From Phycisphaeraceae bacterium (lineage in GTDB: Bacteria > Planctomycetota > Phycisphaerae > Phycisphaerales > SM1A02), in NCBI GenBank assembly GCA_019636755.1, contig JAHBWZ010000009.1, positions 1 through 64,000 on the forward strand: 64,000 bases of DNA, given 5' to 3'. Both the position numbers and the translations under genes were made by a program. Position 1 is the first letter of the stretch; every line of letters starts with the position of its first letter. This document shows, piece by piece, positions 1 to 64,000 of this stretch. The notes under the pieces were generated by a model. That model was not told the DNA's origin. It did not search any database and worked only from the letters and a program-made list of their open reading frames with translations.

Positions 1-2
1 CC

Positions 3-58
3 CGGGGGGTCCGGGGGTCCGGGGGTCCGGGGGTCCGGGGGTCCGGGGGTCCGGGGGC
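3..58. repeat. 8-bp tandem repeat (CCGGGGGT, about 7 copies)
   Basis: Seven near-perfect tandem copies of CCGGGGGT, followed at about 57-80 by three copies of GGCCGGT. This is pure low-complexity G/C sequence at the extreme left edge of the window. It could be a genuine mini-satellite or a difficult assembly region. No gene is associated with it. Confidence 0.85.
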
Positions 59-159
59 CGGTGGCCGGTGGCCGGTGCCCGGGGGCCGGTCCCGCAGACC
101 GGGAATTCGAAGCCGTCCATAGAACCTCCGCAGGAGTGAGTACGCCATCTTCGCGGCGG

Positions 160-208
160 CACTGCGGGAGCCCGAAGAAATTTCTGACTTTCTTCGGGGC
201 GTGCAGTG
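160..208. other. Long imperfect hairpin
   Basis: An inverted repeat: CACTGC (160-165) pairs with GCAGTG (203-208), and inside it a perfect 10-bp stem CCCGAAGAAA (171-180) pairs with TTTCTTCGGG (189-198) around an 8-nt loop. It is AT-richer than its surroundings. No T-tract follows on either side, so it is not a classical terminator. It could be the end of a degenerate mobile element, as an IS3-like remnant lies 400 bases downstream, or a structured RNA. 209-480 is otherwise G/C-rich sequence with no credible gene. Confidence 0.6.
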
Positions 209-486
209 GCCCTCGGCCGCGGCGTGGAGCGGGGCGTGTGCGTGGCCGGGGCTGTGTTTCTCGTCCGCGACCGTGATCCGCGTGCGTGGGCCGTGTTCCA
301 CGTCCGCGGCCGTGGCCGTGGGAGCTCCACCATGAGTTCCACCTGCACCGCGCTGCGCTCTGGCACCCGCTTCACTCACAGTCGTGTTCCGGGACCCCTC
401 CGGGTCCGGCAGAAGCGCGTGCATGAGCTTCCTCCTGGATCGGTGCACGGTCACCTGAGGCACTCCATCGGGAGTCTCGACCACAC

Positions 487-759
487 ATGCCGACCATGAA
501 CGAACGACCACACAGCAATGACCGTCCCACCGCGCAGGGAGGCCGAACGCTGACCGGAGCGGCCTGCCGGGCGCGCGCCGCGATGCAGGTCGGGCTCAAG
601 TCTCGAGATCCCGACCACCGTGGCACACGTATTCACGAGCTCAAGGCCAGGGTCGGCGAGCCGGCCATGGCAATCGAGCTTCTCGAACGCAGGATCGACA
701 CTCTGGAGGCCGGCGTCCGCCCTCTCCAGCGGAGGCCGTTGCCCAGCCACGATTCGTGA
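487..759 (+). pseudogene. IS3-family transposase OrfA remnant
   Basis: The 90-codon open frame is mostly non-descript. Its last 40 or so residues follow the pattern seen at the C-terminus of IS3-family OrfA proteins: ELKARVGE, then AMAIELLERRI, then a leucine-zipper-like LEAG followed by an R-rich tail (RRP). In intact OrfA this segment forms the dimerisation zipper after the HTH. I see no helix-turn-helix upstream and no OrfB (DDE integrase) downstream, so if real it is a decayed fragment. The assignment rests on remembered family consensus rather than a search. It could be chance. Confidence 0.35.
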
Positions 760-882
760 ATCCGGGACGCAGGGCGCACCCCCCGCCCTGTTTGATGTCC
801 GGCTCCGGTCCGAGGGGACCGGGCGTCCCGTGGGCGATCGATGGCGCCGCACGCCGGCGAGGGCCTCTCCCCGGGAACGATC

Positions 883-1086
883 TCACCGCTTCCTGCGGAA
901 GTGCTCCATCAGGTACCAGTCTTCATCCGGATAGCGCCGCTGCGGCGCTGATCCCGTGCGGGTCCGGCGCGGGCGCCCCGAGACGCGCGGCGCCGTGCGC
1001 GACGGCCACATCGATCCGATGGCGGATGGCATGCCGATCGCCATCACCAGCAGGAGGAGGATGATGAGCGCGATCGAGCACCACAT
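883..1086 (-). CDS. Small single-pass membrane protein
   Basis: A 67-residue protein that I do not recognise. Residues 3-25 form one hydrophobic helix (SIALIILLLLVMAIG), followed by a basic proline/serine-rich stretch and a charged C-terminal tail (YPDEDWYLMEHF then RRKR). The architecture is typical of a small inner-membrane peptide. The start codon has only a weak purine stretch (GTGAGAT) ahead of it. A TAGAGT box lies about 57 bases upstream at 1139-1144. 1087-1252, between it and the peptidase, holds no other gene. Confidence 0.45.
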   Translation of the reverse strand: MWCSIALIILLLLVMAIGMPSAIGSMWPSRTAPRVSGRPRRTRTGSAPQRRYPDEDWYLMEHFRRKR

Positions 1087-1252
1087 GGCGGGATCTCACG
1101 GCCGGCCCCTGGCCGTCCGATGGCCACCCGGTGGCCACTCTACCCCGCCGCTCCAGGCGCGGACGCAGTCCGGGTGACGCCGTCCTGTCACTGTTCCACC
1201 GCATCCAGGCGCCGGACGCGCGAGACGGGGCGCCCGGACCGGAGACCGACCA

Positions 1253-2410
1253 TCACGCCCAGCCGGTCAGACCCTCGGGCAGGCTGTTGAGATTCATGCA
1301 GCCGTCTCCCGTGACGATCACCATGTCCTCCACGCGCACGCCGCCCACCGCGCGACAGTAGAGCCCGGGCTCGATGGTCAGCGCGTCGCCGACCACCAGC
1401 GGCGGTCCGGCGCGATCGAGCAGCGGCGGCTCATGCACGTCCAGGCCGATCCCGTGACCGGTGCCGTGCACCATGCCGCACCAGGTCGCCGGAGCATCGA
1501 CGGGCGGCATGCCCATGGCGAATCCGCGCGCCCGGATCACGTCCGCCGCGGCCGCATGCACCGCTTCCCCCGTCACCCCGGCGCGTGTCACGCGGATCGC
1601 CGCCGCCTTCGCCTCCACCACGGCGGCATGCATCCGCGCGACCGCCTCCGGCACGGCGCCGTGCACCACCGTCCGCGTGCAGTCGCCGTTGTAGCCCGTC
1701 GCACGGTGGCGCGGGTAGATGTCGATGATGATCGGCTCTCCCGTCCGCAGCGGTCCCGTGCCGCGATGATGGCAGTCCGCGCCCACCGGGCCGCCCGCGA
1801 CGATCGACTCCGGATTGTCATAGCCGCGCTCCAGGAGATACACGTCGATCATCCGCCGCAGCCGCTCGCTCGTCAGGACCGCGCCGTCATGCCGGAGTTC
1901 GCCGCTGCCCGCCGCAACGGACCGCACGACGATGCCGCATGCCCACCGGATGACCTCCTCGGTCATCGCCTGCGCCTCGCGCAGCCACGCGATCTCCTGG
2001 TCGTCCTTGGCCCGCCGTTCCAGCACACCGAGCCACGGATCACAGGTGACCGCGATGCCCGCCCGGGCAAGTTCATGGGTGTAGAGGGCCGCCAGTGCCC
2101 GGTCGGTGCGGACGCCCTGGACGCCGCGCCGCCGGAGGCACTCCGCCACGGCCTGCGCGGTGGCGATCTCCCGGTCCCCGGAGAGTCCGCCGGAGGGCGG
2201 GAAGTCCTCCGGGCAGTGCACCGCCGTCGCGCGGGCGACGGTCCGCGCCCGGTCCATCTCGATGGCGCGCAGGATCAGGACGCTCTCGCCGCCCGGAAAA
2301 TCGATGATCGCGGCCGGATCGCCGACGCGGAACCGGATCCGGTGAAACAGCAGCGCGTTCTGCGCGGGCACCCCTGCGCGGAGGATGACGGCGGGCATTG
2401 CATCGGCCAT
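1253..2410 (-). CDS. M24-family metallopeptidase (Xaa-Pro dipeptidase-like)
   Basis: Cytoplasmic aminopeptidase-P/prolidase family enzyme of 385 residues. An N-terminal creatinase-like domain (about 1-135) precedes the pita-bread catalytic domain. All five metal ligands are visible: D230 (IIIDIYP), D243 (NGDCTRT), H319 (GTGHGIG), E347 (TIEPGLY) and E361 (RVEDM). It should therefore bind a dinuclear metal centre and cleave Xaa-Pro bonds in peptides; substrate range cannot be read from sequence. It is divergent from rarA. A TAGACT box 7 bases before the ATG, with no Shine-Dalgarno, suggests a leaderless message. A second M24 enzyme (pepP-like) lies at 23.2 kb. Confidence 0.9.
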   Translation of the reverse strand: MADAMPAVILRAGVPAQNALLFHRIRFRVGDPAAIIDFPGGESVLILRAIEMDRARTVARATAVHCPEDFPPSGGLSGDREIATAQAVAECLRRRGVQGVRTDRALAALYTHELARAGIAVTCDPWLGVLERRAKDDQEIAWLREAQAMTEEVIRWACGIVVRSVAAGSGELRHDGAVLTSERLRRMIDVYLLERGYDNPESIVAGGPVGADCHHRGTGPLRTGEPIIIDIYPRHRATGYNGDCTRTVVHGAVPEAVARMHAAVVEAKAAAIRVTRAGVTGEAVHAAAADVIRARGFAMGMPPVDAPATWCGMVHGTGHGIGLDVHEPPLLDRAGPPLVVGDALTIEPGLYCRAVGGVRVEDMVIVTGDGCMNLNSLPEGLTGWA

Positions 2411-2417
2411 GGCGCGC

Positions 2418-2466
2418 AGTCTACCGCCCGTGTCCGTTCGTCCGGCACCGGCCGCACCGATACCAT
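2418..2466. promoter_or_regulatory. Divergent leaderless-type promoters (M24 peptidase / rarA)
   Basis: On the minus strand TAGACT (2418-2423) lies 7 bases before the M24 ATG. On the plus strand TACCAT (2461-2466) lies 9 bases before the rarA ATG. Neither gene has a Shine-Dalgarno sequence. A -10 hexamer this close implies transcripts starting at or next to the start codon. Inferred from spacing only. Confidence 0.55.
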
Positions 2467-2475
2467 CCGGCCGCC

Positions 2476-3852
2476 ATGAGCGATCTCTGGGAGCCGGCGC
2501 GGAACGAAGCCCGCCATCGCGTCCTTCCGCTGGCCGCGCGGATGCGGCCGAGGACGCTGGAGGAGTTCGCCGGGCAGCACCACATCCTGGGCGAGGGCCG
2601 ACTGCTGGACCGCATGATCCGGTCGGGGCGGATCACGAGCATCATCCTGCACGGACCGCCCGGCACGGGAAAGACGACGCTGGCGGAGGTGATCGCCCGC
2701 CACGTCGATGCCCACTTCGAGCGGGAGAACGCCGCGAACGCCACGGTGGCGCGCATCCGCGCGATCATCGCCGACGCCGACCGGCGCCTGGTCGAATCCG
2801 GACAACGGACCGTCCTCTTTCTCGACGAGATCCACCGCTTCTCGCGCAGTCAGCAGGATGTGCTGCTCGCGGACGTGGAGCGCGGCGGCATCACGCTCAT
2901 CGGTGCCACCACGGAGAACCCGCTCTTCAGCGTCAATTCCGCGCTCGTGAGCCGCAGCACGCTCTTCCGCCTGGAGCCGCTGGAGGCGTCGGACATCGCC
3001 GCGCTGCTCCACCGCGCCGCCACCGACCCGGAGCGCGGATTCGGCGGTCGCGCCGTCACGCTGGATGCTGACGCGATCGGCGTATGGATCCGCGCCTCCG
3101 AGGGCGACGCCCGCCGCGCGCTCACGGCGCTGGAAGTCGCGGTCCACTCTGCGAAGCCGGACGCCGGCGGCACCATCCGGATCACCGCGGACGATGCCCG
3201 CGAATCGATCCAGCGGAAGGCGGTCCTGTATGACCAGGCGGGCGACCAGCACTACGACCACGCCAGCGCGCTCATCAAGAGCATCCGCGGGAGCGACCCC
3301 GATGCCGCGCTCTACTGGACCGCGCGCATGCTGGAGGGCGGCGAGGATCCGCGCTTCATCTGCCGGCGTCTCGCGATCCTGGCCAGCGAGGACATCGGCA
3401 ACGCGGATCCGCGCGCGATCATGGTCGCGGAGGCATGCTGGTCGCTGGTCGAGCGCATCGGCATGCCGGAGGCGCGGATCACGATCGCACAGTGCATCAC
3501 GTATCTCGCCCTCGCACCAAAGAGCAACGCAGGGTACCGCGCCATCGACGCGGCGCTGGCGGATGTCCGCGAAGGCGCCACGATCCCCGTTCCGCTCTTC
3601 CTGCGCGATCCCACGAAGCCGAAGAGCGCCGGGAGCGCCGACCACGGCACCGGCTACGAGTACGCACACACGAAGGGCACCGCCACGTCGATCGGCGGCG
3701 TGACCGGGCAGGCGTACCTGGGCGTCGATCGCCGCTACTTCGAGCCCTCCGACCGCGGCTACGAGGCGACGATGCAGCGGATCCTGGCCGAGGTCCGCGC
3801 GGCACGGTCGCGCGCGGCCATCGATGCCGACGGTCCCGGCGCCGCACGGTAG
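2476..3852 (+). CDS. rarA: Replication-associated recombination protein A
   Basis: AAA+ ATPase of 458 residues in the RarA/MgsA/WRNIP1 family, which acts at stalled replication forks with SSB and RecA. Walker A (HGPPGTGKTT) lies near residues 59-68, Walker B (FLDEIH) near 115-120, and the family-typical GATTENP segment and SRS arginine region follow. The C-terminal tetramerisation part carries the conserved KSIRGSDPDAALYW and EGGEDPRF motifs. I chose the ATG at 2476 because the protein aligns from MSDLWEP and the TACCAT box sits 9 bases ahead; an in-frame ATG 26 codons earlier overlaps the divergent peptidase. Length is normal for the family. Confidence 0.95.
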   Translation: MSDLWEPARNEARHRVLPLAARMRPRTLEEFAGQHHILGEGRLLDRMIRSGRITSIILHGPPGTGKTTLAEVIARHVDAHFERENAANATVARIRAIIADADRRLVESGQRTVLFLDEIHRFSRSQQDVLLADVERGGITLIGATTENPLFSVNSALVSRSTLFRLEPLEASDIAALLHRAATDPERGFGGRAVTLDADAIGVWIRASEGDARRALTALEVAVHSAKPDAGGTIRITADDARESIQRKAVLYDQAGDQHYDHASALIKSIRGSDPDAALYWTARMLEGGEDPRFICRRLAILASEDIGNADPRAIMVAEACWSLVERIGMPEARITIAQCITYLALAPKSNAGYRAIDAALADVREGATIPVPLFLRDPTKPKSAGSADHGTGYEYAHTKGTATSIGGVTGQAYLGVDRRYFEPSDRGYEATMQRILAEVRAARSRAAIDADGPGAAR

Positions 3853-3902
3853 ATCCGCGGAACGTCTCCGCCGTCACCCGCCCGCAAGGCTCGACCTGGC
3901 GT

Positions 3903-5603
3903 TCACTTCGATCGCCGCCGGATCCAGCGGATCGGCAGCGTCACGGCGAGGAACATCGCGAGGGAGATCCCCCCGATACCGACCGCGCGGAGCAGCGACA
4001 TGGACTCCGCGCCGCGCTCGGCCAGGATCAGGACGGACGAGCCGACCAGCAGTCCGGCGATGACGAGGCCCAGCGCGATCGTCCCGCTGGCATGTTCGAT
4101 CGTGTCGTCGTTCAATCGCTCCAGTCCCTGGTGGCGCAGTTTCACGCTGAACTCGCGCCGGCGGATCTGGTCCAGCAGGTCGCGCAGTTCCTCCGGAAGG
4201 TCCTCCAGCAGCGACAGGTACCGCAGGGCACCGGTCCGCAGCCGGTCCCGGGCGGCGCGGAGTCCGTACCGTTCGCGCACCAGTCGCTCGATCTGCGGGC
4301 GGACGTGCGTGACCAGGTCGAACGTGGGATCGATCGCCTGCCCCACGCCCTGGATCGTCGTGATCGCCTTGATCAGGAAGACGATGTCCGCGGGACAGCG
4401 GACGTGGTACTTGCGCAGGAGCTGGAAGAACTCGTCGAGCAGCCCGGCCATGTCGAGCGAGTCGATCGTGGCGTCCTCGAAGCGGGCGATGAAGTTCCAG
4501 GTGTCGCGCCGGAACGCGCGGTCGTGCTTCAGGACCGTGTCGGCATCCGAGAGCGCCATGGTCACCTCGATCACGCCGTCCAGGTCGGAGTTGATCACCG
4601 ACATCACCAGCGTGGCCAGGTGCTGCATCGTCTGGCGGTCGATCCGCCCGGTCATCCCGCAGTCGATGAAACAGATGGTGTCGTCCGGAAGGACGAAGAT
4701 GTTGCCCGGATGCGGATCGGCGTGGAAGAACCCGTGTTCCAGGCACTGCCGGAAGACCGCCTCGGATCCGATCGACACGATCCGGCGCCGCGCCTCCGCG
4801 GTAAGCGTGGACGGATCCAGGTCGGAGAGCAGCCGACCCGAGATCCGCTCCAGTGTCAGCACCCGGCGCGTCGTTCCCGGCCAGTGGACCTTCGGGAACC
4901 GGATCCGCGGATCGTCCTCGAAGTTCTTCCGGAAACGATCGGTCACCCGCCCTTCGTGCACGAGATCGATCTCGCGCGAGAGTTCCTGCTGGAACTCCCG
5001 GACGATCTCGGTCGGGCTGTAGCCCAGCTGGCTGAAGTGCTTTTCCGTCAGCCGCGCCAGCTCCATCAGGATGTCCATGTCGGACTCGATCGTCTCCTCG
5101 GCGCCGGGCCGGACGATCTTGAGCACCACGGACGAGCCGTCGTGCAGGATGGCGCCGTGGACCTGCGCGATCGACGCCGCGGCGATCGGTGTCTCGTCGA
5201 TCGACCGGAAGAGCCGCGGCAGCCGGTCACCGAACTCCTCGTCGAGCCGCGCCTTCATCTCCGCGAACGGCACCTGCGGGCAGTCGGACTGGAGGCTCCG
5301 CAGTTCATTGGCCAGTTCCGGCGGGATGAGATCCGGGCGGGTGCTCAGCACCTGGCCGAGCTTGATGAACGTCGTGCCGAGTTCCTCCATCGCCTCGCGG
5401 ATGCGGACCTCCACGGGCTTCGCGGGCGCGGGCGACTCCTCGCTCCGGGCCCGCGTCAGGATCTCCTGCCCGCGCTCGATGAGACGGTCGATGCCCGTCT
5501 CGGCGAGCACCTGCCGGAATCCGTGCCGGACCAGGACCGCGATCACTTCCGCCGCGCGCTTCGTGTTGCGGATCCGTCGCGTGATCCCGATGGGATCGTT
5601 CAC
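3903..5603 (-). CDS. ABC1/UbiB-family protein kinase-like protein
   Basis: A 566-residue member of the atypical kinase family that includes UbiB and ABC1. Family motifs are present: KxGQ-like IKLGQVLSTRPDLIP, AASIAQVH, the VLKIVRPG lysine region, HADPHPGN and the metal-binding FIDCGM. Two hydrophobic C-terminal helices (about residues 505-555) should anchor it in the membrane, as in UbiB. UbiB supports ubiquinone synthesis; the substrate of this paralogue is unknown. It starts at GTG, whose bases overlap the TGA of the upstream DUF6781-like gene (GTGA), so it is probably translationally coupled as the last gene of a four-gene operon. It converges on rarA with a 50-base gap. Confidence 0.9.
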   Translation of the reverse strand: MNDPIGITRRIRNTKRAAEVIAVLVRHGFRQVLAETGIDRLIERGQEILTRARSEESPAPAKPVEVRIREAMEELGTTFIKLGQVLSTRPDLIPPELANELRSLQSDCPQVPFAEMKARLDEEFGDRLPRLFRSIDETPIAAASIAQVHGAILHDGSSVVLKIVRPGAEETIESDMDILMELARLTEKHFSQLGYSPTEIVREFQQELSREIDLVHEGRVTDRFRKNFEDDPRIRFPKVHWPGTTRRVLTLERISGRLLSDLDPSTLTAEARRRIVSIGSEAVFRQCLEHGFFHADPHPGNIFVLPDDTICFIDCGMTGRIDRQTMQHLATLVMSVINSDLDGVIEVTMALSDADTVLKHDRAFRRDTWNFIARFEDATIDSLDMAGLLDEFFQLLRKYHVRCPADIVFLIKAITTIQGVGQAIDPTFDLVTHVRPQIERLVRERYGLRAARDRLRTGALRYLSLLEDLPEELRDLLDQIRRREFSVKLRHQGLERLNDDTIEHASGTIALGLVIAGLLVGSSVLILAERGAESMSLLRAVGIGGISLAMFLAVTLPIRWIRRRSK

Positions 5604-6283
5604 CGCTCGCTCCGCTCCTCGGCGCGTCCAGGCTCGAGCAGTTCCGCCGCACCGGCGAGCGCGCCGCTGACGGCACCCAGAAGCGCACCGACGGCCAGTC
5701 GACTGCCGCGGACCGCCGTCGTCGCCGCCTCCGTCACCGCGTGCGCGGGATCTTTGCGGATGGCGCGGGCCGCCTCGCCGAGTGCCGGTCGGACCGCCGC
5801 GACGGCGCGCTCCGCGTGCCCCTTCAGTTCGCGGGCGCCCGAGCCGAGTTCGGTCCCGAGTCGATCCGACGCGTGCGTCACCGTCTCGACGAAGACCTCG
5901 CCGATGGTCTCCAGGTCCTTCGCGGCGATGTCCAGGTCCTCCCGTGCGAAGCGCTCGCCGCGCCCGCCCGCTTCCCGGACCGCGTAGGTCGTCGCCTGCG
6001 CGATCGTCTCCACGCCGCGCACGATGCCGTCGATCACGTCCCGCATGATCCCGTCCCGCGTCTCCGGCGCCGAACGGCGCGCGACGTTCGTCGACGCATC
6101 CCACACGCTGCGCACCGCCTCGCGGGCCGTTTCACCCGGCCCGCGGGCGCCGCGGGCAAGATCGACGACGAGTCGCCGGACACGCTCGCGGATGTCCTCG
6201 CCGGACTCCAGGGCGGAGCGGACTGCATGCTGCACATGCTCCGCGGAACCGGGTCCGGCGGACGCTGGCTTCTGTTCGGTCAT
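5600..6283 (-). CDS. DUF6781-like helical protein
   Basis: A 227-residue alpha-helical protein, alanine- and charge-rich, without signal peptide; the last 40 residues are mildly hydrophobic (LAVGALLGAVSGALAGAAELL). The N-terminal segment (ALESGEDIRERVRRLVVDLARG) and the GGRGERFAREDLDIAAKDLETI region resemble a family I recall as DUF6781; the name is from memory. A good Shine-Dalgarno (AAGGAG) precedes the ATG, and the ATG overlaps the stop of the dehydratase gene (ATGA). It is also overlapped by the ABC1 kinase gene downstream. Its place directly before an ABC1 kinase hints at a membrane-linked role, but function is unknown. Confidence 0.75.
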   Translation of the reverse strand: MTEQKPASAGPGSAEHVQHAVRSALESGEDIRERVRRLVVDLARGARGPGETAREAVRSVWDASTNVARRSAPETRDGIMRDVIDGIVRGVETIAQATTYAVREAGGRGERFAREDLDIAAKDLETIGEVFVETVTHASDRLGTELGSGARELKGHAERAVAAVRPALGEAARAIRKDPAHAVTEAATTAVRGSRLAVGALLGAVSGALAGAAELLEPGRAEERSER

Positions 6284-7266
6284 CGGGAAGACTCCTTGCT
6301 GGTCCACGGAAGACGGTCGAAATCGAGGTTGCCGCCGCTCACGATGAGCCCGAGCCGACGGACGCCTGCATCCCGCGCCCAGGCGCGGAACGCGTCCGTG
6401 AAGATCGCGGCGAACGGTACGGCACATGAAGGCTCGAGGACGATCTTGACGCGCTCCATCACGAACCGCATCGCCTCGGCGATGGCGGGATCCGGAACGA
6501 CGAAGATCCGCTCCACGTGCCGCTGCACGATCGGCCAGGTGAAGTCGCCCAGGCTCGTGAGCAGGCCGTCCGCAATCGTGTCCGGGTGCTCCGAGGGCAG
6601 GAGCCTGCCCGCGGCGAGCGATCGCGCCGCATCGTCCGCGCCGGCCGGCTCTGCGGCCAGGCAGCGGACGGCACCGCGGATCCCCTGCGCGGCCAGGCAC
6701 ATCCCGGAGACCAGTCCCCCGCCGCCGATCGGCGCGATGACCGCGTCGAGATCGGGAATCGACTGGAGCAACTCAAGCGTCGCCGTGCCCTGGCCGGCGA
6801 TCACGTCCGGATGGTCGTAGGGCGGGATGAGCGTCCCGCCCGTCTCGACGGCGAGGCGCGACGAGGTCTCCTCACGCGCCGCGAGTGTCGGCTCGCAGAG
6901 ATGCACGATGCCGCCGAAGTCGACGACCGCGCGCTGCTTGACCTGCGGCGCCGTCCGCGGCATCACGATGTGCGCGCGGATCCCGCGCAGCCGCGCGGCC
7001 AGCGCCAGGGCCTGCGCATGATTGCCGGAGGAGTGCGTCACGACACCGCGGCCCGCGGTCTCCGCATCCAGCCGGGAGACGGCGTGGCTCGCCCCGCGGA
7101 ACTTGAACGCGCCGACGCGCTGGAAGTTCTCGCACTTCATGAAGACCTGAACCCCGGCGCGTGCGTCCACCGATCGCGACGTGATCACCGGCGTCCGTTC
7201 GACAAGGTGACCGATCCGCGCGGCGGCCGCGAAGACGGCGTCGAAAGTCGGAGGCTGCATCACCAT
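6280..7266 (-). CDS. PLP-dependent serine/threonine dehydratase family protein
   Basis: A 328-residue fold-type II PLP enzyme related to catabolic threonine/serine dehydratase and serine racemase. The Schiff-base lysine is K55 (GAFKFRG). The SSGNHAQALA phosphate/substrate loop, the glycine-rich PLP-phosphate loop (IGGGGLVSG) and the C-terminal SGGNLD segment are present. No ACT regulatory domain is attached, as in the catabolic or racemase-like members. It likely deaminates L-serine or L-threonine to a 2-oxo acid; the exact substrate cannot be read. Start is ATG 7266, or ATG 7260 two codons later; both overlap the DUF3179 gene stop. Confidence 0.88.
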   Translation of the reverse strand: MVMQPPTFDAVFAAAARIGHLVERTPVITSRSVDARAGVQVFMKCENFQRVGAFKFRGASHAVSRLDAETAGRGVVTHSSGNHAQALALAARLRGIRAHIVMPRTAPQVKQRAVVDFGGIVHLCEPTLAAREETSSRLAVETGGTLIPPYDHPDVIAGQGTATLELLQSIPDLDAVIAPIGGGGLVSGMCLAAQGIRGAVRCLAAEPAGADDAARSLAAGRLLPSEHPDTIADGLLTSLGDFTWPIVQRHVERIFVVPDPAIAEAMRFVMERVKIVLEPSCAVPFAAIFTDAFRAWARDAGVRRLGLIVSGGNLDFDRLPWTSKESSR

Positions 7267-8369
7267 GCCGCATCCCACGCGAAGAGCAGGCACGTGATCG
7301 AGACCGGCAGGACGCCGCCGTCGGGCTCGATCCACGCGCACTCCGGGTCGGTCCGATGCCGGATGACGAGGGTGCGGTCACCCAGGCGCAGCGTGAACCG
7401 TCCGACCTTTCCCGCGCGCTCCGCGATCTCCGGCATCGTCAGCACGAGCGGGCCCGGCGGCGGGCCGGCACCCGGATCGGACGCCCGGTCCGGATCGACG
7501 ATCAGCAGCATCGTCTTGTTCGGCAGTTCCGCGGTGATGCGCGGCCCCGGTTCGACCGGAAAGAGAATCCGCTCGCTGCGCAGGTAGGGCCCGTAGTCCG
7601 TTTCCCGATAGCGCTTCATGAGCGCCGCATCGGGCCCGGCGAGCGTCGTCTGCGGCCACATCTCCAGCCAGTCCGACCAGCGCAGGACCAGCGCGGGCAG
7701 TCGCTCGAGGCGCTCGCCCGCCTGCGGCCCGGAGATCGCCTCGCCCCGCCACTGGATCCAGAGCGACTCGTCGCCGCGGTGGTCGGTCCGGTCGTACAGC
7801 AGCGGGTTGCTGTTGTAGACGAGCCCGCTGGTCCCGAACACCGGCGATCGCCCGTCGCCCAGCCGCCGGACGTAGACGCATGCGGTAGCGCAGAGCGGAT
7901 TGAACGTGACGAGGACCGGGACACCCCCGACCTGGTCGTTCACCACCTCGTGGACCTGCATGACGGAGAGCGGATAGGCCCGCGCCTCGCCGGCCACGAC
8001 GGTGCCCAGCACCAGGTCCGACGAGACCACGTACTTGCCGCGCATCGTGTCATTGAACGCGGTGACCTCCATACCGTTGATGGGGCCGGGGTCCACCAGC
8101 GGCGGAACCATGTCGCGATGGAGCTGCGCCGGGACGATCCGCGCCAGGGGCAGGCGCAGATCGCGCAGATCGAAGCCGTAGGTCCTTGGATCGCGCCCGT
8201 CCCCGGGCGGCCGCGTGCGGTCCCGAACGATCGCGGGCACGACCGCCATGGCGATGACGACGATGGCCACCAGCCCGGCGCCGAGCAGCACCCAGCCGCC
8301 GCTGCCGAGCGTGACGCGTGCGCGGCGGTCGACGCCGGTGACGGTCGATGTCGTGCGTTGCCCGCTCAA
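7260..8369 (-). CDS. DUF3179 domain-containing membrane-anchored protein
   Basis: A 369-residue protein with one N-terminal transmembrane segment (about residues 26-48) and a large extracytoplasmic DUF3179 domain. Recognisable family signatures are VHEVVNDQVGGVPVLVTFNPLC, FGTSGLVYNSN, YDRTDH and ESLWIQW. The family has no established biochemical role. The start codon is TTG: a TACCAT box lies exactly 8 bases upstream (minus strand, 8378-8383), with a possible TTGGTT -35 18 bases further on, matching the leaderless pattern of neighbouring genes. It is first in the operon leading to the dehydratase, DUF6781-like and ABC1 kinase genes. Confidence 0.85.
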   Translation of the reverse strand: MSGQRTTSTVTGVDRRARVTLGSGGWVLLGAGLVAIVVIAMAVVPAIVRDRTRPPGDGRDPRTYGFDLRDLRLPLARIVPAQLHRDMVPPLVDPGPINGMEVTAFNDTMRGKYVVSSDLVLGTVVAGEARAYPLSVMQVHEVVNDQVGGVPVLVTFNPLCATACVYVRRLGDGRSPVFGTSGLVYNSNPLLYDRTDHRGDESLWIQWRGEAISGPQAGERLERLPALVLRWSDWLEMWPQTTLAGPDAALMKRYRETDYGPYLRSERILFPVEPGPRITAELPNKTMLLIVDPDRASDPGAGPPPGPLVLTMPEIAERAGKVGRFTLRLGDRTLVIRHRTDPECAWIEPDGGVLPVSITCLLFAWDAAW

Positions 8370-8590
8370 GGAGACGGATGGTAGCGGGCGATCGGATGGC
8401 GAACCAAGCCGCGCGACATCCGACCGTGCCGGTCTCCGCGCCGATCACCGTGCCGATCACCGAGGCGGTGCCCGCGCGCTGCGACCCGCGTGCCCCGTCA
8501 CGCCGCGCCCGGACACCGTGGCCGTCCGGGTCACCCCGTCGCCACCGGGCGCGGACCGGGTCACGGTCGCGATGCGCGACGCGCAGAAAC
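8370..8590. other. Non-coding gap between DUF3179 gene and porin terminator
   Basis: The gap between the DUF3179 start and the porin stop is 309 bases. Apart from the TACCAT promoter element next to the DUF3179 gene (8378-8383) and the porin terminator (8592-8621), I see no gene, repeat or structure in it. Open frames across it have no recognisable protein character. Confidence 0.5.
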
Positions 8591-8591
8591 A

Positions 8592-8621
8592 GGCCGGCCG
8601 ACCCGGGTGGGTCGGCCGGCC
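8592..8621 (-). terminator. Porin rho-independent terminator
   Basis: A perfect 13-bp stem, GGCCGGCCGACCC (8592-8604) pairing with GGGTCGGCCGGCC (8609-8621), with a GGGT loop, 57 bases past the porin stop. On the minus strand it is followed by the tail TGTTTCTGCGC, matching the T-rich TTTCTGC tails of the two pseudopilin terminators. Confidence 0.8.
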
Positions 8622-8678
8622 GATCAGTGCAATCGAGTGCAGGATCCGCGATGGAATCCCGCGGTCACGCGCCTGCGA

Positions 8679-10046
8679 TCAGAACGCAAGCTGGAGCTGC
8701 GAGCGGAAGACGATCTGGCCGTCCTCGTTCGCCGAGTCCGTCAGCCAGCCGGCGCCGCGGCTCGCCCACGGGGCCTGGACCTCGTTGAGGCCGATGCCGA
8801 TGTCGGTCGTCCACTTGGCGTTGTGCTTCGCCCAGTACTTGTTGACGCCGACGGTGAGCACCATCAGGTCCTCGGAACCGGTCACGTCCACGTCGCCCCA
8901 CTCGAAGCGACCGAAGAGTTCCCAGTCCTCGGAGAGGTAGACGCCGCCCTGGAGAACGAACGCGATCTCGTCGCGGTCCGCGCCGGCAGCCGTGCCGTCA
9001 AAGCCGTACCAGATACCGGCGGCGTAGACGTTCCAGCCGTCGCCCTTGACCGTGGCATCGACCGTCGCGGCGAACACGTTGCCGCGGTCGGCGTTGTTGC
9101 CGAGACCGTCGCCATCGCCGTCGTACGCGACCGCGACGCCGATCATGCAGCCGTAGTCGCTGCCCTGCGCCGAGGTGAAGTCGCCCATCTGGTTCCAGGC
9201 GCCGGCGACCAGCCAGTCGAGGCGGGCGCTGATGCCGAACTCGCGGTCGCCCGCGAGCCAGTCACCGTAGGTGCCGGAGTTCCCGGGGAAGTCGCCGCCC
9301 CAGGCGGTGCCGCCGGAGCCGCCGTGACCCGTGTTGAGCATCGCCGCGAAGCGCATCTGGTCGGCCTCGTAGCCGAACTGGATGCCGCGGGAACGATCCT
9401 GGTTGAATCGCTCGTTGACGAGCGAGCGCTCGACGGCGAGCTGCCGGGTGGAGGAGACCAGTTCCTCGCGGAGGAACGGCGCCTTGAAGTGACCGACACG
9501 CAGCGACCAGCCGCCGTCCATCGACTTCTCGACGTACGCCTCGTCCAGCTGGAAGTTGCCGGTCATGCGCGAGTACGCGCCGAGGACCCGGTACTTCCAG
9601 GACCGATCCACGATGTGACCGCTGAAGCCGATCTTGGTGCGGCGCATCTCCACGCCCCAGTCCGTCTCGGTGCGGCTGTTCGCGCCCGGGATGTCCTGGG
9701 TCTGGAACACGAACCGGGTCTGGATCTGGCCGTTGATCTTGAGGCTGAAGTTGCCGTCATTGCTGCCGATCATGAAACCGCCGTCGTAGCCGGCGGTCAT
9801 GCCCTGCGAAAGCAGGCTGGCCCGGGTGTCCGCGTCCGCGAGGACATCGGCCACCAGGGCGCGGATCTCCGCATTGCGCTGCTCGTGCATGGTGGAGTCG
9901 CCCTTGAGCCGGGCAACTTCCGCCTCGAGCGCCGCGATGCGTGCTTCGTTGTTCGTACCCTCCGTCGGGGTGGCCGCTGCGCCGACACCGGTCAGCGTCA
10001 GCACCGATGCCCCCGCGAGGAGACCGACTCGCGTCGTAAGACTCAT
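8679..10046 (-). CDS. Phosphate-selective-type outer-membrane porin (OprO/OprP-like)
   Basis: A 455-residue secreted protein. A signal peptide (about 1-25, ending GVGAAA) is followed by a short coiled coil (residues 31-47, EARIAALEAEVARLKG) and a beta-barrel rich in alternating aromatic/polar strands. RRTKIGFSGHI, FQLDEAYVEK, RVGHFKAPFLREELVSS and the closing LQLAF (C-terminal phenylalanine, a BAM signal) match the porin O/P group. It should form an outer-membrane channel, possibly for phosphate or other anions; selectivity is inferred from family. The coiled coil resembles periplasmic tethers of S-layer-type porins. Strong Shine-Dalgarno AAGGAG precedes the ATG, and a TTGCGT-N17-TATCAT promoter lies about 175 bases upstream. 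Confidence 0.85.
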   Translation of the reverse strand: MSLTTRVGLLAGASVLTLTGVGAAATPTEGTNNEARIAALEAEVARLKGDSTMHEQRNAEIRALVADVLADADTRASLLSQGMTAGYDGGFMIGSNDGNFSLKINGQIQTRFVFQTQDIPGANSRTETDWGVEMRRTKIGFSGHIVDRSWKYRVLGAYSRMTGNFQLDEAYVEKSMDGGWSLRVGHFKAPFLREELVSSTRQLAVERSLVNERFNQDRSRGIQFGYEADQMRFAAMLNTGHGGSGGTAWGGDFPGNSGTYGDWLAGDREFGISARLDWLVAGAWNQMGDFTSAQGSDYGCMIGVAVAYDGDGDGLGNNADRGNVFAATVDATVKGDGWNVYAAGIWYGFDGTAAGADRDEIAFVLQGGVYLSEDWELFGRFEWGDVDVTGSEDLMVLTVGVNKYWAKHNAKWTTDIGIGLNEVQAPWASRGAGWLTDSANEDGQIVFRSQLQLAF

Positions 10047-10218
10047 TCTGTGACTCTCCTTAAAGCCTTGGACACTCTTGCGGGACCTTCGCACGGTCGC
10101 AGGGTCCCCGTCCGTATGTTCTGGTTGACATGCCCACGCTTCGAGGTCGACCTCGCCGCAGGCGACGTGTGCAGACGGATATCGACCGCGACCGGGCCGA
10201 TTCCTTGAGAAGTCGGGG

Positions 10219-10247
10219 ATGATAATCGGTGGCGCCGCGGAACGCAA
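10219..10247 (-). promoter_or_regulatory. Sigma-70-type promoter of the porin gene
   Basis: Read on the minus strand: TTGCGT (10247-10242), a 17-base spacer, then TATCAT (10224-10219). Transcription would start near 10212 and leave a leader of about 165 bases ending in the AAGGAG ribosome-binding site. The rest of the gap up to radA (10248-10399) contains no gene I can support. Confidence 0.65.
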
Positions 10248-10399
10248 AGCGTTGCGGCGCATTCGCCGCAACGCGTGTGCACGCGACACTGCGATCCGGA
10301 TCAATACATCGGAACACGCGAGCCCGCCATGACTTGAGACCGCCTGACGCACGCGCCGAGGCGGTTCAACGGGACTCGCGATCGATGCACATGAATGCG

Positions 10400-11965
10400 T
10401 TACGCCCGCCGGGCCGACTCAATTCTTCGGCGCGGGCGCGTGGTCCCGCGCGGTTCGGGCGTGTCTCCATCGGCCGGCGCGGGGGTCGACTGAAGTGGGG
10501 CGCCGAGCAGCGCGCCCGCGTCTGCGAGCGTCCGGACACGCGTGGCCTCCACGCCGCGCGGCAGCCGGACCTCGCCCTCGGCGGACAGGATGACGTGCCG
10601 GTAGCCGCGACGATGCGCTTCCTCGGCACGCAATTCCTGCTGGTGCACGGGACGGATCTCTCCACCCAGGCCGACCTCGCCGAACACGGCGGTGCCCGGC
10701 GGCACGGTGCGCCGCCGCGCCGCGCCGGCGATCGCGAGCGCCATCGCGAGATCCACGGCCGGCTCGACGACTTTCAGTCCGCCCGCCGCAGAGGCGAAGA
10801 CATCCTGGTCACCGAGCGCAAGCCCCAGGTGCTGCTCCAGTACCGCGATCGCCATGGCGAGCCGGTTCGCATCCAGTCCGCTGACGCGCCGGCGCGCCGT
10901 CCCGGGAAACGTGCCGGCAACCAGCGCCTGGATCTCCACGAGCAGGCAGCGCGTTCCGTGCATCACCGACGCGACGACGGTTCCCGGTCGCGGCGCGGCC
11001 GACGGATCCAGCCGCGTCAGCGACGGATCGAGGTCTTCGAGCCCGCGTTCCGTCATCGCGAAGAGCGCCACTTCCTGCGTCGAACCGAACCGGTTCTTCA
11101 CGGCGCGCACCACGCGGTGCGGACGGTGCCGTTCACCTTCGAATGACAGCACCACGTCGACCATGTGTTCGATGAGGCGCGGTCCGGCAAGCTGCCCGTC
11201 CTTCGTGACGTGGCCGACCAGGATCACCACCATCCCGGAGACCTTGGCCAGGTAGACGAGATCGGTGGCGCACCGGCGCACCTGGGAGACCGAGCCCGGC
11301 GCCCCGCTGACGTCGCCGCGGTGAATGAGCTGGATGGAGTCGATGATCAGCACACCGGGGCGATGGCGCCGCGCCTGCTCGGCCACGCGCGCGAGGTCGG
11401 TCTCCGCCAGCACGAGCAGCGAGTCGAGCCCCGGAAGCGCCGCGCCCGCCGCCGGATCCGCCGATGCCGCGCCGACCGGCACGAGCACGCGCTCGGCCCG
11501 GAGCCGCGTCTGGAAGGCCGACTCCTCGCTCGACACATACAGGACCGTCGACCCGCCTCGCGCCAGGCGGCCGGCGGTCTGCAGGAGCAGCGTCGACTTC
11601 CCGATGCCGGGATCCCCCCCGAGCAGGACGACCGACCCGGGCACGAACCCCTCGCCGAGAACGCGGTCCAGTTCCGCACTGCCGGTCCCGATCCGGCGGT
11701 GCACCGGCGGCTCGACACATGCAATCGGCTGCGCGCCGTCGATCAGCGCGGCCGACGCGGTGCTCCCGGCGCCCTCCGCGTCGCCGGCCCGCGCCCCGGA
11801 CTCCGTCCATGCGTCGGCGATGGACCGGTGCGCTTCTCGCGCGACCGGTGCGGGTGTGTATCGCTCCAGCGCGTCCCAGGCGCCGCAGTCCGGGCACTTC
11901 CCCATCCAGCGGGACTGCACGCCGCCGCACGTCCGGCACACGAAGTGCGACACGGTCTTTGCCAC
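10400..11965 (-). CDS. radA: DNA repair protein RadA/Sms
   Basis: A 521-residue RecA-like ATPase that drives branch migration of recombination intermediates. The N-terminal zinc finger is intact (C10, C13, C24, C27). Walker A (GGDPGIGKST) and the RadA-specific KNRFGSTQE motif follow, then a Lon-protease-like C-terminal domain, with a low-complexity tail of about 30 residues. The start is GTG with TAGACT 6 bases upstream and no Shine-Dalgarno. The insert between zinc finger and ATPase (about residues 45-85) is longer than usual. It is monocistronic as far as can be seen. Confidence 0.95.
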   Translation of the reverse strand: MAKTVSHFVCRTCGGVQSRWMGKCPDCGAWDALERYTPAPVAREAHRSIADAWTESGARAGDAEGAGSTASAALIDGAQPIACVEPPVHRRIGTGSAELDRVLGEGFVPGSVVLLGGDPGIGKSTLLLQTAGRLARGGSTVLYVSSEESAFQTRLRAERVLVPVGAASADPAAGAALPGLDSLLVLAETDLARVAEQARRHRPGVLIIDSIQLIHRGDVSGAPGSVSQVRRCATDLVYLAKVSGMVVILVGHVTKDGQLAGPRLIEHMVDVVLSFEGERHRPHRVVRAVKNRFGSTQEVALFAMTERGLEDLDPSLTRLDPSAAPRPGTVVASVMHGTRCLLVEIQALVAGTFPGTARRRVSGLDANRLAMAIAVLEQHLGLALGDQDVFASAAGGLKVVEPAVDLAMALAIAGAARRRTVPPGTAVFGEVGLGGEIRPVHQQELRAEEAHRRGYRHVILSAEGEVRLPRGVEATRVRTLADAGALLGAPLQSTPAPADGDTPEPRGTTRPRRRIESARRA

Positions 11966-11971
11966 GGCGGG

Positions 11972-11977
11972 AGTCTA
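11972..11977 (-). promoter_or_regulatory. Leaderless-type -10 box of radA
   Basis: TAGACT on the minus strand, 6 bases before the GTG start of radA; identical in sequence to the box before the M24 peptidase at 2.4 kb. No clear -35 or Shine-Dalgarno. Confidence 0.5.
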
Positions 11978-12076
11978 GCAGGCTGTTGAAGTCCTCCGCC
12001 GGACGGCGAGCGGCCCGCGGATGCTCCATGACCCGGCCGCCATGACACGGCCGCCACAACCTCCGGGCGCCACGCC

Positions 12077-12874
12077 TCAGCCGCGTCGGCGCAGGATGAG
12101 CACGTGATCCAGGCGGTCACCGCCGAAGGCCGACCGGCGGTTGATCCGGTAGTCGAAGTCGTGCGTTGCCACATGCTCCAGTTCGGGCACGGCGCGGAGC
12201 ACGGTGCGGAGCTGGCGGGGTCCGTACGTGCGGAATCGCCACGTGGACTCCAGTCGACGCACGTCGCCGTTCCTGTGGATCGTGAGCCGCGCGAAGAGGT
12301 CCTCCGTCCGCGAGACCGGGTCCGCCGCCGGTCCGCCGATGGTGCAGGTGATGCGCAGGCCGTCCCGCGCCGCACGCCACCGTTCGAAGCCCGGCGACCG
12401 ATCGCGGTAGTCGGTCAGGTGCAGTCCGAGGACGTAGATTCCCCCGGGTGCGAGCGCCCGCGCCACGCCGCGCAGGTGCGCGATCGCATCGCGATCGCTG
12501 AGCAGGTACTTGAACGTGCTGACCAGGCAGAAGGCGAGATCGAACGAGCCGGCGACCGTGAAGTCCTGCATCGCCGCGCGGAAGAACCGGCCTCGAGACC
12601 CCGCCTCCCGGAAGCGCCGGCGGGCGTAGCGGAGGCTGCCTTCACTCAGGTCGAACCCGGTCACGGACCAGCCGCGCTTCGCGAGTTCCAGCAGGATCCG
12701 GCCCGTCCCGCACGCGGGCTCCAGGGCGCGGCGCCGGGCCGTTCCACCGGCCGGAGGGATGTATCGCGCCGCCGCCGCCTCCAGAAAGTCCGCCTCCGTG
12801 ACCGTACCGGTCCCGAAGACGATGTCGTAGCAGTGGGCCTCGTCGTACCAGTCGAACGTCTCGTAGGTGGCCAT
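12077..12874 (-). CDS. Class I SAM-dependent methyltransferase
   Basis: A 265-residue Rossmann-fold methyltransferase. Motif I (EPACGTGRILLELAKRG), the acidic end of beta-2 (GFDLSEGSL) and motif III-like FDLAFCLVSTFKYLL are clear, and the AHLRGVARALAPGGIYVLGLH segment is typical of the Methyltransf_25 group. The substrate is unknown. The chosen ATG follows a CCGGAG ribosome-binding site; longer in-frame versions run into G/C-rich sequence without protein character. The upstream neighbour is the divergently unrelated 69-residue gene on the same strand, 97 bases away. Confidence 0.85.
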   Translation of the reverse strand: MATYETFDWYDEAHCYDIVFGTGTVTEADFLEAAAARYIPPAGGTARRRALEPACGTGRILLELAKRGWSVTGFDLSEGSLRYARRRFREAGSRGRFFRAAMQDFTVAGSFDLAFCLVSTFKYLLSDRDAIAHLRGVARALAPGGIYVLGLHLTDYRDRSPGFERWRAARDGLRITCTIGGPAADPVSRTEDLFARLTIHRNGDVRRLESTWRFRTYGPRQLRTVLRAVPELEHVATHDFDYRINRRSAFGGDRLDHVLILRRRG

Positions 12875-12971
12875 CGGACTCCGGGGGTCGGGTGAACGGT
12901 GTCGGACCGGGGAGGGCCGCGGTGCGCCGCGCCGTGCGTGCGGCCGGCCGCGCCGCCGGACGCGTCTGGCA

Positions 12972-13181
12972 TCAGCGGAATCGCCGCATGCGATGCATCC
13001 ACCGACCGTACTCCAGTGCCGCATGCAGCCGCGCGCGCCGCGGCGGCCAGGCGGATCGATCGTGTCCGAAGGCGGTCTCCGTCCGCCACGACCAGTACGG
13101 TCCGCGGAACCTGAATCGCGTCTGCACGCCGAGTCGGAGCAGGGCGCACACACCGCCGACGGTGTCGAGGAAGCGTCGCAT
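12972..13181 (-). CDS. Small basic protein, 69 residues
   Basis: An arginine- and tryptophan-rich protein (MRRFLDTVGGVC..., RFRFRGPYWSWRTETAFG, EYGRWMHRMRRFR). I recall similar short hypothetical proteins in Phycisphaerae sharing the FRFRGPYW..WR..TAFG core, though I cannot search. There is no signal peptide. Support for the start: a TAGGAT box lies 8 bases upstream on the minus strand, the spacing used by many genes in this window. The sequence between box and start contains CACCTCC, the opposite of a ribosome-binding site, which fits a leaderless message. Function unknown. Confidence 0.5.
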   Translation of the reverse strand: MRRFLDTVGGVCALLRLGVQTRFRFRGPYWSWRTETAFGHDRSAWPPRRARLHAALEYGRWMHRMRRFR

Positions 13182-13249
13182 CGGAGGTGATCCTACGTGG
13201 ATGCGCCGGCGCATGCGACCGCGCGCGGGTCGACCGCGACGCGCGGGAC

Positions 13250-13383
13250 TTGCCTGCGCGATTCAGGTCGGGCACAATATCTGCCGATACGGGGATCGTC
13301 CGGGCAGCGCTCGACGGCCCGGCTCGTCCGTCCACGCAAGATGCCGATCGGTGCTCCGACACGATCGGCATCTTCTTCGTTCC
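13250..13383 (+). ncRNA. Candidate small RNA gene with promoter and terminator
   Basis: A plus-strand TTGCCT (13250-13255), a 17-base spacer and CACAAT (13273-13278) form a plausible promoter. It is followed about 60 bases later by a perfect 13-bp hairpin AAGATGCCGATCG (13338-13350) / CGATCGGCATCTT (13362-13374) with the tail CTTCGTTCC. No protein of any merit lies between, so the unit would encode an RNA of roughly 95 bases. The hairpin could instead terminate nuoH on the minus strand, but the minus-strand tail (GCGTGGACG) is not T-rich. Purely sequence-inferred. Confidence 0.4.
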
Positions 13384-13393
13384 GGGCCACCAT

Positions 13394-13433
13394 GTCACGC
13401 CAGGTCACGCCAGGTCACGTCAGGTCGCGTCAC
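13394..13433. repeat. 10-bp tandem repeat downstream of nuoH
   Basis: Four consecutive copies of GTCACGCCAG with decay in the third and fourth (GTCACGTCAG, GTCGCGTCAC). It sits between the candidate small RNA terminator and the nuoH stop codon. No function evident. Confidence 0.75.
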
Positions 13434-13450
13434 CCGCACGACGCGCTCCG

Positions 13451-14692
13451 TCAGGAACGGGACGTCCCGGCGTCATCGAGCGGGCTGAACCGGCTGCCGA
13501 TGAGCGGCACGCGATGATTCGGATTCGCCTGTCGCGGCATGTGCGGATGCGCCAGCAGGATGATTCCCAGCGCCGCCAGCGATCCCGCCCAGAGGTGGTG
13601 CGTCCACCCGAGGAAGACGAAGAGGCTGGTGACCAGCAGCAGGAGCAGCGATACCGGGATCATGCCTTCCCACGCGAGCCGCATGAGCTGATCGAAGCGG
13701 AAGCGGGGCAGCGTCCAGCGGATCATCATCGTAAGGACCACCAGCCCGAAGACCTTGCCGAGCACGATGCCGAACTGCAGGAGCACGGTCGCGAGACCGC
13801 CGGTCGCCGGGACATCCCAGCCGAAGAGCGGATTGAGCGACCAGCCGCCCAGGAACAGCACTGCGAAGAAGGCGCTGCCGACGAAGAGGTGCACGTACTC
13901 CGCCATGAAGAAGAGCGCCCACTTCATGGACGAGTACTCGGTGTGCCAGCCGCCGACGAGTTCCTGCTCCGCCTCGGCCAGGTCGAACGGCGCCCGGTTG
14001 GCCTCCGCGAGCAGGCACGTGTAGAAGATGATGGCCGCCAGGGGCTGGTGCAGCAGGTACCACTGGCCGGAGAGCTGCGCCCCCACGATCTCCGTCGGCC
14101 GCACGGTCCCTGCCGCCAGGATCACGCAGAGCAGGCAGAGGCCCATCGGGATCTCGTACGAGATCATCTGGCACGACGCCCGGAGCCCGCCGAGGAACGA
14201 GTACTTGTTGTTCGAGGCCCAGCCGCCCAGGCCGACGCCGTAGACCCCCAGCGATGCCGTCGCGATCAGGTAGATCACGCCGACGTTCACGTCGGCGCCG
14301 ACGATGCGCACGGTGCCCGACAGGTCCAGGAACGGAATGGACGCCAGGTCCAGCGTCCCCGCCCACGGGATCACGACGAACCCGATCAGGGCCGGGATCA
14401 CCGAGAGCGCGGGCGCCAGGATGAAGAGCGTCCGGTCCGCCCCGCGCGGCATGAACTCCTCCTTGAGGAAGAGCTTGAGGCCGTCGGCGATCGGCTGGAG
14501 CAGGCCCAGCGGCCCGACGCGGTTCGGACCGATGCGGTCCTGCACCCAGGCGCAGACCTTCCGCTCCAGCAGGATGAAGTACGCCGCGAGCCCCAGCGCG
14601 AGGTGAAGCACGACGAAGATCGTCACCATCGAGGCGACGAACTGGGCCGTGACGAACGAGGGAAGTTCGAAGGCGAGGGTCGCGGGACGCAT
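13451..14692 (-). CDS. nuoH: NADH-quinone oxidoreductase subunit H
   Basis: Membrane subunit H (ND1) of respiratory complex I, 413 residues with about eight or nine hydrophobic helices. Conserved family segments are LLERKVCAWVQDRIGPNRVGP, LQPIADGLKLFLKEE, the charged quinone-site loop LAEANRAPFDLAEAEQELVGGWHTEYSSMKW and FIRWTLPRFRFDQLM-like MIRWTLPRFRFDQLMRLAW. The C-terminus is extended by about 35 residues. No other nuo gene is next to it, which is unusual because nuoH normally sits in the nuoA-N cluster. A TACACT box lies 9 bases before the ATG and there is no Shine-Dalgarno. Confidence 0.95.
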   Translation of the reverse strand: MRPATLAFELPSFVTAQFVASMVTIFVVLHLALGLAAYFILLERKVCAWVQDRIGPNRVGPLGLLQPIADGLKLFLKEEFMPRGADRTLFILAPALSVIPALIGFVVIPWAGTLDLASIPFLDLSGTVRIVGADVNVGVIYLIATASLGVYGVGLGGWASNNKYSFLGGLRASCQMISYEIPMGLCLLCVILAAGTVRPTEIVGAQLSGQWYLLHQPLAAIIFYTCLLAEANRAPFDLAEAEQELVGGWHTEYSSMKWALFFMAEYVHLFVGSAFFAVLFLGGWSLNPLFGWDVPATGGLATVLLQFGIVLGKVFGLVVLTMMIRWTLPRFRFDQLMRLAWEGMIPVSLLLLLVTSLFVFLGWTHHLWAGSLAALGIILLAHPHMPRQANPNHRVPLIGSRFSPLDDAGTSRS

Positions 14693-14701
14693 GGGTCGCG
14701 G

Positions 14702-14707
14702 AGTGTA
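14702..14707 (-). promoter_or_regulatory. Leaderless-type -10 box of nuoH
   Basis: TACACT on the minus strand, 9 bases before the nuoH ATG. It argues that nuoH has its own promoter and is not the tail of a distant nuo operon. Confidence 0.5.
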
Positions 14708-14778
14708 CCCGCGCCCGACCGCAGCGCCACCCCGACCGGCGGCCGATCACGCCCGTGCCCGACCGCCGGCCGGGCTGC

Positions 14779-15948
14779 TCAGCCGCGGAGCGCCCGGGCC
14801 ATCCGTTCCGTGGCGTCCAGGTGCGCCCGGAGTTCGCGCATCGAGTCGCCCCCGAACTTCTCCAGGACCGCGCCGGCGACCTCGAAGGCCACCGCGTGCT
14901 GCATGACGACGCTGGCGGCCGGCAGTGCACAGACGTCCGACCGCTCGTAGTCCGAGTGGCCCGCCTCGCCCGTCCGCAGGTCGATGCTCGGCATGCCTCT
15001 CAGCAGCGTCGAGATCGGCTTCATCGTGCCGGTGACGACGATCGGCATGCCGTTGGTCATGCCGCCCTCCAGCCCGCCGGCGTTGTTCGTCGGCCGGACA
15101 TAGCCCAGATGGCGCGCCGCGGCGCTCGCCGCATCGAAGTGGATGGGATCGTGCACCTGCGAACCGGGCAGGCCGCCGACCGCGCGACCGAGTCCGATCT
15201 CCACCGCCTTGAACGCCTGGATGCTCATGACCGCGCGGGCCAGGCGGCCGTCGAGCTTCGTGTCCCACTGGACGCAGGAGCCGAGACCGATGGGCACGTT
15301 GAACACGTGCACCTCGCACCAGCCGCCCACGGTGTCGCGATCGACCTTCGCCCGGCGGATGTGGTCGATGATGCGCTGCGACGCCGACGCGTCGGGGCAG
15401 TAGACCTCCGAGCGGTCGCGCGCCTCCAGCATCGAGCGCCAGTTCTCCGCGGTGACCTCGACCGTCGTCAGCGCGTCGCGAAGCCCCCGGACGAACCCGA
15501 AACACTCGATGTCCAGCGCACGCAGCAGGCAGGAGGCCACCGTCCCGGCCGCGACGCGCGCCGCCGTCTCCCGCGCACTGGCACGCTCCAGCGCATCGCG
15601 GCAGTCGTCGGTCAGCCACTTGATCGCGCCGGCCAGGTCGGCATGCCCGGGTCGCGGCCGGTGCAGCGGCGGTGTCCGCCCGGGATCGTCAAGCCGGCTG
15701 TCACGGTTCATGATCCGGATCGCGATCGGGGCCCCCGTGGTGCGTCCCTGCCGCACGCCCGCCAGGAACGTCACCTCGTCCGTCTCGATGCGCTGCCGGC
15801 CGCCGCGCCCGTATCCGCCCTGCCGCCGGCGCAGTTCGGCGTTCATGAATGCCACGTCCGGCGCAAGCCCCGCCGGCACGCCTTCGACGAGCGCGATGAG
15901 TTCGGGTCCGTGCGATTCACCGGCGGTGCGGAAGGTGAGCGACGCCAT
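14779..15948 (-). CDS. aroC: Chorismate synthase
   Basis: A 389-residue enzyme that converts EPSP to chorismate using reduced FMN, the last step of the shikimate pathway. Signatures seen: the N-terminal TAGESHGPEL, GRGGRQRIETDEV, the RPRPGHADLAGAIKW region, the FMN-binding RASARETAARVAAGT block and the NNAGGLEGGMTNG motif. The internal ATG at MASLTFRTAGESHG is chosen because chorismate synthases begin there; a TACCAT box lies 8 bases upstream. Divergent from hslU. The earlier shikimate steps (aroDE) are 5.5 kb away on the other strand. Confidence 0.96.
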   Translation of the reverse strand: MASLTFRTAGESHGPELIALVEGVPAGLAPDVAFMNAELRRRQGGYGRGGRQRIETDEVTFLAGVRQGRTTGAPIAIRIMNRDSRLDDPGRTPPLHRPRPGHADLAGAIKWLTDDCRDALERASARETAARVAAGTVASCLLRALDIECFGFVRGLRDALTTVEVTAENWRSMLEARDRSEVYCPDASASQRIIDHIRRAKVDRDTVGGWCEVHVFNVPIGLGSCVQWDTKLDGRLARAVMSIQAFKAVEIGLGRAVGGLPGSQVHDPIHFDAASAAARHLGYVRPTNNAGGLEGGMTNGMPIVVTGTMKPISTLLRGMPSIDLRTGEAGHSDYERSDVCALPAASVVMQHAVAFEVAGAVLEKFGGDSMRELRAHLDATERMARALRG

Positions 15949-15956
15949 TCCCGTCG

Positions 15957-16026
15957 ATGGTACTCGGACTCCGGACGGGCGATCGCACGGGACGGCCGCG
16001 GGCGCGGCACCGCGCCTGCATACCAT
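15957..16026. promoter_or_regulatory. Divergent leaderless-type promoters (aroC / hslU)
   Basis: TACCAT occurs on both strands in this 86-base intergenic region: minus strand 15962-15957, 8 bases before the aroC ATG, and plus strand 16021-16026, 8 bases before the hslU ATG. The symmetry of motif and spacing on both sides is striking. No Shine-Dalgarno on either side. Confidence 0.6.
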
Positions 16027-16034
16027 CCGCCCCC

Positions 16035-17477
16035 ATGTCATCCATGCAGGACCTCCGACCGCGCGAGATCGTGGCCGAACTGGATCGATCGATCGTCGGG
16101 CAGCACGCCGCCAAGCGCGCCGTCGCCGTCGCCGTCCGGAACCGCTGGCGCCGACGGCAGCTCGATCCCGCCGTCGCGCGGGAGGTCGTCCCGAAGAACA
16201 TCGTGCTCGTCGGCCCGACCGGCTGCGGCAAGACCGAGATCGCCCGGCGCCTCGCCCGGCTGGTCAATGCGCCGTTCATCAAGGTGGAGGCGAGCAAGTA
16301 CACGGAGGTCGGCTACGTCGGCCGGGACGTGGAGTCGATGGTGCGGGACCTGGTGGATGTCGCCATCGCGATGGTCCGGCAGGAGCACGCCGAGCAGGTC
16401 CGGCGCCACGCCGAGCGCCAGGCGCTGGAGCGCCTGGCCGCGATCCTGCTGGGCCGGGACCACGGCACCCGGGCGCAGAGCGGATGGGAGGCGCCTGACG
16501 ACGACCGCGAAAGCGCACCGGACGACGGCGATCACGGACGCGCCGGCGGCGCCGGGGACGGACCGCCCGTCGCATCGACCGGGTCCCGGCATCCCGACCC
16601 TGTCATCGCGCGGATGCTCGAGCGGCTGGAGGCCGGACAGTTCGACGACCGGGAGATCGAGATCGAGCTGCGCGAACGCGGACAGACGCCGATGATGGGG
16701 ATGGGCGGCGCGGACCAGATCGACCCCGGCCTCATGAAGATGCTGGAGAACCTGATCCCCGGCCGGCAGAAGCGGCGCCGCGTGACGGTCCGCCGCGCCC
16801 GCGCCCTGCTTGTGGAAGAGGCGATCGATGCGCTGCTGGACACGGAGAAGATCGGCGAACAGGCGCTGGAGCGTGCCCAGGAGTCCGGCATCATCTTCCT
16901 GGACGAGATCGACAAGATCGCATCCGCCGGCGAGGCGCGCGGCGGCGAGGTGTCGCGCCAGGGCGTGCAGCGGGACCTCCTGCCCATCGTCGAGGGCTGC
17001 CAGGTCAACACGCGGCACGGCACCGTGCACACGGACCGGGTCCTGTTCATCGCCGCCGGGGCCTTTCACCAGGCGACCTTCGGCGACCTCATGCCGGAAC
17101 TCCAGGGACGTTTCCCGATCCGCGTGGAACTGGAGCCGCTGACGCGCGATCACTTCCGGCGGATCCTCGTCGAACCCGATCACGCCCTGACGAAACAGCA
17201 GGCGGCGCTGCTGGGAGCCGAGGGCATCGAACTCATCTTCACGGACGACGCCATCGACGCCATGGCCGACCTGGCGGCGGAAGCGAACGCGCGCCTGGAG
17301 AACATCGGCGCGCGCCGGCTCATGACGATCATGGAGCAGGTCACGGAGGAGATCTCCTTCGACGCCGGCGACCGCGCCGCCGCCGGAGAGACGCGCCTCA
17401 CGATCGACGGCGCGTTCGTCCGCGATCGCGTGGAGAAGATCCTGATGGACGAGGACCTGTCACGATTCGTCCTCTAG
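16035..17477 (+). CDS. hslU: HslU (ClpY) ATPase subunit of the HslVU protease
   Basis: AAA+ unfoldase of 480 residues. Walker A (GPTGCGKT, residues 60-67), the pore loop EVGYVGRDVE, Walker B (IIFLDEIDK), the GIELIFTDDAIDAMADLA sensor region and IGARRLMTIMEQVTEEISF are all present. The I-domain (about 110-260) is long and charged and includes a low-complexity stretch rich in D, G and H. The C-terminus ends SRFVL, close to the usual SRYIL that docks into HslV. No hslV gene lies upstream where it normally would be; the partner must be elsewhere. TACCAT lies 8 bases before the ATG. Confidence 0.95.
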   Translation: MSSMQDLRPREIVAELDRSIVGQHAAKRAVAVAVRNRWRRRQLDPAVAREVVPKNIVLVGPTGCGKTEIARRLARLVNAPFIKVEASKYTEVGYVGRDVESMVRDLVDVAIAMVRQEHAEQVRRHAERQALERLAAILLGRDHGTRAQSGWEAPDDDRESAPDDGDHGRAGGAGDGPPVASTGSRHPDPVIARMLERLEAGQFDDREIEIELRERGQTPMMGMGGADQIDPGLMKMLENLIPGRQKRRRVTVRRARALLVEEAIDALLDTEKIGEQALERAQESGIIFLDEIDKIASAGEARGGEVSRQGVQRDLLPIVEGCQVNTRHGTVHTDRVLFIAAGAFHQATFGDLMPELQGRFPIRVELEPLTRDHFRRILVEPDHALTKQQAALLGAEGIELIFTDDAIDAMADLAAEANARLENIGARRLMTIMEQVTEEISFDAGDRAAAGETRLTIDGAFVRDRVEKILMDEDLSRFVL

Positions 17478-18085
17478 CAGACCGTCGAGGACGCGATGAT
17501 GCAGATCCCGACACGCGCGCTCTACCACAACGCGCAGATCTCCTTCATGGGTCTTCCGGCTTTCGTGCGGGCAGACCGGGCCGTTGACGACGCACGCCCA
17601 TGGGGGGGCTGAGGCCCCCCCCTGCAACCCCCTTGCGCGCATGAGGGTCGCTGGAATGGGCCGGCGCGTGAGTGGTACTCTCTGCGCGCATCGGGACCAG
17701 GGTCGCGCGATGAGGACGTCTGCCGACGACGGCGCGTCCGGCGCGGCGCGTTCGCGAGTTCCTGGCATGTCGGCGCGCGTGGGTCGATACCACAAGTCAA
17801 CCGGATGTCCACGTGATGGCTGGACATCCGCGATGCCGTCGATCCCGGGCGTCCGGGCGAAGCCCCCCTTCATGTTCAGGAGCATGGGGCACGCGCTTCC
17901 GGACCCGTCATGGATCATCCGGGCGAGAGAACGGGCCGCGGCCGGCGCGGGCCGCTGAGCGACCGGCGGAGATCCGGCCGTCGACGCCCTCCCGCGGGCG
18001 CGTTGCGCCGCGGTGACAGTCGACCGGTCACCCCGGGCGTACAGGAGGATCACGACGGACATCGTTCCGCCGGAAGGAGCCCCTG
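17478..18085. other. 608-base gap with two hairpins; no convincing gene
   Basis: No recognisable protein. Structured elements: an 8-bp G/C hairpin at 17602-17621 (GGGGGGGC/GCCCCCCC) and a perfect 9-bp hairpin GGATGTCCA (17803-17811) / TGGACATCC (17821-17829). A TACTCT box at 17676-17681 matches the -10 of the second pseudopilin unit. It precedes an 82-codon plus-strand frame (17710-17958, starting MRTSADDG) that has no family resemblance and that I do not call. The region may be a decayed gene or structured RNA. Confidence 0.4.
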
Positions 18086-19744
18086 ATGCTGCCCCCCGTG
18101 ATGCTCTGTGCCGCCCTCGCGACCGCGGCAACCCCACCGTCCGCGGCCGACCTTCCCATCCGCGAGGTGACGATCTTCAAGGACGGGCACGTGATGGTGC
18201 TGCGCCGCGGCCCGCTGCCGGTCAACGCCGCCGGCGATGTGGAACTCGAAACGCTCCCGGCGCCGATCCTGGGGACGTTCTGGGCGTTCGCGCAGACACC
18301 GGGCGCGCGACTGGTGAGCGTGCGGTCGGGGCGCGAGCCGCTGGTCGTCCCGGCGGAGGCGGGCACGCTCCCGGAACTCCTTCACCTGGCCGTCGGAACG
18401 GACGTCACGCTGCTGCTCGCGGACGGGGCCTCCGTGCGCGGCACGCTCACGCGCCTGAGCGGCGGACTGGTGACGCTGCGGGGTGACTCGACGGTCGCGG
18501 TCCAGGTGTCCGACGTGCGCCGCGCCGAGTTCCACGATCCATCGGTGACGGAACGACGGGTCGAACGGACCGGGAGCCGCGACGTGATGACGCTCGACCT
18601 GGCGTGGACCACGCCGCGACCCGCCGGGACCGCGGACGTCGGCATGATCGCCATCGAGCGCGGCCTTCGGTGGATTCCGTCCTACCGCGTGACGCTCCTC
18701 AGCGACGACCGGGCGGTCATCGAACTCGCCGCGACGCTGATCAACGAACTGGCCGACCTCTCCGATGTCACGGCGAACCTGGTCATCGGTGTGCCGACGT
18801 TCATGTTCGCCCACACCATGGACCCCATGGCGCTGCAGGCGCAGGTGGCCAGGCTGGGTCCGTACTTCGACCGCGACCACGCGGTGACCGGCGCGGCGCT
18901 GAGCAACGCGATCATGGGGCAGAGGGCGCGCATGAGCGAGGTCCGGGGCGACCAGTCGCACGGCGGCTCCGCGCCGATCCCGCCGGACCTGGAGGTGGGC
19001 GTCACCGGCGCTGCGGAAGATCTCTACATCTTCCACGTGGGCGGCGTGTCGCTCCGCAGGGGCGAGCGGCTCCACGTCCCCATCGCGACCGCGGAGATCC
19101 CGTACGAGTCCGTCTACACGCTCACGGTCCCCGTCGCGCCACCCATGGACATGTGGCGGCACTTCGGGACCGATCAGCAGCGCGAGATCGCGCGCCAGCT
19201 CGATCGACCCGTGGCGACCCACGTTCTGCGCCTGACCAATGCCACGGCCCATCCGTTCACGACCGCGCCGGCGCTCATCATCCGGGACGGCCACCCGCTG
19301 GCGCAGGGACTCCTGCACTACACCGCGCGGACCGCGACCGTGGACCTCGAAGTGACGGGCGCGGTCGACATCCGCGTGGAATCGAGCGAGCGCGAGACCG
19401 GGCGCACGCCGGACGGCCTGGAGTGGAACGGGAGCGTCTACGCGCAGGTGAGGCTGGCGGGGACGACCGTGCTGACGAACTACAAGGACCGAGCCGTCAC
19501 GGTCGAGGTCCGCCGGTTCGTGCTCGGCATGGCGACGGGGGCAGTGCCGGACGGCGCCATCGAGGGCATCGACCTCTTCACCGGGCTCGACTGGGACCAC
19601 CCGTCGTTCTCGTGGTGGCGCTGGTACGGCTGGCCGTGGTGGTGGAGCCGGCTGAACGGGGCGTCACGCGTGGACTGGACGGTGCGCCTGGCGCCCGGCG
19701 AACGGGTGTCCCTCGAGTGCGCGTGGCACTACTACTGGCAGTGA
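18086..19744 (+). CDS. DUF4139-like secreted protein
   Basis: A 552-residue protein with a short signal peptide (about 1-20). The first third is beta-rich (EVTIFKDGHVMVLRRG opening), and the middle contains a GLRWIPSYRVTLLSDDRA segment that resembles the core of DUF4139 / mucoidy-inhibitor-A-type proteins. The C-terminus is unusually tryptophan-rich (FSWWRWYGWPWWWSRL). The biochemical role of this family is unknown; probable location is the periplasm or cell surface. A strong Shine-Dalgarno (AAGGAG) precedes the ATG by 6 bases. It is monocistronic, facing the hydroxyacid dehydrogenase. Confidence 0.7.
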   Translation: MLPPVMLCAALATAATPPSAADLPIREVTIFKDGHVMVLRRGPLPVNAAGDVELETLPAPILGTFWAFAQTPGARLVSVRSGREPLVVPAEAGTLPELLHLAVGTDVTLLLADGASVRGTLTRLSGGLVTLRGDSTVAVQVSDVRRAEFHDPSVTERRVERTGSRDVMTLDLAWTTPRPAGTADVGMIAIERGLRWIPSYRVTLLSDDRAVIELAATLINELADLSDVTANLVIGVPTFMFAHTMDPMALQAQVARLGPYFDRDHAVTGAALSNAIMGQRARMSEVRGDQSHGGSAPIPPDLEVGVTGAAEDLYIFHVGGVSLRRGERLHVPIATAEIPYESVYTLTVPVAPPMDMWRHFGTDQQREIARQLDRPVATHVLRLTNATAHPFTTAPALIIRDGHPLAQGLLHYTARTATVDLEVTGAVDIRVESSERETGRTPDGLEWNGSVYAQVRLAGTTVLTNYKDRAVTVEVRRFVLGMATGAVPDGAIEGIDLFTGLDWDHPSFSWWRWYGWPWWWSRLNGASRVDWTVRLAPGERVSLECAWHYYWQ

Positions 19745-19794
19745 CCGTCCGCCGCCCGACCGCGCGCCCGGCCGTCGCCTTCGCGGGGACCGGG

Positions 19795-20769
19795 TCAGCA
19801 GACGCGGTGCGGCACGGGGGCGCCGCGCAGCGCCGCGACCACGTTGTCCACGACCATCTCCACCATCCACGCGCGGTCCTCGACCGTCGCGCTGCCAAGG
19901 TGCGGCAGGAGAAAGGCGCTGTCGAGGTCGGCAAGGCCGTCGGCGAGCGCGGGCTCCCGCTCGAAGACATCGAGGCCGGCGGCGAAGATCCGGCGGGCGC
20001 GGAGCGCCTCGACGAGCGCCGCCTCGTCCACGACCGGACCGCGCGCGGTGTTGACCAGCACGGCGCCGGGCTTCATCGCGGCCAGTTCATCCGCGCCGAT
20101 CAGGTGGCGGGTCTCCGGTGCGAGCGGGGTGTGGATGGACACCACGTCCGCCTGCGCCAGTCCCTCGGTGAGCGGGACCTGCGCCGCGCCGATCGGCGCG
20201 GCCTCGAACTCCGGGTGCCGGGTCCGCGCGACATAGAGGACGCGCATGTTCCAGCCGACGGATCGACGCGCCACCGCCAGCCCGATGCGTCCCGCGCCGA
20301 CGATGAGCAGGGTCCCGCCGACCAGCCGGTGCCCCAGCAGCAGGTTCGGCGCCACGCCCGTCCACCCGCCGCTGCGGACCAGCCGGGCGCCCTCGGTCGC
20401 GCGCCGGGCCGCGCCGAGGATGAGCAGCCACGCGATGTCCGCGGTGGGCTCCGTGACGGCGTGCGGCGTGTTCGCGACGATGATGCCGCGCCGGCGCGCT
20501 TCGGCAATGTCCACGTTGTCGTAGCCGACGGCGTAGTTCGCGACGATGCGCAGACCCGGACCGGCCGCGTCGAAGAGTTCCGCGTTGATGGACACGTCCG
20601 CCGGCGTCGCCACCAGCGCGGCAGCGCCCGCCACGTGGCGCAGGAGGTCCGCCCGCGGGATCGGCCGGTCCTCCGGAAAGACCCACACATCCGTGCATCC
20701 CCGCGCCGCGAACGCGCGATCGATCGCCACCGGCATGGGACGCGTCACGACGATGCGCGGCACGGTCAC
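19795..20769 (-). CDS. D-2-hydroxyacid dehydrogenase (glycerate/hydroxypyruvate type)
   Basis: A 324-residue NAD(P)-dependent dehydrogenase of the D-isomer family. The nucleotide-binding motif (VGAGRIGLAVARR), and the catalytic Arg (NTARGPVVDE), Glu (FEREPAL) and His (LPHLGSAT) are in order. The YAVGYDNVDIAEARRRGI block matches glyoxylate/hydroxypyruvate reductases, so it likely interconverts glycerate and hydroxypyruvate. The start is GTG (20769), which overlaps the TGA of the upstream DUF2470-like gene (GTGA); the two form an operon. Confidence 0.9.
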   Translation of the reverse strand: MTVPRIVVTRPMPVAIDRAFAARGCTDVWVFPEDRPIPRADLLRHVAGAAALVATPADVSINAELFDAAGPGLRIVANYAVGYDNVDIAEARRRGIIVANTPHAVTEPTADIAWLLILGAARRATEGARLVRSGGWTGVAPNLLLGHRLVGGTLLIVGAGRIGLAVARRSVGWNMRVLYVARTRHPEFEAAPIGAAQVPLTEGLAQADVVSIHTPLAPETRHLIGADELAAMKPGAVLVNTARGPVVDEAALVEALRARRIFAAGLDVFEREPALADGLADLDSAFLLPHLGSATVEDRAWMVEMVVDNVVAALRGAPVPHRVC

Positions 20770-21428
20770 GTGGCGGCCTCGCGGACGCTCCGGACGAGCG
20801 TCTCCACCGCGCGCCGCGCCGCGGTCTCGTCCGGGACATCGCCGTCGAACGGGACGCGGTGGCACCCGAACCGCCCGCGGAGCAGCACCCCGAACCGGTC
20901 GACGGCGACCGCACGCGGATCGTCGATCCCGACCTCCGCGAATCGCCGTCCCAGCTCCGGCAGCGCCGCGCGGTGGACCTCGTTGATCCACCGCACCAGT
21001 GCCGGCTCCGGCTCGTGCAGCGGATCGATCTCCTGGAATGCCTCGCCGTCGACGACATGCCCCTCGAACCGCGCCGCATCTACCGTGATGAACGCCCACT
21101 GGACGTCTTCCGGCTCGCCGTGGTGAATCCGCCACCGGTCGCACAGCCCGCCCTGCGGACCGCGCTCGCTCAACTGCTCCAGCGTGACATCGAGCTCCAT
21201 GGCGCCTTCCGCCACCTCCGGAACGAAGAGCGCGGTGTCGAACGTCTGCAGCATCGCGATCATCGCCGGCGCCACCAGGCGTCCGTCCGGCGCGAAGACG
21301 TATCGCACGGGCCGGATGTGCTCGTCGAAGCGCAGGTCGCCGCGCGTGTAGGTCCGCAGGAACCGCCGGGCGCGTTCGACCATGCTGCCAGCATCTTCAG
21401 GTTCCCTGCCCGACTGCGGATCAGCCAT
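20766..21428 (-). CDS. PNPOx/DUF2470-like protein
   Basis: A 220-residue protein. The N-terminal part (about 15-120) looks like a split-barrel flavin-binding fold (VRYVFAPDGRLVAPAM, TLEQLSERGPQ). The C-terminal part (IDDPRAVAVDRFGVLLRGRFGCHRVPFDGDVPDETAARRAVETLVRSVR) matches the DUF2470 pattern found in HugZ-like haem-utilisation proteins. The DUF2470 assignment is from recalled pattern, so moderate. A TACCAT box 6 bases before the ATG marks a leaderless promoter, divergent from aroDE. First gene of a two-gene operon with the hydroxyacid dehydrogenase. Confidence 0.6.
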   Translation of the reverse strand: MADPQSGREPEDAGSMVERARRFLRTYTRGDLRFDEHIRPVRYVFAPDGRLVAPAMIAMLQTFDTALFVPEVAEGAMELDVTLEQLSERGPQGGLCDRWRIHHGEPEDVQWAFITVDAARFEGHVVDGEAFQEIDPLHEPEPALVRWINEVHRAALPELGRRFAEVGIDDPRAVAVDRFGVLLRGRFGCHRVPFDGDVPDETAARRAVETLVRSVREAAT

Positions 21429-21434
21429 GGCCGG

Positions 21435-21485
21435 ATGGTACCGGCGGATCCACCGGCGGTCGGGCGGTGCCCGCCCCGGTAGGAT
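21435..21485. promoter_or_regulatory. Divergent leaderless-type promoters (DUF2470-like / aroDE)
   Basis: TACCAT on the minus strand (21440-21435) is 6 bases before the DUF2470-like ATG; TAGGAT on the plus strand (21480-21485) is 7 bases before the aroDE GTG. The second supports the GTG start of aroDE, which lacks a good ribosome-binding site at normal distance. Confidence 0.55.
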
Positions 21486-21492
21486 CCGCCGC

Positions 21493-23193
21493 GTGACGCT
21501 CATCGCTGTCCCGATCCCGATCGCCGACCCGGGGGAGATCGACCGCGCGGTCGCGCGTGCCGTCCGCGCCGCGGAGCGCGGCGCGGATCTCATCGAATGG
21601 CGCATCGACCCGCTCGCGGGCGCATCCGCCGACGCCGTCCCGGAGATCGTCGCCGTCGTCCGGACACTCATCGCACGCTCGCCGCGGCCGTCGATCGTGA
21701 CGCTTCGATCCGTGGACGAGGGCGGCATGTTCGACGACCCGGACGGTGCGCACGCCGCCGCGCTCCTCGTTGGGATCGGCGCGCTCCAGCCGCCTCCGGC
21801 GTACCTGGATCTCGAGTTCGCGCTCCTGGAACGGCAGCGGGCGCGGCTCGCCCCGCTCCTGCGGTCCCCGGCGGACGACCGCGCCCGGGTCATCCTCTCC
21901 TGTCATGACTTCAGCGGGCGGCCGCCGGACCTGACCGCGCGCGTCCGGAGGCTGATCGACGACCCATGCGACCCCGCGGTGATCAAGATCGCCTGGCGGG
22001 CGCGCTCGGTGCGCGACAACCTGGAGGCGTTCGACCTGCTCGACACGCGCGCCCGGCCGATGATCGCGCTCTGCATGGGCGACGCGGGCCTTCCCAGCCG
22101 GGTCCTGGCGCCGCGATTCGGGGCCTTCCTGACCTTCGCCGCGCCGGAGCGGGACGAGGCCACGGCGCCGGGACAGCCGACGATCGACGAGATGACGGAC
22201 CGCTATCGCGTGCGCGCGATCGGGGCATCCACCGCCCTGTACGGTGTGATCGGGTGGCCCGTCGCGCAGTCGCCGGGGCCGCGCGTGCACAACCGCGCGT
22301 TCGCGCAGTCGGGGCAGGATGCGGTCTATCTCCCGCTGCCCGTCGCGCCCGGGTGGGAGTCCTTCAAGGCGAGCCTCGCGGACCTGCTCGATCACGGCGG
22401 GCCGCCCGGCCGCGGGAGGATCGGACTCCGGGGGGCCAGCGTCACCATTCCGCACAAGGCCCACCTGCTGCGGTTCGCCGGGGCGCGGGGCGGGCGCCTC
22501 AGCCCGCTCGCGCAGCGCTGCGGCGTGGCCAACACGCTCACGGTGGACGAGGACGGTCGCCTGGCGGTCGACAACACCGATGCTCCCGCCGCGCTGGCGT
22601 GCCTGTCCGCGGCGCTGGGTCCGGGACGGACACCGGCCGGTCTTCGCGTGGCCATCCTGGGCGCCGGCGGCGCGGCGCGCGCCATCGCCGCGGTCCTGGT
22701 GGACGGCGGCGCCGAGGTCCGCGTCGTCGCGCGCCGGCCGGCGCAGGCCCGTGAACTCGCGGAGTCCATCGCCGCGTCCGGCGCGGCGGCCTCGCCCGGG
22801 CGTGCACCGCCTTGCACGCCCGGTGGAGACATCCGCGCCGCGGAACCGGACGCGCTTCGCGCCGCGGAGATCGATGTCGTCGTCAATGCAACGCCCGTCG
22901 GCATGATGCACGGCCCCTCGCCCGACGGTGTGCCGCTTCCCCCGGGATTCACGCTCTCGCCGCATCACCTGGTCTTCGAGACCGTCGCGTCTCCGGAGAA
23001 CACGGCGCTGGTCCGCGCCGCGCGGGCGGCCGGCGCACGCGTGGTGACCGGGATCGACCTCTTTCTCGCGCAGGCGCTGCTCCAGTTCATGGCCTGGACC
23101 GGGAGCGCGCCGCCGCCCGATGTCTACGACCGCCGATCCCTGCTCGATGAACCGATTCCGCCGCCGGCGGCCACCCCGGATACGCCGGGATAG
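21493..23193 (+). CDS. aroDE: Fused 3-dehydroquinate dehydratase (type I) / shikimate dehydrogenase
   Basis: A 566-residue bifunctional enzyme catalysing two consecutive shikimate-pathway steps. The dehydratase half (about 1-235) has the substrate-binding ERRID-like EWRID, TLRSVDEGG, the catalytic His (SCHDF), the Schiff-base Lys (VIKIAW) and the APGQ loop. The dehydrogenase half (about 245-560) has IGWPVAQSPGPRVHN, the catalytic Lys (VTIPHK), DNTDA, the NADP-binding GAGGAARAIA and VVNATPVGM. Every catalytic residue I can check is intact. A plant-like AroD-AroE fusion also occurs in some bacteria including planctomycetes. Start GTG 21493 is set by the TAGGAT box 7 bases ahead; longer starts overlap the divergent gene. 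Confidence 0.93.
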   Translation: MTLIAVPIPIADPGEIDRAVARAVRAAERGADLIEWRIDPLAGASADAVPEIVAVVRTLIARSPRPSIVTLRSVDEGGMFDDPDGAHAAALLVGIGALQPPPAYLDLEFALLERQRARLAPLLRSPADDRARVILSCHDFSGRPPDLTARVRRLIDDPCDPAVIKIAWRARSVRDNLEAFDLLDTRARPMIALCMGDAGLPSRVLAPRFGAFLTFAAPERDEATAPGQPTIDEMTDRYRVRAIGASTALYGVIGWPVAQSPGPRVHNRAFAQSGQDAVYLPLPVAPGWESFKASLADLLDHGGPPGRGRIGLRGASVTIPHKAHLLRFAGARGGRLSPLAQRCGVANTLTVDEDGRLAVDNTDAPAALACLSAALGPGRTPAGLRVAILGAGGAARAIAAVLVDGGAEVRVVARRPAQARELAESIAASGAAASPGRAPPCTPGGDIRAAEPDALRAAEIDVVVNATPVGMMHGPSPDGVPLPPGFTLSPHHLVFETVASPENTALVRAARAAGARVVTGIDLFLAQALLQFMAWTGSAPPPDVYDRRSLLDEPIPPPAATPDTPG

Positions 23194-23244
23194 CGCCCAC
23201 CGTCGGCAGCACGCCCCCGCCACCTCACCACGATGGAGACCTGT

Positions 23245-24471
23245 ATGGACGCGGCCCCCGCTGCAATCCCGGAGTCCGAACATGCCGCGCGCCGCGCCCG
23301 GCTGCTGGAATCACTCGGCGAGAGTGTCGCCGTGCTCTTCGCCGGCGATCCGGCCGGTCCTGGCGATCACGGCGACTGGCGCCCGCATCCCCATTTCGAG
23401 TACTTCACCGGCGTGATCGACGAACCCGGCGCCGTCCTGGTGCTGGATCCGACCCACCCGGTCGAGGCGCGTCGCGCCGCACTCTTCCTCCGGCCGCTCG
23501 ATCCGGAACTGGAGCGGTGGGACGGGCACCGGATGGAGATCGGGCAGCCGCTGCGCCGGAAGGTCGGCATGCAGACCGTGTTCCGGACCACCGGTCTCGC
23601 CCGTTTCCTGGCCGAGGCCATGCGGCGCACCCGGCTGCTCGCATGCCTGCACCCGCTCGCCTGGCATGATCAGCCGGTATCGCCTGACCTCGCGCTCTTC
23701 CGCCGCATCGCGGAACGCGTCCCGGATGCGCGCATCGTCGATCGGACCGACCTGCCGAACGTCTTCCGATCGGTGAAGAGCGACGCGGAGATCGCGATGA
23801 TCCGGCGCGCCATCGCCATCACCGCGGAGTCGCTGGCGGACGCAGCGCCGCAGATCCGGCCCGGCACGAACGAGTTCGCCGTCCAGGCGCGGCTGGAACA
23901 CGGGTACCGTGCCCGCGGATCGCGCGGACCGGCGTACGGATCCATCGTCGGAAGCGGCTTCAACTCGACCGTCCTGCACTACCGCGCCAATGCGAAGGAC
24001 ATCGAGACGGGCGACCTGGTCTGCATCGACTCGGGTGCCCGCTGGGGCGGGTACGGCGCCGACATCACGCGGACGTTCCCGGCCGGCGGCACGTTCTCCT
24101 CCCGGCAGCGGAAGATCTACGACATCGTGCTCGCCGCACTCCGCGAAGGCACGGCCGCGGTCCGCCCCGGCGCGACCATCGCGCAGATCGACGCGGCCGC
24201 ACGGCTTGTCATCGCCAGGGCGGGATTCGCCGATGCCTTCATCCACGGCATCGGCCATCACCTGGGCCTGGAGACGCACGACGCGAACCCCGACCGGCCC
24301 CTGGAGCCCGGGTGCGTCATCACGATCGAGCCCGGCATCTACCTGCCCGACGAGCGGCTCGGTATCCGCATCGAGGACGACATCCTCGTCACGCCGGACG
24401 GACACGAGAACCTCTCCGCCGCGATCCCGCGCGACGCCGTGGACATCGAGGCCATGGTCGGCGGGCCGTGA
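23245..24471 (+). CDS. pepP: Xaa-Pro aminopeptidase (M24B, PepP-like)
   Basis: A 408-residue aminopeptidase P removing N-terminal residues ahead of proline. An N-terminal AMP_N-like domain (FAGDPAGPG...HFEYFTGV...EPGAVLVL) precedes the M24 domain, with ligands in CIDSGAR (Asp), GADITRT (Asp), HGIGHHLGLETHD (His), TIEPGIY (Glu) and RIEDDI (Glu). ATG 23245 is chosen because GGAG lies 7 bases upstream; an ATG four codons earlier is possible. It is 51 bases after aroDE on the same strand and may be co-transcribed. Confidence 0.92.
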   Translation: MDAAPAAIPESEHAARRARLLESLGESVAVLFAGDPAGPGDHGDWRPHPHFEYFTGVIDEPGAVLVLDPTHPVEARRAALFLRPLDPELERWDGHRMEIGQPLRRKVGMQTVFRTTGLARFLAEAMRRTRLLACLHPLAWHDQPVSPDLALFRRIAERVPDARIVDRTDLPNVFRSVKSDAEIAMIRRAIAITAESLADAAPQIRPGTNEFAVQARLEHGYRARGSRGPAYGSIVGSGFNSTVLHYRANAKDIETGDLVCIDSGARWGGYGADITRTFPAGGTFSSRQRKIYDIVLAALREGTAAVRPGATIAQIDAAARLVIARAGFADAFIHGIGHHLGLETHDANPDRPLEPGCVITIEPGIYLPDERLGIRIEDDILVTPDGHENLSAAIPRDAVDIEAMVGGP

Positions 24472-24473
24472 TC

Positions 24474-24487
24474 CGCGGCCGGCCGCG
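24474..24487. other. Perfect 14-bp palindrome between convergent genes
   Basis: CGCGGCCGGCCGCG lies exactly between the pepP stop (24471) and the stop of the TPR lipoprotein gene (24488). It has no loop and no T-tract, so it is a weak terminator candidate; it may be a protein-binding palindrome or chance in G/C-rich DNA. Confidence 0.35.
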
Positions 24488-26245
24488 TCACGGCTCGCAG
24501 TAGCACGAGGACGTCGGCTGGACGTCGGCGCGCCGCCAGGCGCGACGCCGCTCCCCGGCGTATCGCGCGGCATCGGCATTCCGTCCCTGGGCCCGCGCGG
24601 CGTTCTCCAGCCCGAGCATCGCCCACCCGTTGTTGCGGTTGATCTCCAGGTCCTGGCCGTAGACCGCCTCCGCGTCCGCGTACCGGCGCGCGCTCATGAG
24701 CAGGGCACCCAGGGCATGGCGCACGGGCTGCATCCAGCCCGGCGGTTCGTCGTAGGCAAGGTCATCCTCGAGCGCCGCGCCCTCCCGCAGCAGCGCGAAG
24801 GCTTCGTCCACGCGCCCCTCGCGCCAGGCGAGTTCCCCGCCCAGCATGCGGCGCGCCACCGCGATGACGGCGGGTGCGGGGTTGTTGCCGACCATCCATC
24901 CCTCCGGGATGAGCGCCGCTTCCTCCTCGAAGCGTGCCTGCTCCGCCCGCGCCTCGTCGGTGCGGCCGAGCGCGCTGAACGCCACCCCCCGCGCATAGTG
25001 CCGCATGGTGCGGCTGATGCGACGGAACTCCGGCGCCTCGGGCTCGCGCAGGATGTCTTCCCAGCGGCCGAATCGGATCAGCACGTGGTACGTCACCGGG
25101 AGGAACCCGTCGGCGAACTGCGGATACTCCGCCAGGAACGCCGGCGGAATGTCCCGCTCCAGTTCCCGGGCCGCGTTCAGCGCGACGGCGAAACGCCCCT
25201 CCATCATGGCGGACCACGCCAGGAAGTGGATGTTGTGGACGAAGTAAAGGCCGTAGAACTCCGGCGGCGGCGCGACCGCGAAATACGCGCGATCGACGGC
25301 GATGGCGCGCTCGTTCGCATCGGACGCATCCTCCCATCGACCGATGCGCGCATAGATGTGCGCCGGCATGTGCACGAGATGCCCCGAGCCCGGCACGAGC
25401 GAGCCGAGCCGATCGGCCGACGCGATCGCGCGCTCCGGCGCCGGTGAGGCCTCGACGGCGTGGATGTAGAAGTGGTTCGCACCGGGGTGACCGGGGTGAC
25501 TGCCGATCACCTGCTCCAGGACCGCGACGATCTCCGGCGTCCGTCCCTTCGGACGTCCGTCCTTCTCCCAGAGATCCCAGGGCTGCAGGTTCATGAGCGA
25601 CTCCGCGAAAAGCGCGCCGACGTCCGGGTCCTGCGGGAAGCGGCGCCATGTCTCCTCCATGGCCGCGGCATACGCCTCGTCGAGCGGACGGCGATCCTCC
25701 GGGGCCGGCCATGCGTACCGCTGCGCCACCGCGCGGATGAGCATGCGTTCAACGGCGGACGCTCGATCGAGATGTCGGAGCGCCTCCTGTGCCGCCTCGT
25801 ACCCGCGCTGCGACTGGAGTTCCGTCATCTCCGGGTTGTTGATGTGCAGGCCGTTCGCATAGGCGACGCCCCACCAGGCCATCGCACACCGCGGGTCGTG
25901 CCGCGTCGCCTCCCGGAAGGACCGGATCGCTTCGTCATGGTTGAAGCCGTAGAGGAGCTGGATGCCCTGGTCGAACCAGCGCTGCGCCTCCGCGGAATCC
26001 GTGGTGACCGCGCGCGTGTAGGTTCCGAAGCTGGTGAACAGCCGGGGTCCGGGCGGAGCCGACGGTGCGGACCGGCACCCCGCCGCCAGCAGCAGCAGGA
26101 GCAGCGGCGCTGCCACGCCGAGAGGCCCGACGCGACCGGCCCCGCGGACTCGCCAGGCCGTACCCGTCGGCGTGCCCGGAGTCCGAACGATCCACCGATG
26201 GCCGGACCGACCGGACGGACGCTGTCCTTCAACCGTGCTGTTCAT
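24488..26245 (-). CDS. TPR-repeat lipoprotein
   Basis: A 585-residue protein with a long basic N-terminus, a hydrophobic stretch and a lipobox (LLLAAGC, Cys near residue 57), so probably lipid-anchored. It contains several tetratricopeptide repeats: an early one in GFNHDEAIRSFREATRHDPRCAMAWWGVAYA and others from about residue 260 to 540. The same TPR family, with PGHPGANHFYIHAVEAS and MPAHIYARIGRWEDA motifs, is widespread in bacteria without known function. The ATG follows a GGAG at -10. No alternative in-frame start is visible, so the unusually long pre-lipobox region stands. Confidence 0.8.
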   Translation of the reverse strand: MNSTVEGQRPSGRSGHRWIVRTPGTPTGTAWRVRGAGRVGPLGVAAPLLLLLLAAGCRSAPSAPPGPRLFTSFGTYTRAVTTDSAEAQRWFDQGIQLLYGFNHDEAIRSFREATRHDPRCAMAWWGVAYANGLHINNPEMTELQSQRGYEAAQEALRHLDRASAVERMLIRAVAQRYAWPAPEDRRPLDEAYAAAMEETWRRFPQDPDVGALFAESLMNLQPWDLWEKDGRPKGRTPEIVAVLEQVIGSHPGHPGANHFYIHAVEASPAPERAIASADRLGSLVPGSGHLVHMPAHIYARIGRWEDASDANERAIAVDRAYFAVAPPPEFYGLYFVHNIHFLAWSAMMEGRFAVALNAARELERDIPPAFLAEYPQFADGFLPVTYHVLIRFGRWEDILREPEAPEFRRISRTMRHYARGVAFSALGRTDEARAEQARFEEEAALIPEGWMVGNNPAPAVIAVARRMLGGELAWREGRVDEAFALLREGAALEDDLAYDEPPGWMQPVRHALGALLMSARRYADAEAVYGQDLEINRNNGWAMLGLENAARAQGRNADAARYAGERRRAWRRADVQPTSSCYCEP

Positions 26246-26425
26246 CGCGAAACTCCATATCGCGGCGCCCGGCCGGGGCGCCAGTCATGCACATGTCTGT
26301 TCTGGCCGGAGCGATGGCCCGAACACTGGCCCGAGCACTGGACCGACCACATGGTCGCCGTCGACACAAGGCGGTCAGGATACCGCGCACGGCACGGGAC
26401 GGTACACGCCTGCCCGGGCGGCGGC

Positions 26426-27937
26426 TCAGTCGGCCATCGGCGCGGTCCGGAGCCGCTCGATCACCTGCGTGCTGCCGAGGCCCGGCCGATTCGCAAGGAG
26501 ACGCAGGTCCAGCCCCAGTTCCCGCACGACGTCGATCTCCGCGATCTGCTCGCGTTCGTAGTCACCGCCCTTGACGAAGACGTCGGGCCGGATCCGCCGC
26601 AGCAGGTCGTGGACCGTCGGCTCATCGAACGCGAGCAGGTAGTCGACGCACGCGAGTTCACCCAGGATGTCCAGCCGGTCATCAATGGCATAGATGGGCC
26701 GCATCGGTCCCTTGAGCGCCCGGACCGAACTGTCGCCGTTCACGGCGACGACCAGTACGTCGCCCAGCGCTCGAGCCTCCCGCAGGTATCCGACATGGCC
26801 GGCGTGGATGACGTCGAAGCAGCCGTTCGTGAAGACGATGCGATCGCCGCCGGCGCGGTGGGCCGCGAGTTCGACGAGCAGTTCATCCAGCGTGCGTCGC
26901 TTGCCGGAAAGGCCGCGGCAGCGCCGCACGATCTCGCGGTGAACCTGCGCGAACGGGATCGGCTGCGCGCCGAAGATCTCCACTTCCAGGCCCGCGGCCG
27001 CATTGGCGAACTCCACCGACTCGCGCCAGGCGAAGCCGTTCGCCCGGGCAGCCGCCAGTGCGGCCAGGACCATGTCGCCCGCGCCGGTGACGTCATACAC
27101 GCTGCGCGCCACCGTCGGCACGAGCACGGGCGCACCGTCGCGTTCCTGGAGAAGGGCGCCGTGGCGATCGAGTGTCACCACGGCGGCATCGAGCGACAGC
27201 CGATCGATGAGCGCGCGGGCAAGCCCGGAGTCCCGGATCGCATCCGGATCCGACGGCACGGCGCGTCCCGTCGCCCGCTCCGCCTCGCTCCGGTTCGGCG
27301 TGACGGCGGTCGCGCGGGCATACCGGGCGTACTCGTCGATCGCGGCCGGATCCACGAGGCACTCGATCCCGGTCTCCCGGCACCGGGCGATCAGCGCCTG
27401 GAGCAGCGCGGGCGTGCAGACGCCCTTCGCATAGTCCTCGACGCAGAGCACCGCCCCCGGCGCCGCATCCAGCGCGGCCGAGGCCGCGGCCAGGAGCGAC
27501 GCTTCGACCCCGGCGGAGATCGGCCGGCGGGACTCGATGTCGATGCGGAACATCTTCTGAGGATGACGATGCTGTGCGAGGCCGACCAGGCTCCGCTTGA
27601 CGGTGGTCGGCCGACCGGCGTCCACGCGCAGGCCACGGCAGTCGCATCCCTCCGCCTCCAGCTGTTCACGGATCGCGGCGCCGGCCTCGTCATCGCCGAC
27701 CACGCCGACGCAGGAGACGTCACCGCTCAGTGCGCGCAGGCAGCGCGCCACGTTCGCCGCGCCGCCGGGCGTGCGCTCCACCCGCTCCGCGTGCAGGATC
27801 GGGACCGGCGCATCGGGGCTGAGTCGCTCGGCCGCGCCGAAGAGCGTCTCGTCCAGCATGAAGTCACCGACGACGACGGCCGCGAACGGCCGATAGCGGG
27901 CCAGCGCATGCAGAATGGGCGTGTGTGGGACGGTCAT
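26426..27937 (-). CDS. hldE: Bifunctional heptose-7-phosphate kinase / heptose-1-phosphate adenylyltransferase
   Basis: A 503-residue fusion that makes ADP-heptose for the LPS inner core. The N-terminal PfkB-type kinase (about 10-330) shows ERLSPDAPVPI, the TPGGAANVA substrate loop and the DVTGAGDM ATP/anion-hole motif with the catalytic Asp. The C-terminal nucleotidyltransferase (about 350-503) shows FTNGCFDVIHAGHVGYL and VKGGDYER. All key residues are present. It is last in an operon with GT9, maf, a membrane protein and lpxK; a TAGCAT box 50 bases upstream may give it a secondary promoter. Confidence 0.95.
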   Translation of the reverse strand: MTVPHTPILHALARYRPFAAVVVGDFMLDETLFGAAERLSPDAPVPILHAERVERTPGGAANVARCLRALSGDVSCVGVVGDDEAGAAIREQLEAEGCDCRGLRVDAGRPTTVKRSLVGLAQHRHPQKMFRIDIESRRPISAGVEASLLAAASAALDAAPGAVLCVEDYAKGVCTPALLQALIARCRETGIECLVDPAAIDEYARYARATAVTPNRSEAERATGRAVPSDPDAIRDSGLARALIDRLSLDAAVVTLDRHGALLQERDGAPVLVPTVARSVYDVTGAGDMVLAALAAARANGFAWRESVEFANAAAGLEVEIFGAQPIPFAQVHREIVRRCRGLSGKRRTLDELLVELAAHRAGGDRIVFTNGCFDVIHAGHVGYLREARALGDVLVVAVNGDSSVRALKGPMRPIYAIDDRLDILGELACVDYLLAFDEPTVHDLLRRIRPDVFVKGGDYEREQIAEIDVVRELGLDLRLLANRPGLGSTQVIERLRTAPMAD

Positions 27938-27989
27938 GGCGCGTGCTTCCCGGATCCGGCGGGGACCGGGCGAGGGGTGTCGGATGATG

Positions 27990-29009
27990 CTATCGGGTCG
28001 ACTCCGACAGCGCACGGCGGACGCGGTCCAGCAGGGCACCTTCGCCGTCGATGAACTCCAGTTCGAGTCGGGGCACGAGGAACTCGACGCCTCCCGGTCC
28101 GCCTGCCAGGAGCGGGCCCAGCTTCATCCAGTCCTTCTGCGTCGTGAGCACGGCGCGCTGCGGTCCCGCCGCCTCCCGCAGTGTCCGCAGGACCCGCCGG
28201 TCGTACCGCGCGTGATCGCGGACGGGGATGTCCCGGTCGATGATCGCGCCGGCCGCGCGTGCCTGGGCTGTGAACGCCGCGGGATGACCGATGCCCAGGA
28301 GTGTCACCACGTGCCGGCCGCGCAGGGCGTCCAGCGGGGCGGGCACCGCGTCCGGAGCGGTCGCGCCGGCCGGGACGCGGCGCAGACCGGTCCACGCGTG
28401 CCGCGTCCACGCGATCGGTCCGGCGCCATGCAGGCCATGGATGCGCGCGGCGAGCGCCGGATCCACGCGCTCGGCGCGGGTCACGATGACCGCGTCCGCC
28501 CTCGACAGCGCGGTCGGCGGCTCCCGGAGCCAGCCGGCCGGCAGCGGCCGATCGTCGAGCCCGGGGCGCCCCGCGTCGATCAGGACCAGGTCGAGGTCGC
28601 GCGCCAGCCGCCGGTGCTGGAAGCCGTCATCGAGGATGCAGCAGTCCGGGCCGTCATCGACCGCCAGGGAGCGCTCGATCGCCGCCAGTCGATCCGCGCC
28701 GGTGACCACGGGAACCCCGGGCAGCAGCCAGCGATGCTCGTTCGCCTCGTCGGAGCCGTGGCGCCTGTGCGCGCGGTACCCGCGCAGCGCGATCATCGGA
28801 TGCCGGTGGTCGCGGCACAGTGCCTCGGCCAGCCACCGCACGAACGGGCTCTTGCCGACACCGCCCGCCGTGATGTTCCCGACGGAGATCACCGGCAGCG
28901 GCGCCCGCCGCGGGCGCATCCGGCCGATCCTCCAGGCGGCCACGCGCCCGTACACGATCGCGGCCGGACAGGTCAGCGGCGCCATCCAGCCGGGCAGCGG
29001 TCCGCTCAT
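27990..29009 (-). CDS. lpxK: Tetraacyldisaccharide 4'-kinase (lipid A)
   Basis: A 339-residue inner-membrane-associated kinase phosphorylating the 4' position of the lipid A precursor. The P-loop ISVGNITAGGVGKSPFVRWLA, ALRGYRAH and CCILDDGFQHRRLARDLDLVLID (catalytic Asp region) match the family, as does the late TTQKDWMKL block. The ATG overlaps the stop of the upstream membrane protein gene (ATGA). Its presence shows that this planctomycete makes lipid A. Confidence 0.95.
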   Translation of the reverse strand: MSGPLPGWMAPLTCPAAIVYGRVAAWRIGRMRPRRAPLPVISVGNITAGGVGKSPFVRWLAEALCRDHRHPMIALRGYRAHRRHGSDEANEHRWLLPGVPVVTGADRLAAIERSLAVDDGPDCCILDDGFQHRRLARDLDLVLIDAGRPGLDDRPLPAGWLREPPTALSRADAVIVTRAERVDPALAARIHGLHGAGPIAWTRHAWTGLRRVPAGATAPDAVPAPLDALRGRHVVTLLGIGHPAAFTAQARAAGAIIDRDIPVRDHARYDRRVLRTLREAAGPQRAVLTTQKDWMKLGPLLAGGPGGVEFLVPRLELEFIDGEGALLDRVRRALSESTR

Positions 29010-29503
29010 CGCGCGCGCCCGCCATCCCGGTGCGCCCCGCCCCGGTCGCGCGGCGCGCGGTCCGCCGGCGCCGGACCGGTCATGGACGCACGTCCGGATG
29101 CACCGGAGGACGCGGGGGGCCGTCCGCCGAGCGCGCCCGCCCGCGCCGCGTCGAGCGCCCGGCCGTGCAGCCGCACCGTCACCGAGGCGTCCAGCAGCGC
29201 GCCGCCGACCGCGACCAGCAGGAACAGCATCGCGGCAAGCCAGGTGACGACGTACAGCCCCGGATGCCGCGCCGGGTCGACGATGCTCAGGCCGGCCACG
29301 ACGAGGACCGCCGTCCCGTCCAGCGTAAGCAGCGCGAAGCGCCGGATCGATCGCTGCGTCCGTGGATACGCCGCGTTCCGCAGCGATCTGAGATACCACG
29401 CCGACAGCGCGACGAAGACCGCGAGGACCGGCACCGTGACGGCCGCATGAACATGGACGGCAGCGAGGAGCATGGGGTCGGGGCCGCCGGAAGACGCGAT
29501 CAT
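29006..29503 (-). CDS. Small integral membrane protein
   Basis: A 165-residue protein with three or four hydrophobic helices (residues about 12-33, 50-66, 78-98) and a basic, low-complexity C-terminal tail of 50 residues. I do not recognise it. It is wedged between maf and lpxK with ATGA overlaps on both sides, so it belongs to the lipid A/heptose operon and may act at the inner membrane. The ATG at 29503 overlaps the maf stop; a second ATG ten codons later is possible. Confidence 0.7.
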   Translation of the reverse strand: MIASSGGPDPMLLAAVHVHAAVTVPVLAVFVALSAWYLRSLRNAAYPRTQRSIRRFALLTLDGTAVLVVAGLSIVDPARHPGLYVVTWLAAMLFLLVAVGGALLDASVTVRLHGRALDAARAGALGGRPPASSGASGRASMTGPAPADRAPRDRGGAHRDGGRAR

Positions 29504-30117
29504 AGTGTGCCCGCCGGACCACACCGTCCGCCCGTGTATCCGCGCGCCCGCAGCAGCGGGACCAGTCGCCGCATCGGGAGGCCCATGACGGTCGCCGGAT
29601 CTCCCTCGCACGTCACGGGCCAGCCTGCCGCCGCCACCTCCGCGAGGTTGTATCCGCCCGCCTTGCCCTGCCATGCGCCGGAGGCCGCGTACGCCGCGAT
29701 GACCGCATCGGTGAGCGCCCCGACGTGTACGCGCGCGCGGTCGTGGAAGAGCAGCCGGGTGTCCGATCCCGGTTCCAGCAGGCAGACGCCGGTGAGCGTC
29801 TCGTGCGCGGCATCGCGCATCGCCCGCAGCATGCGCGCGGCGTCCGCCGGGTCGCGCGGCTGACCGAACGGCGCACCGTTCACGACGCAGAGCGTATCGG
29901 CCGCGAGAATCACGCCCCGGCCGCCCTCCCGGGACAGCACGTCGCCGGCCCATCGCGCCTTGAGCCACGCGAGCGCCTCCACCCACGCGGCCGGCGTGAC
30001 GTCTCCGCGGACGAGTCCCGCGTCGTCGATGCCGCCGCCCAGCACCACCGGGTCGAATCCGGCCTCGCGCAGCAGGCGGTGCCGACGCGGTGACCGGCTG
30101 GCGAGCCAGAGCGTCAT
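29500..30117 (-). CDS. maf: Maf-family nucleoside triphosphate pyrophosphatase
   Basis: A 205-residue house-cleaning pyrophosphatase that hydrolyses non-canonical NTPs. The N-terminal LASRSPRRHRLL is the family signature; ILAADTLCVVNG holds the catalytic Asp region, followed by GQPRDPADAARML and the GKAGGYNLAE segment with the substrate-specificity loop. It overlaps its neighbours by ATGA on both sides. Finding Maf inside an LPS operon is more likely co-regulation than shared function. Confidence 0.9.
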   Translation of the reverse strand: MTLWLASRSPRRHRLLREAGFDPVVLGGGIDDAGLVRGDVTPAAWVEALAWLKARWAGDVLSREGGRGVILAADTLCVVNGAPFGQPRDPADAARMLRAMRDAAHETLTGVCLLEPGSDTRLLFHDRARVHVGALTDAVIAAYAASGAWQGKAGGYNLAEVAAAGWPVTCEGDPATVMGLPMRRLVPLLRARGYTGGRCGPAGTL

Positions 30118-31172
30118 ACGGGATGTCTCGCCGCATCGCCGTGGGCCGCGAGCTGCTCGACAGCCGCACTCATCACCGCGGCAACGCCGATGCGCTGCAT
30201 CAGCCGATCGTCCATCGCCGCCGCGCGGTAGGAGACGCCATGGCTTCCGCCGAGCACCCGGCTCCGCGTTCCCAGGGGCCCGACGCGCCGCGGATCGGTC
30301 GGACCGTAGAGTGCCACGGATGGGCGATCGAAGCCGACGGCGATGTGCAGCGCGGCCGAGTCGTTCGCGATGACGAGCGATGCGGATGAAATCACTGCCA
30401 TGAGTCCGCCGACGGCCGTCCGGCCGACGAGGTCCACGACGCCCGGCGCTTCCAGCAGCGGCGCCAGTCGAGCGCGCTCACCATGCGTACCGACGACGAC
30501 GCACGTCGCGCCGGTGCTCGCGCGGAGTGCAGGGACCACCTCCACCCACCGCTCCAGCGGCCACTCCTTCGAGCGCCATCGCGCCGTCGGCGCGAGGACG
30601 ACCAGGCGCCCGGCGGCGTCCAGTCCGCGCCGCCGGCGTTCCTCGTCCCACCAGGTCGCACCGTGTGCCGGAACATAGAGCCGCAGGTCGCGGACGACCG
30701 GGATGCCTTCGCACGCAAGCAGCTCCAGCATCTGGTCCACCGTGTGCACCTGCGGCGGACCGGCGTGGCGGATCGAGTACCAGAGCCACGCGCCCTCGCG
30801 GGCGCTGCGCCAGCCCACGCGGTGCCTGGAACCCGTGCACCGCGCCAGCAGCCCGCTCCGCGCCAGGCCCTGCAGGTCGTAGACGGCGTCGTAGCGCGGT
30901 CGCCTCAGGGCATGGACAAGCGCCGCGCCGGCACGCCAGGCGGACGGTGTCAGCGGCCATCGCCGGAGCCGTTCCCTCGGAAACGGGATCACGCCGTCGA
31001 CCGCGGGATGGGCGATGACGGCGTCCTCGAAGCCTTCCTGGACGAGCCAGTCGATGTGCGCCCCGGGAAACGCCCGCCGAAGGCTGACCGCCGCCGGAAC
31101 AGTCCGGCAGACATCGCCCAGTGCACTGGGCCGGATCAGGAGGACACGAGCTGGCGCAGCGGGCACGGGCAC
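30114..31172 (-). CDS. Glycosyltransferase family 9 (LPS heptosyltransferase-like)
   Basis: A 352-residue GT9 enzyme, probably transferring heptose from ADP-heptose (supplied by HldE of the same operon) to the LPS core. The N-terminal VLLIRPSALGDVCRTVPA and the C-terminal donor-site region (APTARWRSKEWP, LVIANDSAALHIA, VALYGPTDPRRVGPLG) are characteristic. I choose GTG 31172 because a TACCAT box lies 9 bases upstream and the family motif then begins at residue 10; an upstream TTG would put the box inside the gene. It is the first gene of the five-gene operon. Confidence 0.88.
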   Translation of the reverse strand: MPVPAAPARVLLIRPSALGDVCRTVPAAVSLRRAFPGAHIDWLVQEGFEDAVIAHPAVDGVIPFPRERLRRWPLTPSAWRAGAALVHALRRPRYDAVYDLQGLARSGLLARCTGSRHRVGWRSAREGAWLWYSIRHAGPPQVHTVDQMLELLACEGIPVVRDLRLYVPAHGATWWDEERRRRGLDAAGRLVVLAPTARWRSKEWPLERWVEVVPALRASTGATCVVVGTHGERARLAPLLEAPGVVDLVGRTAVGGLMAVISSASLVIANDSAALHIAVGFDRPSVALYGPTDPRRVGPLGTRSRVLGGSHGVSYRAAAMDDRLMQRIGVAAVMSAAVEQLAAHGDAARHPV

Positions 31173-31181
31173 GCGGGCGGG

Positions 31182-31187
31182 ATGGTA
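31182..31187 (-). promoter_or_regulatory. Leaderless-type -10 box of the lipid A/heptose operon
   Basis: TACCAT on the minus strand, 9 bases before the GTG start of the GT9 gene; same hexamer and spacing as at rarA, hslU and aroC. Confidence 0.5.
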
Positions 31188-31316
31188 TCGATGCCGCGGC
31201 AACCGCGAACGTCACTCGCCCGTAGGGAACCGGTACCGGCATGGGCATGCCGCGTCCGGAGCTATCGGACGCATCGCGCGATCGAAATCGGTTGCATGAC
31301 GGAGGTCGATTGCCGG

Positions 31317-31346
31317 TTGACAGTGCCCCGGCCGAGCGAGGATATT
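31317..31346 (+). promoter_or_regulatory. Consensus promoter of the Ser/Thr kinase gene
   Basis: TTGACA (31317-31322), an 18-base spacer and GATATT (31341-31346), only 10 bases before the GTG start. Transcription would begin about 4 bases before the coding sequence. This is the one near-consensus -35/-10 pair among the leaderless-type starts. Confidence 0.7.
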
Positions 31347-31356
31347 CGAGTCACCG

Positions 31357-32874
31357 GTGAACGGACCGAAACGACCCACTCCCGAAGAGACGCCACGGCC
31401 TGAACAGGTCGAAGGTCACGTCCTTCGACTCGCCGACACGAGTGACGGGTCCACGGAATCGATCGACAGCCTGTCCGGTGACTCGGCGTCGACGGGCGCG
31501 CCCTCGGACGCACGGTCGCAGTCCCGATCATCGCCGACACCGTCGGCCGGCGCCGGTGACCGCGACCGGCCGGGGCGTGCGGCGGGTGTCGGCGCCGCAC
31601 CGGCCGGACTCCCCGACACCGACACCAGCGCCGGCTCGTCGGGCGGATTCGAGACGATGCTCGGCACCATCGTCGTCGCCTCCGGGCTCTGCACCACCGA
31701 TGAGGTCGACGCGTGCCGGAGCGAAGCCGAGGGGTCCGCCCGCACGGACGAGCCGCAGACGCTGACCGATGTCCTGCTCTCGCGGGACTACGTCACGCGG
31801 CATCAGCTCAATCGGCTCCGGCAGGAGTTCGAGGCGAAACGCTCGAGCCAGCGCATCCCAGGCTTCCAGATCATCTCCCGCCTCGGCGCCGGCGCGATGG
31901 CTACGGTCTTCCTTGCAAAGCAGCTGAGCCTCGATCGCCATGTCGCCATCAAGGTGCTCCCCAAGAAGTTCTCGGGCAACGAGAAGTTCATCGAGCGTTT
32001 CTACAAGGAGGGACGCGCCGCGGCGCAGCTCAACCATCCGAACATCGTCGCGGCATACGACGTCGGATCGGCCGGTGAACATCACTACTTCGTGATGGAG
32101 TACGTGGACGGGTCGACCGTCTTCGACCAGATCATGAAGGCGAAGCGATTCCGGGAGGCGGAAGCGATCTCGATCGTCCTCCAGGTCGCCAAGGCCCTGG
32201 AGCACGCGCACGATCGCGGCTTCATCCACCGCGACATCAAGCCCAAGAACATCATGATCACGCGGGACGGCCGCGTGAAACTGGCGGACCTCGGGCTGGC
32301 CCGCGCCCTGAGCGACCGGGAGGCGGCGAAGGCCGAAGCCGGTCGAGCCTACGGAACGCCGTATTACATCAGCCCGGAGCAGATCCGCGGCGAACTGGTG
32401 ATCGGCCCGCAGGCCGACATCTACGGACTCGGCGCGACCTTCTATCACATGGTCACGGGCCGCGTTCCGTTCGAGGGCAGGAACCCGTCGGCGGTGATGC
32501 ACAAGCATCTCAAAAGCCCGCTGGAGCCTCCGGATCATGTGAACCCGGAACTGAGCGCGGGCTGCGCCCAGGTCATCGAGATGATGATGGCCAAGAGCGT
32601 GCCGGACCGGTACCAGAACGTCCGCGACCTGATCGAGGACCTGGACCTGGTCAGGCAGGGGCGGCCACCGCACTTCGCGCATCGCGCCTTCGACCACGAC
32701 TCGGTTTCGAAGACCCTCACCGACCTGGCGACCTCGGCCCCCAGCGCCCCGGCGCCCCGGCTCATGCCCGCCCGGACCTCGCCGCTGGGCGATCCGAAGG
32801 TGCTGATCGGCGCCGTCGCCCTCGCGGTGAGCCTCGTCGTCAACATCATCCTGCTCGCCGTGCTCCTGAGCTGA
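31357..32874 (+). CDS. Membrane-anchored Ser/Thr protein kinase
   Basis: A 505-residue Hanks-type kinase. Residues 1-95 are disordered (Ser/Asp/Pro-rich). Residues 100-165 form a small domain (TIVVASGLCTTDEVDACR...LTDVLLSRDYVTRHQLNRL) similar to those at the N-terminus of type II secretion ATPases. The kinase domain (about 169-435) has a G-loop whose third glycine is alanine (LGAGAMATVFLAK), the lysine in AIKVLPK, HRDIKPKN, DLGLA in place of DFG, and an SPEQ activation-segment end. One C-terminal TM helix (about 480-504) follows a short linker, so unlike many PASTA kinases there is no extracellular sensor. Starts at GTG with a consensus promoter 10 bases away. Confidence 0.9.
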   Translation: MNGPKRPTPEETPRPEQVEGHVLRLADTSDGSTESIDSLSGDSASTGAPSDARSQSRSSPTPSAGAGDRDRPGRAAGVGAAPAGLPDTDTSAGSSGGFETMLGTIVVASGLCTTDEVDACRSEAEGSARTDEPQTLTDVLLSRDYVTRHQLNRLRQEFEAKRSSQRIPGFQIISRLGAGAMATVFLAKQLSLDRHVAIKVLPKKFSGNEKFIERFYKEGRAAAQLNHPNIVAAYDVGSAGEHHYFVMEYVDGSTVFDQIMKAKRFREAEAISIVLQVAKALEHAHDRGFIHRDIKPKNIMITRDGRVKLADLGLARALSDREAAKAEAGRAYGTPYYISPEQIRGELVIGPQADIYGLGATFYHMVTGRVPFEGRNPSAVMHKHLKSPLEPPDHVNPELSAGCAQVIEMMMAKSVPDRYQNVRDLIEDLDLVRQGRPPHFAHRAFDHDSVSKTLTDLATSAPSAPAPRLMPARTSPLGDPKVLIGAVALAVSLVVNIILLAVLLS

Positions 32875-32943
32875 CGGCCGCGCGCCGGCCCCACGGGCGG
32901 GAATCGCGGGATGCCGGGCGGCTCTGCCCCGCACCCCGACTGG

Positions 32944-32949
32944 TAGCAT
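32944..32949 (+). promoter_or_regulatory. Leaderless-type -10 box of fsa
   Basis: TAGCAT, 6 bases before the ATG of fsa. No Shine-Dalgarno or clear -35. Confidence 0.45.
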
Positions 32950-32955
32950 GACGGC

Positions 32956-33624
32956 ATGCAGCTTTACATCGATACCGCGAATCTCGCGGAGATCCGTCGC
33001 GCCGCCGAGATGGGAGTCCTCGATGGCGTCACCACCAACCCGAGCCTCATGGCGCGGGAGAACGCCGACTTCCACGACCACATCCGCGAGATCTGCCGGA
33101 TCGTCCCGGGGCCGGTCAGCGCCGAGGTCGTCGCAACGGAGTCGGACGCGATGCTGGCGGAGGCGGAGGACCTGGTCCGCCTGGCGCCGAACGTCGTCAT
33201 CAAGCTCCCCTGCACCGTCGACGGGATCCGGGCGTGCCGCGCCCTGAGCGACCGGGGCGTCCGCGTGAACATGACGCTCTGCTTCCAGCCGCTCCAGGCG
33301 CTGCTCGCCGCCAAGGCCGGTGCATTCCTGATCAGCCCCTTCATCGGCCGGCTCGATGATGTCGGCGAGGACGGGATGCAGCTCATCCAGCAGATCCGGC
33401 AGATCTACGACAACTACGGGCTGGAGACGAAGATCCTCGCCGCGTCGATCCGCCACCCCCAGCACCTCGTCCAGGCCGCCCTGATCGGCGCCGACGTCGC
33501 GACGGTGCCGTTCGGCGTGATCGCGCAGATGATGAAGCATCCCCTCACCGATCTCGGGCTGGAACGGTTCCTCGCCGACTGGGCCAAGGCCCGCCCGCGG
33601 AGCGCCGCGACGGCGGCCACGTGA
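32956..33624 (+). CDS. fsa: Transaldolase-like fructose-6-phosphate aldolase
   Basis: A 222-residue TIM-barrel aldolase of the short transaldolase/FSA (TalC/MipB) family. The N-terminal [24 protein letters not shown], the Schiff-base lysine in [16 protein letters not shown] and the SPFIGRLDD loop are all present. It could act as transaldolase in the pentose phosphate pathway or as fructose-6-phosphate aldolase; the family cannot be split by eye. It lies 81 bases after the kinase gene with its own TAGCAT box. Confidence 0.92.
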
Positions 33625-33667
33625 ACGGCCGGACGCCGGGAACCGGACACGGAATGTTCACGTAGAC

Positions 33668-33695
33668 TTGACAGTGCAGGGGCCTGTGGTACCCT
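33668..33695 (+). promoter_or_regulatory. Promoter of the first pseudopilin unit
   Basis: TTGACA (33668-33673), 16-base spacer, TACCCT (33690-33695). It lies about 630 bases before the pseudopilin ATG, and no credible gene occurs between. The geometry is the same as the promoter of the second pseudopilin unit at 35995. Confidence 0.6.
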
Positions 33696-33701
33696 GCCGG
33701 A

Positions 33702-34323
33702 TGCCGAGTTGAATCGGACTCGGCGGGGACCGGGCGGCACCCGATGTCATCCCCCGATTCGCGTTTCGCACCGCACTCATCTGCAGTTCTTCGCCGCCCC
33801 GGTCGACAATCCGAACACCCGAAGTCAACCCGGCCGCATCGCCGTCCAGCGCACGCTGGCGGTGGGCCGGATCCCGTGGGCCCCATTCGGGACGGGCAGC
33901 GCACGAGTCTTCAGGCTCGCACGCCGGACCGCCACGCGGAACCCTGACTTCACTGGTGTGACTGGATACGACCGGAACGGGCAGGCGCCCACAGTTCTCC
34001 GGCCACTCGAAGTCGTGTACGCGGCGGATGATCCATTCCGACGGTGCACGCCCTGGCCGCAGCCGCGCGACGTTCTGCCCACCTTCCCCGCTCGCGTCCA
34101 CGCCTGGTCAGCCGCCGCCGGATCTCCGGCCCGCTTCCTGTGCGTGGAGTCCGTCGCGGACGGGCATCCCCGGTCGTTCGAGCGCGTCGTCCCCTCCGGT
34201 CCCGGAGGCCGCCGTGCGATCGGCCGCGCGTGAGTTCGAACGCGGCAGGCCGCTCGGCGCCGAAGAGACCGGCTCCCGATCCACCCATCCCGGGAAGCAG
34301 ATCCCGGAAGGCGGTCACAGACC
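33702..34323 (+). other. Long structured leader of the first pseudopilin gene
   Basis: About 620 bases between promoter and start codon without a believable protein. It opens with a 7-bp hairpin GCCGAGT (33703-33709) / ACTCGGC (33718-33724). Later, CGTTCGA (34175-34181) / TCGAACG (34236-34242) encloses a CCTCCGG/CCGGAGG hairpin (34193-34208). Blocks CCGCACTCATC (33771), CGCCGCC, TCGACA and TCCGAAC appear in the same order in the leader of the second pseudopilin unit. It may be a regulatory 5' UTR. A 174-codon frame (33709-34233) has no protein character. Confidence 0.45.
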
Positions 34324-35220
34324 ATGGAACACACGCCCCGTTCCCGCAGCCGCACAGGCTTCACGCTCATCGAGCTGCTCGTCGTCATGGCGATCATCGC
34401 CCTGCTCATCGGGCTGCTCCTCCCGGCGCTCGCCAAGGCCCGTGCCCAGGCACGTCTGCTGAAGGACGCCACCCAGCTCAAGCAGGTCCACCAGGGCTGG
34501 GTCGTCTTCTCCCGGCAGTTCGACGGCAAGTTCCCCACCCCCGGACTGGTCCGCCGGCTCCAGTTCAACGGCCAGTGGATTCCCGGTCGCGGCGCCGAGG
34601 ACCTCAACGCCAACGGCACCGCCCAGATCCACTCGCTCTGCATCATGCAGAACTACTACTCGCCCGAAATCCTCTACTGCCCGACCGAGTCCAACACCAA
34701 CGTCGCCGTCAAGGACAACTACAACTTCGAGGTGTACAACGTCTCCGTGACGCCCCCGGTCTACTGGGACACGACGTTCGGAGCGAATCTCGCGCAGGTC
34801 TGCAACACCTCCTACGCGAGCATGCCGCTGGGCGGCGACCGCAAGAAGCAGGAGTGGCGCGAATCGTTCAACTCGAAGTTCGCGATGCTCGGCAACCGCG
34901 GCACGCCGAACGGCGTCCTCCGCAAGCGCGACTACACCTACGAGTTCCACGGCGGCAAGAACCAGTGGGTCGGCAACGTGTGCTACAACGACAATCATGT
35001 CGCCACGCACGACACCTTCACGCCGGAAGGCCTGGACTTCCTGCGGAACAACGTGTCCGAGGTCGACAACCTCTTCCGCAACGACACCGGGACCTCGGAC
35101 AACCCGAATCAGAACAACGGCGCGGGCTTCGACTGCTGGCTCGTGGTCGTGCGTTCGATCACGGGCTCCGGTGCGAACCTCCAGTTCGCGATGACCTGGG
35201 ACCCGGTGCTGCCCGACTGA
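34324..35220 (+). CDS. Pseudopilin-like protein (prepilin N-terminus, H-X9-DG-like)
   Basis: A 298-residue secreted protein. The N-terminus ([32 protein letters not shown]) is a type IV pilin/type II secretion class III signal: prepilin peptidase should cut after G12 and methylate F13, leaving a hydrophobic helix that assembles or anchors. The C-terminal domain is extracytoplasmic, with an [11 protein letters not shown]...DNH motif reminiscent of the H-X9-DG motif of planctomycete DUF1559-type proteins. Paralogue of the gene at 36.4 kb. Role unknown; planctomycetes encode many such proteins, thought to be surface-exposed. No canonical AAGGAG; GGAAGGCGG lies at -19 to -11. Confidence 0.88.
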
Positions 35221-35256
35221 ACCCCGGCACCGCCGCACGCACATCGTCAGGAATCG

Positions 35257-35297
35257 GAAGCGGACCGGCACCGGGGCCGGTCCGCTTCTCTATTTCT
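35257..35297 (+). terminator. Rho-independent terminator of the first pseudopilin unit
   Basis: A perfect 13-bp stem, GAAGCGGACCGGC (35257-35269) / GCCGGTCCGCTTC (35276-35288), with a 6-base loop and the tail TCTATTTCT. Stem ends and tail are nearly identical to the terminator of the second pseudopilin unit. Confidence 0.9.
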
Positions 35298-35354
35298 GCC
35301 TGATCGCCCGGCCGCCCATGCGGCCACGGCCGGCGCCGATCGCCGGCGGCGGCG

Positions 35355-35837
35355 TCAGTCGGGTGCCACCTCGAAGAGCGCTTCGACCTCGACGGTGGCG
35401 CCGAGCGGCAGGGCCACGGAGCCGACGGCCGCCCTGGCGTGACGCCCGGTGTCGCCGAAGACGCGGACCAGGAGATCACTCGCGCCGTTGGCCACCGCCG
35501 GCTGGTCCGTGAAGCCGGGCGCGGAGCAGACGAAGACGCCCAGTCGCACGACGCGCCGGATCCGGTTGAGATCACCCGCGAGCGCATCCCGGGCCGCTGC
35601 CAGCACATTGAGCGCACACTGCGCGGCGGCCTCCTTCGCCGATTCGATCGAAACGTCGGTCGGCACAGCCCCTTGCGCAATCAGTCGGCCCTCGCGGAAC
35701 GGGATCTGGCCGCTGATGAAGAGCAGCGTGCCGACCCGGACCGCGGGCACGTAGGACGCAACCGGCCGGGGTGCCTGGCCGAGGGTCAACCCGAGCCCGG
35801 CGATCCGCGCTTCAACATCAATTCCCGTCGACGGCAT
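35355..35837 (-). CDS. ridA: RidA family protein
   Basis: A 160-residue member of the RidA/YjgF/UK114 family, whose archetype hydrolyses reactive enamine/imine intermediates of PLP enzymes. Signatures: ASYVPAVRVGTLLFISGQIP, a CALNVLAAARDALAG helix and a C-terminal ARAAVGSVALPLGATVEVEAL in which the Arg of the catalytic PAR-type motif is kept. The length and the extra N-terminal 35 residues match the YjgH/atu1953-like subgroup. A good Shine-Dalgarno (GGAGG) precedes the ATG at 35837. It lies antisense between the two pseudopilin units. Confidence 0.9.
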   Translation of the reverse strand: MPSTGIDVEARIAGLGLTLGQAPRPVASYVPAVRVGTLLFISGQIPFREGRLIAQGAVPTDVSIESAKEAAAQCALNVLAAARDALAGDLNRIRRVVRLGVFVCSAPGFTDQPAVANGASDLLVRVFGDTGRHARAAVGSVALPLGATVEVEALFEVAPD

Positions 35838-35935
35838 GGAACCTCCCTGCATGGCATCTCGAAGATCAGGGCGGGCACTCCAGGTGCCCCGCCTCCCGCG
35901 CGACCCGTGGCGGTCGGACCCGCGTTCCTGGCCAC

Positions 35936-35979
35936 GCTCGCATCGGGCTCGCATCGGGCTCGCATCGGGCTCGCATCGG
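35936..35979. repeat. 11-bp tandem repeat, four copies
   Basis: Four perfect copies of GCTCGCATCGG, ending 15 bases before the -35 element of the second pseudopilin promoter and about 100 bases upstream of ridA. An 11-bp period is close to one helical turn, so a protein bound to each copy would sit on one face of the DNA; it may be an operator array. Confidence 0.85.
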
Positions 35980-35994
35980 CGAGGTCCGGGCGAC

Positions 35995-36022
35995 TTGACG
36001 ACGCGTCGTGCTGCTGTACTCT
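35995..36022 (+). promoter_or_regulatory. Promoter of the second pseudopilin unit
   Basis: TTGACG (35995-36000), 16-base spacer, TACTCT (36017-36022), just after the 11-bp repeats. It lies about 410 bases before the pseudopilin ATG. Confidence 0.6.
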
Positions 36023-36027
36023 ACTGG

Positions 36028-36434
36028 ACGGGAATGACCACCCCGCTCCTGATCCCGACGGCCTGATCCGACATCATCCCTGGTCACACGCGGCAGGCAC
36101 CTCTCGACCGGAGAGATCACGACACGCCGCGAGTACCGCCCCGCACTCATCCCCGCCGCCGGATCGACATCCAGTCCGAACCTCGCTCCCCCCGGCCCGG
36201 CCGGTGGCGCCGCGCAGACGCGATCCGCGCCGTCGCGGGCCCTCCCCAGACAGGCGCGCCCGGCGCGCAACGCCGGCGGAGCGGATCCGAGGTTCAGGCG
36301 GCCCGCGGGACACTCCGCACAGTGTCCCCCCTGCCCCACCCCCACCAGCGTTCTGCCCGTCGGCGTCTTCGTCCACGCCCGACGGCTCGGTTCTCATCCA
36401 TACCTCATTCCCTTCCTGAAGGAGAATCCCCCAG
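36028..36434 (+). other. Long leader of the second pseudopilin gene
   Basis: About 405 bases without a believable gene. Contains CCGCACTCATC (36141), CGCCGCC, TCGACA and TCCGAAC in the same order as the leader at 33.7 kb, and a late hairpin CCGTCGG (36357-36363) / CCGACGG (36379-36385). It ends in AAGGAGAATCCCCCAG before the ATG, a strong ribosome-binding site. Confidence 0.45.
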
Positions 36435-37391
36435 ATGAACAAGCGACGAACAGGCTTCACGCTGATCGAGCTGCTGGTGGTCATTGCGATCATCGCGCTG
36501 CTCATCGGCCTGCTCCTGCCGGCCCTCGCAAAGGCCCGCAGGAACGCGGCGACCGTCAAGGACTCCTCGAACATCCGGGAGATCCACAGGTCGTTCATCA
36601 CCTTCGCCCAGCAGAGCAAGGACATCATGCCCCTGCCGGGCCTTATCAACCGGAAGCTCGACGTCTTCACCGGGAAGCAGGTCCCCGGCGTCGGTCCGGA
36701 GAACTTCTTCAAGAATCTGACGCGGCACCTGTACTCCTCGCTCATCGCGCAGGAGTTCTACAAGCCGGACCTGCTCATCGGGCCCACCGAGGTCAATCCG
36801 ATCATCGTGGAGTGCCTCACCTACGACTACGCCTCCTACAACCCTGCCCAGGACCGGTACTGGGACGGCGACTACGCGGGTGACGGGATCCTGATCGACG
36901 GGCCGGGCAACTTCCACACGTCGCTGAGCGGCGTCGGCGAGCTGCCCTGCCATACCTCCTACCACCACCTGGCGCTGGTAGGGAACCGCAAGCGGACCAA
37001 GTGGCGCAACACGGCGAACTCCCAGGATCCGCACCTCTCCACGCGCGGCACGAACCTGGGCGAGTTCACCGGTGATCAGTACAACCGGAGCTACACGCTC
37101 AATCTCCATGGCGGCAACAAGGAGTGGGTCGGGAACGTCGTCTTCGCGGACAACCACACGGAGACGATCTCGTCCTTCTTCCCCTCCCTCACCTCCTATG
37201 AGCCGGCGGTGGCCAACGGGCAGCTCCAGCGCGACAACATCTTCCGCGGCGAATTCAGCGATTTCGGCGGAAACGGCGCAACGGGCCTGAACTTCGCCTC
37301 GGGCGATGCGTTCCTGCTGATGATCCGGTCGATCCTCCAGGACTCGACCGCGGTGAACGCACAGCGGTACGAGGAACAGCTCGTGCCCTGA
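36435..37391 (+). CDS. Pseudopilin-like protein (prepilin N-terminus, H-X9-DG-like)
   Basis: A 318-residue paralogue of the 34.3-kb gene. The class III signal ([32 protein letters not shown]) has cleavage expected after G7. Shared features include the NRKxxKWR-type basic block in the middle, HGGNKEWVGNV followed by ADNHTE, and a C-terminal hydrophobic strand (DAFLLMIRSIL). Outside the first 40 residues identity is low, so the duplication is old or diversified. Probably exported and surface-exposed. AAGGAG lies 10 bases upstream, indicating a leadered, ribosome-binding-site-driven message. Terminated by a strong hairpin 25 bases downstream. Confidence 0.88.
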   Translation: MNKRRTGFTLIELLVVIAIIALLIGLLLPALAKARRNAATVKDSSNIREIHRSFITFAQQSKDIMPLPGLINRKLDVFTGKQVPGVGPENFFKNLTRHLYSSLIAQEFYKPDLLIGPTEVNPIIVECLTYDYASYNPAQDRYWDGDYAGDGILIDGPGNFHTSLSGVGELPCHTSYHHLALVGNRKRTKWRNTANSQDPHLSTRGTNLGEFTGDQYNRSYTLNLHGGNKEWVGNVVFADNHTETISSFFPSLTSYEPAVANGQLQRDNIFRGEFSDFGGNGATGLNFASGDAFLLMIRSILQDSTAVNAQRYEEQLVP

Positions 37392-37415
37392 CGACGACCT
37401 GACTCTGCACGCCGT

Positions 37416-37453
37416 GAAGCGGGCCGGCCATGCCGGCCCGCTTCTTCAATTCT
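37416..37453 (+). terminator. Rho-independent terminator of the second pseudopilin unit
   Basis: A perfect 13-bp stem, GAAGCGGGCCGGC (37416-37428) / GCCGGCCCGCTTC (37432-37444), 3-base loop, tail TTCAATTCT. Differs from the 35.26-kb terminator by one stem pair and the loop. Confidence 0.9.
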
Positions 37454-37508
37454 GCCCGCGCCCGGTCGCCCGGGCCCCCGGACGCACGGCCGGCACGGCA
37501 CCCGCACT

Positions 37509-37514
37509 TATACT
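37509..37514 (+). promoter_or_regulatory. Leaderless-type -10 box of the NfeD operon
   Basis: TATACT, 8 bases before the ATG at 37523, directly after the pseudopilin terminator. It supports the internal ATG as the true start. Confidence 0.5.
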
Positions 37515-37522
37515 TGGCGGAC

Positions 37523-39316
37523 ATGCGGCTGCCTCACTGCCACGACAGGCCCCGGTCCGTGTGCTCGCCCGCGGCGATCCGGATCGTCGTCACGCTCCTG
37601 CTTGCCCTGAGCGCCGCGGCCGAAGGCTGGCGGGCGTCGCCCCAGCCCGCCGCCGTCGCCGCCTTCCGCCAGGCGGATCACGTGGCAATCCTCCCGGTCC
37701 ACGGTGAGATCGATCGGACGACCTTCGTCTCGCTCGAGCGCCGGATCCGCGTCGCCGCCCGCCGCGGCGCCACCGCGATCGTGCTGGAGATCGACACGCC
37801 GGGCGGCGAGGTGATGGCGGCGCTCGACATCTGCAGCCTGCTGAAGGACCGGGCGATCGTACCGGCCAACGTGGTGGCCTGGGTCCGGCCGCGGGCGTTC
37901 TCGGCGGGGACCATCATCGCGCTGGCATGCCGCGAGATCATCATCGTCTCCAACGGGTCCTTCGGCGACGCGGCGCCCATCCGGGCCATCCCGGGGATGG
38001 GGCTCGTGCCGATGGAGGCCGCGGAGCGGGCGAAGATCGAATCCCCGATCCTTGCCGAGGTCATCGATTCCGCGCGGCGCAATCACTACGACGAGAACAT
38101 CGTCCAGTCCTTCGTGAGCGTCGGCATCGAACTCTGGATGCTCCAGCACCGGGACACCGGAGAACTCGCCGCCGTCGATCGCGCCGAATACCGCCAGGTC
38201 TTCGGTGAGGATCCGCCGCAGCAGATCGTCACCGTCGCACCGGCGATCCCGTCGGCCGACCCCGCGCAACCCCGGCTGCAGCGCCGGTTCGGCGGGCGCG
38301 GGTCGCGGCGCACCGCGCCCTCGCAGCCCGGCCCGTCCGCCGATGAACTGCGGCAGCAGATCGAGTACCAGGCGCTGCCGCCGTCGCGGGCGCCGCTCAC
38401 CGCCGATGACGCGGCCTCGTGGCAGCTTGTCGAGCAGATCGTCTCCGCCGATCGCCTCCTGACGCTGCATGCCCCGGAGGCGATCGACTACGGTCTCGCC
38501 ACGGCGGTGATCGACACCGAAGAGGCACTGCGCGCGTACTTCGGCGCGGCCACGATCACGCGCCTGGAGCCGCTGTGGTCCGAGGGACTTGTCCGGTTCC
38601 TGATGAGCTGGCCGGTCCGCATCGTGCTCGTCGCACTCTTCCTGGTCGGGTTCTTCGTCGAGATGCTGGCACCGGGGGTCAGCGCCTTCGGGCTCACCGC
38701 CGTGGCGGCGCTGGCCCTGCTCGTGGGCGCCCCGTATCTCGCCGGACTTGCCGAGTGGTGGAACCTCGTCCTCATCCTCGCCGGCGTTGCGCTCGTCGGA
38801 TTCGAGGTATTCATCACGCCGGGGGTCGGGCTCGCCGGGTTCGCCGGCGTCGCGGCGGTGCTCACCGGCCTCGTGGCGACATTCGTCTCCAGCGACATCC
38901 GCACGAATGAGGGCCAGGCGGAACTGGTCAGCGGCATCCTGACCACGCTCGCCGGACTCTTCGGAGCGATCGCGCTGTTCTGGGTCGTCTCGCGACACCT
39001 CCAGTCATTCCCGGCGTTCAGACGGTTCGTCCTCCAGACCGAGGTGACGGGGCACGAGGAGCCGGTCGGCGCGCTGCACGCCATGGGGCCATCCGCCGAG
39101 GCGCGACTGGCGCCGGGCGAGGTCGGCGTCACCGTCACCGAACTGCGCCCGGCCGGACGTGCCCGGTTCGGCGATCGGCTGATCGACGTCCAGGGCACCG
39201 GCCTCTTCATCGAGCGCGGTGCGCGCATCCGTATTGTTCGCGTCGAAGGCATCGTTCCCGAGGTCGAACCGGTCGATGTCCAGGAAGTCCCCACCTCCCG
39301 GGAACCGTCCGCATGA
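37523..39316 (+). CDS. Long NfeD-type membrane serine protease (ClpP-like)
   Basis: A 597-residue NfeD1b protein. Signal/anchor near residues 20-38; a ClpP/SppA-like protease domain (about 50-330) with EIDTPGGEV and the nucleophile serine in AFSAGTIIALA, plus a candidate Lys in ERAKIES; an insert of low complexity; then four or five TM helices (about 375-490) and a C-terminal OB-fold NfeD domain (GEVGVTVTELRPAGRARFGD). Family members partner flotillins and degrade membrane-associated stomatins; here floA follows. The short NfeD gene overlaps its stop (ATGA). Start chosen at ATG 37523 because of the TATACT box; upstream codons enter the terminator. Confidence 0.9.
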   Translation: MRLPHCHDRPRSVCSPAAIRIVVTLLLALSAAAEGWRASPQPAAVAAFRQADHVAILPVHGEIDRTTFVSLERRIRVAARRGATAIVLEIDTPGGEVMAALDICSLLKDRAIVPANVVAWVRPRAFSAGTIIALACREIIIVSNGSFGDAAPIRAIPGMGLVPMEAAERAKIESPILAEVIDSARRNHYDENIVQSFVSVGIELWMLQHRDTGELAAVDRAEYRQVFGEDPPQQIVTVAPAIPSADPAQPRLQRRFGGRGSRRTAPSQPGPSADELRQQIEYQALPPSRAPLTADDAASWQLVEQIVSADRLLTLHAPEAIDYGLATAVIDTEEALRAYFGAATITRLEPLWSEGLVRFLMSWPVRIVLVALFLVGFFVEMLAPGVSAFGLTAVAALALLVGAPYLAGLAEWWNLVLILAGVALVGFEVFITPGVGLAGFAGVAAVLTGLVATFVSSDIRTNEGQAELVSGILTTLAGLFGAIALFWVVSRHLQSFPAFRRFVLQTEVTGHEEPVGALHAMGPSAEARLAPGEVGVTVTELRPAGRARFGDRLIDVQGTGLFIERGARIRIVRVEGIVPEVEPVDVQEVPTSREPSA

Positions 39317-39873
39317 GCACACTGCATCTCCTCGCCACGACGGCCGGTGCGATCGACTCCGACGGGCACCTGCTCGTGTGGGGCGCGACGCTCTTCGGCG
39401 TGGCACTCGTTCTCGTGGTGCTGGAACTCTTCATCCCGTCCGGTGGACTGATCAGCCTCGTGGCTGCCGCCGCGGCGATCGGTTCGATCGCCGCGTTCTT
39501 CCGGTATGACACGACGGTCGGCTTCGGCGCCCTGGGCGTGTACCTGGTGCTCATCCCGGTCGGCATGCTCTTCTTCTTCAAGGTCTGGGTCCACACCGGC
39601 ATCGGCCGGCGCATGATCCTGGGCGGGCCCGACGCCCTGGAGGAGCCCACCCTGGACGAAGCCGAATCGGAGCGACGGAGACGCTTCGAGCAGGTGCAGG
39701 GCCTGATCGGCGCGGAAGGCATCGCCGAGACCTCGCTTCGTCCGATCGGCGTCGTCCGCATCGCAGGCCGGCGCGTGGACGCCATGGCGGAGATGGGCAT
39801 CATCGATGCCGGCACGCCGGTGACCGTGGTTTCCGTGTATGACAACCAGATCAAGGTGCGCCCGCGGGCGTGA
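39313..39873 (+). CDS. Short NfeD-domain membrane protein
   Basis: A 186-residue protein with three TM helices (about residues 22-43, 46-64, 70-92) and a C-terminal OB-fold NfeD domain (GAEGIAETSLRPIGVVRIAGRRVDAMAEMG...VTVVSVYDNQIKV). It lacks the protease domain. With the long NfeD and FloA it forms the usual membrane-microdomain operon. Starts with an ATGA overlap on the upstream gene. Confidence 0.88.
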   Translation: MSTLHLLATTAGAIDSDGHLLVWGATLFGVALVLVVLELFIPSGGLISLVAAAAAIGSIAAFFRYDTTVGFGALGVYLVLIPVGMLFFFKVWVHTGIGRRMILGGPDALEEPTLDEAESERRRRFEQVQGLIGAEGIAETSLRPIGVVRIAGRRVDAMAEMGIIDAGTPVTVVSVYDNQIKVRPRA

Positions 39874-39945
39874 CCTTCGGACCCGCCGGTCCCCGGCCGG
39901 CGCACCTGGAGTCCCGCGGAGTGGCGGCGCAGGCGGGGCCGTCGT

Positions 39946-39951
39946 ACCCTG
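39946..39951 (+). promoter_or_regulatory. Possible -10 box ahead of floA
   Basis: TACCCT (same hexamer as the first pseudopilin promoter), about 145 bases before the floA start. No clear -35. The 222-base gap 39874-40095 holds nothing else I can support. Confidence 0.3.
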
Positions 39952-40095
39952 CACGCCCGAGGGGGCGGTTCCGCGGCACTCCAACGACGCCGGAGCAGAC
40001 CCGATCGTGCCTGCCGGATGCGCAGGCGCCGGCCGCGCTGCCCGCATCAATCACCTGCATTCCTCCGAACCAGACGTACCCGAGGCCTCCGACCC

Positions 40096-41127
40096 ATGCT
40101 TCCCCAGTTCCTCGCCCTGACCGGATGGCAGATCGCCGGCCTCGTCGTTGCCGGGTTCTTCCTCTTCATCTTCCTGATCTTCGCCGGCCAGTCCATCAGC
40201 CTCTGGTTCCAGGCCTACCTCTCCGGCGCACGTGTCGGCTTCATCGAGCTGATCATGATGCGCTTCCGGAAGGTCAATCCGCAGGTCATCGTCATCAGCC
40301 GGATCAGCGCGAAGAAGGCCGGCCTCGACATCTCGACGGACTGGCTCGAAGCGCACTACCTCGCCGGCGGGCGCGTCACGAACGTGGTCCGCGCCATGAT
40401 CGCGGCCGAGAAGGCGCGGATCGATCTCGGCTGGGACCGCGCCACGGCGATCGACCTCGCCGGGCGGGACGTCCTGGATGCCGTCAAGACCTCCGTCGAT
40501 CCCAAGGTGATCGACTGTCCGAATCCACTCGGCGGGAAGTCGACCATCGACGCGGTCGCCAAGGACGGCATCCAGCTCAAGGCCCGGGCGCGGGTGACGG
40601 TCCGGACGAACATCGAGCGCCTGGTCGGCGGTGCGACGGAGGAGACGATCATCGCACGCGTCGGTGAAGGCATCGTGTCGGCGATCGGTTCATCCGGCTC
40701 GCACAAGGAAGTGCTGGAGAACCCGGACCGGATCTCGAAGGCGGTGCTCCAGAAGGGACTCGATTCGGGGACGGCGTTCGAGATCCTCTCCATCGACATC
40801 GCGGACGTGGACGTCGGCGAGAACATCGGCGCCCAGCTCCAGCAGGACCAGGCCGCGGCCGACCTCAAGCGGGCGCAGGCGGACGCCGAACGGCGGCGGG
40901 CGCAGGCGATCGCCACCGAGGCGGAATTCCGCGCCGAGGTGGAGAAGAACCGCGCCCTGGTCGTGCTTGCCGAGGCCGAGATTCCGAAGGCGATGGCCGA
41001 GGCGTTCCGCAGCGGGAACTTCGGCATCATGGACTACTACCGCATGAAGAACGTGCTCGCGGATACCGCGATGCGCGAGTCCATCGCCGGGAGCGGGGAG
41101 TCCACGGGATCGGCGCCGGGCCGATAG
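40096..41127 (+). CDS. floA: Flotillin-like protein FloA
   Basis: A 343-residue flotillin-like lipid-raft scaffold. N-terminal hairpin/TM region (residues 9-30), SPFH domain (about 35-240: [46 protein letters not shown]), then an Ala/Glu-rich coiled coil ([34 protein letters not shown]) and a short C-terminal [13 protein letters not shown] segment typical of FloA. It would organise membrane microdomains with the NfeD proteins upstream. ATG 40096 chosen because FloA proteins begin just before the membrane helix. Confidence 0.93.
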
Positions 41128-41211
41128 CGCCCCCGCCCGGTCCGACCGACGCATCGGGCAGACGGCGCGTTCCCTCCGGCCGGAGGACCGCCGACCGGGA
41201 ACCGCGGAGGC

Positions 41212-42009
41212 ATGCCGACCCTCTTCGTCGTCATCCCGATCTTCAACGAGCGCGCCACGCTGGACGCGTGCCTCGACCGCGTGGTCCATGCCGTGCTGCC
41301 GCAGGGGTGGGACCATCGCCTCGTCCTGGTGGATGACTGTTCCGATCCCGCGGCCGCCGCCGCCATCAGCGCCGCGGCGGCTCGTCTTGCCGGCGCCGGG
41401 CACGGCGCGATCCGTCTCCGCCACGCGCGGAACCACGGCAAGGGCGCCGCGCTGCGGACCGGGTTCGATCACGTCCTTCGTGACGCCGGCGACTCCGACC
41501 TCGTCATCGTCCAGGACGCGGACCTGGAGTATGACCCCGACGACTACGGCGCGCTCATGGCGCCGCTCCTCGCCGGCCGCGCCGACGCCGTCGTGGGATT
41601 CCGCTGGGGCGCGCACCGGCGTTCGCGGGGCCTTCCCCAGCGGCTGCATGCCATGGGCAATCGGATGCTGACGCTGCTGAGCAATGCGATGACCGGCATC
41701 CGCGTCCGCGACATGGAGTGCTGCTACAAGATCCTTTCGGCGCCGCAGCTCCGCCGGATCCGTCCATGGCTCTCCGAGAACCGGTTCGGCGTGGAGCCGC
41801 AGATGGTCGCGGCGATGGCGCGCCTGCGCCTGCGCGTCGCGGAGGTTCCGGTCAGGTACCACGCCCGCGGATTCTCCCAGGGCAAGAAGATCGGCGTGCG
41901 CGACGCATTCCGCGCCTGCTGGGTCATCCTCCGGGAACGACTGCGGCGCACGCCTCCCGTGAGCGCCGCCCAGCCCACTCTGGACCCCGCCGGCGATCCC
42001 GCGCGATGA
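41212..42009 (+). CDS. Family 2 glycosyltransferase (polyprenyl-phosphate type)
   Basis: A 265-residue GT-A enzyme without a C-terminal membrane domain. Motifs: VVIPIFNERATLDACLDRV, VDDCSDP, GKGAALRTGFDH, the metal-binding VIVQDADLEYDP and RDMECCYK. It resembles dolichol/polyprenyl-phosphate mannosyl- or glucosyltransferases (DPM1-like). Sugar and acceptor unknown. A GGAGG ribosome-binding site is 5 bases upstream. The stop overlaps the start of the LPG-synthase-like membrane gene, suggesting a two-gene operon for lipid-linked sugar handling. Confidence 0.85.
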   Translation: MPTLFVVIPIFNERATLDACLDRVVHAVLPQGWDHRLVLVDDCSDPAAAAAISAAAARLAGAGHGAIRLRHARNHGKGAALRTGFDHVLRDAGDSDLVIVQDADLEYDPDDYGALMAPLLAGRADAVVGFRWGAHRRSRGLPQRLHAMGNRMLTLLSNAMTGIRVRDMECCYKILSAPQLRRIRPWLSENRFGVEPQMVAAMARLRLRVAEVPVRYHARGFSQGKKIGVRDAFRACWVILRERLRRTPPVSAAQPTLDPAGDPAR

Positions 42010-42977
42010 CCACCGATCCCGGGAATCCGTCGACCGCGAAACGGCGCCGCCTCCGCAGCACCATCCTGCAGGCGGGCGGGTTCCTGCTCGGACTGGCACT
42101 GCTCGCGTGGTGCATTCACCACGCACTGCGCCCCGAGGACGCGGAGGGATGGCGCCGACTGCGCGAGGCGCCGCCCATCGCCATCGCCGGCATGGTGGCG
42201 TGCTCCGCGATCAGCGCCGCCGTCAACGGCTTCATGTTCTGGATCTCGATCCGTCCGATCCACCGCGCCCCCCTGCGCCGGTTCCAGGCGGTGAACCTCG
42301 CCGCCGGCCTGCTCAACTACGCCCCGGTGCGACTCGGCGCCCTGGTCCGGATGCTGTACCACATCCGGGTCGATCGCCTGCCCATCGTGACCGTCGGCGG
42401 CTGGTTCGCGCTGCTCGCGCTGCTGGTCGGGATCGCGGTCGGCGCCACCGCGGGCGCCACACTGCTGCGCCCCCGACTCGATCCGTGGTGGCTGCTGCTC
42501 CTGCTGGGGCTGGCGGGGGCGGGACTCGTCGCCTTCCGACAGGTCGGTCATCGCCTTCCCATCGCGCGCGTGAGCCGTGACGTCGCCCTGCTCATCTCGC
42601 ATCCCGGGGCACTTCCGCTGGCCCTTGCCGCGCGGCTCGTCGATCTGGGCGCGTTCACCGCGCGCCTCTGGATCGCGATCCTGATCCTCGACATCGGGCT
42701 TGCCCCGTCGGACGCGGCGCTGCTGGCCCTGGTCGCGCTGGTCTCAGGACTCGTGCCTTTCGGCCGGCTCGGGGTCCGGGAGTTCTGTGTCGCGCTCGCG
42801 GCGGACCTGCTCAGTCGCGCCTCGGAGGAGATCGACCGCAACATGGCCCAGCTGGCGCTCATCGATTCCGCGGCGGAAGCGCTCTTCTTCATCGTGCCCG
42901 GCGGCCTCGCACTGCTCTGGGTCCGAGGGCAGCTCTTCGCGCGCAGCGCGCAGGCCCCGCCCGCCTCCGCCGTATGA
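42006..42977 (+). CDS. LPG-synthase-TM/UPF0104-like integral membrane protein
   Basis: A 323-residue protein with seven or eight TM helices, starting with a short basic cytoplasmic N-terminus. The RLGALVRMLYH, SGLVPFGRLGVREFCVALAADLL and final helix pattern match the lysylphosphatidylglycerol-synthase-TM (UPF0104/AglD) superfamily of flippase-like proteins, often paired with GT2 enzymes. The synthetase domain is absent. The ATGA overlap with the GT2 gene supports joint function, perhaps flipping a lipid-linked sugar. Confidence 0.75.
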   Translation: MTTDPGNPSTAKRRRLRSTILQAGGFLLGLALLAWCIHHALRPEDAEGWRRLREAPPIAIAGMVACSAISAAVNGFMFWISIRPIHRAPLRRFQAVNLAAGLLNYAPVRLGALVRMLYHIRVDRLPIVTVGGWFALLALLVGIAVGATAGATLLRPRLDPWWLLLLLGLAGAGLVAFRQVGHRLPIARVSRDVALLISHPGALPLALAARLVDLGAFTARLWIAILILDIGLAPSDAALLALVALVSGLVPFGRLGVREFCVALAADLLSRASEEIDRNMAQLALIDSAAEALFFIVPGGLALLWVRGQLFARSAQAPPASAV

Positions 42978-42978
42978 T
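42973..42978 (+). promoter_or_regulatory. Leaderless-type -10 box of the zinc-ribbon gene pair
   Basis: TATGAT, overlapping the stop codon of the preceding gene and 6 bases before the ATG at 42985. Confidence 0.45.
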
Positions 42979-42984
42979 GACCGC

Positions 42985-43635
42985 ATGGCGGGCTCTCATC
43001 TCTGCGAGGGATGCGGCCTGGACCTCAGCCGGACGGCCCGGACGGAGGTGCTCGGCGGCGCCCTGACGTGCGTGGTCTGTCCCGCATGCCGTCTCGCGAC
43101 CACGCGGCGCCGCAGTGACCTCGAGGTGCTGTTCCGCCGGGCGCTGCGGATCGATGCCGCGCTCACGGGGCTCTGCATGCAACTGGCGTTTCTTGCCGTC
43201 TTCACGGCGGCGGTCATCGAGACCGCCTCGGGGAGCGACGTTCGGACGTGGCTCGGCGCAGGACTCCGCACCCTGCACGAGGTTCCGATCGGCGCCGCCC
43301 TGCTCGCCGGCGTGCTCGGCACCTGGCTCACCGCCGCCTTCGGTCACCTGCACCCCGGCCGGGTCTGGCTGGGATGGACGGCATGGATCACGATCGCCGA
43401 CGCGGTCGCCCGCGGTCTCCCGGCACTTCTCGACGCCATGACCGTCCGATCGGTGACACCCGCGCCCGCGGGCGTCCTGTGGTCTCTCGTGCACACGCCC
43501 GGTGTGCATGCACTGACGGCGCTGGCGGTGACAGGAATTCCTCCCGGGCTGATGCTGCGCCGAGCCGGCACCGCGATCCGGCGCCAGCGATGGCGGTGGC
43601 GCCGGCGCGTGCGGCGAAGGACCCTGCTCGCATGA
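42985..43635 (+). CDS. Zinc-ribbon membrane protein
   Basis: A 216-residue protein beginning with a zinc-ribbon-like pair of CxxC motifs (CEGCGLDLS about residue 6, CPACRL about residue 33), followed by four hydrophobic segments and an Arg-rich C-terminus. I do not recognise the family. It overlaps the next gene by ATGA; that gene has the same plan (CxxC pair then TM helices), so the two look like divergent duplicates. A TATGAT box 6 bases upstream implies its own promoter. Confidence 0.7.
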   Translation: MAGSHLCEGCGLDLSRTARTEVLGGALTCVVCPACRLATTRRRSDLEVLFRRALRIDAALTGLCMQLAFLAVFTAAVIETASGSDVRTWLGAGLRTLHEVPIGAALLAGVLGTWLTAAFGHLHPGRVWLGWTAWITIADAVARGLPALLDAMTVRSVTPAPAGVLWSLVHTPGVHALTALAVTGIPPGLMLRRAGTAIRRQRWRWRRRVRRRTLLA

Positions 43636-44516
43636 GCGGTGCACCTGACGTCACGGGCCCGGAAGCGCCCCGGGCGCACGGCGATCCGGGGCGGATCCGC
43701 TGCGACCGTCCGTGCATCGGCTGCGGGCAGAATCTCGTCGGCACGCCGATCCGCCGCGAGCCGGCCACCGGCCTCCTGCACGTCCTGTGCCCCGAATGCG
43801 GTCGTGCGGCGGGCGTGCAGGAGTATCCGGCGCTCGGGATCTGGGGGCGCCGCCTCGGGCGGATCATCGCCGGTGTCGTGGTGATCCTCCTGCTCTCCCT
43901 GCTCGGGGTCAGCACGATCCCGATGGTCGCCTCCGCGACCGGTGTTCACGCCTTCAGCGGCACGCGATTCGCGGAATGGCTCGATCGCCAGGGAACGGAC
44001 CGGGCGAGCCGCGACCCCGCGGAGTTCCGCATCTGGCGGCGCTCGACGGAGAACCGGCTGCACTACGACGCACTGGGACGCCCCGGACCGTTCAGTCCCG
44101 GCGTTCCCGTCGAGGCATGGTTCCCCCCGGATGCGATCGTACCGCTCCTCTTCAGCACCCTCGGTGGTGCACTCATCGGACTGGTCTGGTCGGCGTGCCT
44201 TGCACAGCACGGCGTGCGCACCGTGCTGATCGTCTGCGCCGTCATCATGGGACTCAGCGCCCTCTTCCTCTCTGCCCAGTGGCTCAGCGTCATGGCGCGG
44301 AGTTCGGCTCCCGACGCGACGCTCCGGAGCATCGGCGAGCGCGCCGTGCTTCCTGCATCGCTGCTGATCGGGTTCCTGCCCCCCCTGCTGGCGCTCGCGG
44401 GCGCCGCGATCTTCGGCCTCCCGGTCGTCCGCGTCGTCATCCGCACGCTGCTTCCGCCGCGCCTGTCTGCGCCGCTCCTGGACCTCTGGAGAGGCACCAC
44501 CGATCGGGGGCGATGA
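43632..44516 (+). CDS. Zinc-ribbon membrane protein, second copy of the plan
   Basis: A 294-residue protein. Two Cys pairs (CDRPCIGCG about residues 24-32, CPEC about 53-56) form a probable zinc ribbon; then a TM helix (about 78-98), an extracytoplasmic stretch of about 70 residues, and three more TM helices. Function unknown. Overlaps its upstream neighbour by ATGA and converges on the GH15 gene. Confidence 0.7.
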   Translation: MSGAPDVTGPEAPRAHGDPGRIRCDRPCIGCGQNLVGTPIRREPATGLLHVLCPECGRAAGVQEYPALGIWGRRLGRIIAGVVVILLLSLLGVSTIPMVASATGVHAFSGTRFAEWLDRQGTDRASRDPAEFRIWRRSTENRLHYDALGRPGPFSPGVPVEAWFPPDAIVPLLFSTLGGALIGLVWSACLAQHGVRTVLIVCAVIMGLSALFLSAQWLSVMARSSAPDATLRSIGERAVLPASLLIGFLPPLLALAGAAIFGLPVVRVVIRTLLPPRLSAPLLDLWRGTTDRGR

Positions 44517-44567
44517 TCGGGACCGCGCCATCCCGCGGCGCGACGTGCCATCCCGCGACGCCGCGTC

Positions 44568-46577
44568 TCAGACCGGCGCTGCCGCGAGTTCCGCGACCGC
44601 GCCGCTGCGCCGTCCGGTCAGTTCCGCATGCCGCAGGAGATAGTGGATCACGACGGTGATCACGGTCGCGTGCGACCAGGTGAGCGGCGAGACGGAGATC
44701 GGGTCGCCTGAATGCGGGTGGAACTGTTCCGCGAGGACGCCGGACGGCCGGGCGCGCCGCGCCGTCCAGTGCAGCGGTTCGAGCGCCCGCTCCAGTTCCT
44801 CCACGGTCGTTGCGGTCGCGATGTCATGCTCGGCAAGCCAGAGCGTGCAGATGACCCAGGGATTCCCGGGGACGCGCTCCAGGTCGTTCGCTTCGACGCG
44901 GTGATAGAAATCGCGCTCGTATCGCGCGATGCCGCCGACATCGGTCCGGACGCGCAGTCGCTCCCGGATCGCCTGCATCTCCGCCACGACCGCCGGGTGC
45001 CGTGCATCGAGCGCGCCGAACGCGAAGAGCCCGTGATTCGCCGAGTCCACCGTGAAATCGAGTTCGTACGTCCCGTCGGCACGCGGCTTCGCCATCCGGG
45101 CGAACCGCTGGCGCGGGGCATCCCACAGGTGCCGCAGGAGTGCGTCCCGCATCTCCCTGGCGCCGGACTCGAACCGCCCGGCATGGTCGAGGGCGCCCAT
45201 GTCGCGGGCGAAGTCCGCCGCGGACTGGAGCGCGCCGATCGTCGCCGCGACGGTGAAGGTGTGGACGCCCCGTCGCTCCTCCCAGAGGTCCCAGCTCGGC
45301 AGCGGCAGCCCGTTGCGGTCACGGTGCTCGAGCAGCCAGGTCGCCGGCACGATCACGAGCGCGTTGTAGAGCGGCTTGATGAACTCGACGTCCCGATGGA
45401 TCAGGAAGTGCCGGCGGAGCGCCCAGATGACGAGCGCCGTTTCGTCCTGCTGGATCGGGAGCACGGGGGCGCCGTCCAGCGTCCACGGATGCCAGCTCGA
45501 CGCCAGCGTGCCCGTCGGGTTGTACTTGTGCATGAAGTACGGCCGGTCACCGATCACCTTCGCACAGAACCGGAAGAATGACCGGCTCAACTCACCGTGA
45601 CCGGCCATGGACAGGGCATAGGCGACCAGCGCGCCGTCGCGCGGCCACATGTAGGAATACGTGTCGCCTGCGAAATGCGCGATGTCACTGTCGTTCGCGG
45701 CGATGATCGCACCCCCGTTGTCGATCTGCGTCCGCATGATGATCTGGCTCGTCTGGTAGAGCCAGCGGATCTCTTCCGGCAGCGGCGAAAGGTCGAGCGG
45801 CTCCTTGCACGACCACAGGCGCCAGTACGCCTCGGTCCGCTGGAGCATCCGGTCCGCGGATTTCTCCAGGATCTTCCGGTTGAGACGGCGGACCTCATCG
45901 TGCGACCGGCCCGCCGCCAGCCAGTAGATCGTCCTGGCCGAGCCGCGCGGCGACAGGTGGAGCGTGAAGCCGACGGTGGAGTCGACCGAGCCCTGCGCGA
46001 TCTGGTTGCCGGCCAGGTGCCCGTCTTCAGCGTCCCTCCAGGTGCCCTCGGCGTCACCGATCCGCTTCGCACCGGTGGCGAAGTGATCGATCCCGCACTT
46101 CGTGTCGCTGCACCCGTTGATCAGGAAGTAGATCGCATCCTTGTAGGCCACCAGCCCGCCGCTCTCCGGATCGAAGTTGACGGTGTCGCCCACCGGTGAC
46201 CCGCTGATCGAGAGATCGTGGTGGAAGAACACGCGGACTTCGCGGTCGACATCGCGGCGGTTGGTGAACTCCAGCCGGCGGAACAGCACCGGACTCGCGT
46301 AGTCCACGGCGTCGTGACAGCGGACCTCGAGCCCGAACTCCTCGTGGACCAGACGGACGTCCGTGACCATCGTGTCGGGCCGGTAGGCGAGCGTCCGTAC
46401 CCACTTCGCGTCCTCGATCCAGGCGAACCGCCCGTCGATCCAGACGCCCCATCGCTGCACGTGCCCGGCGGTGTGGTTGGGCATCCCGACCCACGGCCAG
46501 TAGATGTCGCGCACGCGGTACTGCGCGTCGAAGGTGACCAGAAGCTCTCCGTTCCCGACTGGGATGTCGCGGGGCAT
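44568..46577 (-). CDS. Glycoside hydrolase family 15 protein (glucoamylase/trehalase-like)
   Basis: A 669-residue inverting glycosidase of the GH15 group. An N-terminal beta-sandwich (about 1-250, with NGELLVTFDAQYRVRDIYWP) precedes the (alpha/alpha)6 barrel. The catalytic acid should be the Glu in WDLWEERRG and the base the Glu in SGVLAEQFHP; the substrate-ring DTYSYMWPRDGALVAYALSMAGH is conserved. No signal peptide is visible, so it is probably cytoplasmic and acts on glycogen-type glucan, trehalose or a glucosyl conjugate. It starts 12 bases after the FliN-like gene, apparently in one operon. Confidence 0.9.
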   Translation of the reverse strand: MPRDIPVGNGELLVTFDAQYRVRDIYWPWVGMPNHTAGHVQRWGVWIDGRFAWIEDAKWVRTLAYRPDTMVTDVRLVHEEFGLEVRCHDAVDYASPVLFRRLEFTNRRDVDREVRVFFHHDLSISGSPVGDTVNFDPESGGLVAYKDAIYFLINGCSDTKCGIDHFATGAKRIGDAEGTWRDAEDGHLAGNQIAQGSVDSTVGFTLHLSPRGSARTIYWLAAGRSHDEVRRLNRKILEKSADRMLQRTEAYWRLWSCKEPLDLSPLPEEIRWLYQTSQIIMRTQIDNGGAIIAANDSDIAHFAGDTYSYMWPRDGALVAYALSMAGHGELSRSFFRFCAKVIGDRPYFMHKYNPTGTLASSWHPWTLDGAPVLPIQQDETALVIWALRRHFLIHRDVEFIKPLYNALVIVPATWLLEHRDRNGLPLPSWDLWEERRGVHTFTVAATIGALQSAADFARDMGALDHAGRFESGAREMRDALLRHLWDAPRQRFARMAKPRADGTYELDFTVDSANHGLFAFGALDARHPAVVAEMQAIRERLRVRTDVGGIARYERDFYHRVEANDLERVPGNPWVICTLWLAEHDIATATTVEELERALEPLHWTARRARPSGVLAEQFHPHSGDPISVSPLTWSHATVITVVIHYLLRHAELTGRRSGAVAELAAAPV

Positions 46578-46589
46578 GCCGGATTCCGT

Positions 46590-46946
46590 TCAGGCGTGCT
46601 GCAGCGCCTCGGCTCCCCGGCGCGGCCCGTCGTCCGGAGGTCCCGCGCCGTCGGCGGCAGGCAGGCCGCTGCCGGCCCGCTCGCCGCCGATGGCGCGGAT
46701 CCGCAGGTCGACCGGCCCGACGCGTGTGACCCGGATGCCGAAGTTCTCCCCCACCTTCACCGCCTGCCCGATGCCGATCGGGCGGTTGTGCACCAGGATC
46801 TCCAGCGGGTCGTCCGCGGACTTCGGCAGTTCGATGATGGCGCCGGGCTTCATCTCCAGCACCGCGCGCACCGGCATCCGGTGCGAGGCCACCAGCACGA
46901 TCACGGGAACCTCGATGCGCAGCAGTGACTGGAGCGGCTGGGCCAT
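46590..46946 (-). CDS. FliN/FliM-type SpoA-domain protein
   Basis: A 118-residue protein whose residues 5-85 form a single SpoA (surface presentation of antigens) domain as in FliN: VPVIVLVASHRMPVRAVLEMKPGAIIELPKSADDPLEILVHNRPIGIGQAVKVGENFGIRV. FliN forms the flagellar C-ring or its type III secretion equivalent. No other flagellar or secretion gene lies in this window, and its partner here is a GH15 hydrolase. The tail of 30 residues is low complexity. A TAGACC hexamer is 9 bases upstream, one base off the leaderless pattern. Confidence 0.85.
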   Translation of the reverse strand: MAQPLQSLLRIEVPVIVLVASHRMPVRAVLEMKPGAIIELPKSADDPLEILVHNRPIGIGQAVKVGENFGIRVTRVGPVDLRIRAIGGERAGSGLPAADGAGPPDDGPRRGAEALQHA

Positions 46947-46990
46947 CGGCAGCAGGGTCTATCGGCCAGACGGTGCCGCAATCCCGCGAA

Positions 46991-49015
46991 TCAGCCGGTC
47001 CACGCGCCCAGCAGGAGCAGCAGGTCGCTGAAATCGACGTCGCCGTCGCAGTCCAGGTCGGCGCTGCAGAATGCCGGGCCCGGGCACGGACCCCACGCCG
47101 CGAGGAGCTGCAGGACATCCTCGAAATCGACGGACCCGTCACCGTTGAGATCACCGGGCGGATTCGTCGTCACCTTGACCGCGACGACGTCCATGTCGAC
47201 CGGGGGTGCGCGGTTCCCGACCGCCGGGTCGTCCCAGAGGTCGTAGATCGTCTGGCCCCAGTGATTCGTGGTGTTGCGGTCGCGGAGGAACTCCATGTAC
47301 TCCCGCGTCGTGACCTGGTAGTACAGCGTCACGACCGAGGTGACGGCGCCCGCGGGGATCTCGTACTCGGTGTCGTCCCAGTGCTGCCCGTCGGCGTAGG
47401 CGTACCCGATCGGCCCGCCGCCGAACGCGGCGAACGCCGCGTTCGTGAAGCCCATGGGCGGGATCCGGTTGTCAAAGACGACGACGTTGTTCAGCGCCAG
47501 GTGGAAGGACTTGCCCTCCGGCAGATTCGTGAGCGCCGCGACGTTCTCGTCCATGCCATGATCGGCGAGATAGACCTTGGTGCTCTTCTCATCGAGCGTG
47601 GCCGCCCCGAAGTCATACGCGCCCCGCTCCTCCACGAGGGTGTCGGCGTCGTCGTAGAAGCGGACGTTGAGCCACATCCGCCGACCCTCCGGATACCCGC
47701 TGGGGAGCTTGTGCCCCGACCAGTTCACCACGCGCACCTTGAGCGTGCTGCCGACCTGCGACACCAGGACATCCGACGCGGCGCGGAGCAGGTCGATATT
47801 GCGCGAGATGGACGCCTCGACGGCGTCGTCGGTCATCCCGGTCTCGGACTCGCCCCAGTACGCCTGCACGGCCCGCAGGACCCAGTGATTCGAGCCGGCG
47901 AAGGTGTGCCGCTTGAGGTCCGGCCGCTCGAAGAACGGATCGAACTCCCACGCGAAGCAGCCGCCCGCCGAGATGGTCGGCATGTGACAGTCCTGGCAAC
48001 TCTGCATCACGCCGGTCGGGTGATCGCCGCCGAAGCGGCCGTCCACGAAGGAGACGCCGCCGTTCGCGAAGGCGCTGAACGCCCACTCGCTGGCGGTCGT
48101 CTGCTCCGGGAACATGTCGTACGGATCCTGGGTCGGGTGCGGCGCATCCAGCGGCGCGAGGGCGTAGGTGCCGTCCGGCTGCTTCATGAAGAGCGGGTTC
48201 ATGACGTCGTGGCAGGTCATGCACATCTCGCCCTTGTGATGGAAGGGCGAAAAGATGACCGGCACGCCGTGCATGTTCATCGCCGGATTCTCCGCGATGT
48301 CCAGATACGGCCCGCGGCGGACGTTCGCCGGGTCCACGACGAATCGGCCGTTGCCGCGACCGGTCCCCGGTGGAAACGCGAGCGCGGCGAGGATCGCCGC
48401 GTCCTGCGCGGGGCTGTCCACCTCGAGCACCGGGTTGACCAGCCGATGGCAGAAGTGGCAGTTGACGCCGTCGAAGTCGTTGGTGAAGCCGGAGACGATG
48501 AAGTCATCGGTGGTTCCGCTGACCGATCGCCCGGCAAGCCACGCGCCCGGCGAGTGGCATCGGATGCAGAACTCGCCCGCGCCGGCGGCGTCCTGGTTGG
48601 CGATCGCCAGCGCGGCATGCCAGACCGGATCCCGCGTCGATTGCCCCATCATCGACGCCACCCATCCGTCCCACGGCTCGTGATAGACGGTCTCGTCCAG
48701 GTACTCGCCGTGGCACACGCTGCACGCGAGACTGGAGATGATCGGCGTCACGGTGGACCCGGAAGGGTCCGGCTGGGTGCCCGGCTGGAAGAAGTCCTCC
48801 AGCGTCGTCGGCACCTGGACCTGCCCGACCGGGCGGACGTGGGGGCGGCGTGCGGCTGATGGGCTCAGAACGCCGGTGCCCGCCGGTTCCGGCGTTCGCC
48901 CGGTGGTCCGTCCCGAGGCCAGAAGATCCGCGGCGATCACGCCACCGGCCGCCAGGACCGGGACCGTGACCAGGGCGAATCGCCGAAGCTGCCCCCCTCG
49001 GCGCGCTGCTCGCAT
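46991..49015 (-). CDS. Pentahaem cytochrome c with C-terminal dockerin-like repeat
   Basis: A 674-residue exported protein. N-terminal signal/anchor (residues 10-33). Five CxxCH haem sites: 98-102, 150-154, 186-190, 265-269 and 340-344, interspersed with His candidates for distal ligands. A beta-rich middle region (about 395-600) follows. The last 55 residues contain two EF-hand-like calcium loops (DLNGDGSVDFEDVLQLL, DLDCDGDVDFSDLLLLLGAW), the dockerin type found at the C-terminus of many planctomycete secreted proteins. It likely carries electrons outside the cytoplasm while docked to a surface partner. Promoter TTGACG-N16-TATGTT and a GGAAGGGAAG ribosome-binding site lie upstream. Confidence 0.9.
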   Translation of the reverse strand: MRAARRGGQLRRFALVTVPVLAAGGVIAADLLASGRTTGRTPEPAGTGVLSPSAARRPHVRPVGQVQVPTTLEDFFQPGTQPDPSGSTVTPIISSLACSVCHGEYLDETVYHEPWDGWVASMMGQSTRDPVWHAALAIANQDAAGAGEFCIRCHSPGAWLAGRSVSGTTDDFIVSGFTNDFDGVNCHFCHRLVNPVLEVDSPAQDAAILAALAFPPGTGRGNGRFVVDPANVRRGPYLDIAENPAMNMHGVPVIFSPFHHKGEMCMTCHDVMNPLFMKQPDGTYALAPLDAPHPTQDPYDMFPEQTTASEWAFSAFANGGVSFVDGRFGGDHPTGVMQSCQDCHMPTISAGGCFAWEFDPFFERPDLKRHTFAGSNHWVLRAVQAYWGESETGMTDDAVEASISRNIDLLRAASDVLVSQVGSTLKVRVVNWSGHKLPSGYPEGRRMWLNVRFYDDADTLVEERGAYDFGAATLDEKSTKVYLADHGMDENVAALTNLPEGKSFHLALNNVVVFDNRIPPMGFTNAAFAAFGGGPIGYAYADGQHWDDTEYEIPAGAVTSVVTLYYQVTTREYMEFLRDRNTTNHWGQTIYDLWDDPAVGNRAPPVDMDVVAVKVTTNPPGDLNGDGSVDFEDVLQLLAAWGPCPGPAFCSADLDCDGDVDFSDLLLLLGAWTG

Positions 49016-49117
49016 CGTTTCAGTCTTCCCTTCCAGAGAGAGACCGCCCAGCGGCGGTCATCACGGGCCTCATCCATCGCCGACGCGGTTCCTGCCATAG
49101 AAGGAGCGCGACACGCG

Positions 49118-49145
49118 AACATACACGGGAAAGCGGGTCCGTCAA
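49118..49145 (-). promoter_or_regulatory. Promoter of the pentahaem cytochrome gene
   Basis: Minus strand: TTGACG (49145-49140), 16-base spacer, TATGTT (49123-49118), giving a leader of about 95 bases. Same -35 and spacer length as the second pseudopilin promoter. Confidence 0.6.
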
Positions 49146-49245
49146 CTGCCACCACCGCGGTTGGGGCACCCGTCCGGCCCGGCGACGGACAGACACCCGG
49201 CGCAGACGGCACAGCAGGACGCCCGATAGGCGCCATCGCGATCGG

Positions 49246-49251
49246 TACACT
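49246..49251 (+). promoter_or_regulatory. Leaderless-type -10 box of the lipoprotein gene
   Basis: TACACT, 7 bases before the ATG at 49259; same hexamer as at nuoH. Confidence 0.45.
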
Positions 49252-49258
49252 GCCCTCC

Positions 49259-50185
49259 ATGCCAGCGCCGACACCCGGCCCGCGTGCGACCCGCCCGAGC
49301 TGTCGACTTTCCGGACCGGGCACGCCCGCACCGCGCGCCGCGGACAGAGGGCATCGCCCCGACGTCGCCGGTCGGGCCCGCGCCCTGGCCGGATCCCTGG
49401 CCATCGCCCTGCGCATCGCCGTCGCCCCCGGACTCGGCACCGCCCTCCTGCTGACCGGTGGCTGCACGCGTGGTCAGGACGCCAGGCCGGTGCCGGGGTC
49501 GCTTCTCAGGATCGACCGCGACCGGTTCGACCAGGCCTTCGACTCGGTCCTCGCCGTCGCCGCCGACGAGGGCTTCACCGTCTCACTGGTCGATCGCCGC
49601 GCCGGCATCATCGAGACCGAGCCGCGCCATGCACCCTCGGTCCTCGAGCCGTGGCATCCGGACGGCTCGACGCTCGGCACACGTCTCGCCAGCACACTCA
49701 ACGACCGGGCGCGCCGTCTCCGCTTCGAGTTCGTCGCGGAGAACCGGGAGGTCACGCGGATCGCCACCGAGGATCTCCCCGGCCCGGACCTGCTCGGTCT
49801 CCGCGCCGACGCCGGCCACGGCGGCACCGGCGCCGCCCCCGCGGGGCCGGGGGCGGCGCCCCCACAGGGCCCGCCCGCATCCGATGCCGCCCTGGTCCTG
49901 CGCGCCTGGACCTGGCTGGAGCGCAGCCACGTCCCGGGCCTGCGCCGGCATCCGTGGAGCCGTTCCCTGACGACGCGCAGCGGCTTCGACGGATGGACGG
50001 ATGATGAAGCGGCGTGGGAGGCGCTCCGCCGCCGCCCGTCGGCTGGCCGGCGAGGGTCCATCCAGCGCGAGGTCGTCGAGCGCGATCCGGCCTTCGAGCG
50101 CCGGCTTCTCGCCCGGATCGAGTCGCGGATCCGCGCGCTCGGCGAGGCGGCTGATCGCGTCCACGACGGCAACACCGATCGGTGA
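49259..50185 (+). CDS. Putative lipoprotein
   Basis: A 308-residue protein with a long N-terminus, a hydrophobic stretch and a lipobox-like LLLTGGC (Cys near residue 69). The core, about residues 85-155 (FDSVLAVAADEGFTVSLVDRRAGIIETEPRHAPSVLEPW...LNDRARRLRFEFV), resembles a family of planctomycete hypothetical lipoproteins I recall only loosely. The 160-residue remainder is Ala/Gly/Arg-rich. The TACACT box 7 bases ahead supports the start. Function unknown. Confidence 0.65.
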   Translation: MPAPTPGPRATRPSCRLSGPGTPAPRAADRGHRPDVAGRARALAGSLAIALRIAVAPGLGTALLLTGGCTRGQDARPVPGSLLRIDRDRFDQAFDSVLAVAADEGFTVSLVDRRAGIIETEPRHAPSVLEPWHPDGSTLGTRLASTLNDRARRLRFEFVAENREVTRIATEDLPGPDLLGLRADAGHGGTGAAPAGPGAAPPQGPPASDAALVLRAWTWLERSHVPGLRRHPWSRSLTTRSGFDGWTDDEAAWEALRRRPSAGRRGSIQREVVERDPAFERRLLARIESRIRALGEAADRVHDGNTDR

Positions 50186-50361
50186 CCGCTGTCCGGCGGT
50201 CGACCGGGCCGGCCCCGGACGGCACGGTCCGGCATGTTCCGGAACGATGCGACCGAACCCGGGGGGCCGACAAGCCGATAACGGAACACCGCGCTGCGGT
50301 GCCCGCGCGCCGACGGGAGTGTCGGACGCACGTCGTCTCAGCCGGAACGAAGGGCCGCGGA

Positions 50362-50367
50362 TACCAT
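50362..50367 (+). promoter_or_regulatory. TACCAT box upstream of sucA
   Basis: TACCAT about 88 bases before the sucA ATG, with sequence context GGATACCATCC like the leaderless genes but with a leader. The remaining gap 50186-50361 contains nothing else I can support. Confidence 0.35.
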
Positions 50368-50455
50368 CCCGATCCCGGTCCTTTCCGCAGGCCCCGGCAG
50401 CGGCGCCGGCAGCCCATTCCAACGCCACGGGACCACCCCCGCAGGATCCGCATCG

Positions 50456-53260
50456 ATGAATCCGCAGCCTCGCGCGGATCTCGCCGTCAACGGCTGGAAC
50501 GCTCCCTACATCGACGAACAGTACCGCCGCTGGCAGGAGGATCCGTCCTCGGTCAGCGCCGACTGGGATGGCTTCTTCCGCGGATTCGACCTCGGCGTCC
50601 GGACCGCGGAGGGCCCGCCCACCGGCGAGCAGGCGCTGGACCACGTCGCCCATACGGGGCAGTCGAAGGTCGACTCGCTCATCTATCACTATCGCGACAT
50701 CGGGCACCTCGCCGCGTCGCTCGATCCGCTGGGTCGCGAGCGCCCGCTGCCGGAGCAGCTCACGCTGGGTTCGTTCGGCCTGGCGGAGGCCGACCTGGAT
50801 CGCCCCTTCGATCCCGGCCACCTGCCGCTCCCCCACCCGTCGCCGCTGCGCGACATCCGCGCGCACCTGGAGGCGACCTACTGCCGCAGCACGGGCGTGG
50901 AGTACATGCACATCCAGGACCGGGAGCAGCGCCGGTGGCTCCAGCGGAAGATGGAGCCGGTGCGCAACCAGCCCGCGTTCACGCCGGAGGATCAGCGATG
51001 GATCCTCTCCGCCCTCATCGAGGCGGACGGGTTCGAGAACTTCCTTGACACGCGGTTCCGGGGCAAGAAGCGCTTCGGGCTGGACGGCGGCGAGTCGCTC
51101 ATCCCGATGATCCGCGCGCTCTGTGACCTCGGCCCCTCGCAGGGTGCGGAGGAGTTCGTCTTCGCGATGGCGCATCGCGGCCGCCTGAACGTCCTGGTCA
51201 ACATCCTGCACAAGTCGTACGACCAGATCTTCACCGAATTCGATGAGGCCTGGGGCGACGACTTCGTGGAAGGCGGCGGTGACGTCAAGTACCACCGCGG
51301 CTACAGCGGCGACGTCCCGACGCGCGACGGCGGCACCGTCCACCTCTCGCTCTCGCCGAATCCGTCGCACCTGGAGTTCGTGAACTCCGTCGCCCTGGGC
51401 CGGACGCGGGCGAAGCAGCGTCTCCGCCGCGACCGCGAACGGACCTGCTGCGTACCGCTCATCATCCACGGCGACGCGGCGTTTCCCGGACAGGGCATCG
51501 TCGCCGAGTGCTTCAACATGATGCGCCTGGACGGCTACACCGTCGGCGGCGCGGTCCACATGGTCATCAACAACCAGATCGGCTTCACCACCGATCCGTC
51601 GGACGCGCACAGCGGCCGATACTGCACCGACATCGCGAAGATGGCGGGCGCCCCGATCTTCCACGTGAACGGCGACGATCCGGAAGCGTGCGTCGCGGCC
51701 GCCCGCCTCGCCCTGGAGTTCCGGCAGCAGTTCCACAACGACGTCGTGATCGACATGTGGTGCTACCGGCGGCACGGACACAACGAGGGCGACGAGCCGA
51801 CCTTCACACAACCGCTCATGTACGAGGCCATCCGGAAGCATCCGCGCGTCGTCGAGACGTACGCGGCGCGCCTGATCGCGGCGGGCATCGTGGAGCAGGC
51901 CGCGTATGACGCCGAGTCAGCACTCACGCGCGCCCGCATGGACGAGGCGCAGACACGGACGCGCGAGAACCCGGTCGAGCCGAACATTCCCGCGTTCCGC
52001 AGCGTCTGGCACGGCCTCACCGGCGCCTACAACGACGATCCGGTCGACACCGGCGCGTCGCGCGACGCCCTCATCCGCGTCTCCGAGGCGCTCGGTCGCG
52101 TGCCGGACGGATTCACGCTGCACCGCAAGCTTGTCCGGCAGTGGGAGTACCGCCGCGACGCCGTCCGGACCGACCAGCCGATCGACTGGGCCCTTGCCGA
52201 ACTGCTCGCGTACGGCACGCTGCTGACCGAGGGTCACCCGGTCCGGCTCACGGGACAGGACGTGGAGCGCGGCACGTTCAGCCACCGGCACGCCGTCGTC
52301 GTCGATCAGAAGACCGGCGCTGCCTGGCGCCCCCTCGACCACGTGGATCCGGCACAGGCGCGCATCTGCATCCACAACAGTCCGCTCACCGAGTCGGCCT
52401 GCCTCGGGTTCGAGTACGGCTACTCGCTGGGCGATCCCAACATGTTCGTGATCTGGGAAGCGCAGTTCGGCGACTTCGCCAACGGCGCGCAGGTCATCAT
52501 CGACCAGTTCATCGCCTCCGCCGAGACGAAGTGGCGGCGACACAGCGGCCTGACGCTCTTCCTGCCCCACGGGTACGAGGGGCAGGGCCCCGAGCACTCC
52601 TCCGCGCGGCTGGAGCGTTTCCTGATCCTCTGTGCGGGGGACGACATGCAGGTGGTCTACCCGACCACGCCGGCACAGATGTTCCACCTGATGCGCCGGC
52701 AGATGAAGCGGAACTTCCGAAAGCCTCTCGTCGTCATGACGCCGAAGAGCCTGCTTCGCAATCCACAGGCCGTGAGCACCACCGGGGAATTGGTCTCCGG
52801 CGCCTTCCGGCTGGTCATCGATGATCCGGCGGTCACGGATCCGCGCCGCATCCAGCGGCTGATCCTCTGCACCGGCAAGATCTGGTACGAACTCGCCGCC
52901 CACCGCGACCAGGTCGGCGCGAATGACGTCGCGATCGTCCGGATCGAACAGCTCTTCCCGCTGTCGAAGTCGTTCCTCGATCCGATCTTCGAGCGGTACG
53001 GCCACTGCAGCGACATCGTCTGGGCGCAGGAGGAGCCGAAGAACATGGGCGCGTGGCGCCACATGGATGCGCTGCTGCGCGAGTACTATGACGACCTGCG
53101 GATCCGCTATGTCGGCCGCGATCCCAACTCCTCCCCCGCCGAGGGCTCCACGAAGATGCATGCGCAGCTCCAGGAGCGCATCATGCGGAACGCGGTCGGC
53201 ATCGGCAGCGACCGCGAGTCGCCCGCCTCGGCGCGGCCCGCGCAGCCCATGACCGCCTGA
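50456..53260 (+). CDS. sucA: 2-oxoglutarate dehydrogenase E1 component
   Basis: A 934-residue thiamine-diphosphate-dependent decarboxylase of the citric acid cycle. The N-terminal NGWNAPYIDEQYRRWQEDPSSV is the region that binds E2. Conserved blocks include EFVFAMAHRGRLNVL, GDVKYHRGYSGD, LSPNPSHLEFVNSV, HGDAAFPGQG and NNQIGFTTDP (active-site/ThDP), and the late SSARLERFL and AQEEPKNMGAW segments. Length matches the family. Followed after 54 bases by sucB, so both core subunits are co-transcribed; lpd (E3) is not in the window. Confidence 0.97.
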   Translation: MNPQPRADLAVNGWNAPYIDEQYRRWQEDPSSVSADWDGFFRGFDLGVRTAEGPPTGEQALDHVAHTGQSKVDSLIYHYRDIGHLAASLDPLGRERPLPEQLTLGSFGLAEADLDRPFDPGHLPLPHPSPLRDIRAHLEATYCRSTGVEYMHIQDREQRRWLQRKMEPVRNQPAFTPEDQRWILSALIEADGFENFLDTRFRGKKRFGLDGGESLIPMIRALCDLGPSQGAEEFVFAMAHRGRLNVLVNILHKSYDQIFTEFDEAWGDDFVEGGGDVKYHRGYSGDVPTRDGGTVHLSLSPNPSHLEFVNSVALGRTRAKQRLRRDRERTCCVPLIIHGDAAFPGQGIVAECFNMMRLDGYTVGGAVHMVINNQIGFTTDPSDAHSGRYCTDIAKMAGAPIFHVNGDDPEACVAAARLALEFRQQFHNDVVIDMWCYRRHGHNEGDEPTFTQPLMYEAIRKHPRVVETYAARLIAAGIVEQAAYDAESALTRARMDEAQTRTRENPVEPNIPAFRSVWHGLTGAYNDDPVDTGASRDALIRVSEALGRVPDGFTLHRKLVRQWEYRRDAVRTDQPIDWALAELLAYGTLLTEGHPVRLTGQDVERGTFSHRHAVVVDQKTGAAWRPLDHVDPAQARICIHNSPLTESACLGFEYGYSLGDPNMFVIWEAQFGDFANGAQVIIDQFIASAETKWRRHSGLTLFLPHGYEGQGPEHSSARLERFLILCAGDDMQVVYPTTPAQMFHLMRRQMKRNFRKPLVVMTPKSLLRNPQAVSTTGELVSGAFRLVIDDPAVTDPRRIQRLILCTGKIWYELAAHRDQVGANDVAIVRIEQLFPLSKSFLDPIFERYGHCSDIVWAQEEPKNMGAWRHMDALLREYYDDLRIRYVGRDPNSSPAEGSTKMHAQLQERIMRNAVGIGSDRESPASARPAQPMTA

Positions 53261-53314
53261 ATCCACTCTCACCCCCCCGGAGGGGCGGACACCGCCCGGG
53301 ATCGCCTACACGCC

Positions 53315-54595
53315 ATGTCTCCGATCGAAATCACCATTCCAAGTCCCGGCGAATCGATCACCGAAGTCGTCCTCGGCCCCTGGCGCCACGGCAGCGGCGC
53401 ATGGGTGGAGAAGGACGAGTCGCTGGTCGAGATCGAGTCCGACAAGGTGACGCTCGACATCCCGGCGCCGGAGGCCGGGCTCCTGACCGTCACCGCGCAG
53501 GAAGGCGATGAACTCCGCGTCGGCGACGTGATCGGGACGATCGATCCCGCCGCATCGCGACCGGCCGGCGCCGATCGCGCAAACGCGGCACCGTCGGCGT
53601 CTGCCTCCGCGGTGGAGGTCGCCACCGCCACCACCGCCGCCGCGGTTCCCGCGGCGCCCGGCGGCGGACGCGCCACCCCGCTGGCGCGCAAGGTCGCCGC
53701 GGATCGCGGCGTGGACCTCGCGCGCCTCCCGGGAACCGGGCCGTCGGGACGCGTGACCAGGTCCGATGTGCTCGCCGCGGCCGCCGTACCCGCGGCCGCG
53801 CCGGCCGGCGGGACGCGTCCGGATGTCCCCGCCGTGCGCACGGCGCCGGTCGTCGTCGCGACGCCGGACGGGACCGGCGGCGCGATGCGGGGAACGCGGC
53901 GGGAGAAGATGAGCCGGCTGCGCCAGCGCGTGGCCGAGCGACTGGTCCAGGCGCAGCACACCGCCGCCATGCTCACCACGTTCAACGAGGTGGACATGAC
54001 GGAGATCATGCGCCTCCGCTCGATCCACAAGGACGCCTTCCAGGAACTGCACGGCGTCTCCCTCGGCTTCATGAGCTTCTTCGTCAAGGCATGCGTGTCG
54101 GCGCTGCAGACGTACACCGGCATCAACGCCTTCATCGACGGTGACGAGATCGAGTCTCACGACTTCTGCGACATCTCCATCGCCGTCGGTACGCCGAAGG
54201 GCCTGGTCGTCCCGGTGGTCCGGAACGCTGAACGTCTCTCGTTCGCGGGCATCGAGTCGGCGATCCGCGACCTGGCCACCCGTGCCCGCGAGGGCCGGCT
54301 GACGATGGATGACATGACCGGCGGCACGTTCACCATCTCCAACGGCGGCGTGTACGGCTCGCTGCTGTCGACGCCCATCCTGAATCCGCCGCAGTCCGGC
54401 ATCCTGGGCATGCACAAGATCATGAAGCGGGCGGTGGAGGATCCCCGGAACCCCGGCCAGATCGTGCTGCGCCCGATGATGTACCTGGCACTCTCCTACG
54501 ACCACCGGATCGTCGACGGTGAACAGGCCGTGCGCTTCCTGGTGCACGTCAAGGAGCGGCTGGAGAACCCGGAGCGACTGCTGCTGGGGATGTGA
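53315..54595 (+). CDS. sucB: Dihydrolipoamide succinyltransferase (E2)
   Basis: A 426-residue E2 subunit. A single N-terminal lipoyl domain (about 2-77) with the lipoylated lysine in [13 protein letters not shown]; a linker rich in Ala and Thr; an E3/E1-binding domain (about 127-165, [28 protein letters not shown]); and the catalytic domain (about 195-426) with SYDHRIVDG carrying the active His and Asp. The [33 protein letters not shown] stretch fits the succinyl (not acetyl) group. Second gene of the sucAB operon. Confidence 0.96.
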
Positions 54596-54624
54596 CCCGC
54601 CGCGCACCCGCGCGCCGCACCGGA

Positions 54625-55098
54625 TCACGTCGGCGGGAACATGGCGCGGGCGGCCGCTTCCATCTCCTCGGGCGTGCGGTCCACCTGGTGCGTCGCGAAC
54701 GCCCACGAGTGACCGAACGGATCCGTCACCAGGCCGTAGCGATCGCCCCAGAACATGTCCGCCGGCGGCATGGTGACGGTCGCACCGGCCTCCTGCGCGC
54801 GCCGGACGGCCGCATCGCAGTCCTGCACGTACCGGTGGATGGTGACGGGCGTGGCGCCGAGCGCCCGGGGGGAGCGCGCCTGTCCGCCGCACATCTCCGG
54901 AAAGTCATCGGCCAGGAAGATCACGTGGTCGCCGATCCGGATCTCCGCGTGCATGATCCGGTGATCGCCCGGCATGGTCATGCGGCAGATCTCGCTCGCG
55001 CCGAATGCCCTCGCGTAGAACGCGATCGCATCCGCACACGGATCACAGACGAGATGCGGAATGAAACCCTCGAGTCCGGGCGGGATGGCTGCGGTCAT
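54625..55098 (-). CDS. VOC-family protein (glyoxalase/PhnB-like)
   Basis: A 157-residue member of the vicinal oxygen chelate superfamily of the PhnB/YycE-like type: FIPHLVCDPCADAIAFYARAFGA, MHAEIRIGDHVIFLADD, HRYVQDCDAAVRRAQEAGA and the closing FWGDRYGLVTDPFGHSWAFATH. Enzymatic role unknown; the metal ligands are not obvious. AAGGAG lies 6 bases before the ATG at 55098, which discounts a longer frame to 55179. Convergent with sucB, 30 bases apart. Confidence 0.88.
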   Translation of the reverse strand: MTAAIPPGLEGFIPHLVCDPCADAIAFYARAFGASEICRMTMPGDHRIMHAEIRIGDHVIFLADDFPEMCGGQARSPRALGATPVTIHRYVQDCDAAVRRAQEAGATVTMPPADMFWGDRYGLVTDPFGHSWAFATHQVDRTPEEMEAAARAMFPPT

Positions 55099-55218
55099 GA
55101 TCGGCTCCTTCGCGCGGCGCCCGCGCTTCGTGCGCGAGGCATTGGAGCAGGGATGCCGCGCCCCGGCAACCGCCGGCACAGATCGCGTCCGCCGCCGGCG
55201 CGCGCCGGGCGGTGCCGC

Positions 55219-57012
55219 TCAGTGCCGAACGGCGCTGGCGAGGCCGCCTCTCGGCACCACCACGCCGGCAGGCTTGTCGGGATGGACGCCGAGGTACCGC
55301 AGCGAGGCGTCCATGATGTCGCGGACGACGGGGCCGGCGGCGCGACCGCCCTTGTAGTCGCCGCGCGATCGATCGGGATCATCGACCACGACGAGCACGA
55401 TGAGCCGCGGATGCTCGTACGGGGCGCCGGCGATGAAGGAGGAGGTGTACCGATCCCGGAAGTAGCCGCCCTTCGGGTTGACGAGTTCCGCGGTGCCGGA
55501 CTTCCCGAAGAGCCGGTAAAGGTGCGATTCCGCGGGACGCCCGGTACCGTCGAGCATGACGTCGCGCATGACCTCGCGGGTCAGCCGGGCGATGCCCGGA
55601 TCGATCGCGGTCCGCGCGACCGGCGGATCCAGTTCGCCCGGCTCCACCGCCGTCATGCGCAGCGAGACGATCCGTCCGTCGTCGCGGCAGAACGCGGAGA
55701 ACGCGCGCACCATCTGGACGGGCGTCACCGCGATCTCGTGGCCCATCGCGACCGACGACTGCGTGTAGTTGGTCCACTTCTGCGCCGACTGCACGAAGCC
55801 GGGGATCTCGCCGGGGACGCCGCAGCGCGTGAGCGTTCCGAAACCGAACGCCCGGACCGCGTCCTGCAGCTGCCGGTGGGAAAGCCGCTCGGACGCGATC
55901 GCCATCCCGGAGTTCATCGACTTGACCAGCACCTTCCGCCACGTGGACGGCCCGTAGAACCAGTCGTCGCGGATGAGGCGCCCGTACCCGGTGCGGTACC
56001 CCGTATGCACGGGGGTCGGCAGTTCCTCGTCCAGTGCAAGCAGGCCGTGCATCGTCGCCGTCGCCCAGGCGAACGGCTTGAAGGTGGAACCCGGTTCGTA
56101 CTGGTCGGTCACGCAGCGGTTGCGCCCGAGCGCGGGATCGATGTCCCGGAAGGGATCCTCGAGCGGATTCGTGAAGCCCGGGCGCGGCGGCGCGATGACG
56201 TCGTGCATCGCCAGGATCTCACCGCTGATCGTGTCGAGCACCACCGCGCGGACGCCCGCGGCATTCCGCTCGACCAGCGCCTGCTGCAGCCGGTCCTCGA
56301 CGATCTGCTGGATCACCAGGTCGATGCTCAGGCGCAGGGGCTCGCCCGGCGCGCCGGGCCGGTAGTCGTCGCGTTCCACCCAGAGCGGGCGCCGCTTCGA
56401 ATCCCGCAGGAAGATCGCTTCGCCATGCCTGGGTGCGAGGAGGGCGTTGAAGCGCCGTTCGGCGCCGGAGCGGCCGTCGTGGTCGTGGTCCACGTGACCG
56501 GTGAGCGCGGCGCCGACGCCGCCGTGGTGCGTTTCACGGACCAGACGCATCTCCAGTCCCACGCCGGGCAGCGGCGGCATGGACCGGATCCGCTCCAGTG
56601 CATGGTCGTCCAGCAGGTGACGGATCCGGACATACCGCACGCCCTCGGCCACCTGGAGCAGCCGGTCGATCCCGGCGGGATCGCCGCCGATGCGCTGCGC
56701 CAGTTCCACCGCGAGCGTCGCGAGGTCGCCCTTCTGTTCGGCGACCACGGGATCCACGAAGAGCCGGTATCCGCGCCGGCTGGTCGCGAGCAGCCGGCCG
56801 CGCCGGTCCAGCAGGTCCCCGCGGGACTCCATCTCGATGAGCCGGCTCTCCGGAATCCCGACCACGCTCTCCAGGCGCGGATCGGGCTCCACCTTCAGGA
56901 AGAGCACCTTCACGAATGCGGCGAAGATGAGCAGCACGGCCACCGAGCCCCCGGCGCGTGCCCACGCCAGCGTGCGCGCCATCTGCCACTCGCCCGGGTC
57001 AGTCATGATCAC
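55219..57012 (-). CDS. ftsI: Peptidoglycan D,D-transpeptidase FtsI (PBP3)
   Basis: A 597-residue class B penicillin-binding protein for septal peptidoglycan. One N-terminal TM helix (residues 24-43), a pedestal domain, and a transpeptidase domain with the three active-site motifs: STFKP (nucleophile Ser), SMN (in VKSMNSGMA) and KSGTAE. Presence of an FtsI supports peptidoglycan-based division, as known for Phycisphaerae. The start (ATG 57012 or 57006) overlaps the end of the ftsL-like gene. Last gene of a short division cluster: rsmH, LysM protein, ftsL-like, ftsI. murE, normally next, is absent here. Confidence 0.93.
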   Translation of the reverse strand: MIMTDPGEWQMARTLAWARAGGSVAVLLIFAAFVKVLFLKVEPDPRLESVVGIPESRLIEMESRGDLLDRRGRLLATSRRGYRLFVDPVVAEQKGDLATLAVELAQRIGGDPAGIDRLLQVAEGVRYVRIRHLLDDHALERIRSMPPLPGVGLEMRLVRETHHGGVGAALTGHVDHDHDGRSGAERRFNALLAPRHGEAIFLRDSKRRPLWVERDDYRPGAPGEPLRLSIDLVIQQIVEDRLQQALVERNAAGVRAVVLDTISGEILAMHDVIAPPRPGFTNPLEDPFRDIDPALGRNRCVTDQYEPGSTFKPFAWATATMHGLLALDEELPTPVHTGYRTGYGRLIRDDWFYGPSTWRKVLVKSMNSGMAIASERLSHRQLQDAVRAFGFGTLTRCGVPGEIPGFVQSAQKWTNYTQSSVAMGHEIAVTPVQMVRAFSAFCRDDGRIVSLRMTAVEPGELDPPVARTAIDPGIARLTREVMRDVMLDGTGRPAESHLYRLFGKSGTAELVNPKGGYFRDRYTSSFIAGAPYEHPRLIVLVVVDDPDRSRGDYKGGRAAGPVVRDIMDASLRYLGVHPDKPAGVVVPRGGLASAVRH

Positions 57013-57361
57013 GCCCGCCGTCGCCGCCTCTCAGGCGATCGCCCCGCCGTTCGTGCGGCGGCGCTGCCGCCAGCGGCTCGTTCGTCGGCGCGTCGGCCGG
57101 GCCGTGGTGCGAGGGCAGCGGGAGCGGGATCGGCTCCCACGACCGGTCGCGCATCGAGTCCAGGAGATCGAGTACGCGCTCCGGCCGGCTGATGCGCGCG
57201 GTCTCGCCGCGCACCCGCCAGAGATCGGCGCGACGCTCCTCGACCTCGCGGCGCAGCGTCATGATCCGGTTCGCCTCGCGCAGCCGGTCGGAGCGCACCA
57301 CGAGCAGTTTCGCGGACGCGAGTCCGAGGACCAGGATGATGGTGAGGAGTTTCGCGAACAC
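56999..57361 (-). CDS. FtsL-like division protein
   Basis: A 120-residue protein: TM helix at residues 2-23, then a heptad-rich segment (SDRLREANRIMTLRREVEERRADLWRVRGE) and a Pro/His-rich tail. The topology (short cytoplasmic N-terminus, one TM, periplasmic coiled coil) and the position directly before ftsI are those of FtsL, though FtsL sequences are too variable to prove it. In Escherichia coli FtsL joins FtsB and FtsQ at the septum. It starts 12 bases after the LysM gene and overlaps ftsI. Confidence 0.65.
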   Translation of the reverse strand: MFAKLLTIILVLGLASAKLLVVRSDRLREANRIMTLRREVEERRADLWRVRGETARISRPERVLDLLDSMRDRSWEPIPLPLPSHHGPADAPTNEPLAAAPPHERRGDRLRGGDGGRDHD

Positions 57362-57373
57362 GGGGGTCCGGAC

Positions 57374-58291
57374 TCAGGACTTCGCGGCCGGGATCTTCAG
57401 CACCATGCCGGGGCGCAGGTCGTCCTCGTTCTCCAGCAGATCGCGGTTCGCCTCGAAGATCACGCGGTACCGTCCGGCGCTGCCGAGGTACCTCCGGGCG
57501 ATCGAGGACAGCGTCTCTCCCTCGCGGACCTCGTGCCGCGCGACGGCCGCCGGCGGCGGAGCGCTGCGCGAGGCGCCGCCGGCCGTCGAGGTCGCGGGCG
57601 GCGGCGCCGGGGTCCGGGCCATGTCCGCTGCCCGCGCCGTCGGCGCGGGTTCACCGCGCAGGACATGCGCCTCGGGAATCATGAGCCGCCGGCCGATGTT
57701 GATGCGGTCCGGATCGGTGATGCCGTTGTGCCGGGCGAGCGCCGCGGCGAGCGCGGCATCGCTGTAGTACGTCCGCGCGATGGACGCGAGCGACTCGCCG
57801 CGCGCGACGTGGTGGAATCGATGCGGCGACTGCCCCGGATCGCGCGAGAGCCCTGCCGGCGGTGCCGTTCCGCCGGGGGCCGCGGCCCCCCGGTCCGGTC
57901 GCGATGCGACGCCGGTCGACGGATCGCCGGACCTTGCGCCGCTGCGGCCGTTCCCCATCTCGATGACCATCGGTCCGCCTGCGGTGCCGGCGCCGCCGGT
58001 GACCGCCGCCCCTTCATCGACGGTGTCCGGCGCGGGCAGGTCGGGCCGGGCCAGCGGATCCTCGATGCCGTGGTCGGCCAGCCGCGACTCCCGCGTGTTC
58101 GTGGCGACGAAGTCGGAGATCACGCGATTGGCACGCGTCCCCGATCGCAGCGGATCCTGCACGCGCGCCACGTCCGCCGCCTGCTGCCGGCTCGCGGTGG
58201 AGAAGTGGTCCGACACCAGGATCCCCACGATCAGGATCAGTGCGAATCCGACGACGAGAGCCAGTTTGTTCTCACGAGTCATGGAGGTCAT
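57374..58291 (-). CDS. Membrane-anchored protein with two LysM domains
   Basis: A 305-residue protein. TM anchor near residues 9-27 (NKLALVVGFALILIVGILV), a low-complexity extracytoplasmic linker, LysM 1 (about 155-205, HHVARGESLASIARTYY...INIGRRLMIP) and a C-terminal LysM 2 (about 250-300, HEVREGETLSSIARRYLGS...LRPGMVLKIP). LysM domains bind peptidoglycan. I place the start at 58291 (MTSMTREN) after AGGGAC; ATG 58282 or 58303 are alternatives. Its insertion between rsmH and ftsL/ftsI, where bacteria usually have nothing, suggests a planctomycete-specific septal or cell-wall factor. Confidence 0.85.
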   Translation of the reverse strand: MTSMTRENKLALVVGFALILIVGILVSDHFSTASRQQAADVARVQDPLRSGTRANRVISDFVATNTRESRLADHGIEDPLARPDLPAPDTVDEGAAVTGGAGTAGGPMVIEMGNGRSGARSGDPSTGVASRPDRGAAAPGGTAPPAGLSRDPGQSPHRFHHVARGESLASIARTYYSDAALAAALARHNGITDPDRINIGRRLMIPEAHVLRGEPAPTARAADMARTPAPPPATSTAGGASRSAPPPAAVARHEVREGETLSSIARRYLGSAGRYRVIFEANRDLLENEDDLRPGMVLKIPAAKS

Positions 58292-58360
58292 GCGTCCCTG
58301 CATGCAGCCGCCGGAGGAGCAGGACGCCGCCTGCCGCCGTCCGGGCGCTGCGCCCCGATC

Positions 58361-59353
58361 TCACCCTGTCCTGTCCGATGACCGGGCAACGCCGTCCTGG
58401 CGAAGCCGGATGACACGCAGGCGAGCCGAGCGCGACCGCGGATTCCGCCGCCGCTCCTCCTCGCCCGCCTGGACCGGCTTCCGCGTCAGCGCGGTGGCCA
58501 GTCCCTCCTTCACCAGCCCCGCGAACGATCGCTTGACGCGGCGATCCTCCAGGCTGTGGAAGGCGATGATCCCGATCCGCGCCCCGGGCGCGAGCCAGCC
58601 GACCGGATCGACCGCGCCTCGCCGGATCAGGGCGAGCAGCGCGTCGAGCGCGTCGAGTTCCTCGTTGACCGCAATCCGGAGCGCCATGAACGTCCGCGTG
58701 GCAGGATGCATCCGCGATGTCTTCGCCCGCGCACCATACGCATCCAGCACGAGGCGCGCGAGTTCGGATGTCCTCGTGATCGGCGCGCACGCGCGCGCGG
58801 CCGCAATCTTTCGGGCGATCCGTCGCGCATAGGGCTCCTCGCCCAGGTGGAAGATGACGTCCGCGAGTTCCGACTCCGGGAGGCGGGCGACCAGGTCCGC
58901 CGCCGTCGGGCGCGTCGAACCCGCGGCGGCGTCATAGCGCATGTCCAGCGGACCATCGACCTGGAGGCTGAAGCCCCGGGCGGGATCGTCGACATGCACC
59001 GAGGCATAGCCCAGATCGGCCAGCACCACGTCGGCACGGATGCCCTCGCGCTCCAGCCGGTGGGGTGCGTCCACGAACGAGCCGCGGAACGTCAGGATCC
59101 GCGGCGGCTCCTGGTCGCAGCGTCGTCGCTCCAGGCGGACGCGGTCCGCCGCGAAGGCAAGGTTCTCCGGATCCAGGTCCACCAGCGCGAGCGTGCCGGC
59201 GGGTCCGATCCGCGCCGCCAGCAGGCACGCGTGGCCGCCGCGACCGGCGGTCAGGTCCACCGCACACTCGCCGGTCTTCGGCGCACACAGCGCGTCCACC
59301 TCCGCGGCAAGGACCGGTTCATGCCCGGGATCGTCCGACCGCAGCGACTCCAT
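58361..59353 (-). CDS. rsmH: 16S rRNA m4C1402 methyltransferase
   Basis: A 330-residue MraW/RsmH enzyme that N4-methylates C1402 in the ribosomal P site. It shows GHEPVLAAEVDAL, the SAM-binding DLTAGRGGHA, DLDPENLAFA, VLADLGYASVHVDDPARGFS and the EEPYARRIARKIAAAR and TRTFMALRIAVNEELDALDALL blocks. First gene of the division cluster, with a TACAGT box 9 bases before the ATG and no Shine-Dalgarno. No mraZ precedes it. Confidence 0.95.
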   Translation of the reverse strand: MESLRSDDPGHEPVLAAEVDALCAPKTGECAVDLTAGRGGHACLLAARIGPAGTLALVDLDPENLAFAADRVRLERRRCDQEPPRILTFRGSFVDAPHRLEREGIRADVVLADLGYASVHVDDPARGFSLQVDGPLDMRYDAAAGSTRPTAADLVARLPESELADVIFHLGEEPYARRIARKIAAARACAPITRTSELARLVLDAYGARAKTSRMHPATRTFMALRIAVNEELDALDALLALIRRGAVDPVGWLAPGARIGIIAFHSLEDRRVKRSFAGLVKEGLATALTRKPVQAGEEERRRNPRSRSARLRVIRLRQDGVARSSDRTG

Positions 59354-59362
59354 GCCCGGCGG

Positions 59363-59368
59363 ACTGTA
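59363..59368 (-). promoter_or_regulatory. Leaderless-type -10 box of the division cluster
   Basis: TACAGT on the minus strand, 9 bases before the rsmH ATG. Confidence 0.45.
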
Positions 59369-59436
59369 CCGCGCCGATGCTGCCGTCGAAGCGTGACGCC
59401 GGCGCGGTGACGGACCGCCGACTCCGGCGCCGCGCG

Positions 59437-60891
59437 TCAGTGCCGATCGCGCGGTTCATCCAGTCCGAGCGCCCGCATCTTCTTGTAGAGCGTGGAGCGA
59501 TCGATCCCGAGTGCCTCGGCGGTCTTCTGTCGATTCCCGTCGTGGAATGCCAGGGCCTGGCGCAGGATCCGGCGCTCCGGTTCCGCGAGGGCTTCCCGCA
59601 GCGTCATGGGCTGCCACGTTCCGGCCGGACCGGCGTCGGGCGCCGCGCCGGCCGCCCCCAGGACCGGAGAACGGGTCCCGCTGCGGAGGTGATCGGGCAG
59701 GTCCGCGGGTTCGATCACGTCCTTGCGACTGAGGACGACCGCCCGCTCGATCAGGTGTTCGAGCTCGCGGACATTGCCGGGGAAGTCGTACGCCTCCAGC
59801 AGCGCCAGCGCGTCGGCGCTCAGGCCCTGGATCCGCTTCTCCTCCCGCTCGGCGAACGCCCGGACGAACGCGTCGGCGAGCGCAGGAATGTCGCCACGGC
59901 GCTCGCGCAGGGGCGGCAGGTGGATGCTCACCACGTTGATGCGGTAGTACAGGTCCTGCCGGAACAGGCCCTCCCGGACCAGGTTCTCCAGCGGCTGGTT
60001 CGTCGCGAGCAGCACCCGCACGTCCACCTGGACCGACTCGTTGGACCCGACCGGCTCGAAGGTCCGCTCCTGGAGGACGCGCAGCAGTTTGAGCTGCAGC
60101 GCCGGGGACGCGGAGTTGATCTCGTCAAGGAACAGCGTCCCCCCGTGGGCGGCCAGGAAGCGGCCCGGCTTGTCGGTGTGCGCCCCCGTGAACGCCCCCT
60201 TGCGGTACCCGAAGAGTTCCGACTCCAGCAGCGACTCGGGGATCGACCCGCAGGCGATCTCGACGAACGGTCCGCTGCCGCGCGGACTCGCCTGGTGCAC
60301 CGCGCGAGCGACCAGGCTCTTGCCCGTTCCGGACTCGCCGCACATGAGCACCGTCGAGCGGCTCGGGGCCACCGCCTCGATGATCTCGTACACGCGCCGC
60401 ATCCTCGGGTCGTTGCCGATGATCGCGCCGAGACCGGCGCGGACCTCCAGCGCGCGGCGCAACCGCCGGTTCTCGTCGCGCAGTGCATGCTGCTGGACGG
60501 CCTTCTCCACCGCCAGGCGCAGTTCCTCGTCCACCACCGGCTTGACCAGGTAATCGATCGCGCCCAGGCGCACCGCCTCGACCGCCGACTCGATGGACCC
60601 GTATCCCGTGACGACGAGCGGCACGATCGAGGGATGCCGCTGCCGCACGGCGCGGATCAGCGCAAACCCGTCGGGATCCGGCATCGACAGGTCGGTGAGC
60701 AGGACGGCGAACGGTCCGCCGTGGTCCGGCCCGGCGTCCGGCGCTTCCTCGGCATCGGCGATCTTCTCCAGCGCGACCCGGCCGTTCGTCGTCCACGCCG
60801 GGTCGAATCCCGCGCGGCGCAGCGACTCTGCCAGCGAAGCGGCGACGAGATCATCGTCATCCACGATCAGGATCCGCGCCGATCCCTGCAT
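59437..60891 (-). CDS. NtrC-family sigma-54-dependent response regulator
   Basis: A 484-residue regulator. Receiver domain (1-125, ILIVDDDD acidic pocket, phosphoacceptor Asp in LLTDLSMPDPDG); AAA+ domain (about 150-390) with Walker A GESGTGKS, the sigma-54-contacting GAFTGA loop and LFLDEI; C-terminal Fis-type HTH (about 440-484, REALAEPERRILRQALAFHDGNRQKTAEALGIDRSTLYKKM). It activates promoters of RNA polymerase-sigma54. ATG 60891 follows GGGAG at good distance; ATG 60903 also possible. It overlaps or abuts the histidine kinase stop, so the two are a coupled two-component pair. Confidence 0.92.
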   Translation of the reverse strand: MQGSARILIVDDDDLVAASLAESLRRAGFDPAWTTNGRVALEKIADAEEAPDAGPDHGGPFAVLLTDLSMPDPDGFALIRAVRQRHPSIVPLVVTGYGSIESAVEAVRLGAIDYLVKPVVDEELRLAVEKAVQQHALRDENRRLRRALEVRAGLGAIIGNDPRMRRVYEIIEAVAPSRSTVLMCGESGTGKSLVARAVHQASPRGSGPFVEIACGSIPESLLESELFGYRKGAFTGAHTDKPGRFLAAHGGTLFLDEINSASPALQLKLLRVLQERTFEPVGSNESVQVDVRVLLATNQPLENLVREGLFRQDLYYRINVVSIHLPPLRERRGDIPALADAFVRAFAEREEKRIQGLSADALALLEAYDFPGNVRELEHLIERAVVLSRKDVIEPADLPDHLRSGTRSPVLGAAGAAPDAGPAGTWQPMTLREALAEPERRILRQALAFHDGNRQKTAEALGIDRSTLYKKMRALGLDEPRDRH

Positions 60892-60893
60892 CG

Positions 60894-61742
60894 TCACTCC
60901 CATCGGCCCAGGGGCAGCGTGATCCGCAGAACAGAGCCGCCCCCGGCGCGCGCCTCGAGCACGACCGTCCCGCCGAACCGGCGCGCCAGCTGCTGCGCGC
61001 CGGCCAGCCCGATGCCCCGGCCGCGGGGCTTCTCGCCAGGTCCGCCGCCGCTGTCGCAGACATCCACCCGCAGGCGATCGTCATGCGCATACGCGATCAC
61101 CTGCACCTGCCGGCGGCCGGTCGCGGACGAGGCTTCCATCGCGTTGCGCACGGCGACGCGCAGGATCGGCGCAAGCCCGTCCGCCGGCACTGCGGCGACC
61201 GCGGGTTCGACCTGCTGCATGACCAGGATCCGGGCATCGCGCGCGACATCCGACTGTTCCGCGAGGATGGCGGCGACGGTCGCCGCCACCGATCCAGGCG
61301 ACTCCGCGCGCCCGGACGACCGCGCCGCATCGGTCGCGCCGCGCGATGGACCGGCGGACGATGCCTTCGGGGATCGCGCGCCGGCCAGTGCGTCGACGAT
61401 CCGGGCTTCATCGTGGCCCCCGGACCGGCCCCCGGACTCGGCCTCGGTCGGGGCAACCTCGCACGACCCGCGCTCGTCGAGCAGGGCGCCGAGCACGCGC
61501 GCCATGTCCAGGAGCGCCGCCTCAGCGCGGGCCAGGCGATCGGCGATGCCGCGTGCGTGATCACCGTCGATCTGCGCAAGATCCGCGCTCACGTGCCGGA
61601 TGGAGCGCAGCGAACCGTCCAGTCTCGACGCGAGATCATGCGCGAGTACGGCCAGCGGGGCGATGCCCCCTGCTGCGGATCCTGCCTTCGGGCGCGGCTG
61701 CACTGTCTGAAGATCGGCCGGTCGGGACGGCCGATCCAGCAT
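60894..61742 (-). CDS. Soluble histidine kinase (HATPase_c)
   Basis: A 282-residue protein with an H-box-like segment (PLAVLAHDLASRLDGSLRSIRHVSADL, candidate phospho-His near residue 35), a long low-complexity linker (about 90-150), and a GHKL ATPase domain (about 165-280): N-box VRNAMEASSATG, G1 DVCDSGGGPG, G2 GRGIGLAGAQQLARRFGG. No TM helix or sensory domain (PAS, GAF, HAMP) is visible, so it is cytoplasmic and must sense through partners or the linker. Paired with the NtrC-type regulator downstream. 61743-61829, the gap to the next gene, holds nothing notable. Confidence 0.82.
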   Translation of the reverse strand: MLDRPSRPADLQTVQPRPKAGSAAGGIAPLAVLAHDLASRLDGSLRSIRHVSADLAQIDGDHARGIADRLARAEAALLDMARVLGALLDERGSCEVAPTEAESGGRSGGHDEARIVDALAGARSPKASSAGPSRGATDAARSSGRAESPGSVAATVAAILAEQSDVARDARILVMQQVEPAVAAVPADGLAPILRVAVRNAMEASSATGRRQVQVIAYAHDDRLRVDVCDSGGGPGEKPRGRGIGLAGAQQLARRFGGTVVLEARAGGGSVLRITLPLGRWE

Positions 61743-61829
61743 CCCCGCGTGCGATCCACACGGCGCGTGTGCCGTCGCGGCGCACGGGCCGGCGCCGACC
61801 GATAACCGTCCCGGGCGGACCGGCGGGGG

Positions 61830-63092
61830 TCACGGGGCAGCGAAGGCGGCCGACGCGTAGTAGAAGCCGCCGAACCCGATGGCGCTCATGAGCACCCGCG
61901 CCAGCGGGCGCGCCTCCGCGACGGCGCGGATGCGGAGCGGCCCGCAGCCGGGATCCGGATCTTCACAGTTGATCGTCGGCGGCAGGACCCGCGTGTGAAT
62001 CGCCAGGCACGCCGCGGCCGCCTGCAGCGCCGAGGACCCCGCCCCGTGCTGCCCCAGCATCGACTTGATCGAGTGCACGGGAAGCGATGCGAACGAGTCG
62101 CCGAAGACCGCGGCCAGCGCGCGGGCCTCCACGCGGTCGTAGACCACGGACGACGATCCATTCGCGTTGTACGCGTCGACATCCGCCGGATTCCAGCCGG
62201 CATCCGCGAGCAGCGCGCGAAGGACCCGCGCACAGGGTGCGATGTCCTCGTCCGGCTCGGTCGCGCTGTACCGCCGTGACCCGCTGGCATCCTGCCGGTA
62301 GCCGACGCACCGCGCATAGATCCGCGCCCCGCGACGGCGCGCGTGCGCCTCCGACTCCAGCAGCAGCGCCGCGGCGCCTTCGCCGATGACGTTGCCGCCC
62401 CGTCCCCGATCGAAGGGTCGTGAGGCCCGGCCCGGCTCGTCGTTGTAGCGGACGACGAGGGCACCGGCGGCGTTCAGCGACGCAAGGACCTCGGGCACGA
62501 CCTCGCAGTCGGTCCCGATCGCGAGCATGACATCCGCCTCGCCCGCCTCGATCAGCCGCGCCGCGTGACCGACGGCATCGATGCCGCTGTTGCAGCCGCA
62601 CGTGGTGGTCCCGACCGGTCCGCGGAGGTCGAAGGAACTGGCCAGCAGGCAGGTCGCGGAGTGATTGAAGAGATGGAACGCGGCGTGCGCCGGAATGCGA
62701 CCGGACGGGTCCACGCGCGCCCGCGCCGCGGCCTCGCGCATCGCCTCCAGGTTGCCGACGGACGACCCGATGACGATGCCCGCGCGCTCCGGGTCGATCG
62801 GGCGATCGGGAATCGCGGCGTCGAACCACGCGAGTTGAGCGGCGGCCAGCGCGAATTGCGTCGGTCGTGGAAGCCGGCGGGCCAGCGCCGCGCCCGCGGG
62901 CACGATGGCGTCGAGATTGAGTTCCCTGACCTCCGCCGCGATCTTCGACGGACTGTCGGTCGCATCGCAGAGCGTGATCGGCCCGAAGCCATGCCGGCCG
63001 GCGAGGAGATTCGGCCAGAAGACGTCGTGCCCGACGCCGACCGCGCTGATCGGCCCGAGCCCGGTGACGACGACCCGTGAGAATCCAGCCAT
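61830..63092 (-). CDS. FabF-like beta-ketoacyl synthase with altered active site
   Basis: A 420-residue thiolase-fold protein of the KAS II type. It has the family opening VVVTGLGPISAVGVG, the nucleophile Cys C167 (GCNSGIDAVGHA), the GRGGNVIGEGAAALLLE region, the Lys of SIKSM (K343) and the closing GFGG gate. Both catalytic histidines are replaced: the NAHGT motif reads YNANGSS (N311), and KSM-x-GH reads KSMLGQH (Q348, with a His one later). The Cys is retained, so it is not a standard chain-length factor. It may be a specialised or accessory KAS. ATG 63092 follows GGGAGA. Confidence 0.85.
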   Translation of the reverse strand: MAGFSRVVVTGLGPISAVGVGHDVFWPNLLAGRHGFGPITLCDATDSPSKIAAEVRELNLDAIVPAGAALARRLPRPTQFALAAAQLAWFDAAIPDRPIDPERAGIVIGSSVGNLEAMREAAARARVDPSGRIPAHAAFHLFNHSATCLLASSFDLRGPVGTTTCGCNSGIDAVGHAARLIEAGEADVMLAIGTDCEVVPEVLASLNAAGALVVRYNDEPGRASRPFDRGRGGNVIGEGAAALLLESEAHARRRGARIYARCVGYRQDASGSRRYSATEPDEDIAPCARVLRALLADAGWNPADVDAYNANGSSSVVYDRVEARALAAVFGDSFASLPVHSIKSMLGQHGAGSSALQAAAACLAIHTRVLPPTINCEDPDPGCGPLRIRAVAEARPLARVLMSAIGFGGFYYASAAFAAP

Positions 63093-63407
63093 CGACGCCG
63101 TCTCCCTGGGCGTGCCGTCCGCCTCCACCGGAGCGCCACCGAAGCGCCGGCCCGGCCGCGCCCTGCCCAGAGAGCGTACCGGTCCCGCGCCAGCGGCGCG
63201 CCGCATCGCCCCCCGACCGGACCGATCCGATGCCCATCGGTCCGGCGCCGGAAATGAGGCAGGATGGGCAATCCGGGTCGCCGCGCGCGGAGGCCCGCGC
63301 GCCGGGCATGCGGCGACGGCGGAATCCGCGCGGCGCGGCGGGCGCCCGAACCGGCGCGGTCGACATGGCGCAAGTTCGGCGCAGAGTCGCCTTTACGCAA
63401 TCTCAAC
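63093..63407. other. Intergenic stretch, nothing recognised
   Basis: About 315 bases upstream of the KAS-like gene, G/C-rich, with no recognisable gene, repeat or consensus promoter. Short open frames on both strands have no protein character. Confidence 0.4.
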
Positions 63408-63435
63408 TTGCGTCGCCTCGCCGAACGGGTACACT
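63408..63435 (+). promoter_or_regulatory. Plus-strand promoter-like element
   Basis: TTGCGT (63408-63413), 16-base spacer, TACACT (63430-63435). The same -35 hexamer drives the porin. It points at the hairpin described next, with no gene on this strand, so it would give a short RNA or antisense transcript if active. Confidence 0.4.
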
Positions 63436-63445
63436 CCGGTCCAGA

Positions 63446-63493
63446 GGCGGCCGACCGTCGTGGCTCCGGAGGAGAAGCCACGGCACGGCCGCC
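63446..63493. terminator. Two-part stem-loop downstream of the edge gene
   Basis: Outer stem GGCGGCCG (63446-63453) / CGGCCGCC (63486-63493) and inner stem CGTGGCT (63459-63465) / AGCCACG (63476-63482). It lies 40 bases past the stop of the minus-strand membrane gene and probably ends that transcript; tails are TTTGCC (plus) and TCTGG (minus). With the promoter at 63408 it could also form a short structured plus-strand RNA. Confidence 0.5.
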
Positions 63494-63532
63494 TTTGCCA
63501 TGTCCGCAGCGCGTGCACGGAACCGGGCGCGT

Positions 63533-64000
63533 TCAGCGCATCCGGTAGCCGATCTGGCGATCGCCGTACCCCGACACCTCGCGGATGATCGTCATCAATC
63601 CGAAGCCGAGCAGCGCGAACAGGCCCAGCCACAGCGCCTCGCGGAGCAGCCCGAGACCGAGGAGCCACGCCGCGCTGTAGAGGCTCTGCCACAGGGCACC
63701 GTACCGGCGCAGTTTCTCGGCCGCCGCGCGCGGCGGCGCCTTGGTCTTCCAGCGTGCCACGAGTACGAACCCGGCGACCGCGATCAGCGGCGGAATGCAC
63801 GCCAGCAGGAGCCGCGAGCGATCACGGCCCGTCGCACCGATGACGTCCGTGATCTCCGTGACCGGCACGGACTCGGCCGGCACCGTCGTGACGCTGCTGA
63901 GGGTCGGAAGCAGCAGGAGCACGAGCGAAAGGCCGACCCAGCCGGCGACCAGGACCGTGACGGCCCGTCGCGTGAAGCGCGGCCGCTTGTCCTCGAAGCG
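63533..64000 (-). CDS. Membrane protein, 5' end cut by window edge
   Basis: 155 residues are visible with the frame open to the right edge, so the N-terminus is missing. It shows a basic patch (RFEDKRPRFTRR), a TM helix (VTVLVAGWVGLSLVLLLLP), an extracytoplasmic loop, a second TM helix (LLLACIPPLIAVAGFVLVA) and one or two more hydrophobic segments near the end. I do not recognise the family. A GTG at 63922 could be an internal start, but the upstream codons carry sensible membrane-protein sequence. Confidence 0.65.
   Translation of the reverse strand, partial: RFEDKRPRFTRRAVTVLVAGWVGLSLVLLLLPTLSSVTTVPAESVPVTEITDVIGATGRDRSRLLLACIPPLIAVAGFVLVARWKTKAPPRAAAEKLRRYGALWQSLYSAAWLLGLGLLREALWLGLFALLGFGLMTIIREVSGYGDRQIGYRMR

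Follow-up and report, generated by a model that had tools for sequence, protein, structure and literature searches.

The gene at 46991..49015 (minus strand) of the 64,000-nt stretch of Phycisphaeraceae DNA analysed here (hereafter the window) starts with ATG and encodes a 674-aa pentahaem c-type cytochrome with a dockerin-like C-terminus. Its two halves are already known kinds, and our literature search found no paper on the pairing of a planctomycete multihaem cytochrome with a dockerin. The question is what such a module does on an electron carrier, and whether it places the cytochrome on a dedicated surface structure.

A hydrophobic N-terminal segment, presumed to be a signal (residues 1-35; 48911..49015, minus), was recognized from the sequence and appeared in the AlphaFold2 model as a low-confidence helix at residues 12-33. 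It is followed by the pentahaem domain (about residues 62-412; 47780..48832, minus), a beta-rich, Ig-like domain (about residues 413-614; 47174..47779, minus) and the dockerin-like tail (residues 620-672; 47000..47158, minus). The model of the whole 674-aa protein (pLDDT 86.6, pTM 0.83), a prediction that contains no haems, comprised a helical haem domain, a beta-rich domain (mostly pLDDT 91-98) and the tail. The five haem motifs, all on the minus strand, are CSVCH (residues 98-102; 48710..48724), CIRCH (150-154; 48554..48568), CHFCH (186-190; 48446..48460), CMTCH (265-269; 48209..48223) and CQDCH (340-344; 47984..47998). A preliminary description had noted five CxxCH motifs in one protein, and this observation was confirmed: 5000 shuffles of the protein gave a mean of 0.008 and a maximum of 1. 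It had also staked its reading on conservation of the haem sites in orthologues, and all five sites were kept in 39 out of 39 aligned full-length homologues, where every one of the ten cysteines and five histidines of the haem motifs was invariant. None of the remaining frames of 100 aa and longer in the 64 kb window had a CxxCH, nor was a second cytochrome gene found there. In addition, H249, H370 and H435 were present in 39/39 homologues, H505 in 37/39 and H259 in 36/39; these five histidines are candidate distal ligands, which would allow bis-His ligation of all five haems. One cysteine outside the haem motifs, C353 (47957-47959, minus), was also invariant (39/39) and is a candidate ligand, disulphide partner or active-site residue.

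Because the N-terminal hydrophobic segment (about residues 12-33) is present and haem attachment requires export, it is plausible that the protein is exported. The genome encodes haem lyases of the CcmF/NrfE family and CcsB, and ResB was not found in it. Of 397 genomes from the class, 141 contained homologues of residues 40-612; a sample of 294 genomes from the phylum at large gave profile matches in 126, many of them distant. Three copies of the core are present in the bacterium's own genome (the window gene, C17:189579-191237 and C14:152384-153937), all of which end in a dockerin. About 1.9 kb past the end of the C14 paralogue lies an 806-aa ORF with five CxxCH motifs and a match to Cytochrome_C554 (L077:11538-13955, plus; G000:C14). 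Elsewhere, the pentahaem-dockerin gene is duplicated in tandem, with open frames 3 bases apart (L035:5809-9747, plus; L063), and at G003:C7:68590-70121 (L125) the core is split across two reading frames, likely due to a frameshift or an assembly error.

To place the core, its predicted fold and its sequence profile were compared with known proteins. The only significant PDB fold match was 5ze8, the penta-haem cytochrome c552 of Thermochromatium tepidum (Foldseek, E 5.5e-15, TM-score 0.66 by target), which the core profile also found by sequence (E 6e-6). The N-x-x-G-H-K-L-P-x-G motif, which contains H435 and marks the start of the Ig-like domain, aligned in this profile with PHAMPTG of 5ze8. 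The two proteins share five haems, the predicted fold and the H-x-x-P-T-G motif, whereas their identity is 16% and 5ze8 is shorter (435-aa chain) and has no dockerin tail. With its five haem motifs and modelled structure, the core is predicted to have the pentahaem c552 fold. T. tepidum c552 has been described as structurally related to the pentahaem cytochromes (PHC), proteins that also have an Ig-like domain and include Geobacter ExtKL, Gsu2801 and the sPHC/lPHC proteins of cable bacteria (PMC11976967). The window protein appears likewise to combine five haems with an Ig-like domain, although its surroundings hold no ext-type gene cluster, it has no sign of selenocysteine and a dockerin tail is added. 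In its own model, the five-haem part was followed by the beta-rich domain. The ExtKL model NF040886 was matched weakly by 31 of 39 family members, and the window protein reached 25 bits against a cut-off of 250; it thus appears to be a distant relative of ExtKL and not a member.

The tail contains two tandem calcium loop-helix motifs, the hallmark of type I dockerins. The first loop, DLNGDGSVDFED (residues 622-633; 47117..47152, minus), and the second, DLDCDGDVDFSD (653-664; 47024..47059, minus), were identified from the sequence; each fits D-x-[DN]-x-D-G-x-x-D-x-x-D and is overlapped by a helix that continues past it (631-639 and 662-670, respectively). D622 and D633 of the first loop were at least 90% conserved among aligned homologues. 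The two calcium loops previously noted in the last 55 residues were upheld by the Dockerin_1 match, by the solved dockerins 5lxv and 2y3n, both of which match the tail, and by the helix after each loop. Scores against the known dockerin families lie near or below their cut-offs: for Dockerin_1 (PF00404), 20.2 bits (E 7e-4) by hmmscan of the whole protein and 23.1 bits in a six-frame genome search, around a cut-off of 22.9, and for the GC-type dockerin NF041540, 17 bits, under the curated cut-off of 29, which about a dozen other tails in the genome reach. With both families the window tail shares the two calcium loop-helix repeats and the C-terminal site, and in the cysteine pair between its repeats it resembles other tails of its genome; of those read, many have cysteines in this linker.

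Six-frame family searches of the bacterium's own genome revealed at least 56 matches to NF041540 (E <= 0.01) and 21 to PF00404. The dockerin was located at the extreme C-terminus in 29 of 30 loci read; for the remaining one, L016, the script had chosen the wrong frame. Carriers of the tail include FG-GAP proteins, beta-helix proteins and a multicopper oxidase, the last being a second redox enzyme so tagged (L022:1-1668, plus; G000:C17 around 64643). GC-type dockerins were also found in 46 of 61 genomes (own and 60 nearest relatives), mostly in ten to eighty or more copies. Because at least 50 further proteins of this bacterium bear the same tail, it is probably a shared means of attachment rather than a docking device reserved for electricity-exporting proteins.

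On the basis of these results, we consider it probable, if by no means certain, that the window protein is an exported c552/ExtKL-like pentahaem cytochrome carrying the generic C-terminal dockerin-like attachment module of its lineage. The protein would leave the cytoplasm through its N-terminal hydrophobic segment and receive its haems from a Ccm-like system. The five covalently bound haems, presumably bis-His ligated, would then carry electrons across the compact N-terminal domain, with the Ig-like beta domain after it, while the tail would tether the protein in the cell envelope via a common receptor other than a Pfam cohesin. Such a protein might act within the envelope, relaying electrons or reducing small molecules, rather than forming a dedicated long-range conduit to the outside of the cell. 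By analogy, the nearest proposed roles would be oxyanion (selenite) reduction and electron transfer, as in ExtKL.

The tails found on the pentahaem core differ across the phylum. Within the class, a dockerin ends most homologues. Outside the class, one family has a 98-residue end that contains two loop-like repeats and terminates in ...CP, other homologues carry a different end of 130-140 residues, and in some the protein finishes directly after the core. In the family with the ...CP end (f42; L110, L112 and L114-L123), this segment replaces the dockerin on the pentahaem core and its loops are dockerin-like; no NCBIfam match was found for L114. When the tail types were mapped onto an 88-core tree, 12 changes were required, compared with 34 for shuffled labels; thus, tail type tracks lineage, with several changes along the way. 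In 16 out of 16 dockerin-rich near genomes checked, the pentahaem protein carried the dockerin tail. The tail-less proteins L087 and L088, with which these were contrasted (from G161 and G356), occur in genomes that lack GC-type dockerins and have few type I dockerins (1 and 9). It should be noted that the association between a missing tail and a dockerin-poor genome may be a single event, because L087 and L088 are sisters in the tree.

Alternatively, the protein could be a periplasmic catalytic multihaem reductase acting on nitrite, selenite or a similar substrate, with the calcium tail serving stability or solubility and docking to nothing. The tail-less homologues (L087, L088 and L113) suggest that the core works alone. 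The 5ze8 fold neighbour and the ExtKL group also count in favour of a reductase: a role of ExtKL in selenite reduction has been given as a preliminary result (PMC5877670), and a pentacoordinate haem has been predicted in pentahaem proteins of the ExtKL/Gsu2801 group (PMC11976967). On the other hand, the catalytic CxxCK motif of NrfA is absent from the protein, nitrite reductases appeared only as weak PDB profile matches to the core (E 0.01-0.9) and, with five further histidines conserved, none of the haems clearly lacks a distal ligand. Some variants of NrfA carry CxxCH at the catalytic haem, so the missing CxxCK does not by itself settle the NrfA question. Moreover, tails, though varied, are kept in most lineages, which suggests a role in placement. 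We regard a reductase with a purely stabilizing tail as possible but somewhat doubtful.

A quite unlikely explanation is that the tail is a sorting signal removed after export, like PEP-CTERM or type IX signals. The idea that the C-terminal repeat is a plain sorting tag that is cleaved off had been raised in advance, and its first part fits our data: the tail has the look of a module in general use for attachment or sorting, occupies the very C-terminus of dozens of diverse proteins and varies in type with lineage. Several features argue against cleavage. Past the calcium loops there is neither a transmembrane helix nor a basic end nor a short recognition motif, and the protein stops 10 residues past the second loop. 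Moreover, the loops are conserved, and a tag destined for removal would have no obvious need of this.

The preliminary description had suggested that a dockerin on an electron carrier implies docking to a surface scaffold or S-layer partner and offers a possible route for extracellular electron transfer. A cohesin-bearing scaffold would then hold the cytochrome in a route dedicated to this purpose. The module is a genuine dockerin-like one on a multihaem protein, and cohesin/dockerin proteins have been discussed in connection with syntrophy in anaerobic methanotrophic archaea (PMC9012536), and a non-cellulosomal 'planctosome' has been proposed for freshwater planctomycetes (PMC6461901). The window protein shares its type of tail with these and with cellulosome-type systems (PMC11557425), but it lacks a cohesin scaffold and the load is a cytochrome. 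The search for cohesin-like partners that had been recommended found no match to PF00963 in the bacterium's own genome at E <= 10, and cohesins of this family, whose profile could miss divergent members, were identified in only 10 of the 61 genomes (own and 60 nearest), leaving 51 without. Comparison of this number with the 46 dockerin-bearing genomes indicates that a recognizable cohesin is not the general receptor of the tail, which is a lineage-wide module. MtrB/PioB (PF11854), the only porin type searched, was found in 0 of 41 genomes, and no porin was present among the immediate neighbour genes. In addition, at least 50 proteins of unrelated kinds carry the tail, the core swaps tails across the phylum, and the window has no second cytochrome. 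Neither the scaffold claim nor the dedicated electron route was borne out. The present data do not require such a route, possible though it is, and we rate cohesin-based docking for dedicated extracellular electron transfer as very unlikely.

Under the preferred explanation of a generic envelope attachment module, attention moves from this single cytochrome towards its tail, and to the receptor for the dozens of exported proteins that bear dockerin tails in Phycisphaerae genomes, where recognizable cohesins are mostly missing. The interest of the locus is moderate and comes mainly from the receptor of this very common tail. The pentahaem family should be a good probe for it, in that a haem stain tracks location and the same core is available with other tails or none. 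A broader reading, which we put forward only speculatively and consider rather unlikely, is that Phycisphaerae have a cohesin-independent, dockerin-type display, held by a receptor at the cell surface, that includes redox enzymes such as the pentahaem cytochromes and the multicopper oxidase, forming a dockerin-tailed redox layer.

Finally, the neighbouring genes were examined. On the side of the tail lie a short stand-alone protein with a FliN/FliM C-terminal domain (PF01052; 46590-46946, minus) and, beyond it, a GH15 glycoside hydrolase (PF00723; 44568-46577, minus). On the other side are a divergent gene for a lipoprotein with a lipobox and no Pfam or NCBIfam match (49364-50185, plus) and a 2-oxoglutarate dehydrogenase E1, named from its sequence alone (50456-53260, plus). 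The lipoprotein gene was found directly upstream of the cytochrome, divergent or codirectional, in 27 loci (among which L105 repeats the window), about eight of them with operon-like spacing of 20-60 bases, and the lipobox cysteine was invariant in 26 of 26 rows. This adjacency had suggested a dedicated partner that anchors the cytochrome, a candidate that was dropped and is now highly improbable: the gene was present in 46 of 47 genomes tested from the order, nearly always as one copy and including genomes without the cytochrome (G149, G300, G326, G013, G032 and others), and its weakly BamC-like domain is more likely to belong to a housekeeping lipoprotein with a conserved place. Since the lipoprotein gene is also kept where the cytochrome is missing, inherited gene order is the more likely cause of the adjacency. 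The best fold neighbours of the lipoprotein were BamC structures, all below significance, and its family is a candidate for an unannotated BAM-associated lipoprotein. In L033, L038 and L044, marine loci of Phycisphaeraceae type, the cytochrome is likewise surrounded by genes related to those for the dehydrogenase, the FliN-type protein and the GH15 hydrolase, and the FliN-type gene keeps its place in the order.
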